Shown here one piece after another: positions 1 through 64,000 of a stretch of DNA of 64,000 bases. Under the pieces are notes generated by a model, which was not told the origin of the DNA, searched no databases, and worked only from the letters and a program-made list of their open reading frames with translations. The stretch spans positions 62,001 to 126,000 of the forward strand of contig NZ_QXCP01000006.1 of the NCBI RefSeq assembly GCF_003711805.1, in the 5' to 3' direction. The stretch comes from Brachybacterium sp. EE-P12 (lineage in GTDB: Bacteria; Actinomycetota; Actinomycetes; Actinomycetales; Dermabacteraceae). The translations under genes were made by a program, and so were the position numbers. Within the stretch, counting starts at the first letter, position 1, and every line of letters starts with the position of its first letter.

Positions 1-41
1 GGGCGCGGCGAGCTCGAGTGCCGCGAGCCGTCCCTGGCACC

Positions 42-677
42 ATGAGCACCATGAGCACGTCCACCGCGCCCCGCATCCTCCTGTTCATCGGCGACTCGAT
101 CACCGACTGCGGCCGACGGGAGGACCCGGACGGCCTCGGCCACGGCTACGTGCGAATGTTGGCCGAGGAGCTCCGTGCTCGCGAACCCGACACGACGGTC
201 CTGAACCGCGGCATCAGCGGGCACAAGGCCGCCGACCTCGTGGCCCGCTTCGAGCAGGACTGCCTCGGCCTCGCCCCGGACCTGGTGACGGTCTACATCG
301 GCGTGAACGACTCCTGGCACTACACGACGGGGCGCGACGAGCACGTGGACGAGGAGTCCTTCGAACGGGACTATCGGTGGATGCTCGACCAGATCGCCGA
401 GCACCTGCCGGGGACCGCGGTGACCCTGGTGGTGCCCTTCGTCGCGGACGTCGACGAGGACGTGCGCCGGATCCACGACGATCTCGATCCGAAGGTCGCG
501 ATCATCCGTCGCCTCGCCCTGGAGCACGGCCACACCCTCGTCGACCTCGAGCAGCTCCTCGCCGGCGTGCTCGCCACAGGGATGCCTCCCGAGCGGTTCG
601 CCGAGGACGGCGTGCATCCCACCCCGATCGGGCATCGCGCCATCGCCGACGCCTGGCTCGACGCCGTTCGCCCCTGA
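42..677 (+). CDS. SGNH/GDSL-family hydrolase
   Basis: Predicted small intracellular esterase/lipase-like hydrolase of 211 residues. The four SGNH blocks are visible: FIGDSITD near the N-terminus (Ser19 as nucleophile), NRGISGHKA (block II Gly), YIGVND (block III Asn) and DGVHPT near the C-terminus (catalytic Asp and His). No signal peptide or membrane segment is seen, so a cytoplasmic enzyme acting on an acylated sugar or similar ester is likely; the substrate is unknown. The start is uncertain: ATG at 42, ATG at 51 and GTG at 18 are all in frame and none has a good ribosome binding site. Upstream context lies outside the window. Confidence 0.85.
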   Translation: MSTMSTSTAPRILLFIGDSITDCGRREDPDGLGHGYVRMLAEELRAREPDTTVLNRGISGHKAADLVARFEQDCLGLAPDLVTVYIGVNDSWHYTTGRDEHVDEESFERDYRWMLDQIAEHLPGTAVTLVVPFVADVDEDVRRIHDDLDPKVAIIRRLALEHGHTLVDLEQLLAGVLATGMPPERFAEDGVHPTPIGHRAIADAWLDAVRP

Positions 678-761
678 GCCTCCACCCCGCAGAGCGCGCA
701 CAGTGCCGGAGCCGCCCCCGGCGAGCGCCCGGGACCGGTGAGCACCGCAGATCGTCGAGCC

Positions 762-785
762 TCCCGGACCAGGGAGCATCCGGGA
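762..785. terminator. Hairpin between convergent genes
   Basis: A 7-bp perfect inverted repeat (TCCCGGA at 762-768, TCCGGGA at 779-785) with a 10-nt loop lies between the SGNH hydrolase stop and the stop of the converging peptidase gene. It has no T-rich tail. Its position suggests a bidirectional terminator, but the evidence is only the inverted repeat. Confidence 0.35.
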
Positions 786-788
786 CCG

Positions 789-1652
789 TCACCGCAGCGG
801 CGCGCTGATGTCGGCGGAGAGGAACCCGCGCCGGAACGAGCGCGCATCGAGCACCACCACCTCCGCGGGCCGCACCGGATTGCGCAGGTGCACGTGCCCG
901 CTGCGCGCATCAGCGCCGACGAGGGCGAAGACGTGGTTGGGCGGCAGCGGCCCGGCGACCGTGCCCACGCGAGGGCTCAGCGGATGGGTGGAGGCGCACA
1001 GCGCCCGTCCCTCGGCCCTCCAGGCGAGGATCTGCGCGGCATCGGGGAGCCGCAGCCGGGTGCGCACCCGCTCGCCCGTGAGCAGCTCGAGGCCGAAGCG
1101 GGCGATGCCGCGCTGCAGCATCCCGTAGCCGCCCGCGACATGCCCGGCGATCGCCTTCTCGAGCACGCCCGCCCAGCCGGGGTTCGCGCCGTCGCGCCGG
1201 GCGTGCTGGAACACGCCGCGCTCGTCGACGGGCAGGCGTCTGTCCACCAGCAGCGGGCCGTCCACGCCCGGCAGACGCACGGGGACGAGGCCGTCCTCCT
1301 CGGCGCCCACCAGGGCGCGCAGCCGCTCGGGCGCCGTTTCGTGGAGGGCGAGCATCGGCGCCATCAGCCAGCAGTCCCCGAGCCGGCCCTGCCGCGGCCG
1401 GCGCAGCACGTCCGGTGCGAGGGGTCCGCGGTCCAGGGCGAGGGCGACGGCGTGCGGGCCGGGGGAGAGGTGCAGCACCGTCCCGTGCGAGGCCGCGCCG
1501 TCGGCCGCCGCCGCGTCGGCCCTGAGAGGCTCGTGGGGCGATCTGCCGAGCGCGCCGGCCGTCCCGGAACGCGCAACGCGCGCCCGCCCCGACGGGGCGA
1601 GCGCGCGCAGGGTGCGGCGCCAGGTGCGCACGCGCGGGCGGGAGCTGCTCAC
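789..1652 (-). CDS. Calpain-like (family C2) cysteine peptidase
   Basis: A 287-residue protein resembling the catalytic core of calpains. The motif RQGRLGDCWLMAPMLAL (Cys94) matches the calpain cysteine block. WAGVLEKAIAGHVAGGYGML (160-179) matches the conserved W-LLEKAYAK-GGY segment, and NHVFALVGAD (His240) followed by HLRNP (Asn258) supplies the rest of a Cys-His-Asn triad. There is no signal peptide, calcium-binding domain or other domain; the N-terminal 50 residues are Arg/Ala rich. The GTG start is supported by a GGAGGG site about 6 nt upstream. It begins 31 nt after the phosphofructokinase stop, so the two are probably co-transcribed. Bacterial calpain homologues are known but sporadic; the target of this one is unknown. 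Confidence 0.75.
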   Translation of the reverse strand: MSSSRPRVRTWRRTLRALAPSGRARVARSGTAGALGRSPHEPLRADAAAADGAASHGTVLHLSPGPHAVALALDRGPLAPDVLRRPRQGRLGDCWLMAPMLALHETAPERLRALVGAEEDGLVPVRLPGVDGPLLVDRRLPVDERGVFQHARRDGANPGWAGVLEKAIAGHVAGGYGMLQRGIARFGLELLTGERVRTRLRLPDAAQILAWRAEGRALCASTHPLSPRVGTVAGPLPPNHVFALVGADARSGHVHLRNPVRPAEVVVLDARSFRRGFLSADISAPLR

Positions 1653-1683
1653 GAGGCCCTCCGCCCGTCGGTCATCGGGACGC

Positions 1684-2904
1684 TCAGTGCGCCTCGGCCG
1701 GGACGATCTTCTGCCCGGTGCGCTCCATGACCTCCGCGAACCAGGGCTGGGAGATGTCGAAGGCCTTGTGCCCGGCGACGCGGTCGAACTCGACGGCGCG
1801 CAGCACGTCCCCGCGCTCCTCGTCGTGTCCGATCAGGCCCGAGCCGCCCTCGAGGGCGACCTGCACCGCGTAGTCCGTCATCGACTTGATCAGACGGATG
1901 TCCTCGGGGTTCGCCTTCGCGGAGCGGGAGAAGTAGCCGGACTTCTGGACCATGACCTTCTCGGCGCCGAGCTTCTCCGCGAACTGCTTCGCGAACCACT
2001 GGCCGGGGTTGATCGTGTCGATCTTGACGTGGCCGAAGGGGTCCTTCTCCGGCTCCTCGCCGCGCTCCTGCATCTCGGCGATGATCTCGGGGATGCCCGC
2101 GCCCTCGGACAGGAAGATGTTCACGCAGCCGGCCTCGTCCATGACCTTCTTCAGGCGCGCGGCCTCCGCCTCGATGTCGAGCTTCAGCTCGGGCAGGAAC
2201 ACGGCGTGGACGTCCCAGCGCTCGGCCTTGTGGCCGATGCCGGGCAGCCACTGCTGCGTGGAGTGCCAGTCCTGGTAGTACTCGGCCGCCTGCGCAGTGA
2301 GGTACCCGCAGGCGCGGCCCATGATCTCGTGGATGATCAGCATCTTCGGGTTCGAGCCGTGCTCGGCGATGATGTTCTGCGCGAAGATGCTGGTCTGCTC
2401 CGCGGCGGACTTCGCGCCGAGCGACTGGCGGATCGGCACGATGTCGTTGTCGATGGTCTTGGGAAGGCCCACGACCTGCATCTCGTGGCCGTGCTCGTGC
2501 AGGTACGCGGCGAGGTCGGCGGCGGTGGTGTTGGTGTCGTCGCCGCCGATGGTGTGCAGCACGTCCACGCCGTCGGCCTTGAGCTTGTTCGCGGCGACCT
2601 CGAGGGCGTTCTCGCCCTCGGCGATCAGGCCGCGCTTGACGAGGTCCTTCGTGTTGGTGAGCTTCACGCGGGAGTTGCCGATGGGGGAGCCGCCGAAGTC
2701 GTGCAGCAGACCGGCCTTCGCACGCACCTCGTCGTCCACGACGAAGTACTCACCGGAGAGCAGGCCCCAGTAGCCGTGCTTGTAGGCGATGATCTCGACG
2801 TCCGGCACCAGTTCGGTGTAGCGCTCGATCAGGCCGCCGACGGCGGAGGAGAGGCACGGGGCGTAGCCCCCGGCGGTGAGAAGTGCGACGCGCTTGACGG
2901 TCAT
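1684..2904 (-). CDS. pfkA: 6-phosphofructokinase, PPi-type signature
   Basis: Phosphorylates fructose 6-phosphate to fructose 1,6-bisphosphate in glycolysis. The 406-residue protein has the PFK nucleotide loop GGDDTNT (120-126) and the catalytic loop PKTIDND (148-154, Asp152 as base). The second Asp of GGDD (Asp123) and the Lys of PKT (Lys149) replace the two glycines typical of ATP-dependent enzymes. In the PFK family this pair marks pyrophosphate-dependent (often reversible) members, so the donor may be PPi rather than ATP; that is family knowledge, not shown here. The ATG has a GGAGGT site about 10 nt upstream. The calpain-like gene follows after 31 nt. Confidence 0.93.
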   Translation of the reverse strand: MTVKRVALLTAGGYAPCLSSAVGGLIERYTELVPDVEIIAYKHGYWGLLSGEYFVVDDEVRAKAGLLHDFGGSPIGNSRVKLTNTKDLVKRGLIAEGENALEVAANKLKADGVDVLHTIGGDDTNTTAADLAAYLHEHGHEMQVVGLPKTIDNDIVPIRQSLGAKSAAEQTSIFAQNIIAEHGSNPKMLIIHEIMGRACGYLTAQAAEYYQDWHSTQQWLPGIGHKAERWDVHAVFLPELKLDIEAEAARLKKVMDEAGCVNIFLSEGAGIPEIIAEMQERGEEPEKDPFGHVKIDTINPGQWFAKQFAEKLGAEKVMVQKSGYFSRSAKANPEDIRLIKSMTDYAVQVALEGGSGLIGHDEERGDVLRAVEFDRVAGHKAFDISQPWFAEVMERTGQKIVPAEAH

Positions 2905-2979
2905 AGGGCGGAACCTCCGAGAGTCCGGGAACGGGCGCGCAGGAGGACAGGGTCGATCCTGCGACGCTGGGTTCTGCTC

Positions 2980-2985
2980 ATCGTA
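2980..2985 (-). promoter_or_regulatory. Putative -10 element for pfkA
   Basis: TACGAT on the minus strand, about 75 nt upstream of the pfkA start, in the 184-nt gap after hisN. It fits the actinobacterial TANNNT -10 pattern. No convincing -35 is visible. It overlaps the ATG of a possible 26-codon upstream frame, so the two interpretations compete. Confidence 0.35.
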
Positions 2986-3088
2986 CCGAGACCGCGCCGT
3001 CGACGCCGACGCGCAGGCCCTGCTGGGACGCGGGGACGAAGCGCGGCCGCCCTGCCCGCTCCGGCGCGTCGCGGGCGCCGCCCCGGGC

Positions 3089-3883
3089 TCAGCTCTCGCG
3101 CTGGGCGAGCGCCTCCAGCACCTCCTCGTGCAGCAGCGAGTTCGTCGCCACCGCGTTGCCGCCGAAGGGCCCGGGCTCGCCGTCCAGGGAGGTGAAGCGG
3201 CCCCCGGCCTCGGTGACGATCGGCACCAGCGCGACCATGTCGTGGAGGTTCAGCTCGGGCTCGCAGGCGACGTCGACCGCGCCCTCGGCGACCAGCATGT
3301 AGGACCAGAAGTCGCCGTAGGCGCGGGTGCGCCAGAAGCGCTGCATGAGATTGAGCATCTGCGGCAGGCGGTCGGTCTCGGCCCAGCCGTCCAGGGAGGA
3401 GTAGGACAGCGAGGCCTCCTCGATGGTGGGGACGGAGGAGACCTGCAGACGGGTCGCGCTGCTCAGCCGCGAGCCGGTCCAGGCGCCGGCGTCCTCCCCG
3501 CCCCACCAGCGCCGTCCGAGCGCCGGCGCGGAGACGAGGCCCACCACGGGCCGGCCGTCCTCGATCAGCCCGATCAGCGTGCCCCACACCGGCACGCCGC
3601 GCACGAAGTTGCTGGTGCCGTCGATCGGGTCGATCACCCACTGGCGCGGCGAGGCGCCGGTGCTGCCGAACTCCTCGCCGATCACCTGGTCCCGCGAGCG
3701 GGCGCGCGAGAGCTGGGAGCGCACCAGCTGCTCGGCGGCGGTGTCCGCATCGGTGACCTCGGTGAGATCGGGCTTGGTGGAGACCTCGAGGTCCTGCGCC
3801 TTGAACCGGGAGGCGGTCAGCTGGTCCACGGCGTCGGCGAGCACATGGGCGAGGCGCAGGTCATCGGCATAGCGGCTGGACAT
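3089..3883 (-). CDS. hisN: Histidinol-phosphatase (inositol monophosphatase fold)
   Basis: Last phosphatase step of histidine synthesis, histidinol phosphate to histidinol, in the IMPase-type version used by actinobacteria. The 264-residue protein shows the IMPase metal motifs VIGEEFG (Glu70/71) and WVIDPIDGT (85-90), and the C-terminal NLHDMVALVPIVTEAGG block. The segment RAYGDFWSYMLVAEGAVD resembles HisN more than SuhB, but a general inositol-phosphatase role cannot be excluded. I chose ATG 3883. A TATCGT -10 element ends 7 nt before it, implying a nearly leaderless transcript; an upstream in-frame GTG at 3907 would lie upstream of that start point. Confidence 0.82.
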   Translation of the reverse strand: MSSRYADDLRLAHVLADAVDQLTASRFKAQDLEVSTKPDLTEVTDADTAAEQLVRSQLSRARSRDQVIGEEFGSTGASPRQWVIDPIDGTSNFVRGVPVWGTLIGLIEDGRPVVGLVSAPALGRRWWGGEDAGAWTGSRLSSATRLQVSSVPTIEEASLSYSSLDGWAETDRLPQMLNLMQRFWRTRAYGDFWSYMLVAEGAVDVACEPELNLHDMVALVPIVTEAGGRFTSLDGEPGPFGGNAVATNSLLHEEVLEALAQRES

Positions 3884-3890
3884 GGACTCC

Positions 3891-3896
3891 ACGATA
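3891..3896 (-). promoter_or_regulatory. Putative -10 element, near-leaderless hisN
   Basis: TATCGT read on the minus strand, ending 7 nt before ATG 3883. Transcription would begin at or next to the start codon. No good -35 is seen. Confidence 0.4.
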
Positions 3897-3967
3897 AAGT
3901 CCCGCACCCCGGGGGCGCGGGATTGACCGCGCCCGCCGCCCGGGTCGCGCCCGTCGGCCGCCGTGGC

Positions 3968-5038
3968 TCAGACGTCCCAGGGGTCGTTGCGGCGCAGCAC
4001 CTCGGCGAGGCGCCGGTACGAGGCCAGGCGTGTCGGCCCCGCCGTGCCGGCCCGTCCCTGCTCCACCAGCTCGTCGAGGGCGCAGTCGGGGGCGTCCTCG
4101 AGATGGGTGCAGCCGCGCGGGCACTCCTCGGCGAGGTCCGCGAGGTCCGCGAAGGCGTCCAGCAGCTGCTCGGGGTCCACGTGCCCGAGGCCGAAGGAGC
4201 GCACCCCCGGCGTGTCGATCACCCAGCCGTCGTCGCCCGGCAGCTGCAGGGCGAGGGCCGACGAGGAGGTGTGCCGGCCCCGGCCGGTGACGTCGTTGAC
4301 CTGGCCGGTCGCACGGTCCGTCCCCGGCACGAGCGCGTTCAGCAGCGTCGACTTGCCCACCCCCGAATGGCCGACGAGCACGCTGATCCGGCCCGAGAGC
4401 CGCTCGCGCAGCTCCTCGAGGCCGACGACCCCCGGCCGCGCGGGATCCTCCGACTCCGCGGGGCTCTCGCGCCGGGTCACCACGTGCTCGAGGCCGAGCG
4501 GGGCGTAGGCGGCCAGGAACTCCTCGGGAGAGCGCAGGTCCGCCTTCGTCAGCACCAGCAGCGCCTCGACCCCTGCGACATAGGCGGCGACCAGGCAGCG
4601 GTCGATCATGCCGCCGCGCGGCTCGGGATCGGCCAGCGCCGTCACCATGACCATGAGGTCCACGTTCGCGACCAGCGGCCGCTCGGTCGCGTCGTCGTCG
4701 TCGGCGCTGCGGCGCAGGAAGGAGCTGCGCTCCTGGATCCGCACGATGCGGGCGAGGGTGCCGTCGCGTCCTGAGACGTCTCCGACCAGGCCCACCAGGT
4801 CGCCGGGGACGACGGGGGAGCGGCCCAGCTCACGGGCCCGCATCGCGGTCACCGCGCGCTGCTGCGCGGTGCCCTCGGCGACGACGGTCCGCCAGCGGCC
4901 GCGGTCGACTGCCACGACCCGCGCCGTGACCGCGTCCTCGTGCTTGGGACGGTCCTTCGTTCGAGGCCGCGAGCCGCGCCGGTTGGGACGCACGCGCACG
5001 TCGGACTCGTCGAAGTCCCGCACTGACCGCCTCACCAC
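3968..5038 (-). CDS. rsgA: Ribosome small subunit-dependent GTPase A
   Basis: Late-stage 30S assembly GTPase of 356 residues with circularly permuted G motifs, diagnostic of RsgA/YjeQ. TKAD (G4, 164-167) precedes GHSGVGKST (G1, 223-231) and DTPG (G3, 275-278). An N-terminal OB-fold region (about 38-105) and a C-terminal zinc knuckle (ECPRGCTH...DC, about 307-322) complete the family plan. The N-terminal 35 residues are basic (Arg/Lys rich), as expected for an rRNA contact. GTG start with GGAGGG about 8-9 nt upstream. It follows aroA by 58 nt and is probably in the same transcript. Confidence 0.93.
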   Translation of the reverse strand: MVRRSVRDFDESDVRVRPNRRGSRPRTKDRPKHEDAVTARVVAVDRGRWRTVVAEGTAQQRAVTAMRARELGRSPVVPGDLVGLVGDVSGRDGTLARIVRIQERSSFLRRSADDDDATERPLVANVDLMVMVTALADPEPRGGMIDRCLVAAYVAGVEALLVLTKADLRSPEEFLAAYAPLGLEHVVTRRESPAESEDPARPGVVGLEELRERLSGRISVLVGHSGVGKSTLLNALVPGTDRATGQVNDVTGRGRHTSSSALALQLPGDDGWVIDTPGVRSFGLGHVDPEQLLDAFADLADLAEECPRGCTHLEDAPDCALDELVEQGRAGTAGPTRLASYRRLAEVLRRNDPWDV

Positions 5039-5096
5039 GAGGTGCCCCCTCCGCCGCGCAGGACCCGGGCCCTCCCGGGCCCGCGCGGCACCGGGC

Positions 5097-6422
5097 TCAC
5101 TCCTCGCCCTCCGCCGGCTCGGGATGCAGCATCGACAGCCACATCCCCACGAAGTCGGGCAGGGTCTTCTGCGTCGTGCCGATGTCGACCACCTGCACGC
5201 CCGGCACCTTCAGGCCGATGATCGCACCGGCCGTGGCCATGCGGTGGTCCTCGTAGCTCTCGAAGACCGCGCCGTGCAGCTCGCCCGGGCTGATCACGAG
5301 CCCGTCCTCGAGCTCCTCGGTGACCGCACCGATCTTCGTCAGCTCGGTCGCCAGCGCCTTCAGCCGGTCGGTCTCGTGACCGCGCAGGTGTCCGATGCCG
5401 GTGAGCCGGGAGGGGGAGCCGGCCAGCGCGCAGAGCGCCGCGATCGTGGGCGCGAGCTCCCCTGTCGCGGACAGGTCCGCCTCGATCCCGCGGATCGCGC
5501 CGGTGCCGTGCACGCACACGGCCTCGTCCTCCCGCCAGACCTCCGCACCCATCCGCGCGAGCAGCTCACGGTAGGCGTCGCCGGGCTGGGTGGTCGACTC
5601 CGGCCAGTCGTCCACCGCGATCGTGCCGGCCGTGGCCAGCGCCGCCGCCAGGAACGGCCCGGCATTGGACAGGTCCGGCTCGACGACGACCTCGAGGGGA
5701 CGGATCGGGCCGCGCGCGACCCGCCACGTGTGGCGGCCCTCCGCATCCAGCGCATGGGAGGCCTCGACCCCCGCGCGGCGCAGGGTCTCGAGGGTCATGT
5801 CGATGTGCGGCAGGGAGGGCAGCTGCTCCCCGACGTGCACGAGCTCGAGGTCCTGCTCGGCGCGCGCCGCGACCAGCAGCACGTTGGAGATGAACTGGCT
5901 CGAGGCGGAGGCGTCGACCTCCACCCTCCCGCCGCGCAGCGTGCCGGTGCCGTGCACGGTCAGCGGCAGCCGGCCCGGCTCGCCGTGCTCCGTGACCTCG
6001 ACGCCCTGGCCGCGCAGCACCTGCACGACCGCGTCCATGGGACGTGCGAGCGCGGCGTCGTCGCCGGTGAAGCGCACGTCGCCGTGGCGCAGCGCCGCCA
6101 GCAGCGGCACGAAGCGCATCACCGTGCCGGCCAGGCCCGTGTGGATCTCGACCGGCTCGGCGGGGTGCTCGCAGGCCGGCGGGATCGGGGACACGTGCAG
6201 CACCCCGTCGCGCACCTCGAGCGCCGCACCGAGCCGTTCGAGCGCGTCGCGCATCAGCCGCGTGTCACGCGAGACCAGCGCGCCCCGCAGCGAGGACGGC
6301 TCCTCCGCCGCGGCGGCCAGCAGCATCCAGCGCGCCGTGAGCGACTTCGAGCCCGGCACCCGCACCAGCGCGTCGACCGGCTGGTCGGCGACCGGTGCGT
6401 TCCACAGCACCTCGGACGTCAT
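5097..6422 (-). CDS. aroA: 3-phosphoshikimate 1-carboxyvinyltransferase (EPSP synthase)
   Basis: Sixth step of the shikimate pathway: shikimate 3-phosphate plus phosphoenolpyruvate gives EPSP. About 441 residues, normal for the family. Visible motifs are VPGSKSLTAR (active-site Lys) near the N-terminus, GLAGTVMRF (PEP-binding loop, equivalent of NAGTAMR), RGHETDRLKAL and YEDHRMATA near the C-terminus. ATG 6422 is preferred. An in-frame TTG at 6431 overlaps the TGA of the upstream DoxX gene, so translation is probably coupled either way. Next gene downstream is rsgA. Confidence 0.93.
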   Translation of the reverse strand: MTSEVLWNAPVADQPVDALVRVPGSKSLTARWMLLAAAAEEPSSLRGALVSRDTRLMRDALERLGAALEVRDGVLHVSPIPPACEHPAEPVEIHTGLAGTVMRFVPLLAALRHGDVRFTGDDAALARPMDAVVQVLRGQGVEVTEHGEPGRLPLTVHGTGTLRGGRVEVDASASSQFISNVLLVAARAEQDLELVHVGEQLPSLPHIDMTLETLRRAGVEASHALDAEGRHTWRVARGPIRPLEVVVEPDLSNAGPFLAAALATAGTIAVDDWPESTTQPGDAYRELLARMGAEVWREDEAVCVHGTGAIRGIEADLSATGELAPTIAALCALAGSPSRLTGIGHLRGHETDRLKALATELTKIGAVTEELEDGLVISPGELHGAVFESYEDHRMATAGAIIGLKVPGVQVVDIGTTQKTLPDFVGMWLSMLHPEPAEGEE

Positions 6423-6427
6423 CGGAC

Positions 6428-6994
6428 TCAACCGAGCTGGCTGCTGAGCTGCTTCTGCGCGGAGTCGGCGGCGCCCTTCGCCTTCTTCTCCAGCTTCCCG
6501 GCCTTCTTCTCGAGCTCCCGCTGCCGCTGCGCGGCCTTCTTCTGGCTGCGCTCGACGAACTTGCTCGCCCGGTAGCCGAGCGAGGGGCGGCCGTCGTGGT
6601 CGACGACGGCCAGCAGCACGCCGCCGAGCAGGCCGGCATCGGTGAGGATCGACTGGACCTCCGCGACGAGCTCCTCGCCGCGCAGCTCCCAGACCCTCTT
6701 CCGGCCGGCCCAGCCGACGGAGGTGGTCACCAGCAGCGTCGCCGCAGCGGCGCGGGGAGCGCGATTGGTCGCGTACAGCAGGCCGGCACCCGCGGCGACC
6801 GCGCCGGCGGCGCGGATCACGGCGCGGGTGTCGACGAAGCCGGGCGCGGAGCTCTTCGCCAGGGCCGAGTCGACGGCGTCGAAGGCCTGCGGGTAGACGT
6901 CGATCTCGCGCTCGGGATGGAGCGCGGTGCGCACGCCCTCGAAGACGAAGGGGGCGGCGAGCAGCGGTCGTGCGATCCGGCGGACCAGGGCCAT
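6428..6994 (-). CDS. DoxX-family membrane protein
   Basis: 188-residue protein with the N-terminal DoxX signature (RRIARPLLAAPFVFEGVRTA), hydrophobic segments near 60-75 (AVIRAAGAVAAGAGLL), 82-94 (AAATLLVTTSVGW) and 118-132, and a hydrophilic Lys/Glu/Gln-rich tail (about 145-188) likely to form a coiled coil. DoxX proteins are linked to membrane redox or thiol stress complexes in some actinobacteria. A redox role would fit the divergent neighbour sigR, but that is inference. ATG start with GTGAGGA just upstream. First gene of the DoxX-aroA-rsgA run. Confidence 0.75.
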   Translation of the reverse strand: MALVRRIARPLLAAPFVFEGVRTALHPEREIDVYPQAFDAVDSALAKSSAPGFVDTRAVIRAAGAVAAGAGLLYATNRAPRAAAATLLVTTSVGWAGRKRVWELRGEELVAEVQSILTDAGLLGGVLLAVVDHDGRPSLGYRASKFVERSQKKAAQRQRELEKKAGKLEKKAKGAADSAQKQLSSQLG

Positions 6995-7077
6995 GGTGTC
7001 CTCACGTTCTGAGCGGGTGTCGACGGTCCGGTGACCTCTCTGTCTGGCAGATCACCGAGCCCCACACTACCGCTCGG

Positions 7078-7103
7078 GGAACATCCGCCATGTGCATCGC
7101 GTT
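7078..7103 (+). promoter_or_regulatory. SigR-type promoter (autoregulatory p2-like)
   Basis: GGAAC at 7078-7082, then exactly 18 nt, then GTT at 7101-7103. This matches the SigR/SigH consensus GGAA(T/C)-N18-19-GTT. It lies upstream of both possible sigR start codons and would place the start point near 7110. Autoregulation from such a promoter is established for Streptomyces SigR and mycobacterial SigH; here it is predicted from sequence only. Confidence 0.75.
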
Positions 7104-7194
7104 GGGACGGTCGGCGCGGCGAGGGTCCGCGCCCCGTCGGGACGCCGACGCGGAGGGTCGCTGACGCCGGCGAGAGCCGGGGAGGGAGCGGAGC

Positions 7195-7956
7195 ATGACC
7201 GCTGCACTGCGCGACCGCACACTCGTGCCCCCGGGTGGCGTAGGTTTGAGGACGATGACCCAGACACAGCCCACTCCTGGCCACGAGACCGGCCTGTCCC
7301 CGGCGGAGCAGACGCCCGCCGAGCAGCCCGGTGCGGCGCAGGACTTCGACTTCGAGACCGAGGCGCTCTCGCACCTGGACTCGCTCTACGGCGGCGCGCT
7401 GCGGATGACCCGCAACCCCCACGACGCCGAGGACCTCGTCCAGGACACCTTCGTCAAGGCCTTCCGAGCCCAGGACCGCTTCACCCCGGGCACGAACATG
7501 CGGGCGTGGCTGTACCGCATCATGACCAACAGCTTCATCTCGACCTATCGCAAGAAGCAGCGCCGCCCCAAGGAGTCCTGGACCGACACGGTCGAGGACT
7601 GGCAGCTCGCGGAGGTCTCCAGCCACTCGAGCACGGGACTGCGCTCGGCCGAGGCGGAGGCGCTCGACCATCTCCCGGACTCCGCGGTCAAGGACGCGCT
7701 GTCCGAGCTGCGCGAGGACTACCGGATGGCGGTCTACCTCGCCGACGTCGAGGGCTTCGCCTACAAGGAGATCGCCGAGATCATGGACACGCCGATCGGC
7801 ACCGTGATGTCGCGCCTCCACCGCGGTCGCCGCCAGCTGCGGGAGAAGCTCACCGACTACGCCCAGCGCACGGGCTTCCTGCGTGCGCCGACCCCGGCGG
7901 GGGACGCCGCCGACGAGACCGGCACCGGCACCGCGGACCGGGAGGAGGACCGATGA
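7195..7956 (+). CDS. sigR: ECF sigma factor, SigR/SigH type (thiol-oxidative stress)
   Basis: Directs RNA polymerase to GGAAT-N18-GTT promoters of thiol-redox genes; held inactive by RsrA under reducing conditions. The 253-residue frame holds region 2 ([37 protein letters not shown]) and region 4 ([31 protein letters not shown]). Two in-frame starts look usable. ATG 7195 has a GGGAGGGAGCGGAG site. ATG 7255 (233 residues) has GAGG close upstream and a TAGGTT -10 element 8 nt before it. This resembles the long and short SigR forms of Streptomyces. The stop overlaps the rsrA start (ATGA). Confidence 0.92.
7241..7246 (+). promoter_or_regulatory. Putative -10 element for the short sigR form (p1-like)
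   Basis: TAGGTT ends 8 nt before ATG 7255. Transcription would start within a few nt of that codon, giving a transcript able to make only the short SigR. No clear -35 element is visible. It could instead be a chance TANNNT. Confidence 0.35.
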
Positions 7957-8294
7957 CCGAGCACGAGAGCACCCGCCGCGAGCGCGCGGCGCAGGATGCG
8001 CGCGACATGCGCTTCGGACTCGAGGAAGCCCTGGACGGTGAGCTGCCCCGCGAGACCGTCGAGCGGATGCGCCGCCATACCGACGACTGCCCCGAGTGCG
8101 CGGACGAGTGGGAGCTGGTGCGCCGCATGAAGGAGCTCGTGCGCCGCAGCTGCGCCGACCGCGCCCCCTCGGACCTGCGTGAGCGGATCGCGGTGCAGTG
8201 CCGCACCGTCACGGTCACCCGCACCGGGCCCGACGGGTCCACCGTCCAGGTCACGCGCTCGACGACCACGCGGCGCACCCTCCCGCCGGAGTGA
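7953..8294 (+). CDS. rsrA: Zinc-binding anti-sigma factor, RsrA family
   Basis: A 113-residue anti-sigma factor expected to bind SigR and release it on thiol oxidation. The ZAS signature H-x3-C-x2-C is present (His42, Cys46, Cys49 in [14 protein letters not shown]), with a further Cys67 in VRRSCAD. The Streptomyces RsrA Cys11 aligns with the Ala of AQDARD, so the N-terminal redox cysteine is missing; there is no Cys before residue 46. The C-terminal third is Thr/Arg rich and may be disordered. Start overlaps the sigR stop by 4 nt (ATGA), so synthesis is coupled to the sigma factor. A strong palindromic terminator follows. Confidence 0.88.
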
Positions 8295-8348
8295 CCCGCG
8301 CCGGTCGCCCCGCGCGACGGCCGCGGTGCACGTCCTCGCACCGCGCAT

Positions 8349-8384
8349 GACGAAGGGCCCCTCCCGCGGGAGGGGCCCTTCGTC
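8349..8384. terminator. Perfect 36-bp palindromic bidirectional terminator
   Basis: Positions 8349-8384 equal their own reverse complement. The arms run GACGAAGGGCCCCTCCC outward from a GC centre. It lies between the converging rsrA and bL37 genes, 54 nt past the rsrA stop and 24 nt from the bL37 stop, and can serve both. Confidence 0.85.
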
Positions 8385-8408
8385 GCGTCGCTCGAGGCGA
8401 CGGCGCGG

Positions 8409-8483
8409 TCAGCTGTTGGGGCGCTTGCCGCGATTCGCGCTGTTCTTGCGGCGAGCCTTGCGCTTGCGTCCTCGCTTGCTCAT
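8409..8483 (-). CDS. 24-residue ribosomal protein, bL37 type
   Basis: A 24-codon gene encoding a very basic peptide that starts MSKRGRKRK and ends in GKRPNS. Size, composition and end motifs match the small actinobacterial 50S protein bL37 seen in mycobacterial ribosome structures; this is from memory of the family. A strong AGGAGA ribosome binding site lies about 7 nt before the ATG, and the coding strand starts well outside neighbouring genes. It faces rsrA and shares its terminator. Easily missed because of its length. Confidence 0.8.
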   Translation of the reverse strand: MSKRGRKRKARRKNSANRGKRPNS

Positions 8484-8623
8484 CACGCTCTCCTTCCTTC
8501 GCCCGGATACGACCATCCGATTCTGCCACACCCCACCTCGAGCCCGTGCCCTGCGAGGGCCGCACTGCGGCGGCTGAGGCCGAGGTCACCCGGCCGGCGG
8601 GACGAGGAGCGCCCGGCCTCGGG

Positions 8624-9268
8624 TCAGTCGGAGGTGCCGAGCCAGGAGCCGAAGCCGCTGTGCAGCACGAGCCAGGCGATGAGCCCGTAACCGGTCTGGC
8701 CGGGATGGTCTCCCGCCGACCGTGCCAGATCGCTCTCCCACTGGTCATGGCCGATGAGCCCGCCGACGGTGTCGACGTAGGGGATCCGGCGCCGCCCGCA
8801 GACGTCCTCGAAGGCTCCCGACAGCTCCCGCACCCCGGCGGTCGTCCCCGGATCGCGGCTCGGCGCGGGCCCCACCACGAAGGCGGGGATGCGCAGCCGC
8901 TCGAGTCCGTCGAGGATCTTGGCGAGGTTCAGGCGGGAACGGGCCAGGGAGATGCCCTGCTCGACGTCGGCCCGGCCCATCGCGAGCACGACGCGGTGGT
9001 CGATCGAGCCGTCGGCCCGGCCCTGCTCGGAGAACCGGCGCTTGACGTCGTCGTCCCAGCGGTCGGCGAGCTCGGCCGAGGTCTCTCCGGGCAGCGCCGC
9101 GGAGAACACGTCGATCCGGCACTCCGCGCCCTGCTCGCTGGCCACGGCCCGGCCCAGCCAGCCCAGCGCGCGAGCGTCGCCGACACCGGCGAGGAGCTCG
9201 TCGCCGAGCGCGATGATCCGGATGCGGGAGCCCGGATCCGGGACGGGCGAAGTGGGCACGGTCTGCAC
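8624..9268 (-). CDS. SGNH/GDSL-like protein with the catalytic Ser replaced
   Basis: A 214-residue protein with the fold blocks of an SGNH hydrolase but degenerate catalytic residues. Block I reads IALGDELLAGVGD, with Glu where the nucleophile Ser of GDSL should be. Block II-like Gly is in SAALPGETSAELADRW, block III reads LAMGRADVEQG (no Asn), and block V keeps DHPGQTGYGLIAW (Asp and His equivalents). It may therefore be non-hydrolytic, a binding or regulatory protein, or use different chemistry. The GTG start has a textbook AGGAGGT 4 nt upstream. It follows kgd after an 80-nt gap holding a hairpin and a TAGAGT -10-like element. Confidence 0.72.
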   Translation of the reverse strand: MQTVPTSPVPDPGSRIRIIALGDELLAGVGDARALGWLGRAVASEQGAECRIDVFSAALPGETSAELADRWDDDVKRRFSEQGRADGSIDHRVVLAMGRADVEQGISLARSRLNLAKILDGLERLRIPAFVVGPAPSRDPGTTAGVRELSGAFEDVCGRRRIPYVDTVGGLIGHDQWESDLARSAGDHPGQTGYGLIAWLVLHSGFGSWLGTSD

Positions 9269-9299
9269 CGGGACCTCCTGAAGTGGACGGGATCGATCA

Positions 9300-9305
9300 A
9301 CTCTA
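9300..9305 (-). promoter_or_regulatory. Putative -10 element for the SGNH-like gene
   Basis: TAGAGT on the minus strand, about 32 nt before the GTG start and just past the kgd hairpin. It suggests separate expression from kgd. No -35 is recognisable; the upstream side is inside the hairpin. Confidence 0.3.
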
Positions 9306-9314
9306 ACGGCGGCA

Positions 9315-9341
9315 CGGGCCGCGGGGCGAACCCGCGGCCCG
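9315..9341 (-). terminator. Hairpin downstream of kgd
   Basis: An 11-bp perfect GC stem (CGGGCCGCGGG at 9315-9325 and its complement at 9331-9341) with a GCGAA loop, 7 nt past the kgd stop on the minus strand. There is no T tract, as is common in high-GC actinobacteria. Confidence 0.65.
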
Positions 9342-9348
9342 CACGCGC

Positions 9349-12300
9349 TCAGGCCTGGAAGGCCCGGTCCAGCAGGTCCTCCTGCTCGACCTTGTGGGTG
9401 GAGGTCGACCCCGTCGCGGGCGAGGCGGAAGCGGCACGGGCCACGACCCGCAGAGTGCGCCCCACCTCGACGGGGAAGTTCATCGCCATGAAGCCCCAGG
9501 CGCCCTGGTTCTGCGGCTCCTCCTGCACCCAGGTCAGCGGGGCGTCGGGATAGGCGTCCAGCACGGTGCGCAGCTCGTCCTCGGGAAGCGGGTAGAGCTG
9601 CTCGACGCGCACGATCGCGGTGCTCGTCGCGCCGAGCTTCTCGCGCCGGGCCACGAGGTCCCAGTACACCTTGCCCGAGGCCAGCAGCACCCGGCGCACC
9701 CCGGCGGGGTCCACCGTCGTGTCCGGCAGCACCGGCTCGAAGGTCCCGCTGGTGAAGTCCTCGACCGCACTGACAGCGGCCTTGTTGCGCAGCATCGACT
9801 TGGGCGTGAACACGATCAGCGGCTTGCGCGGTTCGGTCAGCGCCTGCTTGCGCAGCAGGTGGAAGTAGCTCGCCGGGGTCGACGGCGCGGCAACGCGCAT
9901 GTTGTCCTCCGCGCACAGCTGCAGGAAGCGCTCGATGCGGGCGGACGAGTGGTCGGGCCCCTGGCCCTCGTAGCCGTGGGGCAGCAGCATGACCACGCTC
10001 GAGTTCTGGCCCCACTTCTGCTCGGAGGCGGAGACGAACTCGTCGATGATCGTCTGGGCGCCGTTGACGAAGTCGCCGAACTGCGCCTCCCACAGCACCA
10101 GCGAGTTCGGGCTCTCCACGGAGTAGCCGTACTCGAAGCCCAGCGCCGCGAACTCCGAGAGGGAGGAGTCGTAGACGTTGAAGCGGGCCTGGTCGTCGGA
10201 GAGATAGGACAGCGGGGTCCAGGTGTCGCCGTTCTCGTGGTCGATGAGCACGCTGTGGCGCTGCACGAAGGTGCCGCGGCGCGAGTCCTGGCCGGCCAGG
10301 CGCACCCGATGGCCCTCCATGAGCAGGGATCCGAAGGCGAGCAGCTCGCCGTAGGCCCAGTCGACCCCGCCCTGGGAGGACATCTGGGTGCGGCGCTCGA
10401 GGACCTGGCGCAGCTTGGGGTGGACCTCGAAGGACTCGGGGATCTCCGCATGCGCCTGGCCGATCCGCTCGATCACGGCGCGGTCCACGGCGGTGGTGGC
10501 CGCGGCCGGCGCGGAGCCGCCGCGCTGCGCGGCGGGCAGGTCCAGGCCCTGGACGTTCGCATCGGTGGAGGCGCCGCCGGCGGCGTCGGAGCGGATCGAG
10601 GCGAAGGCCTCGTCGAGGTGCTCCTGGAAGTTGCGCACCAGGCCCTCGGTCTCCTCCTCGGTCAGGTCGCCGCGCTCGATGAGCGCCTCCATGTACTGCT
10701 TGCGGGTGGAGGCCTTCTCGCCGATCAGCTTGTACATCTCCGGCTGCGTCATCGAGGGGTCGTCGCCCTCGTTGTGGCCCCGTCGGCGGTAGCAGACCAT
10801 GTCGATCACCACGTCGCGGTGGAACTTCTGGCGGAACTCGAAGGCGATCTCGGCGACCCGTACGCAGGCCTCCGGGTCGTCGCCGTTGACGTGGAAGATC
10901 GGCAGCTGCGTCGACTTCGCGACGTCCGTGGAGTAGAAGGACGAGCGCGAGGAGTCCGGCAGCGTCGTGAAGCCGATCTGGTTGTTGATGATCACGTGGA
11001 TCGTGCCGCCGGTGCGGTAGCCGCGCAGCTCGGAGAGGTTCAGCGTCTCGGTCACCACGCCCTGGCCGGCGAAGGCAGCGTCGCCGTGGACCAGCACCGG
11101 CAGCACCGGGAAGTCCTCGGGTCGCTCGAGACGGTCCTGCTTGGCGCGCACGATGCCCTCGAGGACGGGGTTGACCGCCTCGAGGTGCGAGGGGTTCGCG
11201 GCGAGGTAGACCTTCGTGGACTTCCCGTCGTGCGAGGTGTACTCGCCCTCGGTGCCCAGGTGGTACTTCACGTCGCCGGAGCCGAGCTTCTGGCCGTAGT
11301 TGCCCTCGAACTCCTGGAAGATCTGGCCGTAGCTCTTGCCGGCGAGGTTCGAGAGCACGTTGAGCCGGCCGCGGTGGCTCATGCCGATGCACACCTCGTC
11401 CAGGCCCTCGTGCGCGGCGCCGTGCAGCACGGTGTCGAGCATCGGGATGACCGCCTCGCCGCCCTCGAGGGAGAAGCGCTTCTGGCCGACGAACTTCGTC
11501 TGGAGGAAGGTCTCGAACGCCTCGGCGGCGTTGAGGCGATCCATGATGTGGGTCAGCTCGGCCTTGTCGAAGGGCTCGCGCGGAGTCTCCATCTTCTGCT
11601 GGATCCAGGCGCGCTCGGCCGGATCGGAGATGTGCATGTACTCCACGCCGATGGTGCGGCAGTACGCGTCGCGCAGCACCCCGAGAATGTCCCGCAGGGT
11701 CATGTGCTCCTTGCCGCCGAGGCCCCGGGTCGGGAAGGTGCGGTCGAGGTCCCACAGCGTGAGGCCGTAGGTCTCCACGTCGAGATCCGGGTGGTTGCGC
11801 ACCTTGTACTGGAGCGGATCGGTGTCCGCCATGAGGTGCCCGCGCACGCGGAAGGAGTGGATCAGGTCCATCACCCGGGCCAGGCGCTCCGAGGTGGTGT
11901 GGCGGAAGGGGTTGTCCGGCACCCAGCGCACCGGCTGGTAGGGCAGGCGCAGCGCGGCGAAGACCCGGTCGTAGAACCCGTCCTTGCCCAGCAGCTTGTC
12001 CGCCATCCGCTTGAGGAACTCGCCCGAGGCGGCGCCCTGGATGATGCGGTGGTCGTAGGTCGAGGTCAGGGTCATGACCTTCGAGACCGCGAGCTCGGCG
12101 AGGGTCGCGGGGCTCGCGCCCTGGAACTGGGCGGGGTAGTCCATCGCGCCGACGCCGACGATCACGCCCTGGCCCTGCATGAGGCGGGGGATCGAGTGGA
12201 CGGTGCCGATGCCGCCGGGGTTCGTCAGGGAGACGGTGGTGCCGGTGAAGTCGTCCATCGTCAGCTTGCCGCTGCGGGCCTTCTTCACGACCTCCTCGTA

Positions 12301-13218
12301 GGCCTTCCAGAAGCCGTGGAAGTCGAAGCGCTGCGCGGCCTTGATGTTCGGCACGACGAGGCCGCGGGAGCCGTCGGGGCGGGGCATGTCGATCGCGAGG
12401 CCGAAGTTGACGTCCTCGCGCTTCATGAGGAGGGGCTTGCCCTTCTCGTCGAGGTCGAAGCCGTTGTTCATGTCGGTGATCTCGGTGACCGCCTCGACCA
12501 TCGCCCAGCCGATGAGGTGGGTGAAGGAGACCTTGCCCGCTCGATGGCGCTTGAGATGGTTGTTGATCACCAGCCGGTTGTCGAACAGGAGCTTGACCGG
12601 CACGTCGCGCACCGAGGTCGCGGTGGGGACGCCCAGGGACTCGTCCATGTTCCGCACGACGGCGGCGGCGGGGCCGCGCAGCTTGACGGCCTCGGGCTCG
12701 CGCAGCTCGACCGCGGGGATCTGCGCAGTGGTGGTGGGGACCTTGGCGGGGCGGTCGGAGGTCGTGGAGACCGACGGCGTCCTCGGGGAGGCGGACTCGG
12801 AGGATGCGTTCACGGCAGGGGATTCCTTCGCGGGCGACGAGGCGGCCGACGGCGCGGCCGGGGAGGGAGCAGCGGCCGCGGGGGCGGTCGGTGCGGGATC
12901 GGGGGAGGACGCGGCGGGGGCCGCGTCGGCAGGTGCGGCGGGCCGGTCCTCGGCGGAGGGCCCGTCGGGGGCGGAGGACGGAGCGGGGGCGGAGGCCTCC
13001 GAAGCCGTGGACGGCGCCGTCGCCGTCCCGGAGGTCTCGGTGCCGGGCCCGGTCGTCCCGGGGCTCTCGGCGCCTGCCGAGCTGGTGGAGGCGAAGTGCT
13101 CCGCCCAGCTGGGATCGACGCTCGAGGGGTCCTCCCGCCACTGCTCGCGGAGCACGTCCACGAGCCACTGATTCGGACCGAACTCCGCGGAATCGGAGTC
13201 CTGTGTCTGCTGTGACAC
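9349..13218 (-). CDS. kgd: Multifunctional 2-oxoglutarate dehydrogenase E1/E2 (Kgd/OdhA type)
   Basis: Actinobacterial fusion enzyme of the TCA cycle combining a succinyltransferase-like E2 domain with the ThDP-dependent E1, plus carboligase/decarboxylase activity in mycobacterial homologues. The 1289 residues comprise an N-terminal E1 tail (FGPNQWLVDVLREQWREDP, 13-31), a long Ala/Pro/Ser linker (about 44-168), the E2 catalytic domain (about 180-420, His390 in TYDHRIIQG) and E1 (about 450-1289, with HGDAAFAGQGVV and NNQIGFTT for ThDP and metal). No lipoyl domain is present, so a lipoylated partner must act in trans. GTG start; a TACGCT -10 element lies about 45 nt upstream, but the ribosome binding site is weak. 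Confidence 0.95.
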   Translation of the reverse strand: MSQQTQDSDSAEFGPNQWLVDVLREQWREDPSSVDPSWAEHFASTSSAGAESPGTTGPGTETSGTATAPSTASEASAPAPSSAPDGPSAEDRPAAPADAAPAASSPDPAPTAPAAAAPSPAAPSAASSPAKESPAVNASSESASPRTPSVSTTSDRPAKVPTTTAQIPAVELREPEAVKLRGPAAAVVRNMDESLGVPTATSVRDVPVKLLFDNRLVINNHLKRHRAGKVSFTHLIGWAMVEAVTEITDMNNGFDLDEKGKPLLMKREDVNFGLAIDMPRPDGSRGLVVPNIKAAQRFDFHGFWKAYEEVVKKARSGKLTMDDFTGTTVSLTNPGGIGTVHSIPRLMQGQGVIVGVGAMDYPAQFQGASPATLAELAVSKVMTLTSTYDHRIIQGAASGEFLKRMADKLLGKDGFYDRVFAALRLPYQPVRWVPDNPFRHTTSERLARVMDLIHSFRVRGHLMADTDPLQYKVRNHPDLDVETYGLTLWDLDRTFPTRGLGGKEHMTLRDILGVLRDAYCRTIGVEYMHISDPAERAWIQQKMETPREPFDKAELTHIMDRLNAAEAFETFLQTKFVGQKRFSLEGGEAVIPMLDTVLHGAAHEGLDEVCIGMSHRGRLNVLSNLAGKSYGQIFQEFEGNYGQKLGSGDVKYHLGTEGEYTSHDGKSTKVYLAANPSHLEAVNPVLEGIVRAKQDRLERPEDFPVLPVLVHGDAAFAGQGVVTETLNLSELRGYRTGGTIHVIINNQIGFTTLPDSSRSSFYSTDVAKSTQLPIFHVNGDDPEACVRVAEIAFEFRQKFHRDVVIDMVCYRRRGHNEGDDPSMTQPEMYKLIGEKASTRKQYMEALIERGDLTEEETEGLVRNFQEHLDEAFASIRSDAAGGASTDANVQGLDLPAAQRGGSAPAAATTAVDRAVIERIGQAHAEIPESFEVHPKLRQVLERRTQMSSQGGVDWAYGELLAFGSLLMEGHRVRLAGQDSRRGTFVQRHSVLIDHENGDTWTPLSYLSDDQARFNVYDSSLSEFAALGFEYGYSVESPNSLVLWEAQFGDFVNGAQTIIDEFVSASEQKWGQNSSVVMLLPHGYEGQGPDHSSARIERFLQLCAEDNMRVAAPSTPASYFHLLRKQALTEPRKPLIVFTPKSMLRNKAAVSAVEDFTSGTFEPVLPDTTVDPAGVRRVLLASGKVYWDLVARREKLGATSTAIVRVEQLYPLPEDELRTVLDAYPDAPLTWVQEEPQNQGAWGFMAMNFPVEVGRTLRVVARAASASPATGSTSTHKVEQEDLLDRAFQA

Positions 13219-13264
13219 TCTGAGATCGCCAGCCTTCTCACAATCGAGAGATACGGATGGACCC

Positions 13265-13270
13265 AGCGTA
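13265..13270 (-). promoter_or_regulatory. Putative -10 element for kgd
   Basis: TACGCT on the minus strand, about 46 nt upstream of the kgd GTG start, in the 123-nt gap behind the sensor kinase gene. It fits TANNNT; no convincing -35 is visible. Confidence 0.4.
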
Positions 13271-13341
13271 ACGGGCCGGGCGGGCCGACGTGCGCCGCGG
13301 CGCAGGTCGTGGGCGGCACGGAGCGACGGTGGTGGGGGACA

Positions 13342-14447
13342 TCACGCCTTCCGGCCGACGTCGGGGAGGACCACCCGGATGAGCGAGGAGCGGCCCTCGC
13401 TCGCGGCGGCGCTGCGAGGGTCGTCGAGCACCTCGATCGTCCCGCCGTGCAGTCCCACCGCCCAGCGGGCGATGGCGAGCCCCAGGCCCGTCCCGCCGGA
13501 GGAGTCCGCGGCGCCGCCGCGCTGGAAGCGCTCGAAGACGCGCTCGCGGTCCTCGCGCGCGATGCCCGGGCCCTCGTCGTGCACGTCGATGTGCACGCCG
13601 TCGTCCGCGCTCGTGCGGGCGGCGCTGATGTGGATCCGCCCGCCGGCGGGGGAGTGGCGCGCGGCGTTCTCCAGCAGGTTGTGGATCACCTGATGCAGGC
13701 GGGCGGCGTCGACGTCGACGGCGAGGTCCGGCGGGTCGACGTCCACGATCCAGCGCACGTCCCGGCCGCCCGCGGCGAGCGCGGCGGCGTCGACGACCTC
13801 GTGGAGGAAGGGGGTGAGCTCGACCTCCTCGAGGTCGAGCTCGACCACCCCCGCGTCGAGCCGGGAGAGGTCCAGCAGATGGTCGACCAGCTGGGAGAGC
13901 CGCTCCGTCTCGGTGAGCGCGACCTCGAGCGCGGCGGGATCGGGCTCGGTGACCCCGTCGACGAGGTTCTCCAGCTGCGCGCGCAGACCCGCGACCGGGG
14001 TGCGCAGCTCGTGGGAGACGTTCGCGACGAGGTCCCGGCGGGTGCGGTCGGTCTGCTCGAGCTCGGCGGCCATGGCGGAGAACGCCTCGGCCAGCTGCCC
14101 CACCTCGTCGCGGCTCGTGGCGCGCACCGGCCCGCTGTAGTCGCCGCGGGCCATCGCCCGGGCGGCCGCGGTCATCTGCCGCAGCGGCGAGGTCATCCCG
14201 CGGGCGAGCAGCTGGGTCGACACGAGTGCTGCGATCACGACCAGCGGCAGGGACAGCAGCGGTTCGATGCCGGCGCGGATGCTCACCTGGGTCAGCAGCG
14301 CCGCGACCGTCACGCTCACGCCCACCAGGATCCCGAGCTTGACCTTGAAGGAGCGGAAGCGGTCCAGGGGGCGCACATCGAGCCGATCGGGGACGCGGCG
14401 TCGGGCGGGCGCGCCGCCGTCCTCGCCGTCCCCACCGCGCATCGGGC

Positions 14448-14451
<4 letters not shown>
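13342..14451 (-). CDS. Sensor histidine kinase with minimal extracytoplasmic domain
   Basis: A 369-residue HATPase/HisKA kinase partnered with the response regulator just upstream. Two membrane segments (about 36-57 and 63-85) are separated by only a few residues, so there is essentially no outside sensor domain; the signal may be membrane-embedded. A HAMP region (about 86-135) leads to the H box VSHELRTP (His147), followed by NLLENAARHS (N), DEGPGIA and GTGLGLAIARW (G boxes). The ATG overlaps the regulator stop (ATGA). The ligand is unknown. The divergent M23 peptidase gene makes a cell-envelope stimulus a reasonable guess. Confidence 0.9.
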
Positions 14452-15260
<809 letters not shown>

Positions 15261-15265
15261 GGGGT

Positions 15266-15271
15266 CACTGT
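15266..15271 (-). promoter_or_regulatory. -10 element for a leaderless response-regulator mRNA
   Basis: TACAGT on the minus strand, followed by 6 nt and the ATG. This spacing puts the start point at the A of the ATG. No Shine-Dalgarno sequence is present. Confidence 0.5.
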
Positions 15272-15505
15272 AGACGGCGGGCCCTGAACGGCGTCGGAGG
15301 CGGGCGTCGGGCCACGGCGGGCGGCGTCGGCGGGCGACCGGGCCCTGCGAACGACGGCGGCGGGGGCGCGGGGAACGTCCCGACGTGACGCATCCCCTCG
15401 CGCGCCGGGCGCTCCCGTCAAGACCTCCCCACCTTTCTGCCAGATCGGCAAAAACTTGGCAATGACCCGACCGCGTGGCTCGCTCGGCGTCGTGACCTGG
15501 GCCTA

Positions 15506-15525
15506 GGTTGTTCGAGGTTGTTCGG
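15506..15525 (+). repeat. Tandem 10-bp direct repeat upstream of the M23 gene
   Basis: GGTTGTTCGA at 15506-15515 is followed immediately by GGTTGTTCGG at 15516-15525. One-turn spacing is what OmpR-family regulators usually bind, and the two-component genes are next door. This link is inference. Confidence 0.45.
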
Positions 15526-15622
15526 CGACGCGTACTTCCCCGTCCGGCGTCGCGCACGGGACAGCACCGTGCCAGGAACGCACACGGACGAGACTTGCAG
15601 TCGCAACGGAAGAGGGACACAG

Positions 15623-16486
15623 GTGGCGAATCATCGCGCTGACGGACGCGCCACGGTGCGCAAGCACCGTGCGGTCGGAGGGACCCATCGTGACGCCGCG
15701 CTCCCCGCGAGCGCTGTGAAGGTCGGTGTGCTCGGCGTCCTCGCCACCGCCACCATCGCCGCCCCCCTCGCCGCCGCCGCCGCGGGCATCGACGAGTCCG
15801 CTCCGACCGACTCCCTCGCCCAGGCCGCCCAGGAGCCCGCCGCCCCGCAGGCCGCCGCCGCGGAGGCAGCTGCCGCGATCGCCCCCGTCGAGCTGCCCGG
15901 CGCGACCGAGGCCGCCCTCGAGGAGCGCTCCGACGGAGAGGCCGCGAGCCGCTCCGAGGAGCGCACCGCCCCCGCCGAGGAGGCAGGGGACTCCGAAGGC
16001 ACCGGCATCGAGGTCTCCGTGCCCGAGCCCGAGCCCGTCGCCACCGAGGAGCAGGCCGGCGCCGAGGACGGCGAGAGCGCCGACGCCGGGTCGAGCGACT
16101 CCGGCTACATCCGTCCCGCCTCCGGCCCCATCACCTCCGGCTACGGCGGCCGCGTCCACCCTGTGCTCGGCTACTACAAGGGCCATGACGGCGTCGACTT
16201 CGGTGCCGCGTGCGGTGCCCCGGCGAAGGCCGCGAAGTCCGGCACCGTCGTCGCCGTCGAGTACCACCACGCCTCCGGCAACCGGGTGAAGATCGACCAC
16301 GGCAACGGGGTCATCACGGGCTACTACCACCTCCAGGGCTTCAACACCTCCGTCGGCGCGAAGGTCTCCCAGGGCGACGTCATCGGCTACGTCGGGTCCA
16401 CCGGGCGCTCCACCGGCTGCCATCTGCACTTCGCGAAGATGGACGAGGCCGGCAACTACTCCGACCCGATGTCGCTGCTGCGGTGA
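15623..16486 (+). CDS. Secreted M23-family metallopeptidase (LytM-like)
   Basis: Predicted exported peptidoglycan peptidase or envelope regulator of 287 residues. A basic N-terminus precedes a hydrophobic segment (about 32-55) that serves as a signal peptide or anchor. An Ala/Glu-rich low-complexity stretch (about 56-155) leads to a C-terminal M23 domain with the zinc motifs H188-x3-D192 (GHDGVDFG) and H267-L-H269 (GCHLHFA). All catalytic ligands are present, so it should be active. GTG start with AGAGG about 9 nt upstream; an upstream ATG at 15518 in the same frame would spoil the signal peptide. The stop overlaps the tsaD start (GTGA). Confidence 0.87.
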
Positions 16487-17541
16487 CCGCCTCCGGCGCG
16501 CCCGTCGTCCTCGGGGTCGAGTCCTCCTGCGACGAGACCGGCTTCGGGATCGTCTCCGACGGCGTCCTGCTGGGCCAGGGCCTCGCCTCGAGCGCCGCCC
16601 AGCACGCCATGTTCGGCGGGGTCGTCCCCGAGATCGCGGCCCGCGCGCACCTCGAGGCCGTCGTGCCCACCCTGCAGATCGCGCTCGAGGACGCGGGCGT
16701 CGAAGCCCGCGACATCACCCACGTCGCCGCGACCTCCGGGCCGGGCCTCGCCACCGCCGTCCACGTGGGGCTCGCCGCCGCGAAGTCCATCGCCTGGGCG
16801 CTGGACCGGCCGCTGTACGGGGTGCACCACCTCGCCGGCCATGCCGCCGCCGACACCCTCGAGCACGGGCCTCTGCCCGAGCGCTCGATCGTGCTGATCG
16901 TCTCCGGCGGGCACACCTCGATCCTCGCCGTCGGCGACCTCGTGCGCGATCCGATCGAGCACCTCGGCGACACCCTCGACGACGCCGCGGGGGAGGCCTT
17001 CGACAAGGTGTCCCGCCTGCTCGGCCTCGGCTACCCCGGCGGTCCGGCGATCTCCCGCGCCGCTGCGGACGGGGACCCCGCCGCCTTCGCCTTCCCGCGC
17101 GCGATGCTGCGGCCGGGCGATGCGCCCTTCACCTTCTCCTTCTCCGGGCTGAAGACGTCGGTCGCCCGCACCGTGGAGAGCCTCGAGCGCGCCGGCGAGC
17201 CCGTGCCCGTCGCGGACATCGCCGCCTCCTTCGAGCAGTCCGTCGTGGACGTGCTGGTCGCCAAGGCTGTGCGGGCCGTGCAGGAGCGTGGCCTGGACAC
17301 CCTCGTCATCGTCGGCGGCGTCGCCGCGAACGCGCGTCTGCGCGCCGTCGCCCAGGAGCGCTGCGATGCGGCGGGGATCGAGCTGCGCATCCCGCCGCCA
17401 CGGCTGTGCACCGACAACGGGGCGATGATCGCCGCGGTCGGGGACCTGCTGGTGCGCTCCGGCGCCGAGCCCAGCGGGCTGTCCATCGCCGCGGACCCCT
17501 CGGCCGTGCTCCACGGGGCCCAGCTCCCGCTGCCGCGGTGA
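16483..17541 (+). CDS. tsaD: tRNA N6-threonylcarbamoyladenosine synthase TsaD
   Basis: Transfers the threonylcarbamoyl group to A37 of ANN-decoding tRNAs. The 352-residue ASKHA protein shows the metal motif HHLAGH (His116 and His120), [18 protein letters not shown], the kinase-like [10 protein letters not shown] and the C-terminal [10 protein letters not shown] and CTDNGAMIA motifs. GTG start overlapping the M23 stop by 4 nt with no separate ribosome binding site, so it is translationally coupled to a secreted peptidase. The usual partners tsaB, tsaE and rimI are not adjacent; tsaC lies at 37.8 kb. Confidence 0.95.
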
Positions 17542-17603
17542 GGTCCCTCTCACACCCGGCGCTCCGGGCCCCGCGCCCGGCCTGCCGCACCCCCAGGTGT
17601 TGC

Positions 17604-17609
17604 TAGACT
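17604..17609 (+). promoter_or_regulatory. Putative -10 element for tRNA-Arg
   Basis: TAGACT lies 10 nt upstream of the tRNA 5' end, leaving only a short 5' leader. The same hexamer occurs before the CnoX-like gene at 52.3 kb. No clear -35. Confidence 0.45.
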
Positions 17610-17619
17610 CCTGGAGTCC

Positions 17620-17695
17620 GCCCGCGTAGCTCAGTGGATAGAGCGTCTGCCTCCGGAGCAGAAGGTCGTAGGTTCGAATCCTGTCGCGGGCACCA
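17620..17695 (+). tRNA. tRNA-Arg (anticodon CCG)
   Basis: A complete cloverleaf of 76 nt including an encoded CCA. Acceptor arms are GCCCGCG at 17620-17626 and CGCGGGC at 17685-17691, with discriminator A17692. The D arm contains TAGCTCAGTGGATAGAGC. The anticodon stem TCTGC/GCAGA encloses loop CTCCGGA with anticodon CCG at 17653-17655. The T arm has GGTTCGAATCC. It decodes CGG, a common Arg codon in this GC range. A hairpin terminator follows. Confidence 0.98.
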
Positions 17696-17699
17696 CGGG

Positions 17700-17743
17700 A
17701 GATCCCCGGTCAGCGGCCCCTCAGGGCCGCGGGCCGGGGATCT
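17700..17743. terminator. Long hairpin after tRNA-Arg
   Basis: Outer arms AGATCCCCGG (17700-17709) and CCGGGGATCT (17734-17743) enclose inner arms GCGGCCC (17713-17719) and GGGCCGC (17724-17730). It ends the tRNA transcript and, read on the other strand, the converging membrane-protein gene. Confidence 0.8.
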
Positions 17744-17771
17744 TCCCGTTCCCGGGGCGTCGTCCCCCGCC

Positions 17772-18815
17772 TCAGCGCCACGCGTCCTCGCCGGACCGCC
17801 ACCGCTCGCGCCGGGAGGCGCGCTCACTGCGACGGGACCGTCGAGGCCGCACCGTGGCCCAGCGGAGCAGGAGCGCCACGAGCACACCGATCACCGGGAC
17901 GATGCCCCAGGCCAGCACGGCGTGGAGTCCTGCCTCGCCGAGGTGGAGGCCCTCCAGGCTCGACATCACGATCGCGAACGCCACCGAGACCACGACGAAG
18001 AATCCCAGCACGCCGCCGACGATCGTCAGCGGATGGCGGGTGCGGCGAGTGCCGCCGCGCTGCACGGGCTCGGGCGGCGGAACGTCCGCGCCGGTCGACT
18101 GCGTGGCTCCCGCGAACTGGGCGAGGGCGTCGGCGAGCTGGAAGGCGGCGGTGAGCCGTTCGGGGGACTCCGGCTCGAGCGGCTGCGAGCCCATCACGGT
18201 GATCTCCCGGCCGTGGATCTCCAGGCTGCAGTCGCCGAGCAGCCTCCAGAGGGCGTCGTCCAGCTGCGCAGTCATCGGGAAGGTCCGGAGCGTCGGATGG
18301 TCGCCGGGAGGGAGGACCACTCGCACGAAGCCCTCCGCCTGCGGCGCGTTCGCCGCGCTCACCGTCCCCGAGGAGCCCAGCCTGATCCTGACCCGCTTCG
18401 TCGGCCACGTGTCGCCGACCTCGAGGGCCGGCGACGTGTGAGTGCGCAGGCTGTGCAGGATGATCCGCTCCCCGCTGCGGAACCGACTGCCCGTGTAGTG
18501 ACGGGCCTCGACCGAGCGCTGCAGCGTCAGCCCGTTCGCGCGGGCCACTCCCTCGAGCCCGGTGCCGGTCCCCGCCTTGCGCAGCACGTCGAACAGGGCC
18601 CAGGCGCCGCACGCTGCGAAGAGCGTCATGGTGCCGACGAATCCCCAGTCCGTCCCCGGGCGGAGGACGGCCACCAGGATGCCGATCATGGGGCCGAACA
18701 GGATCACCCCGCCGATGGTGGCCCCGACGACCTGGATGGGGGAGGCGCCGAGGGATCGCAGACGGGAGAGGGGACTCGGCCTGCGCTCGAGCGGCGTCAG
18801 GTCGAGACTCGTCAA
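17772..18815 (-). CDS. Uncharacterised four-helix membrane protein
   Basis: I do not recognise this 347-residue protein. It has two predicted membrane segments near each end (27-51, 57-78, 262-284, 294-319). A soluble middle domain of about 180 residues (80-260) contains a short beta-rich part (GLTLQRSVEARHYTG, SGERIILHSL, KRVRIRLGSSG, GFVRVVLPPG) and helices near 221-236. The C-terminal tail is Arg rich. It begins with TTG overlapping the stop of the trehalose fusion gene (TTGA), so it is co-translated with it. A role tied to osmotic or trehalose physiology is possible only by context. The TTG start is uncertain. Confidence 0.65.
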   Translation of the reverse strand: MTSLDLTPLERRPSPLSRLRSLGASPIQVVGATIGGVILFGPMIGILVAVLRPGTDWGFVGTMTLFAACGAWALFDVLRKAGTGTGLEGVARANGLTLQRSVEARHYTGSRFRSGERIILHSLRTHTSPALEVGDTWPTKRVRIRLGSSGTVSAANAPQAEGFVRVVLPPGDHPTLRTFPMTAQLDDALWRLLGDCSLEIHGREITVMGSQPLEPESPERLTAAFQLADALAQFAGATQSTGADVPPPEPVQRGGTRRTRHPLTIVGGVLGFFVVVSVAFAIVMSSLEGLHLGEAGLHAVLAWGIVPVIGVLVALLLRWATVRPRRSRRSERASRRERWRSGEDAWR

Positions 18816-21091
18816 CTCTGCTCGCTCCGCAGCTCGCGCAGCCGCTGCAGCACCTCACGTGCCGCGACGGTGTCCGCGATCCGCAGCCCCGCTGCGGTGT
18901 CGCCGCCGCCCACCTTCACCGTCACGTCCCGCTCCTCGGCCGTCGCGAAGACGGACTCGTCGGTCACGTCGTCGCCGAGATAGAGCCACGCATCCGCGGC
19001 GCTCGCCCGGGCGAGCGCGTCGACGGCGACGCCCTTCGAGGTGTGCACCACCGCGAACTCGACGACCTCCTTGCCCGGGGTGACGGTCACGTCCGGCAGG
19101 GACGTGGCGTACTCGAGAGCGGACTCCGTCGCGTTGTGGCCCCCGCGACCGGTGGCGTTCCTGGTGTGGAGCACCGCGGCGGTCGGCTTCGTCTCGACCT
19201 CCGCGCCGGGATGGGCGCGGGAGATCCGGCGCAGCTCGGCGGTGATCGTCCCGAGCAGCTCCTCCTTCTCCGGAGTCATCGACAGCGAGGAGCGGTCCAG
19301 CACCTCGGCCTGCATCCACGGCGGCAGCGCCCCGACCTCCGCGCCGTGGGAGCCGACGAGCACCACGGAACTGGGCATCCGCGTGTGCCCGTTTAGATCC
19401 TCGAGCGCGCGGCCGGAGACGAGGGCGACCGCGACCCCGGGCAGCTCGGCCAGGTCCCGCAGCGCGGCGAGGGCCTCCGCATCGGGCTGCACCGCGTCGC
19501 GGTCCTCGACGATCGGCGCGAGCACGCCGTCGAAGTCCGTGGCGATCAGCAGGCGCGGAACATCGGAGAAGGTGCGCAGCGCCTCGTCGACAGCGGCCGG
19601 GTCGCTGGGCTCGTCGCCGCGGAGCCTCACCGAGGGCACCGCGGCCTGCGCCTCGGCGCCGACGTGCCCGAGATGGTCCAGGAAGTCGTGAGCCCAGGTC
19701 TGCACATCGTTCTCCATCACCTGGTGGCGCAGCGAGCGCATCGCCTCCTCCTGCTCCTCGACCGGCATGGCCAGGGCCTTGAGGATCGCGGCCTTGAGCT
19801 CGTCGATGTCGTGGGGGTTGACCAGCACGGCGGCGCGCAGCTCGTCGGCGGCGCCCGCGAACTCGCTGAGCACGAGCACGCCGCGGAGATCCGGGCGGGA
19901 GGCGACGTACTCCTTGGCGACGAGGTTCATCCCGTCCCGCAGCGCGGTCACGAGCACCACGTCCGCGGCCATGTACATCGCCGTCATGTCGCGCCGGTCG
20001 AAGGAGTGGTGCTGGTAGGAGACCGCCGGACGGCCCAGCGGTGCATGCTCTCCGTTGATGCGTCCCACGGTCAGCTCGACCTCGTCGCGCAGCTGCCGAT
20101 AGGCCTCCACGCGCTCCCGCGACGGGGTCGCGACCTGGATCATGACTGCGTCATGCGGATCGATCGCCCCGTCGTCCAGCAGCTCGCCCCAGGCCTTCAG
20201 ACGGTGGCGGATGCCCTTGGTGTAGTCCAACCGGTCCACCCCCAGCACCACCTTGTCGGGATCGCCGAGGTCGTGGCGCAGCTGCTCCGCGCGGGCGCGG
20301 ATGTCCGGGTCCTCGGTGAGGGCGGAGACGGCGGCGGAGTCGATCGAGATCGGGAAGGTGCGCGCCTCGACCTCGCGCCGCGGCGCCGCTCCCAGGCCGG
20401 GCACCGAGATCGTCGTGCCATCGACGTGATAGCCCAGCAGCTTCCGCACCGCGGCGACGAAGTTCAGGGTGTCGCTCTCGCGCTGGAAGCCCAGCAGGTC
20501 CGCGCCGAGCAGGCCGCGCAGGATCGAGTTGCGCTTGGGCAGCTGGGAGAACAGCTCCACGGAGGGGAAGGGGATGTGGTTGAAGAAGCCGATCCGCACG
20601 TCGGGCCGCTTCTCCCGGATCATCCGCGGCACCAGCTGCAGCTGGTAGTCGTGCACCCAGATCGTGCCGCCGCGGGCGGCGACCGGTGCGGCGGCCTCGG
20701 CGAAGCGCCGGTTGGCCGAGAGGTACGAGTCCCACCAGGTGCGATGGAAGACCGGGTCGACGATCACGTCGTGGTACAGCGGCCACAGGGTCCCGTTGGA
20801 GAACCCCTCGTAATAGCGCTCGACGTCCTGCTGCTCGAGCCGCACCGGGTACAGGCTCATCCCATCGGCCTCGAAGGGGTCCGGTGCCTCGCCGGGCGAT
20901 CCGGCCCAGCCCACCCAGGCCCCCGAGTCGACGGTGCGCATCACCGACTCCATCGCGGTGACGAGGCCGCCGGGGCTGGTCACCCACTCGGTGGCGCCGT
21001 CGGGCAGGGTGCGGGAGTCGACGGGCAGGCGGTTGGCGACGACTACGAGCTCGTGGCCGCGGGGCTGTTCGGGGGCGGGGGTGGTGGACAC
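18812..21091 (-). CDS. otsA/otsB: Trehalose-6-phosphate synthase / phosphatase fusion (OtsA-OtsB)
   Basis: A single 759-residue polypeptide making trehalose from UDP-glucose (or another NDP-glucose) and glucose 6-phosphate. Residues about 12-480 are a GT20 synthase (VVVANRLPVD, WVHDYQLQLVP, GVDRLDYTKG, LRDGMNLVAKEY). Residues about 510-759 are a HAD phosphatase with DFDGVLAP (519 on) and YLGDDVTDESVF. GTG 21091 is chosen because AAGGAG lies 8 nt upstream and the protein then starts near the GT20 domain. Many actinobacteria encode otsA and otsB separately. A coupled unknown membrane gene follows. A TAGGCT hexamer at 21184-21189 may be the -10. Confidence 0.95.
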   Translation of the reverse strand: MSTTPAPEQPRGHELVVVANRLPVDSRTLPDGATEWVTSPGGLVTAMESVMRTVDSGAWVGWAGSPGEAPDPFEADGMSLYPVRLEQQDVERYYEGFSNGTLWPLYHDVIVDPVFHRTWWDSYLSANRRFAEAAAPVAARGGTIWVHDYQLQLVPRMIREKRPDVRIGFFNHIPFPSVELFSQLPKRNSILRGLLGADLLGFQRESDTLNFVAAVRKLLGYHVDGTTISVPGLGAAPRREVEARTFPISIDSAAVSALTEDPDIRARAEQLRHDLGDPDKVVLGVDRLDYTKGIRHRLKAWGELLDDGAIDPHDAVMIQVATPSRERVEAYRQLRDEVELTVGRINGEHAPLGRPAVSYQHHSFDRRDMTAMYMAADVVLVTALRDGMNLVAKEYVASRPDLRGVLVLSEFAGAADELRAAVLVNPHDIDELKAAILKALAMPVEEQEEAMRSLRHQVMENDVQTWAHDFLDHLGHVGAEAQAAVPSVRLRGDEPSDPAAVDEALRTFSDVPRLLIATDFDGVLAPIVEDRDAVQPDAEALAALRDLAELPGVAVALVSGRALEDLNGHTRMPSSVVLVGSHGAEVGALPPWMQAEVLDRSSLSMTPEKEELLGTITAELRRISRAHPGAEVETKPTAAVLHTRNATGRGGHNATESALEYATSLPDVTVTPGKEVVEFAVVHTSKGVAVDALARASAADAWLYLGDDVTDESVFATAEERDVTVKVGGGDTAAGLRIADTVAAREVLQRLRELRSEQS

Positions 21092-21445
21092 CGGGACTCC
21101 TTCGCTGGAACGGGTCAGGGGCGAGGAGCGCATGCGTCGGGGGACCGTGGACGGGCCCTGGCGGCTCCCGCGCCGACGGCCCGAGCCTATCAAGTGCGAT
21201 GCCTCACGCGGCGAGCCCTCACCCGACCGGCGCCGCTCTCACCAGCGCACTCGCCCTGACGTCCGGACCTGCCGGGACAGCGGCCGACCGGACGGTGGGC
21301 GCCGACCGCACCGGGGCGGGAGGGGGAGCCCGTGCGATGTTCGCGGTGCGGACCCGTGCGCGGGACCGGCCCCGGTCCTCGTACGATCCCAGGGCGCCGT
21401 CGGCGCACATCGTCCCCCGGACCCCAGCGAGGACCAGGAGCCCCC
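21092..21445. other. 354-nt divergent intergenic region, trehalose fusion / lysA
   Basis: No gene is supported here. It contains candidate -10 hexamers for both directions: TAGGCT on the minus strand at 21184-21189 and TACGAT on the plus strand at 21382-21387. Neither has a good -35. I see no long inverted repeat or riboswitch-like structure. Confidence 0.4.
21382..21387 (+). promoter_or_regulatory. Putative -10 element for lysA
   Basis: TACGAT, 58 nt before the lysA ATG, implying a leader of about 50 nt. Fits TANNNT; -35 not recognisable. Confidence 0.4.
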
Positions 21446-22858
21446 ATGCGCGCCCACGAAGCCGGTGCCCTCCACGGCAACGACGCGGCCCCCACGTGGC
21501 TGCCCTACCCCAGCGACGTCAACACGCTCATCGACGGCCTCTGGTCCCGCACCACCCGACGCACCGTCGACGGCGCCGTCGAGGTGGGCGGCGTGGACGT
21601 CCGCCGCATCGCCGAGGAGGTCGGCACCCCCGCCTTCGTGCTCGACGAGGACGACTTCCGCCGCCGCGCCCGCCGCTTCCGCGACGCCTTCGCCGAGGCG
21701 TTCCGCCCCCACGCCGGGGCCGACGTCTACTACGCCGGCAAGGCGTTCCTGTGCGGCGCGGTGGCCCGCTGGGTCGAGGAGGACGGGCTGGGCCTGGACG
21801 TGTGCACCGGCGGGGAGCTCGCCGTCGCCCTGCGCGCGCAGTTCCCGCCCGAGCGGATCGCGCTGCACGGCAACAACAAGTCCGTCGCCGAGATCCGCCG
21901 CGCCCTCGAGGCGGGGGTGGGCCGGATCGTGGTCGACTCCCTCGACGAGGTCGACCTGGTCGACGCCGTCGCCGCCGAGCTGGGCGTGCGCGCCGCCGTC
22001 ATGCTGCGCGTGACCACGGGCGTGGAGGCCCACACCCACGAGTTCATCGCCACCGCCCACGAGGACCAGAAGTTCGGTCTCTCCCTCACCGGCGGCATCG
22101 CCTTCGAGGCCGTGCGCCGGGTGCTGGACGCCGCGCAGCTCGACCTCGTGGGCCTGCACTCCCACATCGGCTCGCAGATCTTCGACACCGGCGGCTTCGA
22201 GGTCGCGGCCCGCCGGGTGCTGGACCTCGTCGCCCAGGTGCGGGACGAGCTCGGCCACACGATCACCCATCTCGATCTCGGCGGCGGCTTCGGCGTCATG
22301 TACAACACCCAGCACACCCCCGCCGAGCCGGAGGCGCTCGCGAGCGGGATCGCCGGGATCGTCGAGAAGCAGTGCCACGACCTCGAGCTCGAGGTCCCGC
22401 ACCTCGCCTTCGAGCCGGGCCGCGCGATCGCCGGCCCCTCCACCCAGACCCTCTACACCGTCGGCACCGTCAAGGACGTGCGCCTCGGCGGCCCCCACCA
22501 CCGCGTGTACGTCTCCGTGGACGGCGGCATGAGCGACAACGTGCGCACCGCCCTGTACGACGCCGACTACTCCTGCCTGCTCAGCGGCCGCGTCTCCGCC
22601 GAGCCGCCCGAGGTGGTGCGCGTGGTGGGCAAGCACTGCGAGAGCGGCGACATCGTCGTCAAGGACGAGTACCTGCCGGCCGACGTGCGCCGCGGCGACC
22701 TGATCTCCGTGCCCGTCACCGGCGCCTACTGCTACTCGCTCGCCTCGAACTACAACCACGTCCCGCGCCCGCCCGTGGTCGCCGTGAAGGACGGGGAGAT
22801 CCGCACCCTGCTCCGCCGGGAGACGGAGGAGGACCTCCTCGGCCTCGACGTCGGCTGA
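21446..22858 (+). CDS. lysA: Diaminopimelate decarboxylase
   Basis: Final step of lysine synthesis, meso-diaminopimelate to lysine, PLP-dependent. The 470-residue alanine-racemase-fold enzyme shows the PLP lysine in VYYAGKAFL, HGNNKS, the GLHSHIGSQI motif, LDLGGGFGV, the EPGRAI loop, and the substrate cysteine segment VVGKHCESGDIV, and VPVTGAYCYSLASNYN near the C-terminus. ATG with AGGAG 5 nt upstream. It opens the lysine/threonine block; a hairpin and a fresh promoter separate it from hom. Confidence 0.96.
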   Translation: MRAHEAGALHGNDAAPTWLPYPSDVNTLIDGLWSRTTRRTVDGAVEVGGVDVRRIAEEVGTPAFVLDEDDFRRRARRFRDAFAEAFRPHAGADVYYAGKAFLCGAVARWVEEDGLGLDVCTGGELAVALRAQFPPERIALHGNNKSVAEIRRALEAGVGRIVVDSLDEVDLVDAVAAELGVRAAVMLRVTTGVEAHTHEFIATAHEDQKFGLSLTGGIAFEAVRRVLDAAQLDLVGLHSHIGSQIFDTGGFEVAARRVLDLVAQVRDELGHTITHLDLGGGFGVMYNTQHTPAEPEALASGIAGIVEKQCHDLELEVPHLAFEPGRAIAGPSTQTLYTVGTVKDVRLGGPHHRVYVSVDGGMSDNVRTALYDADYSCLLSGRVSAEPPEVVRVVGKHCESGDIVVKDEYLPADVRRGDLISVPVTGAYCYSLASNYNHVPRPPVVAVKDGEIRTLLRRETEEDLLGLDVG

Positions 22859-22865
22859 CCGGCGC

Positions 22866-22887
22866 GGCCCCGCGATCCCGCGGGGCC
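22866..22887 (+). terminator. Hairpin between lysA and hom
   Basis: A perfect 9-bp stem (GGCCCCGCG at 22866-22874, CGCGGGGCC at 22879-22887) with a 4-nt loop, 8 nt after the lysA stop. With the TACAGT element downstream it suggests hom starts a separate transcript, though read-through is possible. Confidence 0.6.
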
Positions 22888-22940
22888 CCGGCCCCGACGC
22901 ACGCGTTCATACGCGGTCACGCACCGACGCCCACCTCGGC

Positions 22941-22946
22941 TACAGT
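22941..22946 (+). promoter_or_regulatory. Putative -10 element for hom
   Basis: TACAGT, 54 nt before the hom ATG and downstream of the lysA hairpin. It would drive hom-thrC-thrB. No leader-peptide attenuator rich in Thr or Ile codons is visible. Confidence 0.4.
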
Positions 22947-23000
22947 GCGCAGAGCCCGCCCCCGGCCGCATCCCGGCCCCTGTGGAAGGACCCCTCGCCC

Positions 23001-24356
23001 ATGTCCCAGCACGTCCCGCAGCCTCCGGCGACACCGGACCTCCCGACCCGCCCCGCCCTGCGGGTGGCGGTGCTCGGCGCCGGCACGGTCGGCACCGAGG
23101 TGCTGCGCCTGCTCGCCCAGCAGGGGGACGAGCTCGCCCACCGCGTGGGCGCCCGCCTCGAGGTCATCGGCATCGCCGTGCGCGACCGCTCCCGGGACCG
23201 CGGCGAGCACGTGCCCGCCGCGCTGCTCACCGAGGACCCGAGTGCGCTCGTGCGCGAGGCCGACCTGGTGATCGAGGTGATGGGCGGCATCGAGCCGGCC
23301 CGCACCCTGCTGCTCGAGGCGATGGCGCACGGAGCGAGCGTCGTCACCGCCAACAAGGCGCTGCTGGCCCAGGACGGCCCCGCGCTCTACGAGGCCGCGG
23401 ACGTGCACGGCGTGGACCTGTCCTTCGAGGCCGCCGTCGCGGGCGCGATCCCCGTCGTGCGCCCCGTGCGCGAATCCCTGGCCGGCGACAGGATCCAGCG
23501 CGTCATGGGCATCGTCAACGGCACCACCAACTACATCCTCGACGCGATGACCCGCACCGGCGCCGACTTCGGCGACGCGCTCGCGAGCGCGCAGGAGCTC
23601 GGCTACGCCGAGGCCGACCCGACGGCCGACGTCGAGGGCCATGACGCCGCCGCGAAAGCCTCGATCCTCGCGTCCCTGGCCTTCCACTCCCGGGTGCGGC
23701 TGTCCGACGTGCACTGCGAGGGCATCAGCGCAGTCTCGGCCCAGGACATCGCCGCCGCCGGTCGGATGGGCCGCACGATCAAGCTGCTGTCCATCGTCGA
23801 GCGGATCGCGGAGGAGAACGGCGAGCGGATCTCCGCCCGCGTCTACCCCGCGCTGATCCCCGAGGCCCATCCGCTGGCCTCCGTCTCCGAGGCGTACAAC
23901 GCCGTGTTCGTCGAGGCCGACGCCGCCGGCTCCCTGATGTTCTACGGCCAGGGCGCCGGCGGCGCGCCGACCGCCTCGGCGATCCTCGGCGACGTCGTCT
24001 CCACCGCCCGTGCCCGCGTGCACGGGGGAGTGGGACCGCGCGAGTCCCGCTACGCCGAGCTCGAGTCGATCCCGCTCGAGGAGCTGCGCAGCGCGTTCTA
24101 CGTCTCGCTGACGGTCGAGGACCGTCCCGGCGTGCTCGCCGAGATCGCCGGGACCCTCTCCGGCTACGGCATCTCGATCTCGACGATCCACCAGGAGCTG
24201 CTCGCCGACGGCGAGGGCCAGGGCGCGGACCGCGCCCACATCGGCATCAGCACCCACCGCGCGCTCGAGAGCGCGATGACCGCCTCGCTGGACATGTTCT
24301 CCTCGACCGCGACCGTGCTCAGCATCGACTCCGTCCTCCGCATCGAAGGAGATTGA
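23001..24356 (+). CDS. hom: Homoserine dehydrogenase
   Basis: Reduces aspartate semialdehyde to homoserine, the branch point to threonine and methionine. The 451-residue protein has an N-terminal Rossmann fold ([13 protein letters not shown]), [20 protein letters not shown], the catalytic core with [11 protein letters not shown] and [16 protein letters not shown], and a C-terminal ACT domain (about 360-451, [22 protein letters not shown]). The ACT domain implies allosteric control by threonine, as in Corynebacterium. An AAGGA motif lies 12 nt upstream, rather far. thrC follows after 4 nt. Confidence 0.96.
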
Positions 24357-24360
24357 CCCC

Positions 24361-25419
24361 ATGGCCCACCAGTGGCGCGGCGTCCTCGCCGAGTACCGCG
24401 AGCACCTGCCCTTCGCCGGCGACGACACCCTCCTCACCCTCGGCGAGGGCGGCACCCCGCTCGTGGCCGCCCCCGCGCTGTCCGACCGGGTCGGCGCCGA
24501 GGTGCACGTCAAGGTCGAGGGGATGAACCCGACCGGCTCCTTCAAGGATCGCGGCATGGTCTCGGCGATGTCCCGGGCCGTCAGCGACGGCGCGACCGCG
24601 GTGGTGTGCGCCTCGACCGGGAACACCTCCGCTTCCGCCGCCGCCTATGCGACCGCCGCGGGGATCACCTGCGCGGTGCTCATCCCGCAGGGGAAGATCG
24701 CGGCGGGCAAGCTCGCCCAGGCCGTCGTGCACGGCGCGAAGCTCATCCAGGTCGACGGCAACTTCGACGACTGCCTCGAGATCGCCCGCAAGCTCGACGC
24801 CGAGCACCCCATCGAGCTGGTGAACTCGGTGAACCCCTACCGGCTCCAGGGGCAGAAGACCGCGGCCTTCGAGATCGCGGACGCGCTGGGCCGCGCCCCC
24901 GACGTGCACGTCCTGCCCGTCGGCAACGCCGGGAACATCTCCGCCTACTGGATGGGATATCGCGAGTACCGCGAGAAGGGGATCACCGATTCGCTGCCCG
25001 CGATGTGGGGCTTCCAGGCCGCCGGCGCCGCGCCCTTCGTCGCCGGGCACCCGATCACCGATCCCGAGACCGTCGCGACCGCGATCCGGATCGGCGCGCC
25101 CGCCTCGTGGCACCTGGCCGTCGAGGCGCGCGACGACTCCGGCGGGCTGATCGACGCGGTCACCGACCAGCAGATCCTGGACGCGCAGAAGCTGCTCGCG
25201 GCCGAGGTCGGGATCTTCGTCGAGCCCGCCTCCGCGGCGGGCGTGGCCGGACTGCTGCAGCAGGCCGAGCGGGGACAGGTCCCCGCCGGGGCCACGATCG
25301 CGATCACCGTGACCGGCAACGGGCTCAAGGACACCGACACGGCGCTCACCCAGCACGACCTCACCCCGACGGTGGTGCCGGTGGACATCGCAGCGGCCGC
25401 GGAAGCCATCGGCCTGTGA
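24361..25419 (+). CDS. thrC: Threonine synthase
   Basis: PLP enzyme converting O-phosphohomoserine to threonine. The 352 residues match the shorter class of threonine synthases. [11 protein letters not shown] carries the PLP lysine, [15 protein letters not shown] the phosphate loop region, [12 protein letters not shown] the GNAGN loop, and TVTGNGLKD lies near the C-terminus. The ribosome binding site AAGGAG overlaps the end of hom, and the stop overlaps thrB (GTGA), so hom-thrC-thrB is one coupled operon. Confidence 0.96.
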
Positions 25420-26330
25420 GGATCCAGCACACGCAGGTCTCCGTACAGGTCCCCGCGACCTCCGCGAACCTCGGCCCCGGCTTCGACACCATGGGCCTGG
25501 CCCTGGACCTCTGCGACGAGCTCACGGTCCAGGCCACCACGGGCGGGCTCGAGATCACCGTGGGCGGGGAGGGGGCGGGCTCCGTCCCCCACGGCGAGGA
25601 GCACCTGGTGGTGCGGGCCCTGCGTCGCGGCCTCGACCATGCCGGAGCACCCCAGAGCGGGCTGCGCCTGCACGCCGTGAACCGGATCCCGCACGGCCGG
25701 GGCCTCGGCTCGAGCGCCGCCGCGACCGTGGCGGGGCTGCTCCTGGCCCGCGGGATGCTCTCCGAGCCGGCGGCGCTGGACGACCAGGCGGTGCTGCAGC
25801 TCTCCACCGAGTTCGAGGGCCATCCGGACAACGCCGCCCCGGCCCTGCTGGGCGGTCCCGTGCTCTCCTGGATGCAGGGGAAGACTGCCCGGGCGGTGCC
25901 GCTGCGCCACGGCCCCGAGGTGCTGCGCCCGGTGGTGCTGCTGCCCTCCGCGACCCTGTCCACGCACCGAGCGCGCGGCCTGCTGCCCGCCGAGGTCCCT
26001 CACGCCGACGCGGTGTTCAACGCCTCCCGCTCCGCGCTGCTGGTGCATGCGCTGGCCGGTGACCCCGAGCTGCTGATGGAGGCCACGGAGGACCGCCTCC
26101 ACCAGGAGCAGCGTGCTCCGGGGATGCCCGAGAGCCTCGAGCTCATGCGGGTGCTGCGGCAGGAGGGCCATCCCGCGGTGATCTCCGGCGCCGGGCCCTC
26201 GGTGCTGGTGCTGGCCGGCCGCCGCAGCGAGATCGCTCCGCTCGTGCGCCGCTTCGTGAGCGAACCCTCCAACTGGCGGATCGCCGAGGTCCCGCTGCGT
26301 GAGCAGCCGTCGGCGCCTGTGGTAGGTTGA
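25416..26330 (+). CDS. thrB: Homoserine kinase
   Basis: GHMP-family kinase phosphorylating homoserine, supplying ThrC. 304 residues with [18 protein letters not shown] at the N-terminus, the GHMP ATP loop [32 protein letters not shown], and [13 protein letters not shown] near the C-terminus. GTG start overlapping the thrC stop. Last gene of the threonine operon; rho follows after a 327-nt gap. Confidence 0.95.
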
Positions 26331-26657
26331 GCCTGCGTCCAGGCGACATCGCACGACGCTGATCCCTGCATCACGATCCCGACGGGATCCTCTGCGCAGA
26401 TCTCCGCGCCCCCGATGTGCTCGCCGAGCAGTGCCGCGCACGGTCCCCGCATCTCCCATGTGGGATGCCCCATGGTCCCGTACGCCGCCCTCGACGCACC
26501 CCGAAGCACACCGGCAGGTCGGTCGCAGTCGTCCCGCACCGCGAGCGAGCATCCTGCACGGACCCGCCGCCGCAGCGCCCGGGCATGGACCCCGGCCCTG
26601 AGCGGCATCCAGACCAGACATGAGCCGGCGAGGCCGGCTCGACAGGAAGGAACCCGG
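26331..26657. other. 327-nt gap between thrB and rho
   Basis: No supported gene. A TAGGTT hexamer (26323-26328) overlaps the end of thrB and could be a -10 for rho, which would give a leader above 300 nt. Long rho leaders that respond to Rho itself are known in other bacteria. Here nothing beyond the length supports that, and no strong hairpin terminator is seen. Confidence 0.35.
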
Positions 26658-28700
26658 GTGAACGACACCACCTCCGGCGCAGATCTCGCGGCGAAGAAGC
26701 TCCCCGAGCTGCAGGCCATTGCCGCAGAGCTCGGCATCAAGGGGGCCCGGCGGCTGCGCAAGGGCGAGCTGATCGAGGCGATCCGCGGGGGAGGCGCTCC
26801 TGCGGCGCCGACCGCGCCCGCCGAGAAGACCCCCGCGGCGACGAGCGCGTCCACGACGACGGCCCTCGCCACCACCTCCGGCCCCGGGCCCGAGGCCCAG
26901 GAGGCCCCCGCCGCCGACGAGAGCGAGCGCCCCCGCACCCGCTCGCGCTCGCGCAGCACCCGTGAGGCCTCCGCGCCGGGCCCTGAGCACAGCGCCCCGG
27001 ACCTCGGCATCGAGCTCCCCGAGCGCGGCGCCGCCCGCGAGCGCACGTCCTCCCGCGAGGGCGCGGGCCAGCAGGGCGACCGCGACCGCCGCGGCGAGCA
27101 GCGTGACGGGCAGCAGAACCGTGACCAGCAGCGCGGTGATGGGCAGAGCCGCGACCAGCAGCAGGGTCGTGACCAGCAGCGAGGCGACGAGCAGCCTCGC
27201 GAGCGGCAGGGACGGGAGCAGCAGGGCCGCGGTCGCCAGGGCGATCAGCAGGGCGGTGCGCCCCGTCGTCGGCTCGAGGACATCGAGCTGCCGGACCGCT
27301 CCGGCGAGCAGCAGGACGACCGCCAGAGCGGCGACGGCTACGACGACGACCGCCGCGGCCGCTCCCGCAGCCGCAACCGCTCGCGTGACCGCAAGCGCCG
27401 CGGCCGGGGCGGCAACGACCAGGGCGGCCAGGGGCAGGGCTCCCAGGGCGGTCAGGGCTCGCAGGATGACCATGAGGTGCGCGACGGCGACGAGCTGATG
27501 CAGATCGCCGGCATCCTCGACATCCGCGACAACAACGCCTACGTGCGCACCACCGGCTACCTGCCCGGCCCCAGCGACGTCTACGTGACGATGAACCAGG
27601 TGCGCAAGAACGGCCTGCGCAAGGGCGACGCCGTCACCGGCCAGGTCAAGGCCCCCCGCGACGGCGAGGAGCAGCGCGTCGAGCATCAGCAGCACCACGG
27701 CGGCGGCCGCAACCGCCGCGGCAAGGGCGGCGCCAACCACAGCAAGTACGCCGCGCTGGTGCAGGTCGACACCATCAACGGCATGCCCGCCGAGAGGGCG
27801 CGCCAGCGGGTCGACTTCTCCAAGCTCACCCCGCTGTACCCGGACGAGCGCCTGCGCCTGGAGACCACGCAGACCGCCCTCGCGCCGCGGATCATCGATC
27901 TCGTCTCGCCGATCGGCAAGGGCCAGCGCGGCCTCATCGTCGCGCCCCCGAAGGCGGGCAAGACGATCATCATGCAGCAGATCGCCAACGCGATCACCAC
28001 CAACAACCCCGAGGTCCACCTCATGGTCGTGCTCGTCGACGAGCGTCCCGAGGAGGTCACCGACATGCAGCGCACGGTCAAGGGCGAGGTCATCGCCTCG
28101 ACCTTCGACCGGCCCGCCTCGGACCACACCATCGTCGCCGAGCTCGCGATCGAGCGGGCCAAGCGCCTGGTGGAGATGGGCAAGGACGTCGTGGTGCTGC
28201 TGGACTCCCTCACCCGGCTCTCGCGCGCCTACAACCTCGCCGCCCCCGCCTCGGGCCGGATCCTCTCCGGCGGTGTGGACGCCTCGGCGCTGTACCCGCC
28301 TAAGCGGTTCTTCGGCGCCGCGCGCAACATCGAGCACGGCGGTTCGCTGACGATCCTCGCCTCCGCGCTGGTGGAGACCGGCTCGAAGATGGACGAGGTG
28401 ATCTTCGAGGAGTTCAAGGGCACCGGCAACATGGAGCTGCGCCTGTCCCGCCACCTCGCGGACAAGCGGATCTTCCCGGCCGTGGACGTCAACGCCTCCG
28501 GCACCCGCCGCGAGGAGGTGCTCATGGGCAAGGACGAGCTGTCGATCATGTGGAAGCTGCGTCGGGTCCTCGGCGCGCTCGAGCAGCAGCAGGCGCTCGA
28601 GCTGCTCCTGGAGCGGACCAAGAAGACCCAGTCGAACACCGAGTTCCTCATGACGGTCCAGAAGAACACTCCCAGCGTCGGCTCCCGCAGCGGCGACTGA
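26658..28700 (+). CDS. rho: Transcription termination factor Rho with large N-terminal insertion
   Basis: Hexameric RNA helicase ending transcription. The 680-residue protein is well over E. coli Rho (419). Residues about 10-50 form the N-terminal helix bundle (KKLPELQAIAAELGIKGARRL). About 50-270 is a disordered Arg/Gln/Asp/Gly-rich insertion. The RNA-binding cold-shock domain follows and is itself interrupted by a short His/Arg/Gly-rich loop. The ATPase contains APPKAGKTI (Walker A, about 430) and DVVVLLDSLTR (Walker B). The insertion resembles that of other high-GC actinobacterial Rho proteins. GTG with AGGAAGGAA upstream. Confidence 0.96.
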   Translation: MNDTTSGADLAAKKLPELQAIAAELGIKGARRLRKGELIEAIRGGGAPAAPTAPAEKTPAATSASTTTALATTSGPGPEAQEAPAADESERPRTRSRSRSTREASAPGPEHSAPDLGIELPERGAARERTSSREGAGQQGDRDRRGEQRDGQQNRDQQRGDGQSRDQQQGRDQQRGDEQPRERQGREQQGRGRQGDQQGGAPRRRLEDIELPDRSGEQQDDRQSGDGYDDDRRGRSRSRNRSRDRKRRGRGGNDQGGQGQGSQGGQGSQDDHEVRDGDELMQIAGILDIRDNNAYVRTTGYLPGPSDVYVTMNQVRKNGLRKGDAVTGQVKAPRDGEEQRVEHQQHHGGGRNRRGKGGANHSKYAALVQVDTINGMPAERARQRVDFSKLTPLYPDERLRLETTQTALAPRIIDLVSPIGKGQRGLIVAPPKAGKTIIMQQIANAITTNNPEVHLMVVLVDERPEEVTDMQRTVKGEVIASTFDRPASDHTIVAELAIERAKRLVEMGKDVVVLLDSLTRLSRAYNLAAPASGRILSGGVDASALYPPKRFFGAARNIEHGGSLTILASALVETGSKMDEVIFEEFKGTGNMELRLSRHLADKRIFPAVDVNASGTRREEVLMGKDELSIMWKLRRVLGALEQQQALELLLERTKKTQSNTEFLMTVQKNTPSVGSRSGD

Positions 28701-28728
28701 GCCCGCACTGCCGTCGCCGTCGGAGCGC

Positions 28729-29634
28729 TCAGCCCTTGATCGCCCCGGCGGCGATGTTCGCGATGAAGTGCCTCGACCCGATGATGAACACCCCGATGAG
28801 GGGGACGACGCTGATGAGAGCGCCCGCCATCACCATCCCGTAGTCGGTGAGATACAGGGAGTTGAGGTTCTGCAGCGCTGTCTGCAGGGTCTGCCGCTCG
28901 GGATTCACCAGGACGATCAGCGGCCAGACGTAGTCGTTCCAGGCCGCGATGAAGGTGAAGATCCCGAGGAACGCGAGGCCGCCGCGCAGCAGCGGCACGG
29001 CGATCCTCCAGTAGGTGGTGAAGAACCCTGCGCCGTCGATGCGCGCGGACTCCACCAGCTCATCGGGGATCGATCCCGCCGCCATCTGCCGCAGCAGGAA
29101 GATTCCGAAGGCGTTCGCGGCGCCGGGGACGATGAGCGCCTGCAGCGTGCCCACCCATCCGATCTGGGACATCAGGATGAAGCTGGGCACGAGCGAGAGG
29201 CTCCCGGGCACCAGCATCGTCGCGATCAGCAGGACGAACAGCACGTTCTTCCCGGGGAAGTCGAACTTCGCGAAGGCGAACGCCGCGAGGGAGTCGAAGA
29301 ACATCACCAGCAGCGCACAGGCGCCGGAGACGATCACCGTGTTCGTGAGGGCCTGCAGCATGTCGACGCTCTGGACGACGTTCCGGACGTTCTCGACGAA
29401 GCTGTCTCCGAAGGTCAGCTTCGGCGGGTAGCCGAAGATCTCCGCCGTGGTCGAGGTGGACATGACGACCAGCCAGTAGAACGGGAAGATCGACAGGACC
29501 ACGCCGATCAGCACGCACAGGTGGACGACGATCTTTGCGACCAGGGAACGGGCGCCGTAGTGCGGTGAGATCGCACGGCGAGTCGACTTCCGTCCGGAGG
29601 CCGTGGTGCGGGGCAGGGGCGGGGCGGCGGTCAT
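28729..29634 (-). CDS. Sugar ABC transporter permease, MalG type
   Basis: Inner-membrane component of a carbohydrate uptake system, 301 residues with about six membrane helices. The EAA loop that contacts the ATPase is ESARIDGAGFFTTYWRIAVP. The N-terminus is basic and the sequence ends HFIANIAAGAIKG, typical of CUT1 MalG-like permeases. The ATG overlaps the previous permease's stop (ATGA). Last gene of the binding protein-permease-permease operon; no ATPase gene follows. Confidence 0.93.
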   Translation of the reverse strand: MTAAPPLPRTTASGRKSTRRAISPHYGARSLVAKIVVHLCVLIGVVLSIFPFYWLVVMSTSTTAEIFGYPPKLTFGDSFVENVRNVVQSVDMLQALTNTVIVSGACALLVMFFDSLAAFAFAKFDFPGKNVLFVLLIATMLVPGSLSLVPSFILMSQIGWVGTLQALIVPGAANAFGIFLLRQMAAGSIPDELVESARIDGAGFFTTYWRIAVPLLRGGLAFLGIFTFIAAWNDYVWPLIVLVNPERQTLQTALQNLNSLYLTDYGMVMAGALISVVPLIGVFIIGSRHFIANIAAGAIKG

Positions 29635-30632
29635 CGGCGGGAGTCCTTCCGTGCGCGGGGACGCCGGGCGGGGCCGTCACCGCGCCCGGAGACCAGGCGC
29701 CAGTTGATGATGGCGAAGACCGCGGCGATGAGGAAGAGTGCCCAGGCGATGGCGGAGCCGTAGCCGAAGTCGAACTGGGTGAACGCCTGGTTGTACTGGT
29801 ACAGCACGATCGTCATGCCGGCCTCGCCGGCGCCGCCGCCGTCGCCGAGCAGCACCTGCGGCTCGGTGAACAGGCTGAGACCGCCGATGGTGGAGGTGAT
29901 GACGGTGAAGAGGATGATCGGCCGCATCAGCGGGATGGTGATGCGGAAGAACACCTGCAGGAGGCTCGCGCCGTCGACGCGTGCGGCGTCGTAGAGGTCG
30001 GTGGGGATGGACTGCAGCCCCGCGAGGTAGATGATCGCGTTGTAGCCGGTGAAGCGCCAGATGACCATGGCGGCGATCGTGATCTTGATGCCCCATGGAC
30101 TCGACAGCCACGGCACCGCGTCCAGGCCCAGAGCGGTCATGGCGGAGTTCACGAGGCCGAAGGTGTCGGAGAAGACGGAGCCGAACACGATCGCCATCGC
30201 CACCATCGAGGTGACGTTCGGCAGGAAGAACGCGACGCGGTACAAGGGTGTGAAGCGGATGTTCTGGTGCAGCAGGAAGGCGATGGCCATCGCCAGGAAC
30301 AGCATCGGCACCGTGGAGAGGATCCAGATGATGAAGGTGTTCCCCACCGCGTTCCAGAAGCGATCGTCGGTGACGAGGAACTGGTACTGGGCCAGCCCCA
30401 CGAAGGAGATCTCGCCCATCCCGTCCCAGTCGGTGAAGGACAGCACGATCGAGAACAGGATGGGGAACAGTCCGAAGACGGCGAACAGGAGGTAGAACGG
30501 AGAGATCGCGATGTACAGGGGGAGGTTCTCGCGACGTCTCCGACGTCGGCGCGCTCGCGTGTCCCTCCGTCCTGGCGCGGGAGCGGGCGCGGGGGCGTCG
30601 GGTCGGGCGATGGCGGGCGGTGCGGCCGTCAT
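29631..30632 (-). CDS. Sugar ABC transporter permease, MalF type
   Basis: A 333-residue CUT1 permease. After a Pro/Ala and Arg-rich cytoplasmic N-terminus come the first helix (ISPFYLLFAVFGLFPILFSI) and the usual FTDWDG motif, then five more helices. The EAA loop is DAARVDGASLLQVFFRITIP. Overlaps both neighbours by 4 nt (ATGA), so the three transporter genes are translationally coupled. The substrate is unknown. Confidence 0.93.
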   Translation of the reverse strand: MTAAPPAIARPDAPAPAPAPGRRDTRARRRRRRRENLPLYIAISPFYLLFAVFGLFPILFSIVLSFTDWDGMGEISFVGLAQYQFLVTDDRFWNAVGNTFIIWILSTVPMLFLAMAIAFLLHQNIRFTPLYRVAFFLPNVTSMVAMAIVFGSVFSDTFGLVNSAMTALGLDAVPWLSSPWGIKITIAAMVIWRFTGYNAIIYLAGLQSIPTDLYDAARVDGASLLQVFFRITIPLMRPIILFTVITSTIGGLSLFTEPQVLLGDGGGAGEAGMTIVLYQYNQAFTQFDFGYGSAIAWALFLIAAVFAIINWRLVSGRGDGPARRPRARKDSRR

Positions 30633-31963
30633 ACCTCGACACCTCGCTTCGTCAGCACCCGCTCGGCCTGGGACAGGGCATCCGCCCAAGCCTGATCGGG
30701 GTCCTTGCCGGTCGTCTCGACGTTGGCGATCTCGAAGGTGAAGGATCCCCCGATCATCGTCTCCCAGGCACTGATGAAGCTGGTCGGCACGGTCTCGGCC
30801 GCCGTGGAGAAGAAGTCCAGCGGATCCTGGTCGCCGAAGAAGGTCCCCGAGTAGCTCAGGTCGGTGAACGAGTCGGGGGTGGAGGGGAACAGCTGGACGT
30901 CCTCGTACGCGAGAGCCTGGTTGGACGGCGAGTTGATCCATGTCAGGAACGCCAGGGCGGCCTCGGGATCCTTGCAGGTGTGGGGGAGCGCGGCGAAGGA
31001 GCCGCCGTTGTTCCCGGCGCGGACCGGCTGTGAGGCGATCCGCCAGCTTCCCTCGGTGTCCGGAGCGGACTCGGCGAGGATCTGCGTCCACCAAGCCGCG
31101 CCGATGTTGCCCGCGGTGCGTCCGGAAGACCACGCCGCGTTCTGATCGGTGCCCCGATCGCGAGGGATCTTCGCGGTGAGCCCGGCCTCGATGGCGGTGA
31201 TGGTGACGTCCCATGCCCTGCGCACGGCGGAGCCGTCCTCGAGGTAGAGGGCGTTGTCGTCGGTGTCGAAGTACCGTTCCGGGCTCGAGTTCAGATATCC
31301 CTCGAAGATGTTCTGGGCGTCGTTCACGAGGAAGGAGCCGGCGCTGTCCTTCAGCTCCGCGCCCAGGGCGATCCAGTCCTCCCAGGTGGTGATCGCCGCA
31401 GAGACGTCCTCGGGCGAGCTGGGCAGACCTGCGTCCTCGAAGACGTCCTGACGGTAGAAGAAGCCCGTGGGGCCGATGTCGAGCGGGAAGAAGCAGAACC
31501 GGCCCTTCGGTGTGATGCCGAGCTCCCACTTCCACTCGTAGAAGTCGCTCTTGACGGCGTCCGCGCCGAGTTCGTCCAGGTCGAGGAAGAGGTCCTCGTT
31601 GGTGAAATACAGGGCGTTGTTCGAGTTGATGTACGTGATGTCGGGGATGTATGCCTTCCCCGCGAGGCTCGTGCGGAGCTTCGTGTCGAAGTTCGTGCCG
31701 ATCACGTCGGCCCTCACATGCTTGTCCGTCCCGGGGATGGCGCTGCTCGCCTGGTCGAGCAGCTCGGGGCTCGCCGACCGGTTCCAGTACCACATCACGA
31801 GTTCCGAGGGATCCTCGGAGATAGTCTCCGGGGATCCGCATCCGGCTGCCGCGAGCGGCATCAGGCCTGCGGCGCCGAGCATGAGAGCGCGGCGGGAGAG
31901 ACAGGGTCCTCCAGATGGCGGCGGCGGAAGCGGACGGGATCTGACGGTGGACAGCGGGGACAT
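30629..31963 (-). CDS. Extracellular sugar-binding lipoprotein (family 1 SBP)
   Basis: Captures the sugar outside the cell for the two downstream permeases. 444 residues with signal SRRALMLGAAGLMPLAAAGC; the lipobox is LAAAGC with Cys42, and the SRR suggests Tat-like export. The mature part has SBP family 1 features (WYWNRS, DITYINSNN, YRQDVFEDAGL, ALAFLTWINSP). ATG 31963 is chosen because AGGAGG lies 6 nt upstream and the signal peptide then fits. An in-frame GTG at 32008 lies inside the operator. Controlled by a promoter and LacI-type operator directly upstream. Confidence 0.93.
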   Translation of the reverse strand: MSPLSTVRSRPLPPPPSGGPCLSRRALMLGAAGLMPLAAAGCGSPETISEDPSELVMWYWNRSASPELLDQASSAIPGTDKHVRADVIGTNFDTKLRTSLAGKAYIPDITYINSNNALYFTNEDLFLDLDELGADAVKSDFYEWKWELGITPKGRFCFFPLDIGPTGFFYRQDVFEDAGLPSSPEDVSAAITTWEDWIALGAELKDSAGSFLVNDAQNIFEGYLNSSPERYFDTDDNALYLEDGSAVRRAWDVTITAIEAGLTAKIPRDRGTDQNAAWSSGRTAGNIGAAWWTQILAESAPDTEGSWRIASQPVRAGNNGGSFAALPHTCKDPEAALAFLTWINSPSNQALAYEDVQLFPSTPDSFTDLSYSGTFFGDQDPLDFFSTAAETVPTSFISAWETMIGGSFTFEIANVETTGKDPDQAWADALSQAERVLTKRGVEV

Positions 31964-31994
31964 GCGCACCCTCCTCATCGAGCGGCGAAAGAGG

Positions 31995-32010
31995 ACGTGA
32001 ACGTTCACGT
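31995..32010 (-). promoter_or_regulatory. LacI-family operator O1 (transporter promoter)
   Basis: ACGTGAACGTTCACGT is a perfect 16-bp palindrome at 31995-32010. It starts about 3 nt downstream of the predicted start point of the transporter operon (about 32013), a repressing position. Its 12-bp core GTGAACGTTCAC recurs at 32156-32167. The central CG palindrome is typical of LacI/GalR-family sites, and a lacI gene is in the locus. Confidence 0.8.
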
Positions 32011-32019
32011 GTGACGTGG

Positions 32020-32048
32020 ATCATGGCAGGATGGGGGTGCGTCGTCAA
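32020..32048 (-). promoter_or_regulatory. Sigma-70-type promoter of the transporter operon
   Basis: On the minus strand TTGACG (32048-32043) and CATGAT (32025-32020) are separated by exactly 17 nt. The start point near 32013 is immediately followed by operator O1. Confidence 0.7.
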
Positions 32049-32116
32049 CAGGGCCGAGGCGGATCGGCGGTGCGGGACCGGCCGCTGCTCGTTGCACGCC
32101 GCCGTCGCGGATCCGC

Positions 32117-32145
32117 TTGTGGGCGGAGCCGGAACCGGATAGCGT
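32117..32145 (+). promoter_or_regulatory. Sigma-70-type promoter of the fusion oxidoreductase gene
   Basis: TTGTGG (32117-32122), a 17-nt spacer and TAGCGT (32140-32145). The predicted start point near 32152 abuts operator O2. Confidence 0.6.
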
Positions 32146-32153
32146 GCTCCGTG

Positions 32154-32169
32154 TCGTGAACGTTCACGA
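32154..32169 (+). promoter_or_regulatory. LacI-family operator O2 (oxidoreductase promoter)
   Basis: TCGTGAACGTTCACGA, a second perfect 16-bp palindrome sharing its central 14 bp with O1. The two centres are 159 bp apart, about 15 helical turns, which would allow looping by a tetrameric repressor. It begins about 2 nt after the predicted start point. Confidence 0.8.
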
Positions 32170-32202
32170 ACTCCGTCTCCGCCCCCGAAGGACCCCACCC
32201 CC

Positions 32203-34221
32203 ATGAGCAATGCCGCCACCCCCTTCCGCTGGGCCGTCCTGGGCCCCGGCGCGATCGCCCGCCGCTTCGCCGCCCAGCTGCCCGACTCGGACCACGGTGT
32301 CCTGGTCGCCGTCGGCAGCAGCTCGGCCGAGCGGGCGCGCGCCTTCGCCGAGGAGTTCCCGCTGGCCGAGCCCGCGATCGTGGGCGACTACGAGCAGGTC
32401 CTCGCCAGCGACGAGGTCGACGCGGTGTACGTCTCCACCGTCCACACCGGTCACGCCCGTCTGGCCGCCGCGGCGCTCGAGGCCGGCAAGCACGTGCTGG
32501 TCGAGAAGCCGCTGACCCCGAACTCCGGCACCTCCATGGCCCTGCTCGATCTCGCCGCCCGCTCCGGGAAGGTGCTGCTGGAGGCGTACATGTACCGCTT
32601 CCACCCCCAGACCGCGACGGTCCTCGAGCTCGTCTCCGACGGCGCGATCGGCCAGCTCGTCCACGTCGACGCCTCCTTCTCCTTCGACACCGGATCGCGC
32701 AGCGGCCGCCTCTTCGACGCCGCCACCGCCGGCGGCGGCATCCTCGACGTCGGCTGCTACCCGCTGTCCTTCGCCCGCTTCGTCGCCGGTGCCGCCGCGG
32801 GCCGTCCGTTCGTCGAGCCCGCGACCCTCACCGGCCGCGGAGCCCTCGGGCCGACGGGCGTGGACGAGTGGGCCGCGGCCGAGCTGACCTTCCCCGGCGG
32901 CGCGACGGCGAGCCTGCGCACCGGAGTGCGCCTGGCCGATCCGCAGTCCGCCACGATCACCGGCTCCCGCGGCGTGATCCGGCTCGCCGATCCGTGGGGC
33001 CTGACCGAGCAGCAGGTCGTCGAGCTCGACGTGGTGGGCGAGGAGCCGCGCCGGATCGAGGTGCCCGCCGCCTCCGCCTACGCCCTCGAGGCCGACGCCC
33101 TGGCCCGCGCCGCCCGCGAGGGCGCCGAGGTTCCCGAGCTGACCGCCGAGAACTCCCTCGGGCAGGCCCGGGCGCTGGACGCCTGGCGCGAGGAGCTCTC
33201 GCTGCGCTTCCCCTTCGAGCAGGACACCGCGGACATCCCCACCCTCACCGGCCGGCCCCTGCAGGCCGCCAGCGTGCCCACCGGCGCCGGCGTGCCGATG
33301 GCCTACGGCACGGTCCCGGGCGTCGACAAGCAGCTCTCCCGCCTGGTCATGGGCTGCGACAACCAGATGAACCTCGCCCACGCCTCGGCGATGTTCGATG
33401 CCTTCTTCGAGATCGGCGGCACCACCTTCGACACCGCCTACATCTACGGAGGCGGGTACATCGAGCAGCTGGTGGGCCAGTGGGTGCGCAATCGCGGCGT
33501 GCGCGAGGACGTCGTGATGATCACCAAGGGGGCCCACACCCCGCACTGCGACCCCGAGTCGCTCACCCGTCAGCTCGAGGAGTCCCTCGATCGGCAGGGC
33601 ACCGACTATGCGGACCTGTACATGATGCATCGCGACAACCCCGACGTCCCCGTCGGCGAGTTCGTCGACGTCATGGACGAGCACCTGCGCGCCGGCCGGA
33701 TCCGCGCCTACGGCGGGTCGAACTGGACGCCCGAGCGCGTCGACGAGGCCAACGCCTATGCGCAGGCCAACGGCCGCACCGGCTTCACGATCCTGTCGAA
33801 CCACTTCGGGCTCGCCGAGGCGCTGGACGTGCCGTGGGCCGGCTGCGTGCACGCCACCGACCCCGACTCCAAGGCATGGCTCACCGAACGCGGCATCGCG
33901 CTGCTGCCCTGGTCCTCGCAGGCCCGCGGGTTCTTCACCGGCCGCGCCCATCCCGAGGACCGCTCGGACGCGGAGCTCGTGCGCTGCTACTACAGCGACG
34001 AGAACTTCGAGCGCCTCGCCCGCGCCCAGGAGCTCGGCGCCGAGCGCGGCGTGCCCGCCACCGCGATCGCCCTCGCCTTCGTGCTGCACCAGCAGTTCCC
34101 GACCTTCGCCCTGTTCGGGCCGCGCAGCATCGGCGAGATGCGCTCCTCCACCCTCGGCCTCGGGGTCGAGCTCAGCCCGCAGGAGATGGCCTGGCTGGAT
34201 CTCAAGGCGCCGACGCGATGA
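32203..34221 (+). CDS. Gfo/Idh/MocA oxidoreductase fused to an aldo/keto reductase
   Basis: A 672-residue two-enzyme fusion. Residues about 8-335 are a Gfo/Idh/MocA dehydrogenase: VLGPGAIARRF (nucleotide loop), HVLVEKPLTPN (catalytic Lys in EKP), LLEAYMYRFHP and GGGILDVGCYPLSF. Residues about 355-672 are an aldo/keto reductase: FDTAYIYGGG (Asp and Tyr), VMITKGAH (Lys), LYMMHRDNP (His) and LPWSSQARGF. All four AKR catalytic residues are present. The pair could oxidise and reduce two positions of one sugar or channel an intermediate; the substrate is unknown. It is transcribed from its own LacI-type operator, and the stop overlaps lacI (ATGA). Confidence 0.92.
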   Translation: MSNAATPFRWAVLGPGAIARRFAAQLPDSDHGVLVAVGSSSAERARAFAEEFPLAEPAIVGDYEQVLASDEVDAVYVSTVHTGHARLAAAALEAGKHVLVEKPLTPNSGTSMALLDLAARSGKVLLEAYMYRFHPQTATVLELVSDGAIGQLVHVDASFSFDTGSRSGRLFDAATAGGGILDVGCYPLSFARFVAGAAAGRPFVEPATLTGRGALGPTGVDEWAAAELTFPGGATASLRTGVRLADPQSATITGSRGVIRLADPWGLTEQQVVELDVVGEEPRRIEVPAASAYALEADALARAAREGAEVPELTAENSLGQARALDAWREELSLRFPFEQDTADIPTLTGRPLQAASVPTGAGVPMAYGTVPGVDKQLSRLVMGCDNQMNLAHASAMFDAFFEIGGTTFDTAYIYGGGYIEQLVGQWVRNRGVREDVVMITKGAHTPHCDPESLTRQLEESLDRQGTDYADLYMMHRDNPDVPVGEFVDVMDEHLRAGRIRAYGGSNWTPERVDEANAYAQANGRTGFTILSNHFGLAEALDVPWAGCVHATDPDSKAWLTERGIALLPWSSQARGFFTGRAHPEDRSDAELVRCYYSDENFERLARAQELGAERGVPATAIALAFVLHQQFPTFALFGPRSIGEMRSSTLGLGVELSPQEMAWLDLKAPTR

Positions 34222-35195
34222 CCTCCGCGCGCCGGGCGACGATCATCGACGTCGCCGCGAGGGCGGGGGTCTCCCGGCAGACCGTCTCGCGGGCGATGAA
34301 CGATCTGCCCGGCATCAGCGCCGCCACCCGCGACCGCGTGCTCGAGGCGGCGAAGGAGCTGAACTACCGTCCCTCCCGCTTCGGGCGCGGTCTGGTCGAG
34401 CAGGGCCCGACGACGCTCGGCCTGGTCGTCGGGAGCCTCTCGAACAGCTACTACGCGGAGCTCGGCGCGGCCGTGGTGCGCGCCTGCGCCCCGTACGGCT
34501 GGAACGTCGTCCTGGCCGAGGCCGACGACGCCCCGCAGCCCGAGCGGGTCGCCGCGGACCTCTCGCGCCGTGTCGACGCGCTGGTCGGCTACGGCGTGGC
34601 GACCGCGGGGATCCGCGGCGGCGGCATGCCGATCGTGCAGGTCGACGGCACCCCGGACCAGATCGCCGACGCGGGCGTGCTCGAGCTCCCTCGCGCCCGT
34701 GCGATGGAGGACCTCGCCGCGCACCTGCGGGAGCGGGGGGCGCGCCGCCCCGTCGTGCTCGACCTCGGCACCGGGGAGACCGGCGAGCGCTCGCGCGCGC
34801 TGGCCGGCGCCCTGTCCGGCCTCGTCGAGGGCGGGGAGGTGCCGGTGCGGACGGTGCCTGCGCGCGAGGGGCACGAGGAGGCGCTGCCGGAGCTCCTCGC
34901 GGGCGGCACCGACGTGCTCGTCGCCTTCAACGACGAGCTCGCGGTGCGGATGCTGCGGGCGCTGCGCCGCCGGGGCGTCGCCGTGCCCGAGCAGGTGCGC
35001 GTGACGGGGGTGGACGGGCTCGAGCTCTCGACCCTGGTCACCCCGGAGCTGACCACCCTCGCCCTCGACATCGACCGCGTCGCCCGGGAGACCGTGACCC
35101 TCGTTGCCGGGATGCTCGAGGGGACGGTGCCGCTCAACGGTGAGGAGGCGCACCGGCAGGTCGACTACCGACTCGTCGTGCGCGACTCCACCTGA
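34218..35195 (+). CDS. LacI-family transcriptional regulator
   Basis: A 325-residue repressor. HTH at about 8-30 ([20 protein letters not shown]), hinge helix near 50-60 ([11 protein letters not shown]), then a periplasmic-binding-protein-like effector domain ([43 protein letters not shown]). Overlap with the fusion gene (ATGA) puts it under operator O2, so it probably represses itself and both divergent operons until a sugar or sugar derivative binds. Confidence 0.93.
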
Positions 35196-35304
35196 GCGCG
35201 ACCGGCCGCGTGCCGGGCTCGGCGGCGGTTCCGGCAACGGCGCAGGCCCTGCGATGTTGCGCACGCCGCATCCGCGGCCCTCGCCCCGCAGGGCTCCGCC
35301 GTGG

Positions 35305-35310
35305 CAGACT
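35305..35310 (+). promoter_or_regulatory. Putative -10 element for rpmE
   Basis: CAGACT, about 67 nt before the rpmE ATG; a weak match to TANNNT. The start point would leave a roughly 60-nt structured leader. Confidence 0.3.
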
Positions 35311-35315
35311 GTGAC

Positions 35316-35376
35316 GTCGGTTCTGGTTCACGGCGCCCGTCGGGCGCCGACCCAGCGACCCCGAGCAAGGAGAGAC
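35316..35376 (+). ncRNA. Possible ribosomal-protein leader structure before rpmE
   Basis: The leader holds a tight 9-bp inverted repeat (CGGCGCCCG 35331-35339, CGGGCGCCG 35341-35349) 27 nt upstream of the start codon, plus GTCGG (35316-35320) able to pair with CCGAC (35347-35351). Structured leaders before bL31 genes are described in Actinobacteria. Whether this belongs to that class needs a covariance-model match; I only see the stem. Confidence 0.35.
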
Positions 35377-35589
35377 ATGAAGGCTGACATCCACCCCGCA
35401 TACGTCGAGACCCAGGTGACCTGCACCTGCGGCAACTCGTTCACCACCCGCAGCACCAAGACCGACGGCGTCATCAGCACCGAGGTCTGCTCCGCGTGCC
35501 ACCCCTTCTACACCGGCAAGCAGAAGATCCTGGACACCGGCGGCCGCGTCGCCCGCTTCCAGGCCCGCTACGGCAAGAAGAACTCCTGA
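35377..35589 (+). CDS. rpmE: 50S ribosomal protein bL31, zinc-binding form
   Basis: 70-residue bL31 of the C+ (zinc-containing) type: Cys16 and Cys18 (TCTCGN) and Cys38 and Cys41 ([11 protein letters not shown]). It starts MKADIHPAY, the usual family start. Strong AAGGAGAG ribosome binding site 3 nt before the ATG. Monocistronic by context, with its own leader and a strong terminator. Confidence 0.97.
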
Positions 35590-35653
35590 CCCTTCTGCGA
35601 GCGGCGGACGGTCCGGTCGCCTGCGCGGCCTGACCCACGCACAGCACGTCTCC

Positions 35654-35689
35654 GACGCCGGTGCGCGCCCCAGGGCGCGCACCGGCGTC
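35654..35689 (+). terminator. Strong hairpin terminator after rpmE
   Basis: A perfect 17-nt inverted repeat (arms 35654-35670 and 35673-35689), giving about 16 bp with a tight loop. The following sequence is GTCGTCC, not T rich. It separates rpmE from prfA. Confidence 0.85.
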
Positions 35690-35726
35690 GTCGTCCGCAG
35701 GGCCCCGGAGGGGCGGAGGAGCACCG

Positions 35727-36875
35727 ATGAGCGAGCACGAGAGCGGCGATCGTCTGGCGCCGCTGCGCCAGGAGCATGCGCGGCTGCAGGAGTCGATGGC
35801 GGATCCCGACCTGCACGACGACCCCGGCCGGGCACGTCGCGTGGGACGACGCTACGCGGAGCTCGAGGGCATCCTCGAGGCCGCCGATCGCCGGGACCGC
35901 ACCGCCGCCGACCTCGCCACCGCCGCCGAGCTCGCCGAGCTGGGGGAGGAGGACGAGGAGCTCGCCGCCGAGACCGCGCAGCTCCGGGAGCGCCTCGAGG
36001 CCGAGCGTGCCCACCTCGAGGAGCTCCTGGCCCCCCGCGATCCGGACGACGCCCGCGACGTGATCCTCGAGATCAAGGCCGGCGCCGGCGGCGAGGAGTC
36101 CGCGCTCTTCGCCGCGGAGATGCTGCGGATGTACCGGGCCTTCGCAGAGGCGAAGGGCTGGCGCACCGAGGTGCTGACCTCCTCGCCCACCGAGCTCGGC
36201 GGCCTCAAGGACGTCACCGTCGCGATCGCCTCCCGCGGCGCCGGCGCCCCCGGGGACGGGGTCTACGCCCACCTCAAGCACGAGGCCGGGGTGCATCGCG
36301 TCCAGCGTGTCCCCGTCACCGAGTCCCAGGGGCGCATCCACACCTCCGCCGTCGGCGTGCTCGTCCTGCCCGAGGCGGACGAGGCCGACGAGTCCGAGCT
36401 GCTGTCCGAGGCGATGGCCCCCGCGAACCTGCGCATCGACGTCTTCCGCTCCTCCGGCCCCGGCGGGCAGAGCGTGAACACCACCGACTCGGCGGTGCGC
36501 ATCACCCACGTCCCCACCGGCATCGTCGTCTCCTGCCAGGACCAGAAGAGCCAGCTGCAGAACCGCGAGCAGGCGCTGCGGATCCTGCGCACCCGGCTGC
36601 TGGACGCGCGCCGGGCGGAGCAGGAGGCGGTCTCCTCCGCCGCGCGCCGCTCCCAGGTGCGCACCGTCGACCGCAGCGAGCGGATCCGCACCTACAACTT
36701 CCCCGAGTCGCGGGTGGCCGACCACCGCACCGGGTACAAGGCGAGCAATCTCCCGCAGGTCCTCGCCGGCGATCTCGGCGATCTCATCGACTCCTCCCGC
36801 CGCGCCGAGCGTGAGGCGCGCCTGGCCGAGGCCGCCCGGGAGGCCGCCGACGCGGACACGGAGGAGCGTCCATGA
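35727..36875 (+). CDS. prfA: Peptide chain release factor 1
   Basis: Terminates translation at UAA and UAG. 382 residues, slightly longer than E. coli RF1 (360). [18 protein letters not shown] carries the GGQ peptidyl-hydrolysis motif; [13 protein letters not shown] contains the PVT anticodon-mimic tripeptide that marks RF1 rather than RF2. ATG with GGAGGAG 6 nt upstream. Overlaps prmC, the enzyme that methylates its GGQ glutamine. Confidence 0.96.
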
Positions 36876-37804
36876 GCTCCCTGGTCCCGCAGCCTGCCGC
36901 GGAGTCCCAGGACCTGCGAGCCCGCCTGCGCACCGCCCTCGCCGCCACCACGGAGCGTCTCGGCAGCGCCGGCGTGCCCTCGCCGAGCGTCGACGCCCGC
37001 GCCCTGATCGCCCATGCCGCCCGCACCGACCGTCCGCTCGTGCTCCTGGACGCGCTGCCCGAGGACTTCGAGGCCCGGCTCGAGGAGACGACGGTGCGGC
37101 GCGAGGCGCGCGAGCCGCTGCAGCTGATCCTCGGCCGCGCGCCCTTCCGCCGGCTCGAGCTGCGCGTCCGGGCCGGGGTGTTCATCCCGCGCCCCGAGAC
37201 CGAGCTCGCCCTGGACCTGCTGCGCGAGCGCACCGACGGTCCGCTCGCACAGGTCGTGGACCTCTGCACCGGCAGCGGCGCGCTCGGCGCCGCCGTGCTC
37301 GACGAGCTGCCCGCCGCCCGGGTCCTCGCCGTCGAGGTCGACGAGGCCGCCGCCGAGCTCGCGGCGCAGAACCTCGAGCTCGGCGGTCCCGGCCGTGGCC
37401 GCGTGCTGCGGGCTGACCTCCTCGGCGAGGTCCCCGAGCTCGCCGCGGCCGCCCCTGTGGACGCCGTGCTCTCCAACCCGCCCTACATCCCCGCCGGTGC
37501 CGTGCCGCAGGACCCCGAGGTGCGCGAGCACGACCCCCAGCGCGCGCTCTTCGGCGGGGGAGAGGACGGCCTCGAGGTGCCGCGCGCGGTCGTGGCCTGG
37601 GCCGCCCGCCTGCTGCGGCCCGGAGGGATGCTCGTGATGGAGCACGCGGACGTGCAGGGCGCGGCGGCGCGCGGGCTCGCCGAGGCCCACGGCGGCTTCG
37701 CGGAGATCGCGACCGCCGCCGACCTCACCGGACGCGACCGCTTCCTCCTCGCGCGACGCCGCGACGACGCCCCTGAGGGTCGGCATGGGAGACTGTCACG
37801 GTGA
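36872..37804 (+). CDS. prmC: Release factor glutamine methyltransferase
   Basis: S-adenosylmethionine-dependent enzyme methylating the Gln of GGQ in RF1/RF2. 310 residues: N-terminal helical domain, then [29 protein letters not shown] (SAM loop) and the catalytic [12 protein letters not shown] overlaps prfA (ATGA); the stop overlaps tsaC (GTGA). Confidence 0.95.
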
Positions 37805-38784
37805 GCGTGCACGACACCCAGAACCCAGAATCCCGCGAGGACGCCCTCGCCGCCGCCGTCGACGCCGTGCGGGGCGGTGGTCTCATCGTCCTGCCCACCG
37901 ACACCGTCTACGGCATCGGCGCCGACGCCTTCACTCCCCAGGCCGTCCAGGACCTGCTCGAGGCGAAGGGCCGCGGCCGCGACACCCCGCCCCCGGTCCT
38001 GATCGGCGACCACGCCGTGCTGATGGCGCTCGCGACGGACCTGCCGGACTACGTCGAGGACCTGACCGAGGCGCTCTGGCCCGGGGCGCTGACCATCATC
38101 CTCACCGCCCAGCCCTCGCTCACGTGGGACCTGGGGGAGACCCGCGGCACCGTCGCGCTGCGCATGCCCGAGGACGAGACCGCCCTCGAGCTGCTGCGCC
38201 GCACCGGCCCGCTGGCCGTCTCCAGCGCCAACCGCCACGGCAAGCCCGCCGCGCGCACGGTCCTCGAGGCCGCGACCCAGCTGGGCGACGCGGTCGAGAT
38301 CTACCTCGACGGGGGCGATGCGCAGATCGGGGAGAGCTCCACGATCCTGGATGCGACCGTGACCCCCGCCGAGATCGTCCGCGCGGGCGGGATCACGAAG
38401 CAGCAGATCATCGACGTGGTCGGGGACATCTTCACCGCCCCCGAGCCCGAGGAGGGCCCTGCGGACGCGGACGCCGAGCAGGGCGAGGACGGCGACGGCA
38501 CCGCGACGGGCGACGCCGACGCGCCGACGGGCGACGCGCAGGAGGCCGAGGGGACGAGCGCCGACGGTCCCGTACCGGCTACCGAGGATGCCCGGGCCGA
38601 GCCCGCCGCTCCCGAGGCCCCCGTGCTGGACCTCCCCTCCGAGCCCGAGCTCGCCACCCCTGCACAGGCTTCCGCCGAGACCCCGCCGGCCGCCCCCGCC
38701 GCCGAGCCCGACCCCGCGCCCGGGGCACGCCCCGAGGACCGCCCCGACGACGGGACCGCCGCCGCGGAGAACACGCCCGGGTGA
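37801..38784 (+). CDS. tsaC: L-threonylcarbamoyladenylate synthase with long acidic tail
   Basis: Makes threonylcarbamoyl-AMP from threonine, bicarbonate and ATP for t6A tRNA modification; TsaD at 16.5 kb uses it. The Sua5/YciO/YrdC domain occupies about 1-210 (LIVLPTDTVYGIGADAF, PPPVLI, LWPGALTIIL, LRMPEDETALELL, VSSANRHGKPA). Residues about 215-327 are an Ala/Pro/Glu/Asp low-complexity tail absent from the minimal family. GTG start overlapping prmC (GTGA), and its stop overlaps wecA. Confidence 0.93.
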   Translation: MSVHDTQNPESREDALAAAVDAVRGGGLIVLPTDTVYGIGADAFTPQAVQDLLEAKGRGRDTPPPVLIGDHAVLMALATDLPDYVEDLTEALWPGALTIILTAQPSLTWDLGETRGTVALRMPEDETALELLRRTGPLAVSSANRHGKPAARTVLEAATQLGDAVEIYLDGGDAQIGESSTILDATVTPAEIVRAGGITKQQIIDVVGDIFTAPEPEEGPADADAEQGEDGDGTATGDADAPTGDAQEAEGTSADGPVPATEDARAEPAAPEAPVLDLPSEPELATPAQASAETPPAAPAAEPDPAPGARPEDRPDDGTAAAENTPG

Positions 38785-39905
38785 GGATCTATCTGTTCCT
38801 GCTGCTGCTCGCGGCGGCGGTGACCTTCCTGGTCACGCCCGCGGTGCGGCTGCTCGCCCGACGCGCCGGGGCGATGACGGCAGTGCGGGACCGCGACGTC
38901 CACGACGCCGTCACCCCGCGCCTGGGGGGACTGGCGATGCTCGGCGGCGTGGTCGCGGCCATGCTCATCGCCAGCAACGTGCCCTTCCTCGAGGGGCTCT
39001 TCCACGACTCGCGCCAGCCCTGGGCGATCCTCGCCGCCGGTGCGCTGGTGTGCCTGCTGGGCGCCGCCGACGACCGCTGGGACCTGGACTGGGTCACCAA
39101 GCTCGCCGGCCAGGTGCTCGCCGCCCTCCTCCTCGCCTGGCAGGGCGTGAGCCTCGTGACCCTCCCGATCAACGGGATGACGGTGCTCTCCGGCCGCTCG
39201 GCGCTGATCCTCACGGTGCTCGTGGTGGTGGTGAGCATGAACGCGGTGAACTTCGTCGACGGCCTCGACGGGCTCGCCGCCGGGGTCATGGCGATCGGCG
39301 GCTCCGCCTTCTTCGTCTACGCCTACACCCTCACCCGCGGCACCTCCGCCTCGGACTACTCCTCCCTCGCCGCGCTGCTGACCGCCGTGATGATCGGCGC
39401 GTGTCTGGGCTTCCTGCCCCACAACCTCACCCGGGCCCGCATCTTCATGGGCGACTCCGGCTCGATGCTGCTGGGCCTGCTGCTGGCCGCGAGCACCATC
39501 GCGGTCACCGGGCAGGTCGACCCCGCGCGCCTCTCCGGCGCGGACTTCTTCGGTCAGTTCCTGCCCATCCTCCTGCCCATCGGCGTGATGGTCGTCCCGT
39601 TCCTCGACTTCGGGCTCGCCGTGCTGCGCCGCATCGGCTCGGGCAAGTCGCCCTTCCACGCCGACAAGGCCCACCTCCATCACCGCCTGCTCAGCCTCGG
39701 CCACTCCAAGCGCACCGCCGTGCTGATCATGTACACCTGGACGATCGTGATCTCCGTGGGGCTGCTGCTGCCGCTGGTGGCCTCCCTCCGCACCGTCCTG
39801 CTGTTCTGGGTGATCGGGATGCTCTTCGCCGTCCTGCTCACCTTCGACCCCCTCAGATGGCGGCCCGGCCGCCACCGGAAGGACCACGATGCCCGCTCAG
39901 CCTGA
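38781..39905 (+). CDS. wecA: Undecaprenyl-phosphate sugar-1-phosphate transferase (WecA/TagO)
   Basis: Polytopic membrane enzyme (374 residues, about ten helices) placing the first GlcNAc- or similar sugar-1-phosphate on undecaprenyl phosphate for teichoic acid, arabinogalactan-like or other wall glycans. Family motifs: TPRLGGLAML, GAADDRWDLDW, VNFVDGLDGLAAG, FMGDSGSMLLG and HADKAHLHHRLLSLGH. GTG start overlapping tsaC. The next gene starts inside its 3' end. Confidence 0.93.
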   Translation: MRIYLFLLLLAAAVTFLVTPAVRLLARRAGAMTAVRDRDVHDAVTPRLGGLAMLGGVVAAMLIASNVPFLEGLFHDSRQPWAILAAGALVCLLGAADDRWDLDWVTKLAGQVLAALLLAWQGVSLVTLPINGMTVLSGRSALILTVLVVVVSMNAVNFVDGLDGLAAGVMAIGGSAFFVYAYTLTRGTSASDYSSLAALLTAVMIGACLGFLPHNLTRARIFMGDSGSMLLGLLLAASTIAVTGQVDPARLSGADFFGQFLPILLPIGVMVVPFLDFGLAVLRRIGSGKSPFHADKAHLHHRLLSLGHSKRTAVLIMYTWTIVISVGLLLPLVASLRTVLLFWVIGMLFAVLLTFDPLRWRPGRHRKDHDARSA

Positions 39906-40377
39906 GACCCCCTCCGACCCCGGCGCCCGCCCTCCCGTCTCCGCCCGCCGCGCCGCGAGCGACCGCTCGATGCAGCGCGCGACGCTGATCGCGGCCGGCG
40001 TCGGCCTCGTCGCGGACCTCGTGCTGCTCGCGATCGCCGTGACGCGGCCCGAGAGCGCGGCCCTGTACGGCGCGCTCGTCGGGACCGGCCTCACGCTCGT
40101 GATCGTGCTGCCCACCGTCGCGATCGCCTTCGCCGGGCCGCGCCTGACCCCGGTGAGCATGGCCGCGACGGTGCTGGGCTCCTGGGCGGTGAAGATGTTC
40201 GTTGTGATCCTGGTCCTACTCCTGGTCAGGGACATGGCGGCGCTGTCGACCACGTGGATCGGGCTCGCACTGCTGGTCGGTGCGGTCTCGGCGATGGTCG
40301 TCGAGGCCACGGTGCTGATGCGCACCCGCCAGCCGCTCGACGTCGCCCCTCCGAGCGAGCCCCGCGACCATGGCTGA
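39889..40377 (+). CDS. AtpI-like membrane protein preceding the ATP synthase operon
   Basis: A 162-residue protein with four predicted membrane segments (about 32-50, 60-81, 89-113, 120-141) after a hydrophilic Pro/Ala-rich N-terminus. Position directly before atpB and size fit the small AtpI/Unc1-type accessory proteins, which may help c-ring assembly or Mg transport; sequence similarity alone would be weak. ATG with AAGGACC upstream; overlaps the wecA 3' end by 17 nt. Confidence 0.7.
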   Translation: MPAQPETPSDPGARPPVSARRAASDRSMQRATLIAAGVGLVADLVLLAIAVTRPESAALYGALVGTGLTLVIVLPTVAIAFAGPRLTPVSMAATVLGSWAVKMFVVILVLLLVRDMAALSTTWIGLALLVGAVSAMVVEATVLMRTRQPLDVAPPSEPRDHG

Positions 40378-40404
40378 CGCCCCTGTGCGAAGGGGATCCT
40401 CTGT

Positions 40405-40410
40405 TATGCT
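40405..40410 (+). promoter_or_regulatory. Putative -10 element of the atp operon
   Basis: TATGCT in the 132-nt gap before atpB. A poor -35 candidate (CTGTGC) lies 16 nt further upstream. The leader would be about 90 nt or more. Confidence 0.4.
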
Positions 40411-40509
40411 TCCCGAGGTGTTCGAGCCCTGATCACGGTGCATAACCGCGATCGGGCCGACCACTGATCGACCACCCGGACGCCACGGCGTCGTCCATCG
40501 CTGCACGCA

Positions 40510-41406
40510 ATGGTGGCCGCACCCGGGTCGGCACGGATCGAGATTCACAACGTGGCCGGGCACCCCGCTGTCGGCCCCAGACCCCGGGAGATCGAGCTGA
40601 ACACCGCAGACCTCAGCCCCACGCTGCACGCCGAGGGCGATTCGCTCTTCCACATCCCGACGCTGGACGAGTTCTTCCCGGAGGCTCTCCTCTTCGCGGG
40701 CACCCCCTTCGAGTTCAACCGCGTCCAGCTGGTGCGCCTGATCATGATCGCCGTCGTGCTGATCGTGCTGTGCATCATCGCCTCCCGCGCGAAGCTCGTG
40801 CCGGGCCGTGCGCAGAGCATCGTCGAGCTGATCATCGAGTTCGTGCACAACGGCATCATCAAGAACACGCTGGGCCTCAAGGACGGCATGCGCTTCGCGC
40901 CCTTCCTGATCACCCTGTTCGTGTTCCTGCTGACGATGAACATCGCCGGCGTCATCCCGGGCCTGAACCTCGCCGGCACCTCCGTGATCGGCCTGCCGCT
41001 GCTCGCCGCGCTGTGGACCTTCGTCGTCTACGTCGTCGCCGGAGTGAAGAAGCGCGGGTTCGCGGGCTACCTCAAGCACGAGACCGCCCCGCCCGGCCTG
41101 CCCAAGCCCATCTACCTCCTGCTGGTGCCGATCGAGTTCCTCCAGGTGGTCCTGATCCGCTGGGCCTCGCTCACGATCCGACTCCTCGCGAACATGGTCG
41201 CCGGCCACATCATGATGGTCGTCTTCATCGGCCTGACCCACGGCCTGCTGTTCTCCGCCTCGTGGCTCACCGTGATCTCGCCCTTCGCCGGCGCGCTGGC
41301 GATCGGGATCTACGGCTTCGAGATCTTCGTCGCCGGCCTCCAGGCCTTCATCTTCACGATCCTCGCCGCGGTGTACATCCAGATGGCCACCGCCGACGAG
41401 CACTGA
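40510..41406 (+). CDS. atpB: ATP synthase F0 subunit a
   Basis: Stator proton channel of F1F0 ATP synthase. About 298 residues with five or six helices; the essential Arg is in SLTIRLLANMVAGH, and the C-terminal helix is QAFIFTILAAVYIQMA. The start is uncertain: ATG 40510 and GTG 40552 are in frame and both lack a good ribosome binding site; the recognisable subunit begins around SLFHIPTLDEFFP. First structural gene of atpBEFHAGDC. Confidence 0.93.
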   Translation: MVAAPGSARIEIHNVAGHPAVGPRPREIELNTADLSPTLHAEGDSLFHIPTLDEFFPEALLFAGTPFEFNRVQLVRLIMIAVVLIVLCIIASRAKLVPGRAQSIVELIIEFVHNGIIKNTLGLKDGMRFAPFLITLFVFLLTMNIAGVIPGLNLAGTSVIGLPLLAALWTFVVYVVAGVKKRGFAGYLKHETAPPGLPKPIYLLLVPIEFLQVVLIRWASLTIRLLANMVAGHIMMVVFIGLTHGLLFSASWLTVISPFAGALAIGIYGFEIFVAGLQAFIFTILAAVYIQMATADEH

Positions 41407-41436
41407 CCTGCCCCCGACCCCTCGACCCCCGACTGA

Positions 41437-41712
<276 letters not shown>

Positions 41713-41722
41713 GGTTCACCCC

Positions 41723-42268
41723 ATGATTCTCGCCGAAGGAGAGCAGACGGTGCCCAGCTGGCGCCTTCTGGTCCCGATGCCCCAGGAGATCGTCTGGTCG
41801 CTCATCTTCCTGGTGATCTTCGCGCTGGTCTTCATGAAGTTCATCCTGCCGCGGCTCACCGCGGTGCTGGACGAGCGCACCGAGAAGATCGAGGGCGGCC
41901 TCCGCAAGGCGGAGCAGGTCCAGGAACAGGTCGACCAGCTCAAGAACGATCAGGAGCAGGAGCTCGCGGCGGCGCGCCAGGAGGCGGCGTCCATCCGCGA
42001 GAAGGCCCGCGCCGACGGTCAGAAGATCGTCGACGAGGCCCGTGCCCGCGCCGAGGCCGAGAGCGAGCGCGTGCTCGCCGCCGGCCGTCAGCAGCTGTCC
42101 GCCGAGCGGATCGCCGCCTCGACCGAGCTGCGCAGCGAGGTCGGAACCCTCGCCAGCGACCTGGCCTCGAAGATCGTCGGGGAGTCCCTCTCCGACGACG
42201 AGCGCTCCCGCCGTGTGATCGACCGGTTCCTGGACGACCTCGAGTCGAGCCAGACCACCACCCGATAA
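41723..42268 (+). CDS. atpF: ATP synthase F0 subunit b
   Basis: Peripheral stalk. 181 residues: one N-terminal helix (IVWSLIFLVIFALVFMKFILP, about 23-43), then a long Glu/Ala/Arg/Gln coiled coil. A separate b subunit, not the b-delta fusion of mycobacteria. GTG 41750 has a better ribosome binding site (AAGGAG, 8 nt) than ATG 41723 and may be the real start. Confidence 0.93.
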   Translation: MILAEGEQTVPSWRLLVPMPQEIVWSLIFLVIFALVFMKFILPRLTAVLDERTEKIEGGLRKAEQVQEQVDQLKNDQEQELAAARQEAASIREKARADGQKIVDEARARAEAESERVLAAGRQQLSAERIAASTELRSEVGTLASDLASKIVGESLSDDERSRRVIDRFLDDLESSQTTTR

Positions 42269-42277
42269 GGACCCGTG

Positions 42278-43093
42278 ATGCGAGGAACCTCCTCCACCTC
42301 CTTCGCCGAGGTGCTCCGACGGGCCGAGGCCGCCTTCGCGGCCGACGGCGCCGCCCCGGAGACCGCGGCCGAGGAGCTGTTCTCGGTGGCCGACGCCATC
42401 GATTCCAGCAACCAGCTCGTGCGCACGCTCTCCGACGCCGGCCGCCCCGCGGCCGTCAAGGAGGCCGCCGTGCGCTCGCTGTTCGACGGCCGGGTCGGCC
42501 CGCGCACCCTCGAGCTGACCCTCGATGTCGTGCAGCGGCGCTGGTCCGAGCAGGAGGACATCCTCGATGCCCTCGAGCTGCTCGGCGTCTCGACCCTCCT
42601 CGACCTCGCGCTGCGCGAGGGAGTGCTGGAGCAGGTCGAGGGGGAGCTCTTCGAGGTCTCCCGCCTCATCGACGGCAGCGGTGAGCTCACCGCCGCCCTC
42701 GACGGTGCGCGGGACGAGCCCGGACGGCGCGCCGCGCTGCTGCGCACGCTGCTGGACGGCCGTGCGCACCCGCTCGCGATCGCCATCGCGGCTCGCGCCG
42801 TCGGCCGGCGCAGCGAGCTCAAGCCCGCCCGTCGGGTCGAGGACTTCGCGCGGTTCGCGGCGGACCGGCGCCGCCGCGCCTTCGCCGAGGTCTCCAGCGC
42901 CATCCCGCTCAGCGAGCCGCAGCAGGCCCGCCTCAGCGCGGTCCTGGCCGGCATCTACGGCCGCGAGGTGCAGCTGAACCTCAACGTCGACCCGGACGTC
43001 GTCGGCGGGCTCCGGATCCAGGTCGGCGACGACCTCTTCGACGCCACGGTGCTGGCCAGGCTCTCGCGGGCCCGGTCCACGCTGGTGGCGTGA
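42278..43093 (+). CDS. atpH: ATP synthase F1 subunit delta
   Basis: Links the b stalk to the top of the alpha/beta hexamer. 271 residues, longer than the E. coli delta (177) because of an extended N-terminal half, as is common in actinobacteria. The C-terminal OSCP signature is around [31 protein letters not shown] 42278 with AAGGA 6 nt upstream. Confidence 0.92.
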
Positions 43094-43175
43094 CCCAGCC
43101 CTCGACGCCCCGGCGTCCCCAGCACTGACCAGACCATCCCCGTCACGGGGAGACCGAGAGGAAGCGAAGCACCAG

Positions 43176-44801
43176 ATGGCGGAGCTCACGATCAGCCCGG
43201 AGGAGATCCGGAACGCCCTGGACACCGCAGTGTCCACCTACCAGGCAGGCGCCACCGAGCGCGAGGAGATCGGCCGCGTCAGCGAGGCCGCGGACGGCAT
43301 CGCCCGCGTCGAGGGCCTGCCGAACGTCATGGCCAACGAGCTCGTCCGCTTCGAGGACGGCACCATCGGCCTCGCCCTGAACCTCGAGCTGCGCGAGGTC
43401 GGCGTCGTCGTCCTCGGCGAGTTCACCGGGATCGAGGAGGGCCAGGAGGTCCGCCGCACCGGCCAGGTGCTCTCCGTCCCCGTCGGCGACGGCTACCTCG
43501 GCCGCGTCGTGGACCCGGTCGGCGCCCCGATCGACGGCCTCGGCGAGATCGAGACCGTCGGTCGCCGCGCCCTCGAGCTGCAGGCCCCCACGGTCATGCA
43601 GCGCAAGGCCGTCAAGGAGCCGATGCAGACCGGCCTCAAGGCCATCGACGCGATGACCCCGATCGGCCGCGGCCAGCGCCAGCTGATCATCGGCGACCGC
43701 CAGACCGGCAAGACCGCCATCGGCATCGACACGATCCTGAACCAGAAGGCCAACTGGGAGTCCGGCGACCCCGAGAAGCAGGTCCGCTGCATCTACGTCG
43801 CCGTCGGCCAGAAGGGCTCGACCATCGCCTCCGTGCGCGCCACCCTCGAGGAGGCCGGTGCCATGGAGTACACGACGATCGTCGCCGCCCCCGCCTCGGA
43901 CCCCGCGGGCTTCAAGTACATCGCCCCCTACACCGGCTCGGCCATCGGCCAGCACTGGATGTACGAGGGCAAGCACGTCCTGATCATCTTCGACGACCTC
44001 TCGAAGCAGGCCGAGGCCTACCGCGCCGTGTCGCTGCTGCTGCGCCGCCCGCCGGGCCGCGAGGCCTACCCGGGCGACGTCTTCTACCTGCACTCCCGCC
44101 TGCTCGAGCGCTGCGCGAAGCTGAGCGACGAGATGGGCGGCGGCTCGATGACCGGCCTGCCGATCATCGAGACGAAGGCCAACGACGTCTCGGCGTACAT
44201 CCCGACCAACGTCATCTCGATCACCGACGGCCAGTGCTTCCTGCAGTCGGACCTGTTCAACGCGAACCAGCGCCCGGCGGTCGACGTCGGCATCTCGGTC
44301 TCCCGCGTGGGCGGCTCCGCGCAGACCAAGGCGATGAAGGCCGTATCCGGCACGCTGAAGCTCTCGCTCGCGCAGTTCCGCGACCTCGAGGCCTTCGCGA
44401 TGTTCGCCTCGGACCTCGACGCCGCCTCGAAGCAGCAGCTGCACCGCGGCGCCCGCCTGATGGAGCTGCTCAAGCAGTCCCAGTACTCGCCCTTCCCGAT
44501 GGAGGAGCAGGTCGTCTCGATCTGGGCCGGCACCAACGGCAAGTTCGACGACATCGAGGTCGAGGACGTCCGCGACTTCGAGAACCACCTGCTGGAGCAC
44601 CTGCGCCACAACGGCGGCGTGCTCGAGGCGATCCGCACCTCCGGCAAGTTCGAGTCCGCCACCGAGGAGGAGCTCGCGCGCACCCTCGACCAGGTCAAGC
44701 AGGACTTCCTCGCCGGGAAGGCCGACGGCCAGGCGCGCAGCGACGAGAGCGGACGCATGGACGCCGGCGAGATCGAGCAGGAGCAGATCGTCCGAGGCTG
44801 A
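43176..44801 (+). CDS. atpA: ATP synthase F1 subunit alpha
   Basis: 541-residue non-catalytic nucleotide-binding subunit. Walker [14 protein letters not shown], beta-barrel N-terminus, and the [22 protein letters not shown] block containing the alpha-family Arg region. The C-terminus is extended and acidic beyond the typical alpha end. AGAGGAAG ribosome binding site upstream. Confidence 0.97.
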
Positions 44802-44872
44802 CGGGGCAGCCGCCGCCCCGCACGGGGCGGCGGCGCCCGCCGGCCACGCACCGATCTCGCACGAGGAGAGCA

Positions 44873-45787
44873 ATGGGAGCCCAGCAGAGGGTATACAAGC
44901 AGAGGATCCGCTCCGCCCAGGGGATGAAGAAGATCTTCAAGGCCAAGGAGATGGTCGCGGCCTCGCGCATCGCCAAGGCGCACGCCAGGGTGGAGGCGAC
45001 CACGCCGTACGCCGAGGCGCTCACCCGCGCGATCGGATCGGTGGCGACGCACTCCCAGGAGATCTCGCACCCGTTCCTGGACAGCGAGCGCCGGGAGACC
45101 GGCCGCGTCGGCATCCTGATGATCACCGCGGACCGCGGCATGACCGGCCCGTACTCGCACAACGTGATCCGGGCCGCCGAGCAGCTCGCGAACACGCTGC
45201 GCGATGCGGGCAAGGAGCCCGTGATGTACGTCGTCGGCCGCAAGGGCGAGTCGTACTACCGCTTCCGCAACCGGCCCCCGCACCGTGCGTGGACGCCGTA
45301 CAAGGAGAACGAGCTGCCTGCGCTCGGGCGCGAGATCGCGTCCGTGCTCACCGAGGACCTCCTGTCCGAGGACCCGGCGGTGCATCTCGACGAGCTGTAC
45401 GTCGTCGGCACGAAGTTCGAGAGCCGCTTCATCCAGCACACGAAGTCCATCCGCATGGTGCCGATGGGCCTGGTCGAGGCCGAGGCCGCGGCAGAGCGCC
45501 CCGCGTTCCCGCTGTACGAGTTCGTGCCGGACGCGGACGCGGTCATCGAGGAGCTCCTGCCCCGCTACATCCAGTCGCGGATCATCAACATCCTGCTCCA
45601 GGCGATGGCCTCCGAGCACGCTTCCACGCAGCGTGCGATGAAGACGGCGACCGACAACGCCCAGACGCAGATCGACAAGTTCACCCGGCTGGCGAACTCC
45701 GCCCGCCAGGCGGAGATCACCCAGGAGATCACGGAGATCGTCGGCGGCGCCGACGCCCTCTCGGGATCCGGCCGCACCGAACGCTGA
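44873..45787 (+). CDS. atpG: ATP synthase F1 subunit gamma
   Basis: Central rotor shaft, 304 residues. N-terminal helix QRVYKQRIRSAQGMKKIFKAKEMVAASRI and C-terminal helix QRAMKTATDNAQTQIDKF match the gamma coiled coil. ATG with GAGGAGA 3-4 nt upstream. Confidence 0.96.
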   Translation: MGAQQRVYKQRIRSAQGMKKIFKAKEMVAASRIAKAHARVEATTPYAEALTRAIGSVATHSQEISHPFLDSERRETGRVGILMITADRGMTGPYSHNVIRAAEQLANTLRDAGKEPVMYVVGRKGESYYRFRNRPPHRAWTPYKENELPALGREIASVLTEDLLSEDPAVHLDELYVVGTKFESRFIQHTKSIRMVPMGLVEAEAAAERPAFPLYEFVPDADAVIEELLPRYIQSRIINILLQAMASEHASTQRAMKTATDNAQTQIDKFTRLANSARQAEITQEITEIVGGADALSGSGRTER

Positions 45788-47598
<1,811 letters not shown>

Positions 47599-47616
47599 GC
47601 CGCGGACTGCCCTGAG

Positions 47617-48051
47617 ATGACCGACCTGAGCATCCCGATCCTCCTCGTGGGGGTCGGGATGCTCGTCGTCGTGGCGGCGCTGGTGCTGCGCCAGCTGCTG
47701 GTCCAGCGCAGCCGCGGCGCCTTCGAGTGCTCGCTGCAGCGGCGCGGGATCGTGGGCGGGGAGCGCTGGCAGCGCGGGATGATGCGCTTCGGCACGGACC
47801 GTCTGCGCTGGTTCCGGGCGTTCTCCCTGCGGCTGGGACCCGCGGTGGTGCTCCGGCGCGGGGAGATCCTGGAGGTGAGCCGTCGCCGGCTCCCGGCCCG
47901 TCTCGAGGGAGGACAGGAGAGCTATCTGCTGGAGTTCACGCTGCGCGACGGGCGTGAGATCCACGCGATCGTGGACCTCGTGCCCGGCGCGGCGCTGAAC
48001 TCCTGGCTCGAGGCGGCCCCGACGGGCGGTGTGCGCGGCGATGCCGACTGA
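47617..48051 (+). CDS. DUF2550-family membrane protein
   Basis: 144 residues with one N-terminal helix (IPILLVGVGMLVVVAALVLRQ) and a basic soluble domain (RGAFECSLQRRG, RFGTDRLRWFRAFSLR). Location immediately after atpC is characteristic of this actinobacterial family; function unknown. Shares the atp transcript by context (18-nt gap) and converges with nagA. Confidence 0.8.
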   Translation: MTDLSIPILLVGVGMLVVVAALVLRQLLVQRSRGAFECSLQRRGIVGGERWQRGMMRFGTDRLRWFRAFSLRLGPAVVLRRGEILEVSRRRLPARLEGGQESYLLEFTLRDGREIHAIVDLVPGAALNSWLEAAPTGGVRGDAD

Positions 48052-48078
48052 GCCCTCGCGGGGCGGGGGCAGCGGTGC

Positions 48079-49290
48079 TCAGACCTGCTGGCCGCCCCGC
48101 AGCACGGTGACGGGGCGCAGCTCCGCGTCCACCAGCAGCACGTCGGCGCGGCGCCCCGCGGCGAGGGCGCCGATCTCGTCCTCCAGGCCGAGCACGCGCG
48201 CCGGGACCGTCGAGGCCGCCCGCACCGCGGCGACGAGCTCCACGCCCGCCTCGCGCACGGCATGGCGCAGCACGTCCACCAGGTGCGCGGTCCCGCCCGC
48301 GATCGCCCCGCCCTCGGTGAGGGTCGCGACCTGGTTCTGGACGGTGACGTCGAGCGCGCCGAGCCGGTAGCGGCCGTCGGCCATCCCGGCGGCGGCCATC
48401 GCATCGGTGACCAGGACGACGCAGTCCTCGGCCGCGAGGGAGAAGACGTGCGCGACCGTGCGGGGGTCGAGGTGCACGCCGTCGGCGATCGCCTCCACCA
48501 CCATCTCGCCGCGGGAGGCGGCGTCGAGGGCGGCCAGCGCCGGCCCCGGATCGCGGTGGTGGATCGGCCGCATGCCGTTGAACAGGTGGGTCGCGGTGGG
48601 CAGCGGCGATCGGCCCCGGGTCCGGCGCAGCGCATCCCGCGAACGCTCCACGGCGTGGGTCATCTCCGCGCTGCTCCCGTCGGAGTGGCCGAGGGAGGGG
48701 ACGGCGCCGGCCACGGCGAGGGCATCGATGACCTCGTCGGCGCGGTCCGTCTCGGGGGCGACGGTCATGGTCGCGAGCGCGCCGCCGGCGATCTCGGCGA
48801 GCTCGCGCACGAGATCGGGGTCCCCGCCGGTGAGATGTGCGGGGTTCTGCGCGCCGCGCCTCGCCTCGGAGAGGAAGGGGCCCTCGAGATGGATCGCGGC
48901 GATCTCCCCGTCCCGGTGGAGCCGGGCGAGCTGGGCGACCCGGTCCCGGAGCGTCGCGGCGTCGGCCGTGACCAGGGAGGCGACGAGCGAGGTCGTGCCG
49001 TGCCGACGGTGCTCGAGGATCGCGGTGAGCATCTCCTCCGCCCCGGGGGAGTCGGGGAAGGAGGCGCCGCCGCCGCCGTGGCAGTGCAGGTCCACGAGGC
49101 CGGGCAGGATCAGCCCCTCGTGCTCGAGGGTGCGGGCGGCCTCATGGGCGGGGGCGTGCTCGGCGGGGCCGGCCCAGCGGATCCGCTCGCCGTGCACCAG
49201 CACGAGCGCGCCCGGGACCACCCCCTGCTCGAGCACGGCGGTGCCGCGCAGGGCGAGGTCGACTCTCAGCGGTGACTCGGCGGTGGACAT
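48079..49290 (-). CDS. nagA: N-acetylglucosamine-6-phosphate deacetylase
   Basis: Cytoplasmic amidohydrolase releasing acetate from GlcNAc-6-phosphate in amino-sugar salvage. 403 residues: metal-site DLHCHGGGG, Glu in IHLEGPFLSEARRGAQNPAH, His in PSLGHSDG, THLFNGMRPIHHRDPG, and catalytic Asp in VLVTDAMAAAGM. ATG with GGAGAG upstream. No nagB or amino-sugar transporter adjoins. Confidence 0.94.
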   Translation of the reverse strand: MSTAESPLRVDLALRGTAVLEQGVVPGALVLVHGERIRWAGPAEHAPAHEAARTLEHEGLILPGLVDLHCHGGGGASFPDSPGAEEMLTAILEHRRHGTTSLVASLVTADAATLRDRVAQLARLHRDGEIAAIHLEGPFLSEARRGAQNPAHLTGGDPDLVRELAEIAGGALATMTVAPETDRADEVIDALAVAGAVPSLGHSDGSSAEMTHAVERSRDALRRTRGRSPLPTATHLFNGMRPIHHRDPGPALAALDAASRGEMVVEAIADGVHLDPRTVAHVFSLAAEDCVVLVTDAMAAAGMADGRYRLGALDVTVQNQVATLTEGGAIAGGTAHLVDVLRHAVREAGVELVAAVRAASTVPARVLGLEDEIGALAAGRRADVLLVDAELRPVTVLRGGQQV

Positions 49291-49320
49291 GCTCTCTCCG
49301 GTCTCGGGGGCGGAACGGGC

Positions 49321-50028
49321 TCAGAACAGGCGCGACTCGGCGTCGTCGATGCCGCGCAGGGCGTCGTAGTCGAGGGTCACGCAGTCGATGCCGCGGTCCC
49401 CGGCCAGCACCTTGGCCTGCGGCTTGATGGCCTGGGCGGCGAAGATGCCGCGCACGGGGGCGAGCAGCGGGTCGCGGTTGAGCAGCTCGAGATAGCGCGT
49501 CAGCTGCTCGACGCCGTCGATCTCGCCGCGGCGCTTGATCTCGATCGCGACCGTCCCGCCGCTCTCGTCGCGCGCGAGGATGTCGACGGGACCGATCGCG
49601 GTGAAGTACTCGCGGCGCACGAGCGACCAGCCGTCGCCGAGGGTCTCGATGTTCTCCGCCAATAGCGCCTGCAGATGCGCCTCGACGCCGTCCTTCTGCA
49701 GGCCGGGATCGACGCCCAGCTCGTGCGAGGAGTCCTCGAGCACCTCGTGCAGCCGCACCCTCAGGCGGTCGCCGGACTTGTCGTGGACCACGTCCCACTG
49801 CTCGATCCAGTCGCCCTCGGGATCCTGCTCCGCCTCCGCGTCGTCACGGCGCGAGGTGGTCAGGGTGCACGGCGGGCTCATCCAGTTCAGGGGCTTGTAG
49901 CTGCCGCCGTCGGAGTGGACCAGCACGCTGCCGTCGGCCTTGACGATCAGGAGCCGGGGGGCGAGCGGCAGGTGGGCGGTGAGTCGACCGGTGTAGTCGA
50001 CGGAGCAGCGGGCAACGACGAGACGCAC
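49321..50028 (-). CDS. nucS: Mismatch-specific endonuclease NucS/EndoMS
   Basis: Makes double-strand cuts at mismatches in the MutSL-independent repair of actinobacteria and archaea. 235 residues: N-terminal dimerisation domain ([20 protein letters not shown]), C-terminal nuclease with PVDILARD (Asp) and [16 protein letters not shown] (Glu-x-Lys). GTG 50028 is chosen because homologues start at [10 protein letters not shown] and a TACGCT -10 element ends 6 nt before it, a leaderless arrangement. A GTG at 50046 is also in frame. Confidence 0.93.
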
Positions 50029-50034
50029 CCGGAC

Positions 50035-50040
50035 AGCGTA
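50035..50040 (-). promoter_or_regulatory. -10 element for a leaderless nucS mRNA
   Basis: TACGCT on the minus strand followed by 6 nt and GTG 50028. Same geometry as the response regulator at 15.26 kb. Confidence 0.45.
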
Positions 50041-50189
50041 CGACACGCGGGACCGCGCCCGGGACTGCCCGAGGGGTGCCCCGGGCGCCCGGGACGGGCC
50101 GCATGAGGGCGGGACGAGAGGCGCGTGAGAGCCGCCTCATCTCTCGTGCCCATGCTCACGCGGGCCTGGTCCGCGCCGCGGTCGGCTCG

Positions 50190-50195
50190 TATCGT
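50190..50195 (+). promoter_or_regulatory. Putative -10 element for the 50.25-kb membrane gene
   Basis: TATCGT, 54 nt before the GTG start; gives a leader of about 48 nt. No clear -35. Confidence 0.35.
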
Positions 50196-50249
50196 GGAGC
50201 GGTCCCGTGCCCGGGGCCCTGACGGCCCCCATCGAAGGAGCAATCCACC

Positions 50250-51125
50250 GTGCAACGACTCCTGGCCGTCCTGCTGGTCCTGGTCGGACTGATCGGGCTC
50301 GCGCTCGGCCGTCTGGGCGACACCGTCTGGGCTCCCGACACCGAGACCACCGCCTCCGTGACGCTGGAGGACCCGGGGCCCGCGGTCGTGATCGACCCCG
50401 GCGTGCTCTACGTGGGCGGCGAGGAGGGCCAGGTCACGATCGAGGGCGCCTCCGACGTCTCCGTGATCACCGCCTCGAACGGCGACATCGACGCCTATCT
50501 CGACGGCGTCCACCACACCCGCATCACCGGCGCCTCCGACTGGTCGACGCTCAGCACCGAGGACGTCGACCCCGACGGCGAGGCCGAGCTCTCCGATCCG
50601 ACGAGCTCGGACCTGTGGCGCTCGGTGGACACCTCCGAGAGCCCGTACACGCTCGACGTCCACGAGTTCTGGGCGGCGGAGAACGGCGAGAACGAGCAGG
50701 TCTACCGCGCCCTGCTGATCGTCACCGACGGCACCGAGCCCGGCGCCGAGAGCGTCTCGATCACCTGGCCCGTGGACGCCGAGAACGCGTGGGTGCCCTA
50801 CGCCTACGCCGGCGGGGCCGCGGTCGCCGTGATCGGGCTCGTGCTGCTGGTGGTCTCCCTCGGGCGTCGCCGGGACGAGGACGAGGAGGAGCTCGCGCCG
50901 GTCGAGGCAGAGGCCGACGGCGAGCCCGAGGATCCGGTCGCCGCAGAGGACTCCGTGGCCGATGAGGACCCGCTGGATGCTCCCGGTGCCCGCGAGGTCG
51001 GCGAGCAGCACGTGTGGGCCTTCGGCGCCGCGACGTCCGGGAGCGCGGCCGAGGACCCGTCCGAGGACCCGTCCGAGGACGACGCCGAGGACCGCCCGGC
51101 CTCCGAGGAGGACCAGCAGCGATGA
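50250..51125 (+). CDS. Uncharacterised two-helix membrane protein with acidic tail
   Basis: I do not recognise the family. 291 residues: N-terminal helix (3-20), an extracytoplasmic domain of about 160 residues (YVGGEEGQVTIEGASDVSVITASNGDID, ASDWSTLSTEDVDP), a second helix (185-205), then a strongly acidic cytoplasmic tail (208-291) with repeats of EDPSED. GTG start with GAAGGAG 8 nt upstream. Overlaps the downstream lipoprotein gene (ATGA), so the two probably act together at the outer face of the membrane. Confidence 0.75.
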   Translation: MQRLLAVLLVLVGLIGLALGRLGDTVWAPDTETTASVTLEDPGPAVVIDPGVLYVGGEEGQVTIEGASDVSVITASNGDIDAYLDGVHHTRITGASDWSTLSTEDVDPDGEAELSDPTSSDLWRSVDTSESPYTLDVHEFWAAENGENEQVYRALLIVTDGTEPGAESVSITWPVDAENAWVPYAYAGGAAVAVIGLVLLVVSLGRRRDEDEEELAPVEAEADGEPEDPVAAEDSVADEDPLDAPGAREVGEQHVWAFGAATSGSAAEDPSEDPSEDDAEDRPASEEDQQR

Positions 51126-52213
51126 CCACTCCCACGACGCTGCGCGGCATCGCGCGGAAGGACACCGTCATGAGCACTCGACCCGTCGGCCGACGCGGCC
51201 TCCTGCTGGGAGCCGGCGGTCTGCTCGCCTCCGGCGTGCTCGCCGCCTGCGGCTCGGAGCCCGAGGCGCCGCCCGCGCCGCCCACGGGCAAGCAGCTCGC
51301 CGAGCCCACCCCGGCCCAGACCGAGGAGCAGCTCGAGGCGATCATCCCCGAGATCAACGCCGCGATCGTGAAGGCCGACGAGGAGAAGGACGCGAAGCTC
51401 CTGGCCCCCCGCGTCTCCGGCTCCGCGGCCGAGTTCCGCAAGGCCCTGTACGCGCTGATCGAGAAGGACCCCGAGTGGGCCGACGAGCTCATGGTCCCCG
51501 GCGCCGAGGTGCTGGTGCCGATGAGCTCGCTGACCGAGGAGTTCCCCCGGGTCGCGATCGCCCTGGTCGAGGACTCCGCCGAGGACGGGGTCCCGTACTT
51601 CATGGCGCTGCACCAGGACGATGCGAGGTCCGGCTACACCACCTGGGGCTGGGCCCAGCAGGCCGTCGGCATCGACATGCCCACCGTCCCGAGCGTCGTC
51701 GTCGGCTCCGAGGCGCTCGCCCGCGACGCGGAGGGACTGCTGATGACCCCCGCGGAGGCGCTGTCCCTGTACGCGAAGGTGCTCTCCGACGGCAGCAAGG
51801 CCGATCCCGACGAGCAGCTCGCCGACAACCCCTTCCAGACCGCCACTCACGAGCGGATCCAGGCCGAGCGCAAGGAGCTGAACGAGGGCGTCGAGCAGGA
51901 TGAGGCCGCGACCATCCACGAGACCTACAAGGTCCGCGAGAAGGACTTCGTGGGACTGCGCACCGAGGACGGCGGGGCGATCGTGATGAGCACCCTGATG
52001 TCCTCGCGCAAGGTCGCGATCAAGGACGGCGCCACCATGCGCTACGCGGAGGACAACAAGTACACCAGGGTGATCGGCAAGCGCGAGTTCACCGAGGAGT
52101 ACGTGCGCGAGTTCGGCACCCACGTGGCGCTGTACATCCCCTCGACCGACGCGGGCGGCAAGGTCCAGCCCATCGGCGCGACCCAGAGCGCCCTCGACGC
52201 CAGCGGGGAGTGA
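51122..52213 (+). CDS. Secreted lipoprotein, Tat-like signal, unknown function
   Basis: 363 residues; signal RRGLLLGAGGLLASGVLAAC with lipobox LAAC (Cys43) and a twin arginine. The mature part is charged and helical with segments LEAIIPEINAAIVKADEEKD, LYALIEKDPEWADEL and a C-terminal block FGTHVALYIPSTDAGGKVQPIG. I know no enzymatic motif in it. Two starts are plausible: ATG 51122 (AGGAGG 10 nt upstream, overlaps previous gene) and ATG 51170 (GGAAGGA upstream, shorter signal). Confidence 0.8.
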   Translation: MTTPTTLRGIARKDTVMSTRPVGRRGLLLGAGGLLASGVLAACGSEPEAPPAPPTGKQLAEPTPAQTEEQLEAIIPEINAAIVKADEEKDAKLLAPRVSGSAAEFRKALYALIEKDPEWADELMVPGAEVLVPMSSLTEEFPRVAIALVEDSAEDGVPYFMALHQDDARSGYTTWGWAQQAVGIDMPTVPSVVVGSEALARDAEGLLMTPAEALSLYAKVLSDGSKADPDEQLADNPFQTATHERIQAERKELNEGVEQDEAATIHETYKVREKDFVGLRTEDGGAIVMSTLMSSRKVAIKDGATMRYAEDNKYTRVIGKREFTEEYVREFGTHVALYIPSTDAGGKVQPIGATQSALDASGE

Positions 52214-52292
52214 CGCCGCAGGGGATGACCGGCGCGGAGTGATCCGGGACCGACCCCGGCCTCCCCGGCCGCGCATCCCGCGGCCGTTTCCC

Positions 52293-52298
52293 TAGACT
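52293..52298 (+). promoter_or_regulatory. Putative -10 element for the CnoX-like gene
   Basis: TAGACT, 35 nt before the GTG start, identical to the hexamer before tRNA-Arg. No clear -35. Confidence 0.4.
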
Positions 52299-52332
52299 GG
52301 TCCGGTCACGCACCCGTCGAAGGAGTCCTTCC

Positions 52333-53229
52333 GTGTCCGATCCCTACGGAATCATCGATCTCGCCGCGCTCAAGCAGCCGGCCGGCGGCGCCGGGCAGAC
52401 CGGGGCCGGCGAGGCCTCCGCGCACGAGGTCCCCGTCACCGAGCAGGGCCTCGAGCAGCTCATCGCCGACTCGCAGACGATCCCCACGCTCCTGCTCGTC
52501 ACCAGCGGCCGGGTCCCCGAGGGCGAGACCTATCTCGCCGCCCTGCGCCGCGGGGTCGACGCCAAGGGCGGGGCGCTGCGCCTGGCCATCGTCGACGCCG
52601 ACACCCAGCAGCGGGTCGCGGGAGCGCTGCGCGTCCAGCAGCTGCCCACCCTGCTGCTGCTCCTGAAGGGCCAGCTGCAGCCGATCGTCGACGCCGTGCT
52701 GCCCGAGGCGGAGATCGAGGGCCTGCTCACCCAGATCCTCGAGGTCGCCCGCCAGCAGGGCATGGAGCTGCCCGAGAGCGAGGGGGAAGGGGAGCAGGCC
52801 GCTCCCGAGGCGCCGCTGCCCCCGCTGCTCGCCGAGGCCCACGAGGCGATCGAGCGGGGCGATCTCGACGCCGCCGTCTCGGCCTACCGTCGGCAGCTCC
52901 AGGAGAGCCCGGCCGACGCCGAGGCGAAGGCGGGCCTCGCGACCGTCGAGCTCATGCGCCGCACTCAGGACGCTGATCTCGCCGCGGCCCGGCAAGCGGC
53001 CGCGGATGCGCCCGCGGACCTCGAGGCGCAGCTGCTCGTGGCCGACCTCGACATGCTCGGCGGCCACGTCGAGGACGCCTTCTCGCGCCTGCTGGACCTG
53101 CTGCGCGGCGCGGACCAGGAGACCAAGGACGCCGTGCGCACCAGGCTGCTGGACCTCTTCGAGGTCGCCGGCGCCGAGGATCCCCGGGTCGGCCCGGCCC
53201 GCAAGCGCCTGGCGAACCTCCTGTACTGA
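52333..53229 (+). CDS. Thioredoxin-fold/TPR protein, CnoX (YbbN) family
   Basis: 298 residues: N-terminal thioredoxin-like domain (about 35-150; TIPTLLLVTSGR, VQQLPTLLLLLKGQL) and C-terminal helical TPR repeats (about 160-298; LLAEAHEAIERGDLDAAVSAY). No CxxC motif and no Cys at all, so it is not a redox enzyme. The family includes holdase co-chaperones working with DnaK or GroEL. GTG start with AAGGAG 8 nt upstream. Converges with glgB. Confidence 0.87.
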   Translation: MSDPYGIIDLAALKQPAGGAGQTGAGEASAHEVPVTEQGLEQLIADSQTIPTLLLVTSGRVPEGETYLAALRRGVDAKGGALRLAIVDADTQQRVAGALRVQQLPTLLLLLKGQLQPIVDAVLPEAEIEGLLTQILEVARQQGMELPESEGEGEQAAPEAPLPPLLAEAHEAIERGDLDAAVSAYRRQLQESPADAEAKAGLATVELMRRTQDADLAAARQAAADAPADLEAQLLVADLDMLGGHVEDAFSRLLDLLRGADQETKDAVRTRLLDLFEVAGAEDPRVGPARKRLANLLY

Positions 53230-53260
53230 CCGCACGTCTCGCCGGTGACCGACGAGTCAT

Positions 53261-53296
53261 GAGCCGCTGTGTTCCCGATCTGGAACACAGCGGCTC
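53261..53296. terminator. Perfect 15-bp stem between CnoX-like gene and glgB
   Basis: GAGCCGCTGTGTTCC (53261-53275) and its exact complement (53282-53296) flank a 6-nt loop. It is placed 32 nt after the CnoX-like stop and before the converging glgB, so it can terminate both. Confidence 0.85.
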
Positions 53297-53371
53297 TGAC
53301 CATGAGGGATGCGGCCCGGTCACGGCCCCGGCTCGGGCCCAGGTCAGGGACCGGGCCCGGGTCCGGCAGGC

Positions 53372-55582
53372 TCAGCCTTCGCGGAGGCGGGCGGGGACGA
53401 GCACCACGGCGCCGAGCGGCGGGACCGACAGGCGCACCGAATGCTCTCGTCCGTGCTGGGGAAGCGGCTCGGCGTGGACCCGGCCCAGGTTCCCCACGCC
53501 GCTGCCGCCGTAGACGGGGGCGTCGGAGTTCAGCACCTCGAGCCAGTCCCCGCCCTCGGGCAGCGGGATGCGGTGCTCGTGCCACGGCTCGGGCGAGAAG
53601 TTCACGACCACGGCGACAGGATCCCCGGCCTCGTCGCGGCGCACGAAGGAGAGCACGTTGTGCGCCGCGTCGTCGCCGACCAGCCACTCGAAGCCTCCCG
53701 GGTCCTGGTCCCGCTGGTACAGAGCCGGGAACTCCGCCTGCACGGCGTTGAGGTCCCGCACCAGCTGCTGCGCCCCGCGGTGCAGCGGGTACTCCAGCAG
53801 CCACCACGGCAGGCCGGACTGCTCGGACCACTCGGTGCCCTGGGCGAACTCGATCCCCATGAACACCAGCTGCTTGCCCGGATGGGTCCACTGGAAGGTC
53901 AGGTAGGAGCGCAGCGTCGCGGCCTGCTGCCAGTCGTCACCGGGCGCCTTGCGCAGCAGGGAGCCCTTGCCGTGCACCACCTCGTCGTGGCTCAGCGGCA
54001 GGATGAAGTTCTCCGAGTACTGGTAGACCATCGAGAAGGTCAGCTCGCCGTGGTGGTGCTGGCGGTGGATCGGGTCCTGGCCCAGGTACTGCAGGGTGTC
54101 GTGCATCCAGCCCATGTTCCACTTGAAGCCGAATCCCAGCCCGCCGGTGTCGGTGGGGCGGGTGACGCCCGGGAACGACGTGGACTCCTCGGCGATCATC
54201 ACGATGCCGGGGACGCGCTTGTACGCGGTCGCCGTCGTCTCCTGCAGGAAGGCGATGTTCTCGAGGTCCTCGCGCCCGCCGTGGGCGTTGGGCACCCACT
54301 GCCCGTCCGCGCGCGAGTAGTCGCGGTAGAGCATCGAGGCGACCGCGTCGACCCGCAGCCCGTCGACGTGGAACTCCTCGAGCCAGTAGCAGGCGTTGGC
54401 GACAAGGAAGTTGCGCACCTCGTGACGTCCCGTGTCGAAGACGTAGGTGCCCCAGTCCGGGTGCTCCCCGCGGCGCGGATCGGCGTGCTCGTACAGCGGC
54501 GTGCCGTCGAAGCGGCCCAGCGCCCACTCGTCCTTGGGGAAGTGCGCCGGGACCCAGTCCATGATCACGCCGATCCCGGCGTTGTGGAGGGTGTCGATGA
54601 GATGGCGCAGCTCGTCAGGGGTGCCCAGCCGCGAGGTGGGGGCGTAGTAGCCGGTGACCTGGTAGCCCCAGGACCCGCCGAAGGGATGCTCGGCCACCGG
54701 CATGAACTCCACGTGGGTGAAGCCCATCTCGGCCACGTAGGCGGTGAGCTCCTCGGCGAGCTCCCGGTATCCGAGCCCCGGCCGCCAGCTGGCCAGGTGC
54801 ACCTCGTAGATCGACATGCGCGAGGAGACCGCCTCGGTGTCGGCGCGGCGGGCGAGCCAGTGCTCGTCGCTCCACTCGAAGTCGCTCGTGGTGATCACCG
54901 AGCCGGTCGCGGGCGGCACCTCGGCGGCGCGCGCCATCGGATCGGCCTTCTCGCGCCAGACGCCGTCGGCCCCGAGGATCCGGAACTTGTAGACCTCGCC
55001 GTCGCCGATGCCGGGCACGAACAGCTCCCACACGCCCGACTCGCCCAGCGAGCGCATCGAGTGCAGACGGCCCGTCCAGCCGTTGAAGGAGCCGATCACC
55101 TGCACGGCGCGGGCGTTGGGGGCCCAGACCGTGAAGGCGGTGCCGGGCACGGAGTCGACCGAGCGCACGTGCGCGCCGAGCGCCCGCCACAGCTCCTCGT
55201 GCCGGCCCTCGCGGATGAGGTGCAGGTCGAGCTCGCCGATCGTGGGCAGGAAGCGGTAGGGCTCCTCGAGCTCGACCCAGTCCGCGCCGGCGGACCAGGT
55301 CACCCGGATCCTGTAGGAGGGCACCTCCTCGACCGGGAGGGAGACGGTCCAGATCCCGTCGTGCTCGTGCTCCATGCCGTGCGCGGAGCCGTCGGGCAGC
55401 AGCACCGCCACCTCGCTCGCGAAGGGTTTGAGGGTGCGCACGGTGACACTGCCCTCGTACTCGTGCGCGCCGAGCACCGCATGGGGCTCGTGGTGGCTGC
55501 CGGTGGCGGTGGCGCCGAGCTCGTGCTCGCCCAGCGGCATCACCGGGACGGGACGGTCGGAGCTCTCCGTGGTGTTCGACAT
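53372..55582 (-). CDS. glgB: 1,4-alpha-glucan branching enzyme
   Basis: GH13 enzyme introducing alpha-1,6 branches in glycogen or the GlgE-type glucan. 736 residues: an N-terminal carbohydrate-binding region (about 1-110), a CBM48 domain, then the TIM barrel with [17 protein letters not shown] (nucleophile Asp), [12 protein letters not shown] (acid Glu), [15 protein letters not shown] (third Asp), and a C-terminal beta domain. ATG with GAGGAGAG 6 nt upstream; starts 2 nt before the glgE stop region ends, so glgE-glgB is tightly coupled. Confidence 0.95.
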
Positions 55583-55583
55583 G

Positions 55584-57611
55584 TCAGCTCTCCTCGGGGT
55601 GGACGATGCGCAGCACATGGGCGGGACGGTCCTCGGCGCTCAGGATCACGAACGGCTCGCGGCCCCAGCGGAATCGTTCGCCCGTGAGCAGGTCCTCGAC
55701 CTCGAAGCTCTCGCCGACGCCGAGGGCGTCGAGGTCCAGGCGCAGAGCGGTCGAGGCGTCGCGGTCGTGGGCGGTGAGGGAGACCACGAGCACCGTGTCG
55801 GGCCGGCCGGTGCCGGTCGCGGCGGCGTCGAGATGCTTGGAGAACACCAGCACCTGCGGATCGCCGGCCTCGTGGAACCGGATCGTGGTGAGGGTCTGGA
55901 GCGAGGGGTGCTCGCGACGGATCCGGTTCAGCGTGCCCAGCAGCGGCTCGAGGCTCTCCCCGCGGGCCAGCGCGCCGGCGTAGTCGCGGGGCTTGTACTC
56001 GTACTTCTCGTTGTCGATCTGCTCCTCGGCGCCGGGACGGGGGACGTCCTCGACGAGCTCGTAGCCGGAGTAGATGCCCCAGGTGGGCACCAGCGTCGCG
56101 GCGAGGATCGCGCGCAGCACGAAGGCGCGGCGACCGCCGGAGGACATGTACGGCGTGAGGATGTCGTGCGTGGTGGGCCAGAAGCTGGGACGCATGTACG
56201 GCGCCGCCTCGACGAGCTCCTCGAGGTACTCCTGCAGCTCCACGGCGCTCTCGCGCCAGGTGAAGTAGGTGTAGCTCTGGTGGTAGCCGACCTTGCCCAG
56301 GGTGTGCATCATCGTCGGTCGCGTGAACGCCTCGGCCAGGAAGATGACCTCGGGGTGGGTGACGGCGAACTCCGCCAGCAGCTCCTCCCAGAAGCGCACC
56401 GGCTTGGTGTGCGGGTTGTCGACGCGGAACAGGGTCACGCCGTGGGCGATCCAGTGCTCGAGCACGTCGCGGATCGCGGCGTACAGGCCCTCGTAGTCGG
56501 TGTCGAAGCTGAGGGGGTAGATGTCCTGGTACTTCTTCGGGGGGTTCTCCGCGTAGGCGATCGTCCCGTCGGCGCGCACCACGAACCACTCCGGATGCTC
56601 GGTGACCCAGGGATGGTCGGGGGAGCACTGCAGGGCGATGTCCATGGCGACCTCGAGGCCGAGCTCCTTCGCCCGGGCGACGAAGGCGTCGAAGTCCTCG
56701 AGCGTGCCGAGGTCGGGGTGGATCGCGTCGTGCCCGCCGTCGGGCGAGCCGATCGCGTAGGGGGAGCCGGGGTCCCCGGGCTGTGCCTCGAGCGAGTTGT
56801 TGCGCCCCTTGCGGAAGGCGGTGCCGATGGGGTGGATCGGGGTCAGATAGGCGACGTCGAAGCCCATCTGCGCGATCCGGTCCAGGGAGCGGGCGGCGGT
56901 GCGCAGCGTGCCGGAGGTCCAGCCGTGCTCGGGGTCGAAGTGCGCGCCCTCGGAGCGGGGGAAGAACTCGTACCAGGAGCCGTACAGCGCACGACGGCGC
57001 TGCACCTCGAGCCGGAACGGGCCTGCGACGGTCACGCCCTCGCGCAGGGGGCGCTCGGCGAGGATGCCGCGCAGGTCCGCGGCCAGCGCGGGCGCGATCC
57101 TGGCGGCGACGGGCAGGCCGGGAGAGCGCAGGGACTCGAGCGCGGCGGAGACCACCGGGGCGTCGGAGGCGGGACGCGTGCCCGCCTCGACCTCGGCGAG
57201 CACCCGCTCGAGCACGAGCGCGCCCTCGTCGCAGGTGAGCTCGAGGTCGATGCCGGCGGGGACCTTCACCTCGGCCACATGGGCCCAGGTCGCGTACGGG
57301 GCGGAGAAGGCCTCGACGCGGAAGGTCCAGCCGCCCAGCTCATCGGGCCGGATCGTCGTCCCCCACAGGTCCAGGCCCGGGTTCGCGCAGCTCATCGCCC
57401 GACGGGTCTCGACACCGCCGGGGGAGACCAGCACGAGCTGCACCCCCATCGCGTCGTGGCCCTCGCGGAAGGCGTTGGCGCGCACCGTGACCGACTCGCC
57501 CTCGACGCAGCGGGCGGGGAACCTCCCGCCGTCGACGACGGGCTGCACCCCCATGATCGGGATGCGACCGATCCCGGCGTCCAGCCCCGTGCGGTCAGTG
57601 GTCTCGGACAT
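55584..57611 (-). CDS. glgE: Alpha-1,4-glucan:maltose-1-phosphate maltosyltransferase
   Basis: Elongates alpha-1,4-glucan with maltosyl units from maltose 1-phosphate. 675 residues; N-terminal domain (about 1-190), GH13 barrel with [17 protein letters not shown] (nucleophile Asp), [13 protein letters not shown] (Glu), [12 protein letters not shown] (Asp) and the GlgE-specific [10 protein letters not shown] near 211-220. ATG with GGAGAGG upstream; a TATCGT -10 element lies 66 nt before it. treS and pep2, the usual maltose 1-phosphate source, are not adjacent. Confidence 0.95.
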
Positions 57612-57676
57612 GGCCTCTCCTGCCTGAGCGGTCCCTGGCCACAGGGTGCTCTGCGACGTTCGCGGTGACTGACCTC

Positions 57677-57682
57677 ACGATA
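57677..57682 (-). promoter_or_regulatory. Putative -10 element for glgE-glgB
   Basis: TATCGT on the minus strand in the 106-nt gap after glgX. Leader about 60 nt. No clear -35. Confidence 0.4.
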
Positions 57683-57717
57683 GCCGCTCGCGGGAGCGCG
57701 GAGGGACGCGGAGGGCC

Positions 57718-59928
<2,211 letters not shown>

Positions 59929-60003
59929 GGGCCCAGTGTCCCAAAGCCTCCCGGGGCTTCCCACCCGGCGTGGGCGGGGTCTCGCCGCGGGGGGCGGGAC
60001 CGC

Positions 60004-60009
60004 TAGGAT
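60004..60009 (+). promoter_or_regulatory. Putative -10 element for the MoxR-VWA operon
   Basis: TAGGAT, about 150 nt before the MoxR start, between the divergent glgX and MoxR genes. No good -35; the leader would be roughly 140 nt. Confidence 0.3.
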
Positions 60010-60158
60010 CGTCCCGGTGGTGCGCGTCCGTCGCCGACGGGGGAGCACCTCCGGCTGGGCCGCGCACGCACCGGCGTCCGGCCGCCTCGGGGGAGGGGCC
60101 GGAGCGTTCCGGGCCCTCTGCGCGACGGCGACCAGCACCGACGGAACGAATCGATCGC

Positions 60159-61298
60159 ATGACGGGGGATCCGCAGCGCATGAGCACTCCACCCACCCAG
60201 CCGCCCGGGTCCCCGGTGCGGCCCCCGGCGGCCCCTGCCCGTCCGGCCCCGCAGGGCTCCGCGGCGCCGGCCGCGCCGCAGCGGGCGGGAGGCGGCTTCG
60301 CCCCTGCCGCGCGCGCCATCTCCCCGGGGGACCTCGAGCGCAGCGGAGCGATAGTCTCGACGATCACGAAGGTGTTCCAGTCGCGCGTGGTGGGCCAGGA
60401 GAACCTGCGCCTGTCGCTGCTGACGGCGCTCGCCGCGGGCGGCCACGTGCTGCTCGAGTCGGTGCCGGGCCTGGCCAAGACCACCGCCGCGAGCGCGCTG
60501 GCCTCCTCGATCACGGGCTCCTTCGCCCGCATCCAGTGCACCCCCGACCTCATGCCGAACGACATCATCGGCACGCAGATCTTCAACTACGGCTCGGGAA
60601 CCTTCACCACCCAGCTCGGCCCGGTGCACGCCAACGTGGTGCTGCTGGACGAGATCAACCGCTCGAGCGCGAAGACCCAGTCGGCGATGCTCGAGGCGAT
60701 GCAGGAGCGGCAGACCTCCATCGGCGGGGAGGTGCACCGCCTGCCCGAGCCGTTCATGGTGCTCGCCACCCAGAACCCGATCGAGGAGGAGGGCACCTAC
60801 GTCCTGCCCGAAGCGCAGATGGACCGCTTCCTCATGAAGGAGATCCTCACCTATCCGCGTCCCGCCGAGGAGCACGAGATCCTCGACCGCTCCACCGCCG
60901 GGAGCCTCACCGGGCCTCGCGAGGCGGTCGGCACCGTCTCCCTCGAGGACGTCCGCTTCCTGCAGCAGATGGTGGACCAGGTCTACGTCGACCCGGCCGT
61001 GAAGCGGTACATCATCGACCTCGTCTTCACCACGCGCGGCTCCGGCCCGCGCCCCGTCCCGAACCTCACGCAGTCCGTGCGCGTGGGCGCGAGCCCCCGC
61101 GGCTCCCTCGCGCTGATGCGGGTGGGGCAGGCGCACGCGCTGCTGCACGGCCGCGACTACGTCACCCCCGACGACGTGCGCGCCCTGCGCTACGGGGTGC
61201 TGCGCCACCGCCTCGTGCTGACCTTCGACGCGCTCGCCAGCGGCATCCGACCCGAGCAGATCATCGACGCGGTGTTCCACGCCGTGCCGATGCCCTGA
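60159..61298 (+). CDS. MoxR-family AAA+ ATPase
   Basis: AAA+ chaperone-like ATPase acting with VWA proteins in metal insertion, stress or envelope functions. 379 residues: Pro/Ala-rich N-terminus (about 1-50), VVGQENL, LLESVPGLAKTTAAS (Walker A), NVVLLDEINR (Walker B), ATQNPIEEEGTY (sensor 1) and the LPEAQMDRF motif. ATG 60159 is chosen; ATG 60180 is possible and neither has a strong ribosome binding site. First gene of a MoxR-DUF58-membrane-VWA-VWA operon. Confidence 0.92.
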   Translation: MTGDPQRMSTPPTQPPGSPVRPPAAPARPAPQGSAAPAAPQRAGGGFAPAARAISPGDLERSGAIVSTITKVFQSRVVGQENLRLSLLTALAAGGHVLLESVPGLAKTTAASALASSITGSFARIQCTPDLMPNDIIGTQIFNYGSGTFTTQLGPVHANVVLLDEINRSSAKTQSAMLEAMQERQTSIGGEVHRLPEPFMVLATQNPIEEEGTYVLPEAQMDRFLMKEILTYPRPAEEHEILDRSTAGSLTGPREAVGTVSLEDVRFLQQMVDQVYVDPAVKRYIIDLVFTTRGSGPRPVPNLTQSVRVGASPRGSLALMRVGQAHALLHGRDYVTPDDVRALRYGVLRHRLVLTFDALASGIRPEQIIDAVFHAVPMP

Positions 61299-61323
61299 GC
61301 GCGGCGAGCACGGAGAGCACCGC

Positions 61324-62220
61324 ATGGCGACCTCGCTCCTGACCCGGGTCAAGGCCCGGGTGGACCTGCACACCTCGAACCGGGCGCGCGGCCTGGTCCA
61401 GGGGCGCGGCCGCTCGCTGTTCAAGGGCAGCGGCGAGGACTTCGACGACCTGAAGTACTACCAGCCCGGCGACAAGATCTCCGACATCGACTGGAAGGCG
61501 ACGGCCCGCTCCGGGGAGCCGCTGATCCGCCGCTTCAACGAGGAGCGGGTGCGGCACCTCTCGATCGTCGCCGACACCTCCTCGTCGATGGCGGCGACCG
61601 CCGCCGACGGCAGCTCCAAGCGTGACGCGATGATCCTCGCCGCCGGGATGGTGTGCTTCCTCGCACAGCAGAGCGGCGACCTCGTGGGGATGGTCGGCGG
61701 CGGGCCGGCCCGTCCTCTCCAGCTGCCCTCCCGCTCGAGCGACGGCCACCTCGAGCTGCTGCTGCGCACGATCCAGCAGTCCACCACCACCGCCTCCGAG
61801 AGCGCGGACAGCGCCTGGCTGCTCGAGCGCGCCTTCCGCGTCACCTCCCGCTCGACCCTGATGACCCTGATCACCGACGAGGCCCACCCGGTCGTGGAGG
61901 ACTTCGCCCTGCTGCGTCGCCTGACCACCCGCCACGACCTGATGGTGATCCGCATCGCCGACGCGGACCCGCTGCAGGGCGAGGAGCTCGACCACGACGT
62001 GGTCGACGTCGACGCCCCGCGGGAGATCGCCTCGATGGCCCGCACCTCGGCGAAGGTCGCCCGCGACGTGGCGGCCTACCGCAGGGCGCGCAGCGAGGGC
62101 ATCTCCGAGATGCTCGACCGCCTGCACGTCAGCCACCTGCTCACGCGCGGCGAGACCACGGTGGTGGACGACATGATCGCGATGCTGCGCTCCCGGGAGT
62201 ACCGCCATGCCCGCGCCTGA
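61324..62220 (+). CDS. DUF58-domain protein
   Basis: 298 residues; the DUF58 signature is GEDFDDLKYYQPGDKISDID followed by WKATARSGEPLIRRFNEER, and a VWA-like Rossmann core contains VADTSSSM (a MIDAS-like DTSSS). No membrane segment, unlike many DUF58 proteins. Typical second gene of MoxR operons. Ends 14 nt inside the next gene. Confidence 0.9.
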   Translation: MATSLLTRVKARVDLHTSNRARGLVQGRGRSLFKGSGEDFDDLKYYQPGDKISDIDWKATARSGEPLIRRFNEERVRHLSIVADTSSSMAATAADGSSKRDAMILAAGMVCFLAQQSGDLVGMVGGGPARPLQLPSRSSDGHLELLLRTIQQSTTTASESADSAWLLERAFRVTSRSTLMTLITDEAHPVVEDFALLRRLTTRHDLMVIRIADADPLQGEELDHDVVDVDAPREIASMARTSAKVARDVAAYRRARSEGISEMLDRLHVSHLLTRGETTVVDDMIAMLRSREYRHARA

Positions 62221-62722
62221 CCTGCTGCTGCGCCCCGCAGCGCGGCTCCTCGCCGAGCCCTCGCCCGCCGAGGTGATCGACCCGCCCCAGTACTCGATCG
62301 CCTGGGTGATCCTCGCCGTGCTGTGCCTGCTCGTGATCGCCGCGCTGATCGTGGGGACGCTGCGGATCACCCGCGCGATCGAGAAGCGGATCGCCTACCG
62401 CTCCCGCCCGAGCGACCTCGAGGCGCTCAAGGCGGAGTTCCTCCGCGCGGTCAACGACGTCGCCGACCGCCACGAGGCCGAGCAGCTCGAGGCCAGGGCC
62501 GGGCACCATGAGCTCACCGGCGTGATGCGCCGTTTCGTCAAGCGCACCACCGGCCACGACGTGACCAGCCAGGACCTCGCCACCCTCCGCGCCGACGCCC
62601 GCACCCGCGCCGTCGGCGAGCTGATAGCGGACCTGTACGAGCCGGACTTCGCGCTCGCCTCCGACCGGGAGCTGCGCGACTCGGTGCGCCGTGCACGGGA
62701 GGTGATCCGGGCATGGTCATGA
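62207..62722 (+). CDS. Single-helix membrane protein of the MoxR operon
   Basis: 171 residues: one helix at about 29-53 (IAWVILAVLCLLVIAALIVGTL) and a charged helical cytoplasmic domain (AIEKRIAYRSRPSDLEALK, VRRAREVIRAWS). Position matches the small DUF4381-like gene of MoxR operons, but similarity is not assessed. Overlaps the genes on both sides. Confidence 0.8.
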   Translation: MPAPDLLLRPAARLLAEPSPAEVIDPPQYSIAWVILAVLCLLVIAALIVGTLRITRAIEKRIAYRSRPSDLEALKAEFLRAVNDVADRHEAEQLEARAGHHELTGVMRRFVKRTTGHDVTSQDLATLRADARTRAVGELIADLYEPDFALASDRELRDSVRRAREVIRAWS

Positions 62723-63735
62723 TCTTCTGGTGGGTCACCGGCCTGCTGCTGCTGGCCGGGATCGTGGTCTGGGCGATCACCTTCTGGAACCGTCGCTCGC
62801 TGCGACGCTCCCCGGTGCTGATCGCGAACTCGCAGTACATGGATCGGATCCCGAGCTTCGTGCGGGCCCAGCGCACCGCCCGCGTGGTGCGGGCCGCGCA
62901 GGTCGCCGTGGCCGTCGCCGCGGTGCTCGCCGCGTCCCTGCTCTCGGGCCGGATCGCGAGCGAGCGGATCGAGACCCCCGAGTTCGCCAGCCGCGACATC
63001 GTGCTGTGCCTGGACGTGTCCGGCTCGATGTACGAGTACGACACCGAGATCCTCGCGAAGTTCGCGGACATGGTCGAGACCTTCGAGGGGGAGCGGGTGG
63101 CGCTGTCGATCTTCAACTCGACCAGCCGCACCGTCTTCCCGCTGACCAACGACTACGACCTCATCGAGCGGGAGCTGCGCGAGGGCGCCGAGGCGATCGA
63201 CTTCGACGAGTTCGGGTACCGGCTCGGCAACCGCGACTATCCCGAGGAGAAGGTGCGCCAGTACGTGGAGTTCGTCGAGGGCACCAAGGGGATCCCCGAC
63301 GAGGCCTCGATCGTGCCCGACGGTCTCGCCTCCTGCGCGCAGGTCTTCGACCAGGCCGAGGCGGACCGCTCCCGCTCGATCATCTTCGCGACGGACAACG
63401 AGGTCAACGGCGAGCCCGTGTTCACCCTCGAGGAGGCGACCGGGCGCGTCGCCGACCGGGACATCGACCTGTACACCTTCTATCCCGGGGCGTACGAGTG
63501 CGGCCCGAGCTGCTTCGAGGAGCTGCAGACCGCCACCGAGGACCAGGACGGGGAGCTGTACGAGTCCTCGGACCCCGAGGCGATCCCCTCGATCATCGAC
63601 CGGATCCAGAAGAACCAGGCGGAGGTGCTCGGGGCGACGCCCACCGTGGTCCGCACCGACCATCCCGCCCTCGGCTTCGTGCTGACCTTCCTGTCCCTGG
63701 TGGGGATCCTCGTGCTGGGCTGGAGGGCGCGCTGA
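62713..63735 (+). CDS. VWA-domain membrane protein (BatA-like)
   Basis: 340 residues: N-terminal helix (3-23), second helix (about 57-76), VWA domain with a complete MIDAS start (LCLDVSGSMYEYD), FNSTSRTVFPLT and FATDNEVNGEP, then a C-terminal helix (about 317-338). Metal-dependent protein-binding domain presented at the membrane, presumably the client or partner of the MoxR ATPase. The final TGA overlaps the next ATG (TGATG). Confidence 0.9.
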   Translation: MVMIFWWVTGLLLLAGIVVWAITFWNRRSLRRSPVLIANSQYMDRIPSFVRAQRTARVVRAAQVAVAVAAVLAASLLSGRIASERIETPEFASRDIVLCLDVSGSMYEYDTEILAKFADMVETFEGERVALSIFNSTSRTVFPLTNDYDLIERELREGAEAIDFDEFGYRLGNRDYPEEKVRQYVEFVEGTKGIPDEASIVPDGLASCAQVFDQAEADRSRSIIFATDNEVNGEPVFTLEEATGRVADRDIDLYTFYPGAYECGPSCFEELQTATEDQDGELYESSDPEAIPSIIDRIQKNQAEVLGATPTVVRTDHPALGFVLTFLSLVGILVLGWRAR

Positions 63736-64000
63736 TGCACCTCGAGCTGCTGATGCCGCTGTGGGCGATCATCCCTCTGTTCGGGGCGATGCTCGCCCTG
63801 TGCACGGTGATGCTGGTGCGCCGCCCCCGCCAGCGCGGCGCCTGGCTGCGCCGCACCCTCATGGTGCTGCTGCTGCTCGTGGTCGCGCTGCGCCCGGTGA
63901 CCCCGATCGAGGGCGAGCAGACCCAGCGGATGAACGCGAACGTGTTCTTCGTCGTGGATCGCACCGGCTCGATGAACGCCGAGGACTACGCCGGCGAGCA
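63735..64000 (+). CDS. VWA-domain membrane protein, partial at window end
   Basis: The first 88 residues are in the window: two helices (about 6-27 and 41-53), then the start of a VWA domain with FFVVDRTGSMNAEDY. Its MIDAS reads Asp-x-Thr-Gly-Ser rather than the usual Asp-x-Ser-Gly-Ser. BatB-like second VWA protein of the operon by position. The gene continues beyond position 64000. Confidence 0.85.
   Translation, partial: MHLELLMPLWAIIPLFGAMLALCTVMLVRRPRQRGAWLRRTLMVLLLLVVALRPVTPIEGEQTQRMNANVFFVVDRTGSMNAEDYAGE

Follow-up and report, generated by a model that had tools for sequence, protein, structure and literature searches.

A calpain-type protease gene at a stable locus downstream of pyrophosphate-dependent phosphofructokinase in Brachybacterium and Dermabacter

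The window analysed here, a 64,000-nucleotide stretch of contig NZ_QXCP01000006.1 from Brachybacterium sp. EE-P12, carries near its start a minus-strand gene for a calpain-type protein of peptidase family C2 (positions 789..1652), recognised by its open reading frame (GTG start, TGA stop, 287 aa), a match to PF00648 and a fold match. Upstream on the same strand lies the gene for pyrophosphate-dependent phosphofructokinase (PFP; 1684..2904), which is matched by PF00365 and, at 714 bits against a cut-off of 395, by NCBIfam NF005121. The gene 3' of the calpain gene in the window is convergent. A first-pass annotation of this DNA had described a calpain-like gene directly downstream of phosphofructokinase, 31 nt away and with its own ribosome binding site. 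The open-reading-frame map agrees, with both genes on the minus strand and a gap of 31 nt between the PFP stop and the calpain start (1653..1683, minus strand), and a ribosome-binding-site-like GGAGGG box can be read from the sequence at 1657..1662 (minus strand), with the GTG following 4 nt further on. The label pfkA given to the neighbour has been corrected, as the NF005121 score identifies the PPi-dependent enzyme. A second gene of the PFK family is present elsewhere in the genome (contig C18, 711170-712060) and scores much better against PF00365 (324 bits, versus 119 for PFP), so PFP is not the sole phosphofructokinase of this organism. Neither a terminator-like nor a promoter-like site was found in the PFP-calpain gap when positions 500-4100 were scanned; the sole terminator-like site in that scan lies at 3900-3922, against a background of 0.5. 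Likewise, an Rfam scan of window positions 1-5000 at gathering scores returned no structured RNA match near the junction.

Profile searches place the protein in a single Pfam-A family, PF00648 (Peptidase_C2; residues 87-249, 39.0 bits versus a cut-off of 23.8, E 6e-10, well outside what chance would give), which is also matched by all 29 aligned orthologues, and no NCBIfam family was matched. Among PDB sequences, phmmer reached human calpain-1 at E 1e-4. Structure prediction points the same way: an AlphaFold2 model built from a 29-sequence alignment has a mean pLDDT of 83.7, with residues 1-55 below 50 and every 10-residue block from residue 71 onward averaging at least 84, and all 40 Foldseek matches of this model in the PDB at E <=0.001 are calpains, with calpain protease cores matched at E about 1e-9. 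VIA-align superimposes 220 residues of the model on 1kxr_A with a Z of 19.9, compared with 10.4 for staphopain, the highest-scoring non-calpain; the 1kxr_A alignment (model range 55-284) delimits a predicted calpain protease core (CysPc) at codons 55-287 (792..1490, minus strand). Relative to the classical calpains, represented by the protease cores of human calpain-1, -3 and -9, the Brachybacterium protein shares the predicted core fold (Z up to 19.9) and the same order of Cys, His, Asn and oxyanion Gln, whereas identity is about 20-26% and the best alignment sets 230 model residues against a chain of 315 residues. It also differs in lacking the C2-like and penta-EF-hand domains of the classical enzymes, as Peptidase_C2 is the only Pfam domain and the chain does not extend beyond the core. 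Profile, catalytic residue order with oxyanion Gln, and modelled CysPc fold thus all agree with membership in peptidase family C2, and the protein, as modelled, is a genuine calpain-type core. In a separate line of inquiry, a role in anti-phage defence was rejected, since PADLOC models matched the protein with 0 families at E 0.1.

The catalytic signature proposed in the first-pass annotation, consisting of Cys94 (GDCWL), His240 (NHVFAL), Asn258 (LRNP) and a W160/LEKA/GGY block, is present in full in the translation, and the structure prediction by which it was to be checked agrees with it as far as the fold and the order of the residues are concerned. Conservation was assessed in an alignment of 29 orthologues, comprising the protein of the window and 28 more rows from Brachybacterium and excluding the broken copy of genome G034 (see below). 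In this set the nucleophile Cys94 (1371..1373), the base His240 (933..935) and the oxyanion-hole Gln88 (1389..1391; aligned to calpain-1) are invariant (29/29), and the third catalytic residue, Asn258 (879..881), is Asn in 24 sequences and Asp in 5; all four codons are on the minus strand. Further invariant positions include W11, R12, P158, E165, R257 and P259, along with the stretch S221-T222-H223-P224-x-S226. In calpain-1, the residues aligned to Arg85 and Pro158 are the calcium site-1 acids. Classical calcium-dependent calpains carry acids at site 1, the one site compared, whereas the Brachybacterium proteins have Arg85 (28/29) and Pro158 (29/29) there. It might be argued that the protein is a non-catalytic C2 homologue serving only to bind other proteins, given the Asp found at position 258 in five orthologues and the existence of non-peptidase C2 homologues noted in the parts of the calpain survey of Rawlings 2015 (PMC4631099) drawn on here. 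That reading is extremely unlikely, however, as Cys94, His240 and Gln88 never vary and, according to the same parts of PMC4631099, an Asp in the third position may still function.

Selection on the gene was gauged with NG86 estimates of dN/dS over the 14 pairs of lowest dS for each part of the protein, which gave 0.20-0.37 for the catalytic domain and 0.25-1.02 for the N-terminal part. In eight chosen pairs, the corresponding values were 0.06-0.17 for PFP and 0.15-0.41 for the SGNH gene that commonly adjoins the calpain gene on its far side. The catalytic domain is therefore under purifying selection, to the degree of an ordinary accessory gene; the constraint on it is comparable to that on the SGNH gene and looser than that on PFP.

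Ahead of the core lies a basic motif, WRRxLRxL (codons 11-18; 1599..1622, minus strand), which is predicted with low confidence to be helical, has W11 and R12 invariant in 29/29 orthologues and is joined to the core by a disordered linker of variable length. The helical moment of this segment is larger than in composition-shuffled versions (5% level) for only 13 of 30 sequences, and is at most suggestive of a membrane-binding amphipathic helix. The combination of a conserved motif and a variable linker suggests a tether or an autoregulatory tail. Dermabacter proteins, judged by eye, possess a similar basic N-terminal stretch. In keeping with the first-pass remark that there is no export signal, a scan for hydrophobic segments found none, the highest 19-residue Kyte-Doolittle mean being 1.0.

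The gene occurs in both Brachybacterium and Dermabacter, genera that the NCBI taxonomy places in the family Dermabacteraceae. By tblastn, an orthologue was detected in 33 of 38 Brachybacterium genomes, directly downstream of PFP and on the same strand in all 33 (30/30 loci first surveyed, plus L041, L042 and L043), and the same adjacency occurs in 4/4 Dermabacter genomes, including Dermabacter hominis. Adjacency is thus kept in 37/37 family genomes with the gene at the PFP locus. Two of these copies are incomplete at the ends of assembled sequence: that of G020 matches up to residue 144, close to a contig end, and that of G005 runs off its contig. In G034, a 2.7-Mb Brachybacterium genome (L033, L052), an in-frame TGA stands between the N-terminal motif and an otherwise open catalytic domain, and this may reflect disruption of the gene, an error in the sequence or independent expression of the two parts. 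Two near-complete Brachybacterium genomes have no intact gene at all; in G035 (L035) it is cleanly missing from the interval that separates PFP from the SGNH gene, and in G029 (L034) a decayed remnant lies between PFP (87-1304) and the SGNH gene. The remaining cases are G001 and G003, incomplete genomes in which neither calpain nor PFP was matched, and G006, which has no calpain and in which PFP is cut by a contig end. Elsewhere in the family, five genomes of four other genera possess PFP with no calpain match beside it (5/5); one genome of these other genera without a PFP-linked copy, G067, has a divergent C2 homologue (L048:2813-3715) beside a dnaK-like gene. Every near-complete genome that lacks the calpain still has PFP. 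Given its loss or disruption in several members of the genus (G035, G029 and G034), the calpain gene is dispensable.

The surroundings of the gene are conserved to differing degrees on its two sides. Scanning of genome contigs showed that aroA, rsgA, hisN and PFP precede the calpain in 20/20 family loci, making it the tail of a slowly rearranging block. The PFP-calpain gap measures 10-106 nt in 29 of 30 loci with script-chosen starts; in the remaining locus, L030, the calpain overlaps PFP through a start that is probably misplaced. On the far side, a convergent SGNH gene is found in 27/33 Brachybacterium loci (only partially in L006, and with two of the misses at contig ends) and in 0/4 Dermabacter loci. 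The better preservation of the PFP side fits dependence on the PFP promoter, and the gene-order data suggest that the linkage is old and probably reflects an operon. Conserved adjacency can nevertheless be passive.

Brachybacterium genomes also harbour calpain-domain proteins of a second type, and the genome of EE-P12 itself encodes two further C2 proteins besides the PFP-linked one. These paralogues (L049:7227-8981, with L049:8978-9268; L050:7073-8596; L051; and L123-L137) possess a C2 domain with the same core motifs as the PFP-linked calpain and differ in three respects, namely an N-terminal WxGxD..F region, a small downstream ORF and a separate position in trees. Specifically, the WxGxD..F motif precedes the C2 domain in 15/19 paralogue ORFs, versus 0/30 PFP-linked proteins and 0/11 Brevibacterium relatives, and a small ORF of 90-119 codons on the same strand, often overlapping the stop, follows 10/19 paralogues versus 1/28 PFP-linked genes. 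That lone PFP-linked case reads as the antisense of the SGNH gene, and the two candidate partner ORFs that were scanned gave no Pfam match. On these features, the paralogues look like WXG/ESX-type secreted effectors, with the small ORFs as candidate inhibitors or immunity proteins. The PFP-linked protein, in contrast, displays neither the N-terminal WXG-type domain nor the small partner gene by which such effectors are recognised, and is likely set apart from them. It could still be supposed that the protein is exported or injected by a route invisible in its sequence and acts outside the cell, and passages of PMC4631099 do describe some bacterial calpains with signal peptides or WXG100 domains. 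The lack of any hydrophobic segment, of WxGxD (0/30) and of a convincing downstream partner (1/28, antisense-looking) makes this very unlikely.

The closest parallel to the PFP-linked protein is seen in Brevibacterium, where stand-alone calpain genes at eleven loci (L103, L106, L108-L112, L117, L120, L122 and L140) all have infA and rpsM close by (11/11). Like the PFP-linked calpains, the encoded proteins have a single C2 domain with Cys, His and Asn intact (11/11), no WxGxD and a similar C-terminal end; they differ in a longer N-terminal part, in an identity of about 28-33% and in their infA/rpsM neighbours. Trees were built from a domain set that leaves out L029, L033 and seven remote homologues (L113-L116, L118, L119 and L121), with three rows dropped from the first tree and three more from the second as fragments or long branches. 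The PFP-linked rows (28 from Brachybacterium, 4 from Dermabacter) group with an SH-aLRT support of 99 in the first tree, and they join the Brevibacterium set with 96 and 98 in the two trees, which are unrooted and for which the program warns that long branches meet. It is therefore probable that the stand-alone proteins form one branch, present at two fixed loci that are unrelated to each other, and this argues against a function specific to PFP.

These trees bear on the proposal that the PFP-linked gene is a domesticated effector. A secreted calpain of the WXG type would have been stripped of its secretion domain and its partner gene, leaving a C2 domain that now has a use, or simply persists, within the cell. 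A source would be at hand in the WXG-type C2 paralogues of the same genus, and an AU test did not reject a tree grouping the PFP-linked with the WXG-type rows (p 0.075). The placement of PFP-linked and Brevibacterium proteins together on one side of a branch, by the support values just given and with the same reservations about rooting and long branches, argues against such an origin, which is considered unlikely but worth keeping in mind.

The first-pass annotation had also raised the prospect of a cytoplasmic calpain linked to sugar flux, and in its strongest form this would make the protein a dedicated metabolic regulator, expressed together with PFP so that it can cleave PFP or a different glycolytic enzyme and thereby alter how much flux passes between glycolysis and gluconeogenesis, or in which direction. 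The unbroken adjacency within the family (37/37) and the better retention of the PFP side relative to the SGNH side speak in favour of such a regulator. Adjacency alone is weak evidence, however, because the whole aroA-rsgA-hisN-PFP block is equally stable (20/20). In addition, PFP persists without the calpain in G029, G035 and the five genomes of other family genera, and PFP is not the genome's only PFK-family gene. The neighbourhood survey that had been suggested as a check gave a divided answer: the PFP link is kept inside the family, but homologues outside it are scattered, with PFP in 0/22 flanks (several of them short) and the Brevibacterium copies beside infA, so that linkage to PFP was not seen in independent lineages. 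Tested by gene order both inside and outside the family, the sugar-flux link is unsupported, and a dedicated regulator of this kind is quite improbable. The evidence from gene order points to a common transcript and a stable arrangement of genes, over a role in sugar metabolism.

Taken as a whole, these data are best read, with a probability of roughly 0.6, as describing a cytosolic, single-domain and probably calcium-independent C2 endopeptidase that is vertically inherited at one Brachybacterium/Dermabacter locus and is translated as the last part of the PFP transcript. The calpain would share an mRNA with PFP, which would thereby supply its expression, and its core would assemble without calcium. 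Cys94, His240 and Asn258, with Gln88 in the oxyanion hole, would then make limited cuts in cytosolic proteins, and the basic WRRxLRxL segment on its disordered linker may serve as a tail for localisation or regulation. None of the data call for a specific role in glycolysis. It is tempting to go further and envisage a core-genome, calcium-independent calpain that is tethered through WRRxLRxL to a cytosolic partner or the membrane, and whose PFP-tied synthesis makes limited proteolysis follow the switch between glycolysis and gluconeogenesis, but this more ambitious version is doubtful and is offered with little confidence.

Calpains of Brachybacterium are not new to the literature. In the passages covered, Rawlings 2015 (PMC4631099) lists homologues from Brachybacterium faecium and B. 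paraconglomeratum as short proteins consisting of the peptidase domain only, the former being 258 residues long. A GTG at codon 8 of the L011 orthologue would give 258 aa, a PFP-linked copy is present at L081, a B. paraconglomeratum locus, and the listed homologues very probably belong to the same orthologous family as the PFP-linked calpains. The same source assigns Brachybacterium to the Firmicutes; NCBI places it in the Actinomycetota. Gene neighbourhoods are not discussed in the passages covered of PMC4631099, from whose text the word "phosphofructokinase" is missing, and literature searches, with subscription papers mostly outside their coverage, found no paper on the PFP linkage. What appears to be new is the near-universality of the gene in the genus, its fixed locus, the WRRxLRxL motif and the likely separation from the WXG-type paralogues.

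The gene is thus genuine but unexceptional within a known and functionally open family, at a locus that is unusually stable; according to the portion of a 2022 paper drawn on here (PMC9380684), what calpains do in bacteria is still not known. The covered parts of Rawlings 2015 (PMC4631099) stress how scattered the distribution of bacterial calpains is, with only a minority represented within genera, in contrast to the 33/38 genomes recorded here. Against this background, a single-domain calpain that has no secretion domain, occupies the same chromosomal position in most of a genus and is under purifying selection could allow the role of a bacterial calpain inside its own cell to be asked about directly. 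Should that role prove to be metabolic, it would constitute a new kind of proteolytic control, and if the PFP-tied, tethered reading were true, a bacterial calpain would gain a concrete physiological context in the cell that makes it. If the role is not metabolic, the locus would still mark off, within one genome, a household branch of calpains from one of the secreted type.

Follow-up and report, generated by a model that had tools for sequence, protein, structure and literature searches.

A conserved LacI-type regulon predicted by comparison of Brachybacterium genomes, with twin operators at two divergent promoters

In the lac system of Escherichia coli the ideal operator half-site is GTGAGC, and the extra C-terminal helix of LacI is a tetramerisation helix; looping of the E. 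coli type needs a tetramer or dimers that interact. Throughout the LacI family the recognised motifs are typically even palindromes with a central CG, 72% of the regulators are autoregulated and the pathways controlled are mostly those of sugars (PMC4052901). An arrangement of two operators at neighbouring operons has been described for SacR (Lp_0188) of Lactobacillus plantarum, which acts on sucrose operons and for which one operator per direction was assumed (PMC2329647). A literature search for the exact motif described below found none, and another for Brachybacterium together with LacI and beta-galactosidase gave nothing relevant.

The locus presented here belongs to Brachybacterium sp. 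EE-P12 and lies within a stretch of 64,000 nt that was analysed in full (the window). It comprises an ABC sugar-importer operon to the left and, divergent from it, an operon with a fused oxidoreductase gene and a lacI gene. The start points are predictions from sigma-70 boxes, with +1 placed 7 nt past the -10 box. The features are the following:

28729..29634, minus strand: ABC permease 2, UgpE/MalG-like (Pfam BPD_transp_1 8.5e-14)
29631..30566, minus strand: ABC permease 1, start approximate (Pfam BPD_transp_1 2.8e-14)
30629..31963, minus strand: extracellular solute-binding protein of the ABC sugar importer (ATG at 31963, AGGAGG upstream; Pfam SBP_bac_1 6.9e-23)
31995..32010, no strand: putative left operator ACGTGAACGTTCACGT, a perfect 16-bp palindrome at +4 of the predicted promoter of the ABC-transporter operon
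32020..32025, minus strand: predicted left promoter, -10 box CATGAT (17-nt spacer)
32043..32048, minus strand: predicted left promoter, -35 box TTGACG
32117..32122, plus strand: predicted right promoter, -35 box TTGTGG
32140..32145, plus strand: predicted right promoter, -10 box TAGCGT (17-nt spacer)
32154..32169, no strand: putative right operator TCGTGAACGTTCACGA, a perfect 16-bp palindrome at +3 of the predicted promoter of the oxidoreductase-lacI operon
32203..34221, plus strand: fused Gfo/Idh/MocA oxidoreductase-aldo/keto reductase, first gene of the right-hand operon (Pfam GFO_IDH_MocA and Aldo_ket_red)
34218..35195, plus strand: LacI-family repressor gene, coordinates from the open reading frames (Pfam LacI 9.5e-18, Peripla_BP_3 2.1e-20)

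The start codon of lacI overlaps the stop codon of the oxidoreductase gene (ATGA). By its predicted helix-turn-helix (HTH) and periplasmic-binding-protein core (PF00356, 64.2 bits for a cut-off of 27; PF13377, 73.9 bits for a cut-off of 26.5) the protein classifies as a member of the LacI/GalR family. The oxidoreductase fusion is a single protein of 672 aa. Orthologous loci are found in named Brachybacterium species with identities of 67-87%.

The two palindromes have a 12-bp core in common, GTGAACGTTCAC, as seen by inspection of the sequence, and their centres (32002.5 and 32161.5) are 159 bp apart; the initial annotation, which had reported two perfect 16-bp palindromes with a common core at this distance, was correct to the base. 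A palindrome of 16 bp is not rare here by itself, as the GC-rich window contains 8 perfect ones where ca. 3.3 are expected (an excess of ca. 2.5 times). What is rare is the common 12-bp core and its placement. The window has no exact copies of GTGAACGTTCAC other than these two, and ca. 1.1 matches with up to two mismatches are expected in it by chance. Searching the whole genome for further sites, as the same annotation had suggested, gave 4 exact copies, the pair in the window included, and a control search of the genome with the reversed pattern gave 0 matches. The longest palindrome of the window is found elsewhere, at 8349-8384; it is perfect over 36 bp (GACGAAGGGCCCCTCCCGCGGGAGGGGCCCTTCGTC) and is perhaps a bidirectional terminator.

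The promoters also stood up to inspection. All the boxes of the two -35/-10 pairs with 17-nt spacers quoted in the annotation are present, and the palindromes, which it had located 2-3 nt past the predicted divergent start points, begin by our computation at +4 on the left (minus strand) and at +3 on the right. This placement is conserved. On the oxidoreductase side a -10 box of the form TAnnnT precedes the core by an almost constant distance (3-13 nt, in most cases 9-10) in 29/30 orthologous loci, compared with a shuffled mean of 1.2 and maximum of 5, and the TTG of the -35 box is likewise conserved at its offset. On the transporter side, TTGAC precedes the core at an offset constant to within 1 nt in 14/17 orthologous loci and CAT[GA][AG]T follows at 17 nt in 11/17. 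Before the core found at lacZ (see below), TAnnnT is located 5-6 nt upstream in 13/13 cases. Because these distances from box to core are near-constant across orthologues, the location of the operators at the predicted start points would be a conserved rule and not an accident.

We extended the comparison to 38 genomes of Brachybacterium. Of these, 31 carry the oxidoreductase, in 32 loci, and 29 the exact core; the two oxidoreductase-positive genomes without the exact core have a site with one mismatch at the expected place, and in the 7 genomes without the oxidoreductase the exact core was found in 0. The oxidoreductase-side site is present in 31/32 orthologous loci, and the 32nd is interrupted by an IS element. 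In this genome, G014 (L168:3147-4433), an ISL3-type transposase gene lies directly upstream of the oxidoreductase, between the divergent promoters, and the right-hand site is gone with the transporter-side site kept, which makes it a natural operator-loss mutant. The transporter operon adjoins the oxidoreductase in 17 genomes, or 18 loci since G028 has two, and all 18 have the transporter-side site with at most one mismatch. In the 14 loci that lack the transporter operon the right-hand site stands alone (transporter-side site in 0/14). Because the transporter-side site tracks the presence of the transporter operon so strictly, it is most likely that there is one operator for each promoter. 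When the 396 genomes of the order were searched for pairs of the 14-bp site separated by 115-145 bp, a pattern that misses other spacings, three genomes were retrieved, all of them Brachybacterium, and the LacI orthologous group itself appears, as found here, only in this genus.

The other two exact copies of the core in the EE-P12 genome precede a second ABC-importer operon (C7) and the gene of a GH2 beta-galactosidase, lacZ (C15). The former adjoins GH53 galactanase genes and has a divergent sodium:solute symporter gene beside it. At lacZ the site (counted at up to 1 mismatch of 14) is found in 25/26 genomes with the LacI orthologue and 0/4 without it (Fisher p 1.8e-4; such values are indicative and overstate certainty, since the genomes belong to a single genus and have a common ancestry). 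For the second ABC operon (up to 2 mismatches) the figures are 21/27 LacI-positive and 0/3 LacI-negative genomes; those lacking LacI are G007, G012, G018, G023, G032 and G035. In G006, where the oxidoreductase has been lost and LacI kept, there are one-mismatch sites before lacI and before lacZ. The regulon thus appears to be multi-locus and of galactoside type, with lacZ and the second ABC transporter also under the local LacI. The circuit had been annotated as complete and autoregulated; autoregulation is supported by the footprinting, the co-loss and the invariant recognition helix described below, but the circuit is not complete at this locus, as the same operator precedes lacZ and the second ABC operon.

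Some further observations concern individual genes and species. G019, in which alone among the LacI-positive genomes no lacZ site could be recognised, has three operators in one intergenic region (L115:1195, 1222, 1418), two of them 27 bp apart. The GH53 galactanase was considered as a core member of the regulon and rejected, being above the family cut-off in only 6/38 genomes. In about six species (L165:3001, L173:3001, L176:3001, L190:3001, L186:3001, L154:3001) a major-facilitator transporter gene has an exact GTGAACGTTCAC at its 5' end or close to it, and the same letters could there be a start codon followed by Asn-Val-His; these copies are either candidate regulated sites or a coding coincidence.

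That the local LacI is the protein bound at these sites could not be assumed, because the genome encodes 33 LacI-family proteins, and another of them might be the main ligand of the palindromes, the local LacI having other targets. One candidate is the paralogue of the arabinose operon in the same genome (G000:C9, L274:2048, 3317, 5182), which has a YQTV helix and adjoins sites of its own, TGTGAACGTTGACA and TGATAACGTTCACA; sites like TGTGAACGTTCACA are also found upstream of araA genes in other species. Nearly the same 12-bp core is therefore common to two paralogues, and some cross-binding between them is possible. The flanks of the core, however, differ, being C...G at the local sites and T...A at the arabinose sites, so that it is a 14-bp form with C and G ends that would mark the sites of the local LacI. 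The sequence conserved at the oxidoreductase-lacI promoter is CGTGAACGTTCACG, again an even palindrome with a central CG. The recognition helix, VSRQTV[ST]RA, does not vary among 30 orthologues whose overall identity goes down to 46%; within the genome, 30 LacI-family proteins were compared and VSRQTV is confined to the local one. Across the 38 genomes operator and regulator are inherited together. We attribute the sites to the local LacI because of this invariant and unique helix, because the sites of lacZ and the second ABC operon track the presence of LacI, as does that at the locus, and because of the pattern in G006; binding mainly by another family member seems to us very unlikely. Still less credible is that the palindromes are there by chance, or have some other role such as forming short hairpins in the transcripts. 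The modest excess of perfect palindromes in the window would suit such an origin, but one genome has the same 14-bp sequence at four promoters, and about 30 species have it at the orthologous ones, with a near-fixed distance from the -10 box.

A different question is whether one LacI tetramer, or dimers that interact, could bridge both operators and repress both promoters together through a loop of 159 bp. The annotation had argued that a spacing of about 15 turns favours this, and 159 bp is indeed 15.1 turns. Besides, the nine spacings of up to 175 bp (135 to 170 bp) share a helical phase (p 0.002 in a directional test, 0.016 in the Rayleigh test), but this short-spacing subset was picked after the fact and contains near-duplicates; when all 17 are taken, over a range of 135-287 bp, no common phase emerges (Rayleigh p 0.42, or 0.16 for exact-site pairs). 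Moreover, LacI and all its complete orthologues end where the core domain ends, without a C-terminal tetramerisation extension, and 14 orthologous loci have a single site, the second appearing only with a second promoter. Published pairs of LacI-family sites in one intergenic region favour distances of 13, 22 and 32 bp, unlike the 159 bp found here (PMC4052901). Looping is not supported by these comparisons, and we regard it as improbable. Instead, LacI would bind as independent dimers.

All these data considered, it is very probable that both palindromes are operators of the LacI encoded at 34218-35195, as first annotated, and that this protein represses the ABC-importer and oxidoreductase-lacI operons, together with lacZ and the second ABC operon. 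Footprinting, co-loss and the invariant helix all favour this assignment, and the sites, the promoters and the regulator are identified by comparison among genomes. Repression is the effect that we infer, because the operators lie just downstream of the predicted start points. Without inducer, a LacI dimer would occupy each operator, covering about +3 to +19 of both divergent promoters, and would block transcription of the left ABC-importer operon and of the right oxidoreductase-lacI operon, each operator serving its own promoter. Since lacI is in the blocked right-hand operon, the repressor would limit its own synthesis. When the inducing sugar enters, LacI would be released and both promoters would open, along with those of lacZ and the second ABC-importer operon elsewhere in the genome. 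From its neighbours (LacZ and the GH53 galactanases) the inducer is somewhat more likely a beta-galactoside or galacto-oligosaccharide than something else. More speculatively, Brachybacterium might process galactosides by an oxidoreductive route not yet described and under the control of the local LacI, of which the conserved co-regulation of LacZ, two ABC importers and the fused oxidoreductase would be the sign; this we doubt.

For a sugar-uptake system of about 30 Brachybacterium species, among them the cheese-associated B. tyrofermentans, comparison has in this way fixed the probable operator (CGTGAACGTTCACG), its regulator and the greater part of the regulon, from which it can be predicted which genes are expected to be induced together. 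The contrast between RQTV with C...G and YQTV with T...A also provides a clean internal pair with which to test how LacI paralogues avoid cross-talk.

Judged against the known systems, this looks like an ordinary LacI regulon, conserved and autoregulated, in a textbook arrangement that is new as an instance and not as a principle. The galactoside-type local regulons of GanR, LacR, BgaR and others (PMC4052901) resemble it in their even palindrome with central CG, in autoregulation and in having sugar uptake and catabolic genes as targets. As in the GanR/LacR type, the same operator is found at a beta-galactosidase gene, here the GH2 lacZ of 25/26 LacI-positive genomes, but unlike in them the Brachybacterium regulon includes a fused Gfo/Idh/MocA-aldo/keto reductase. 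The twin operators of SacR (PMC2329647) have the same layout of two operators and two operons, with a different sugar and in a different bacterial phylum. Within the same genome, the LacI of the arabinose operon uses nearly the same 12-bp core and is set apart by its YQTV helix and T...A flanks. With the E. coli lac system the Brachybacterium case shares the HTH and core domains of the repressor and an operator just downstream of the start point, and its half-site, GTGAAC, is close to GTGAGC. It differs in that its LacI lacks the tetramerisation helix and in that its two sites would be the operators of two divergent promoters, not the auxiliaries of a single one.
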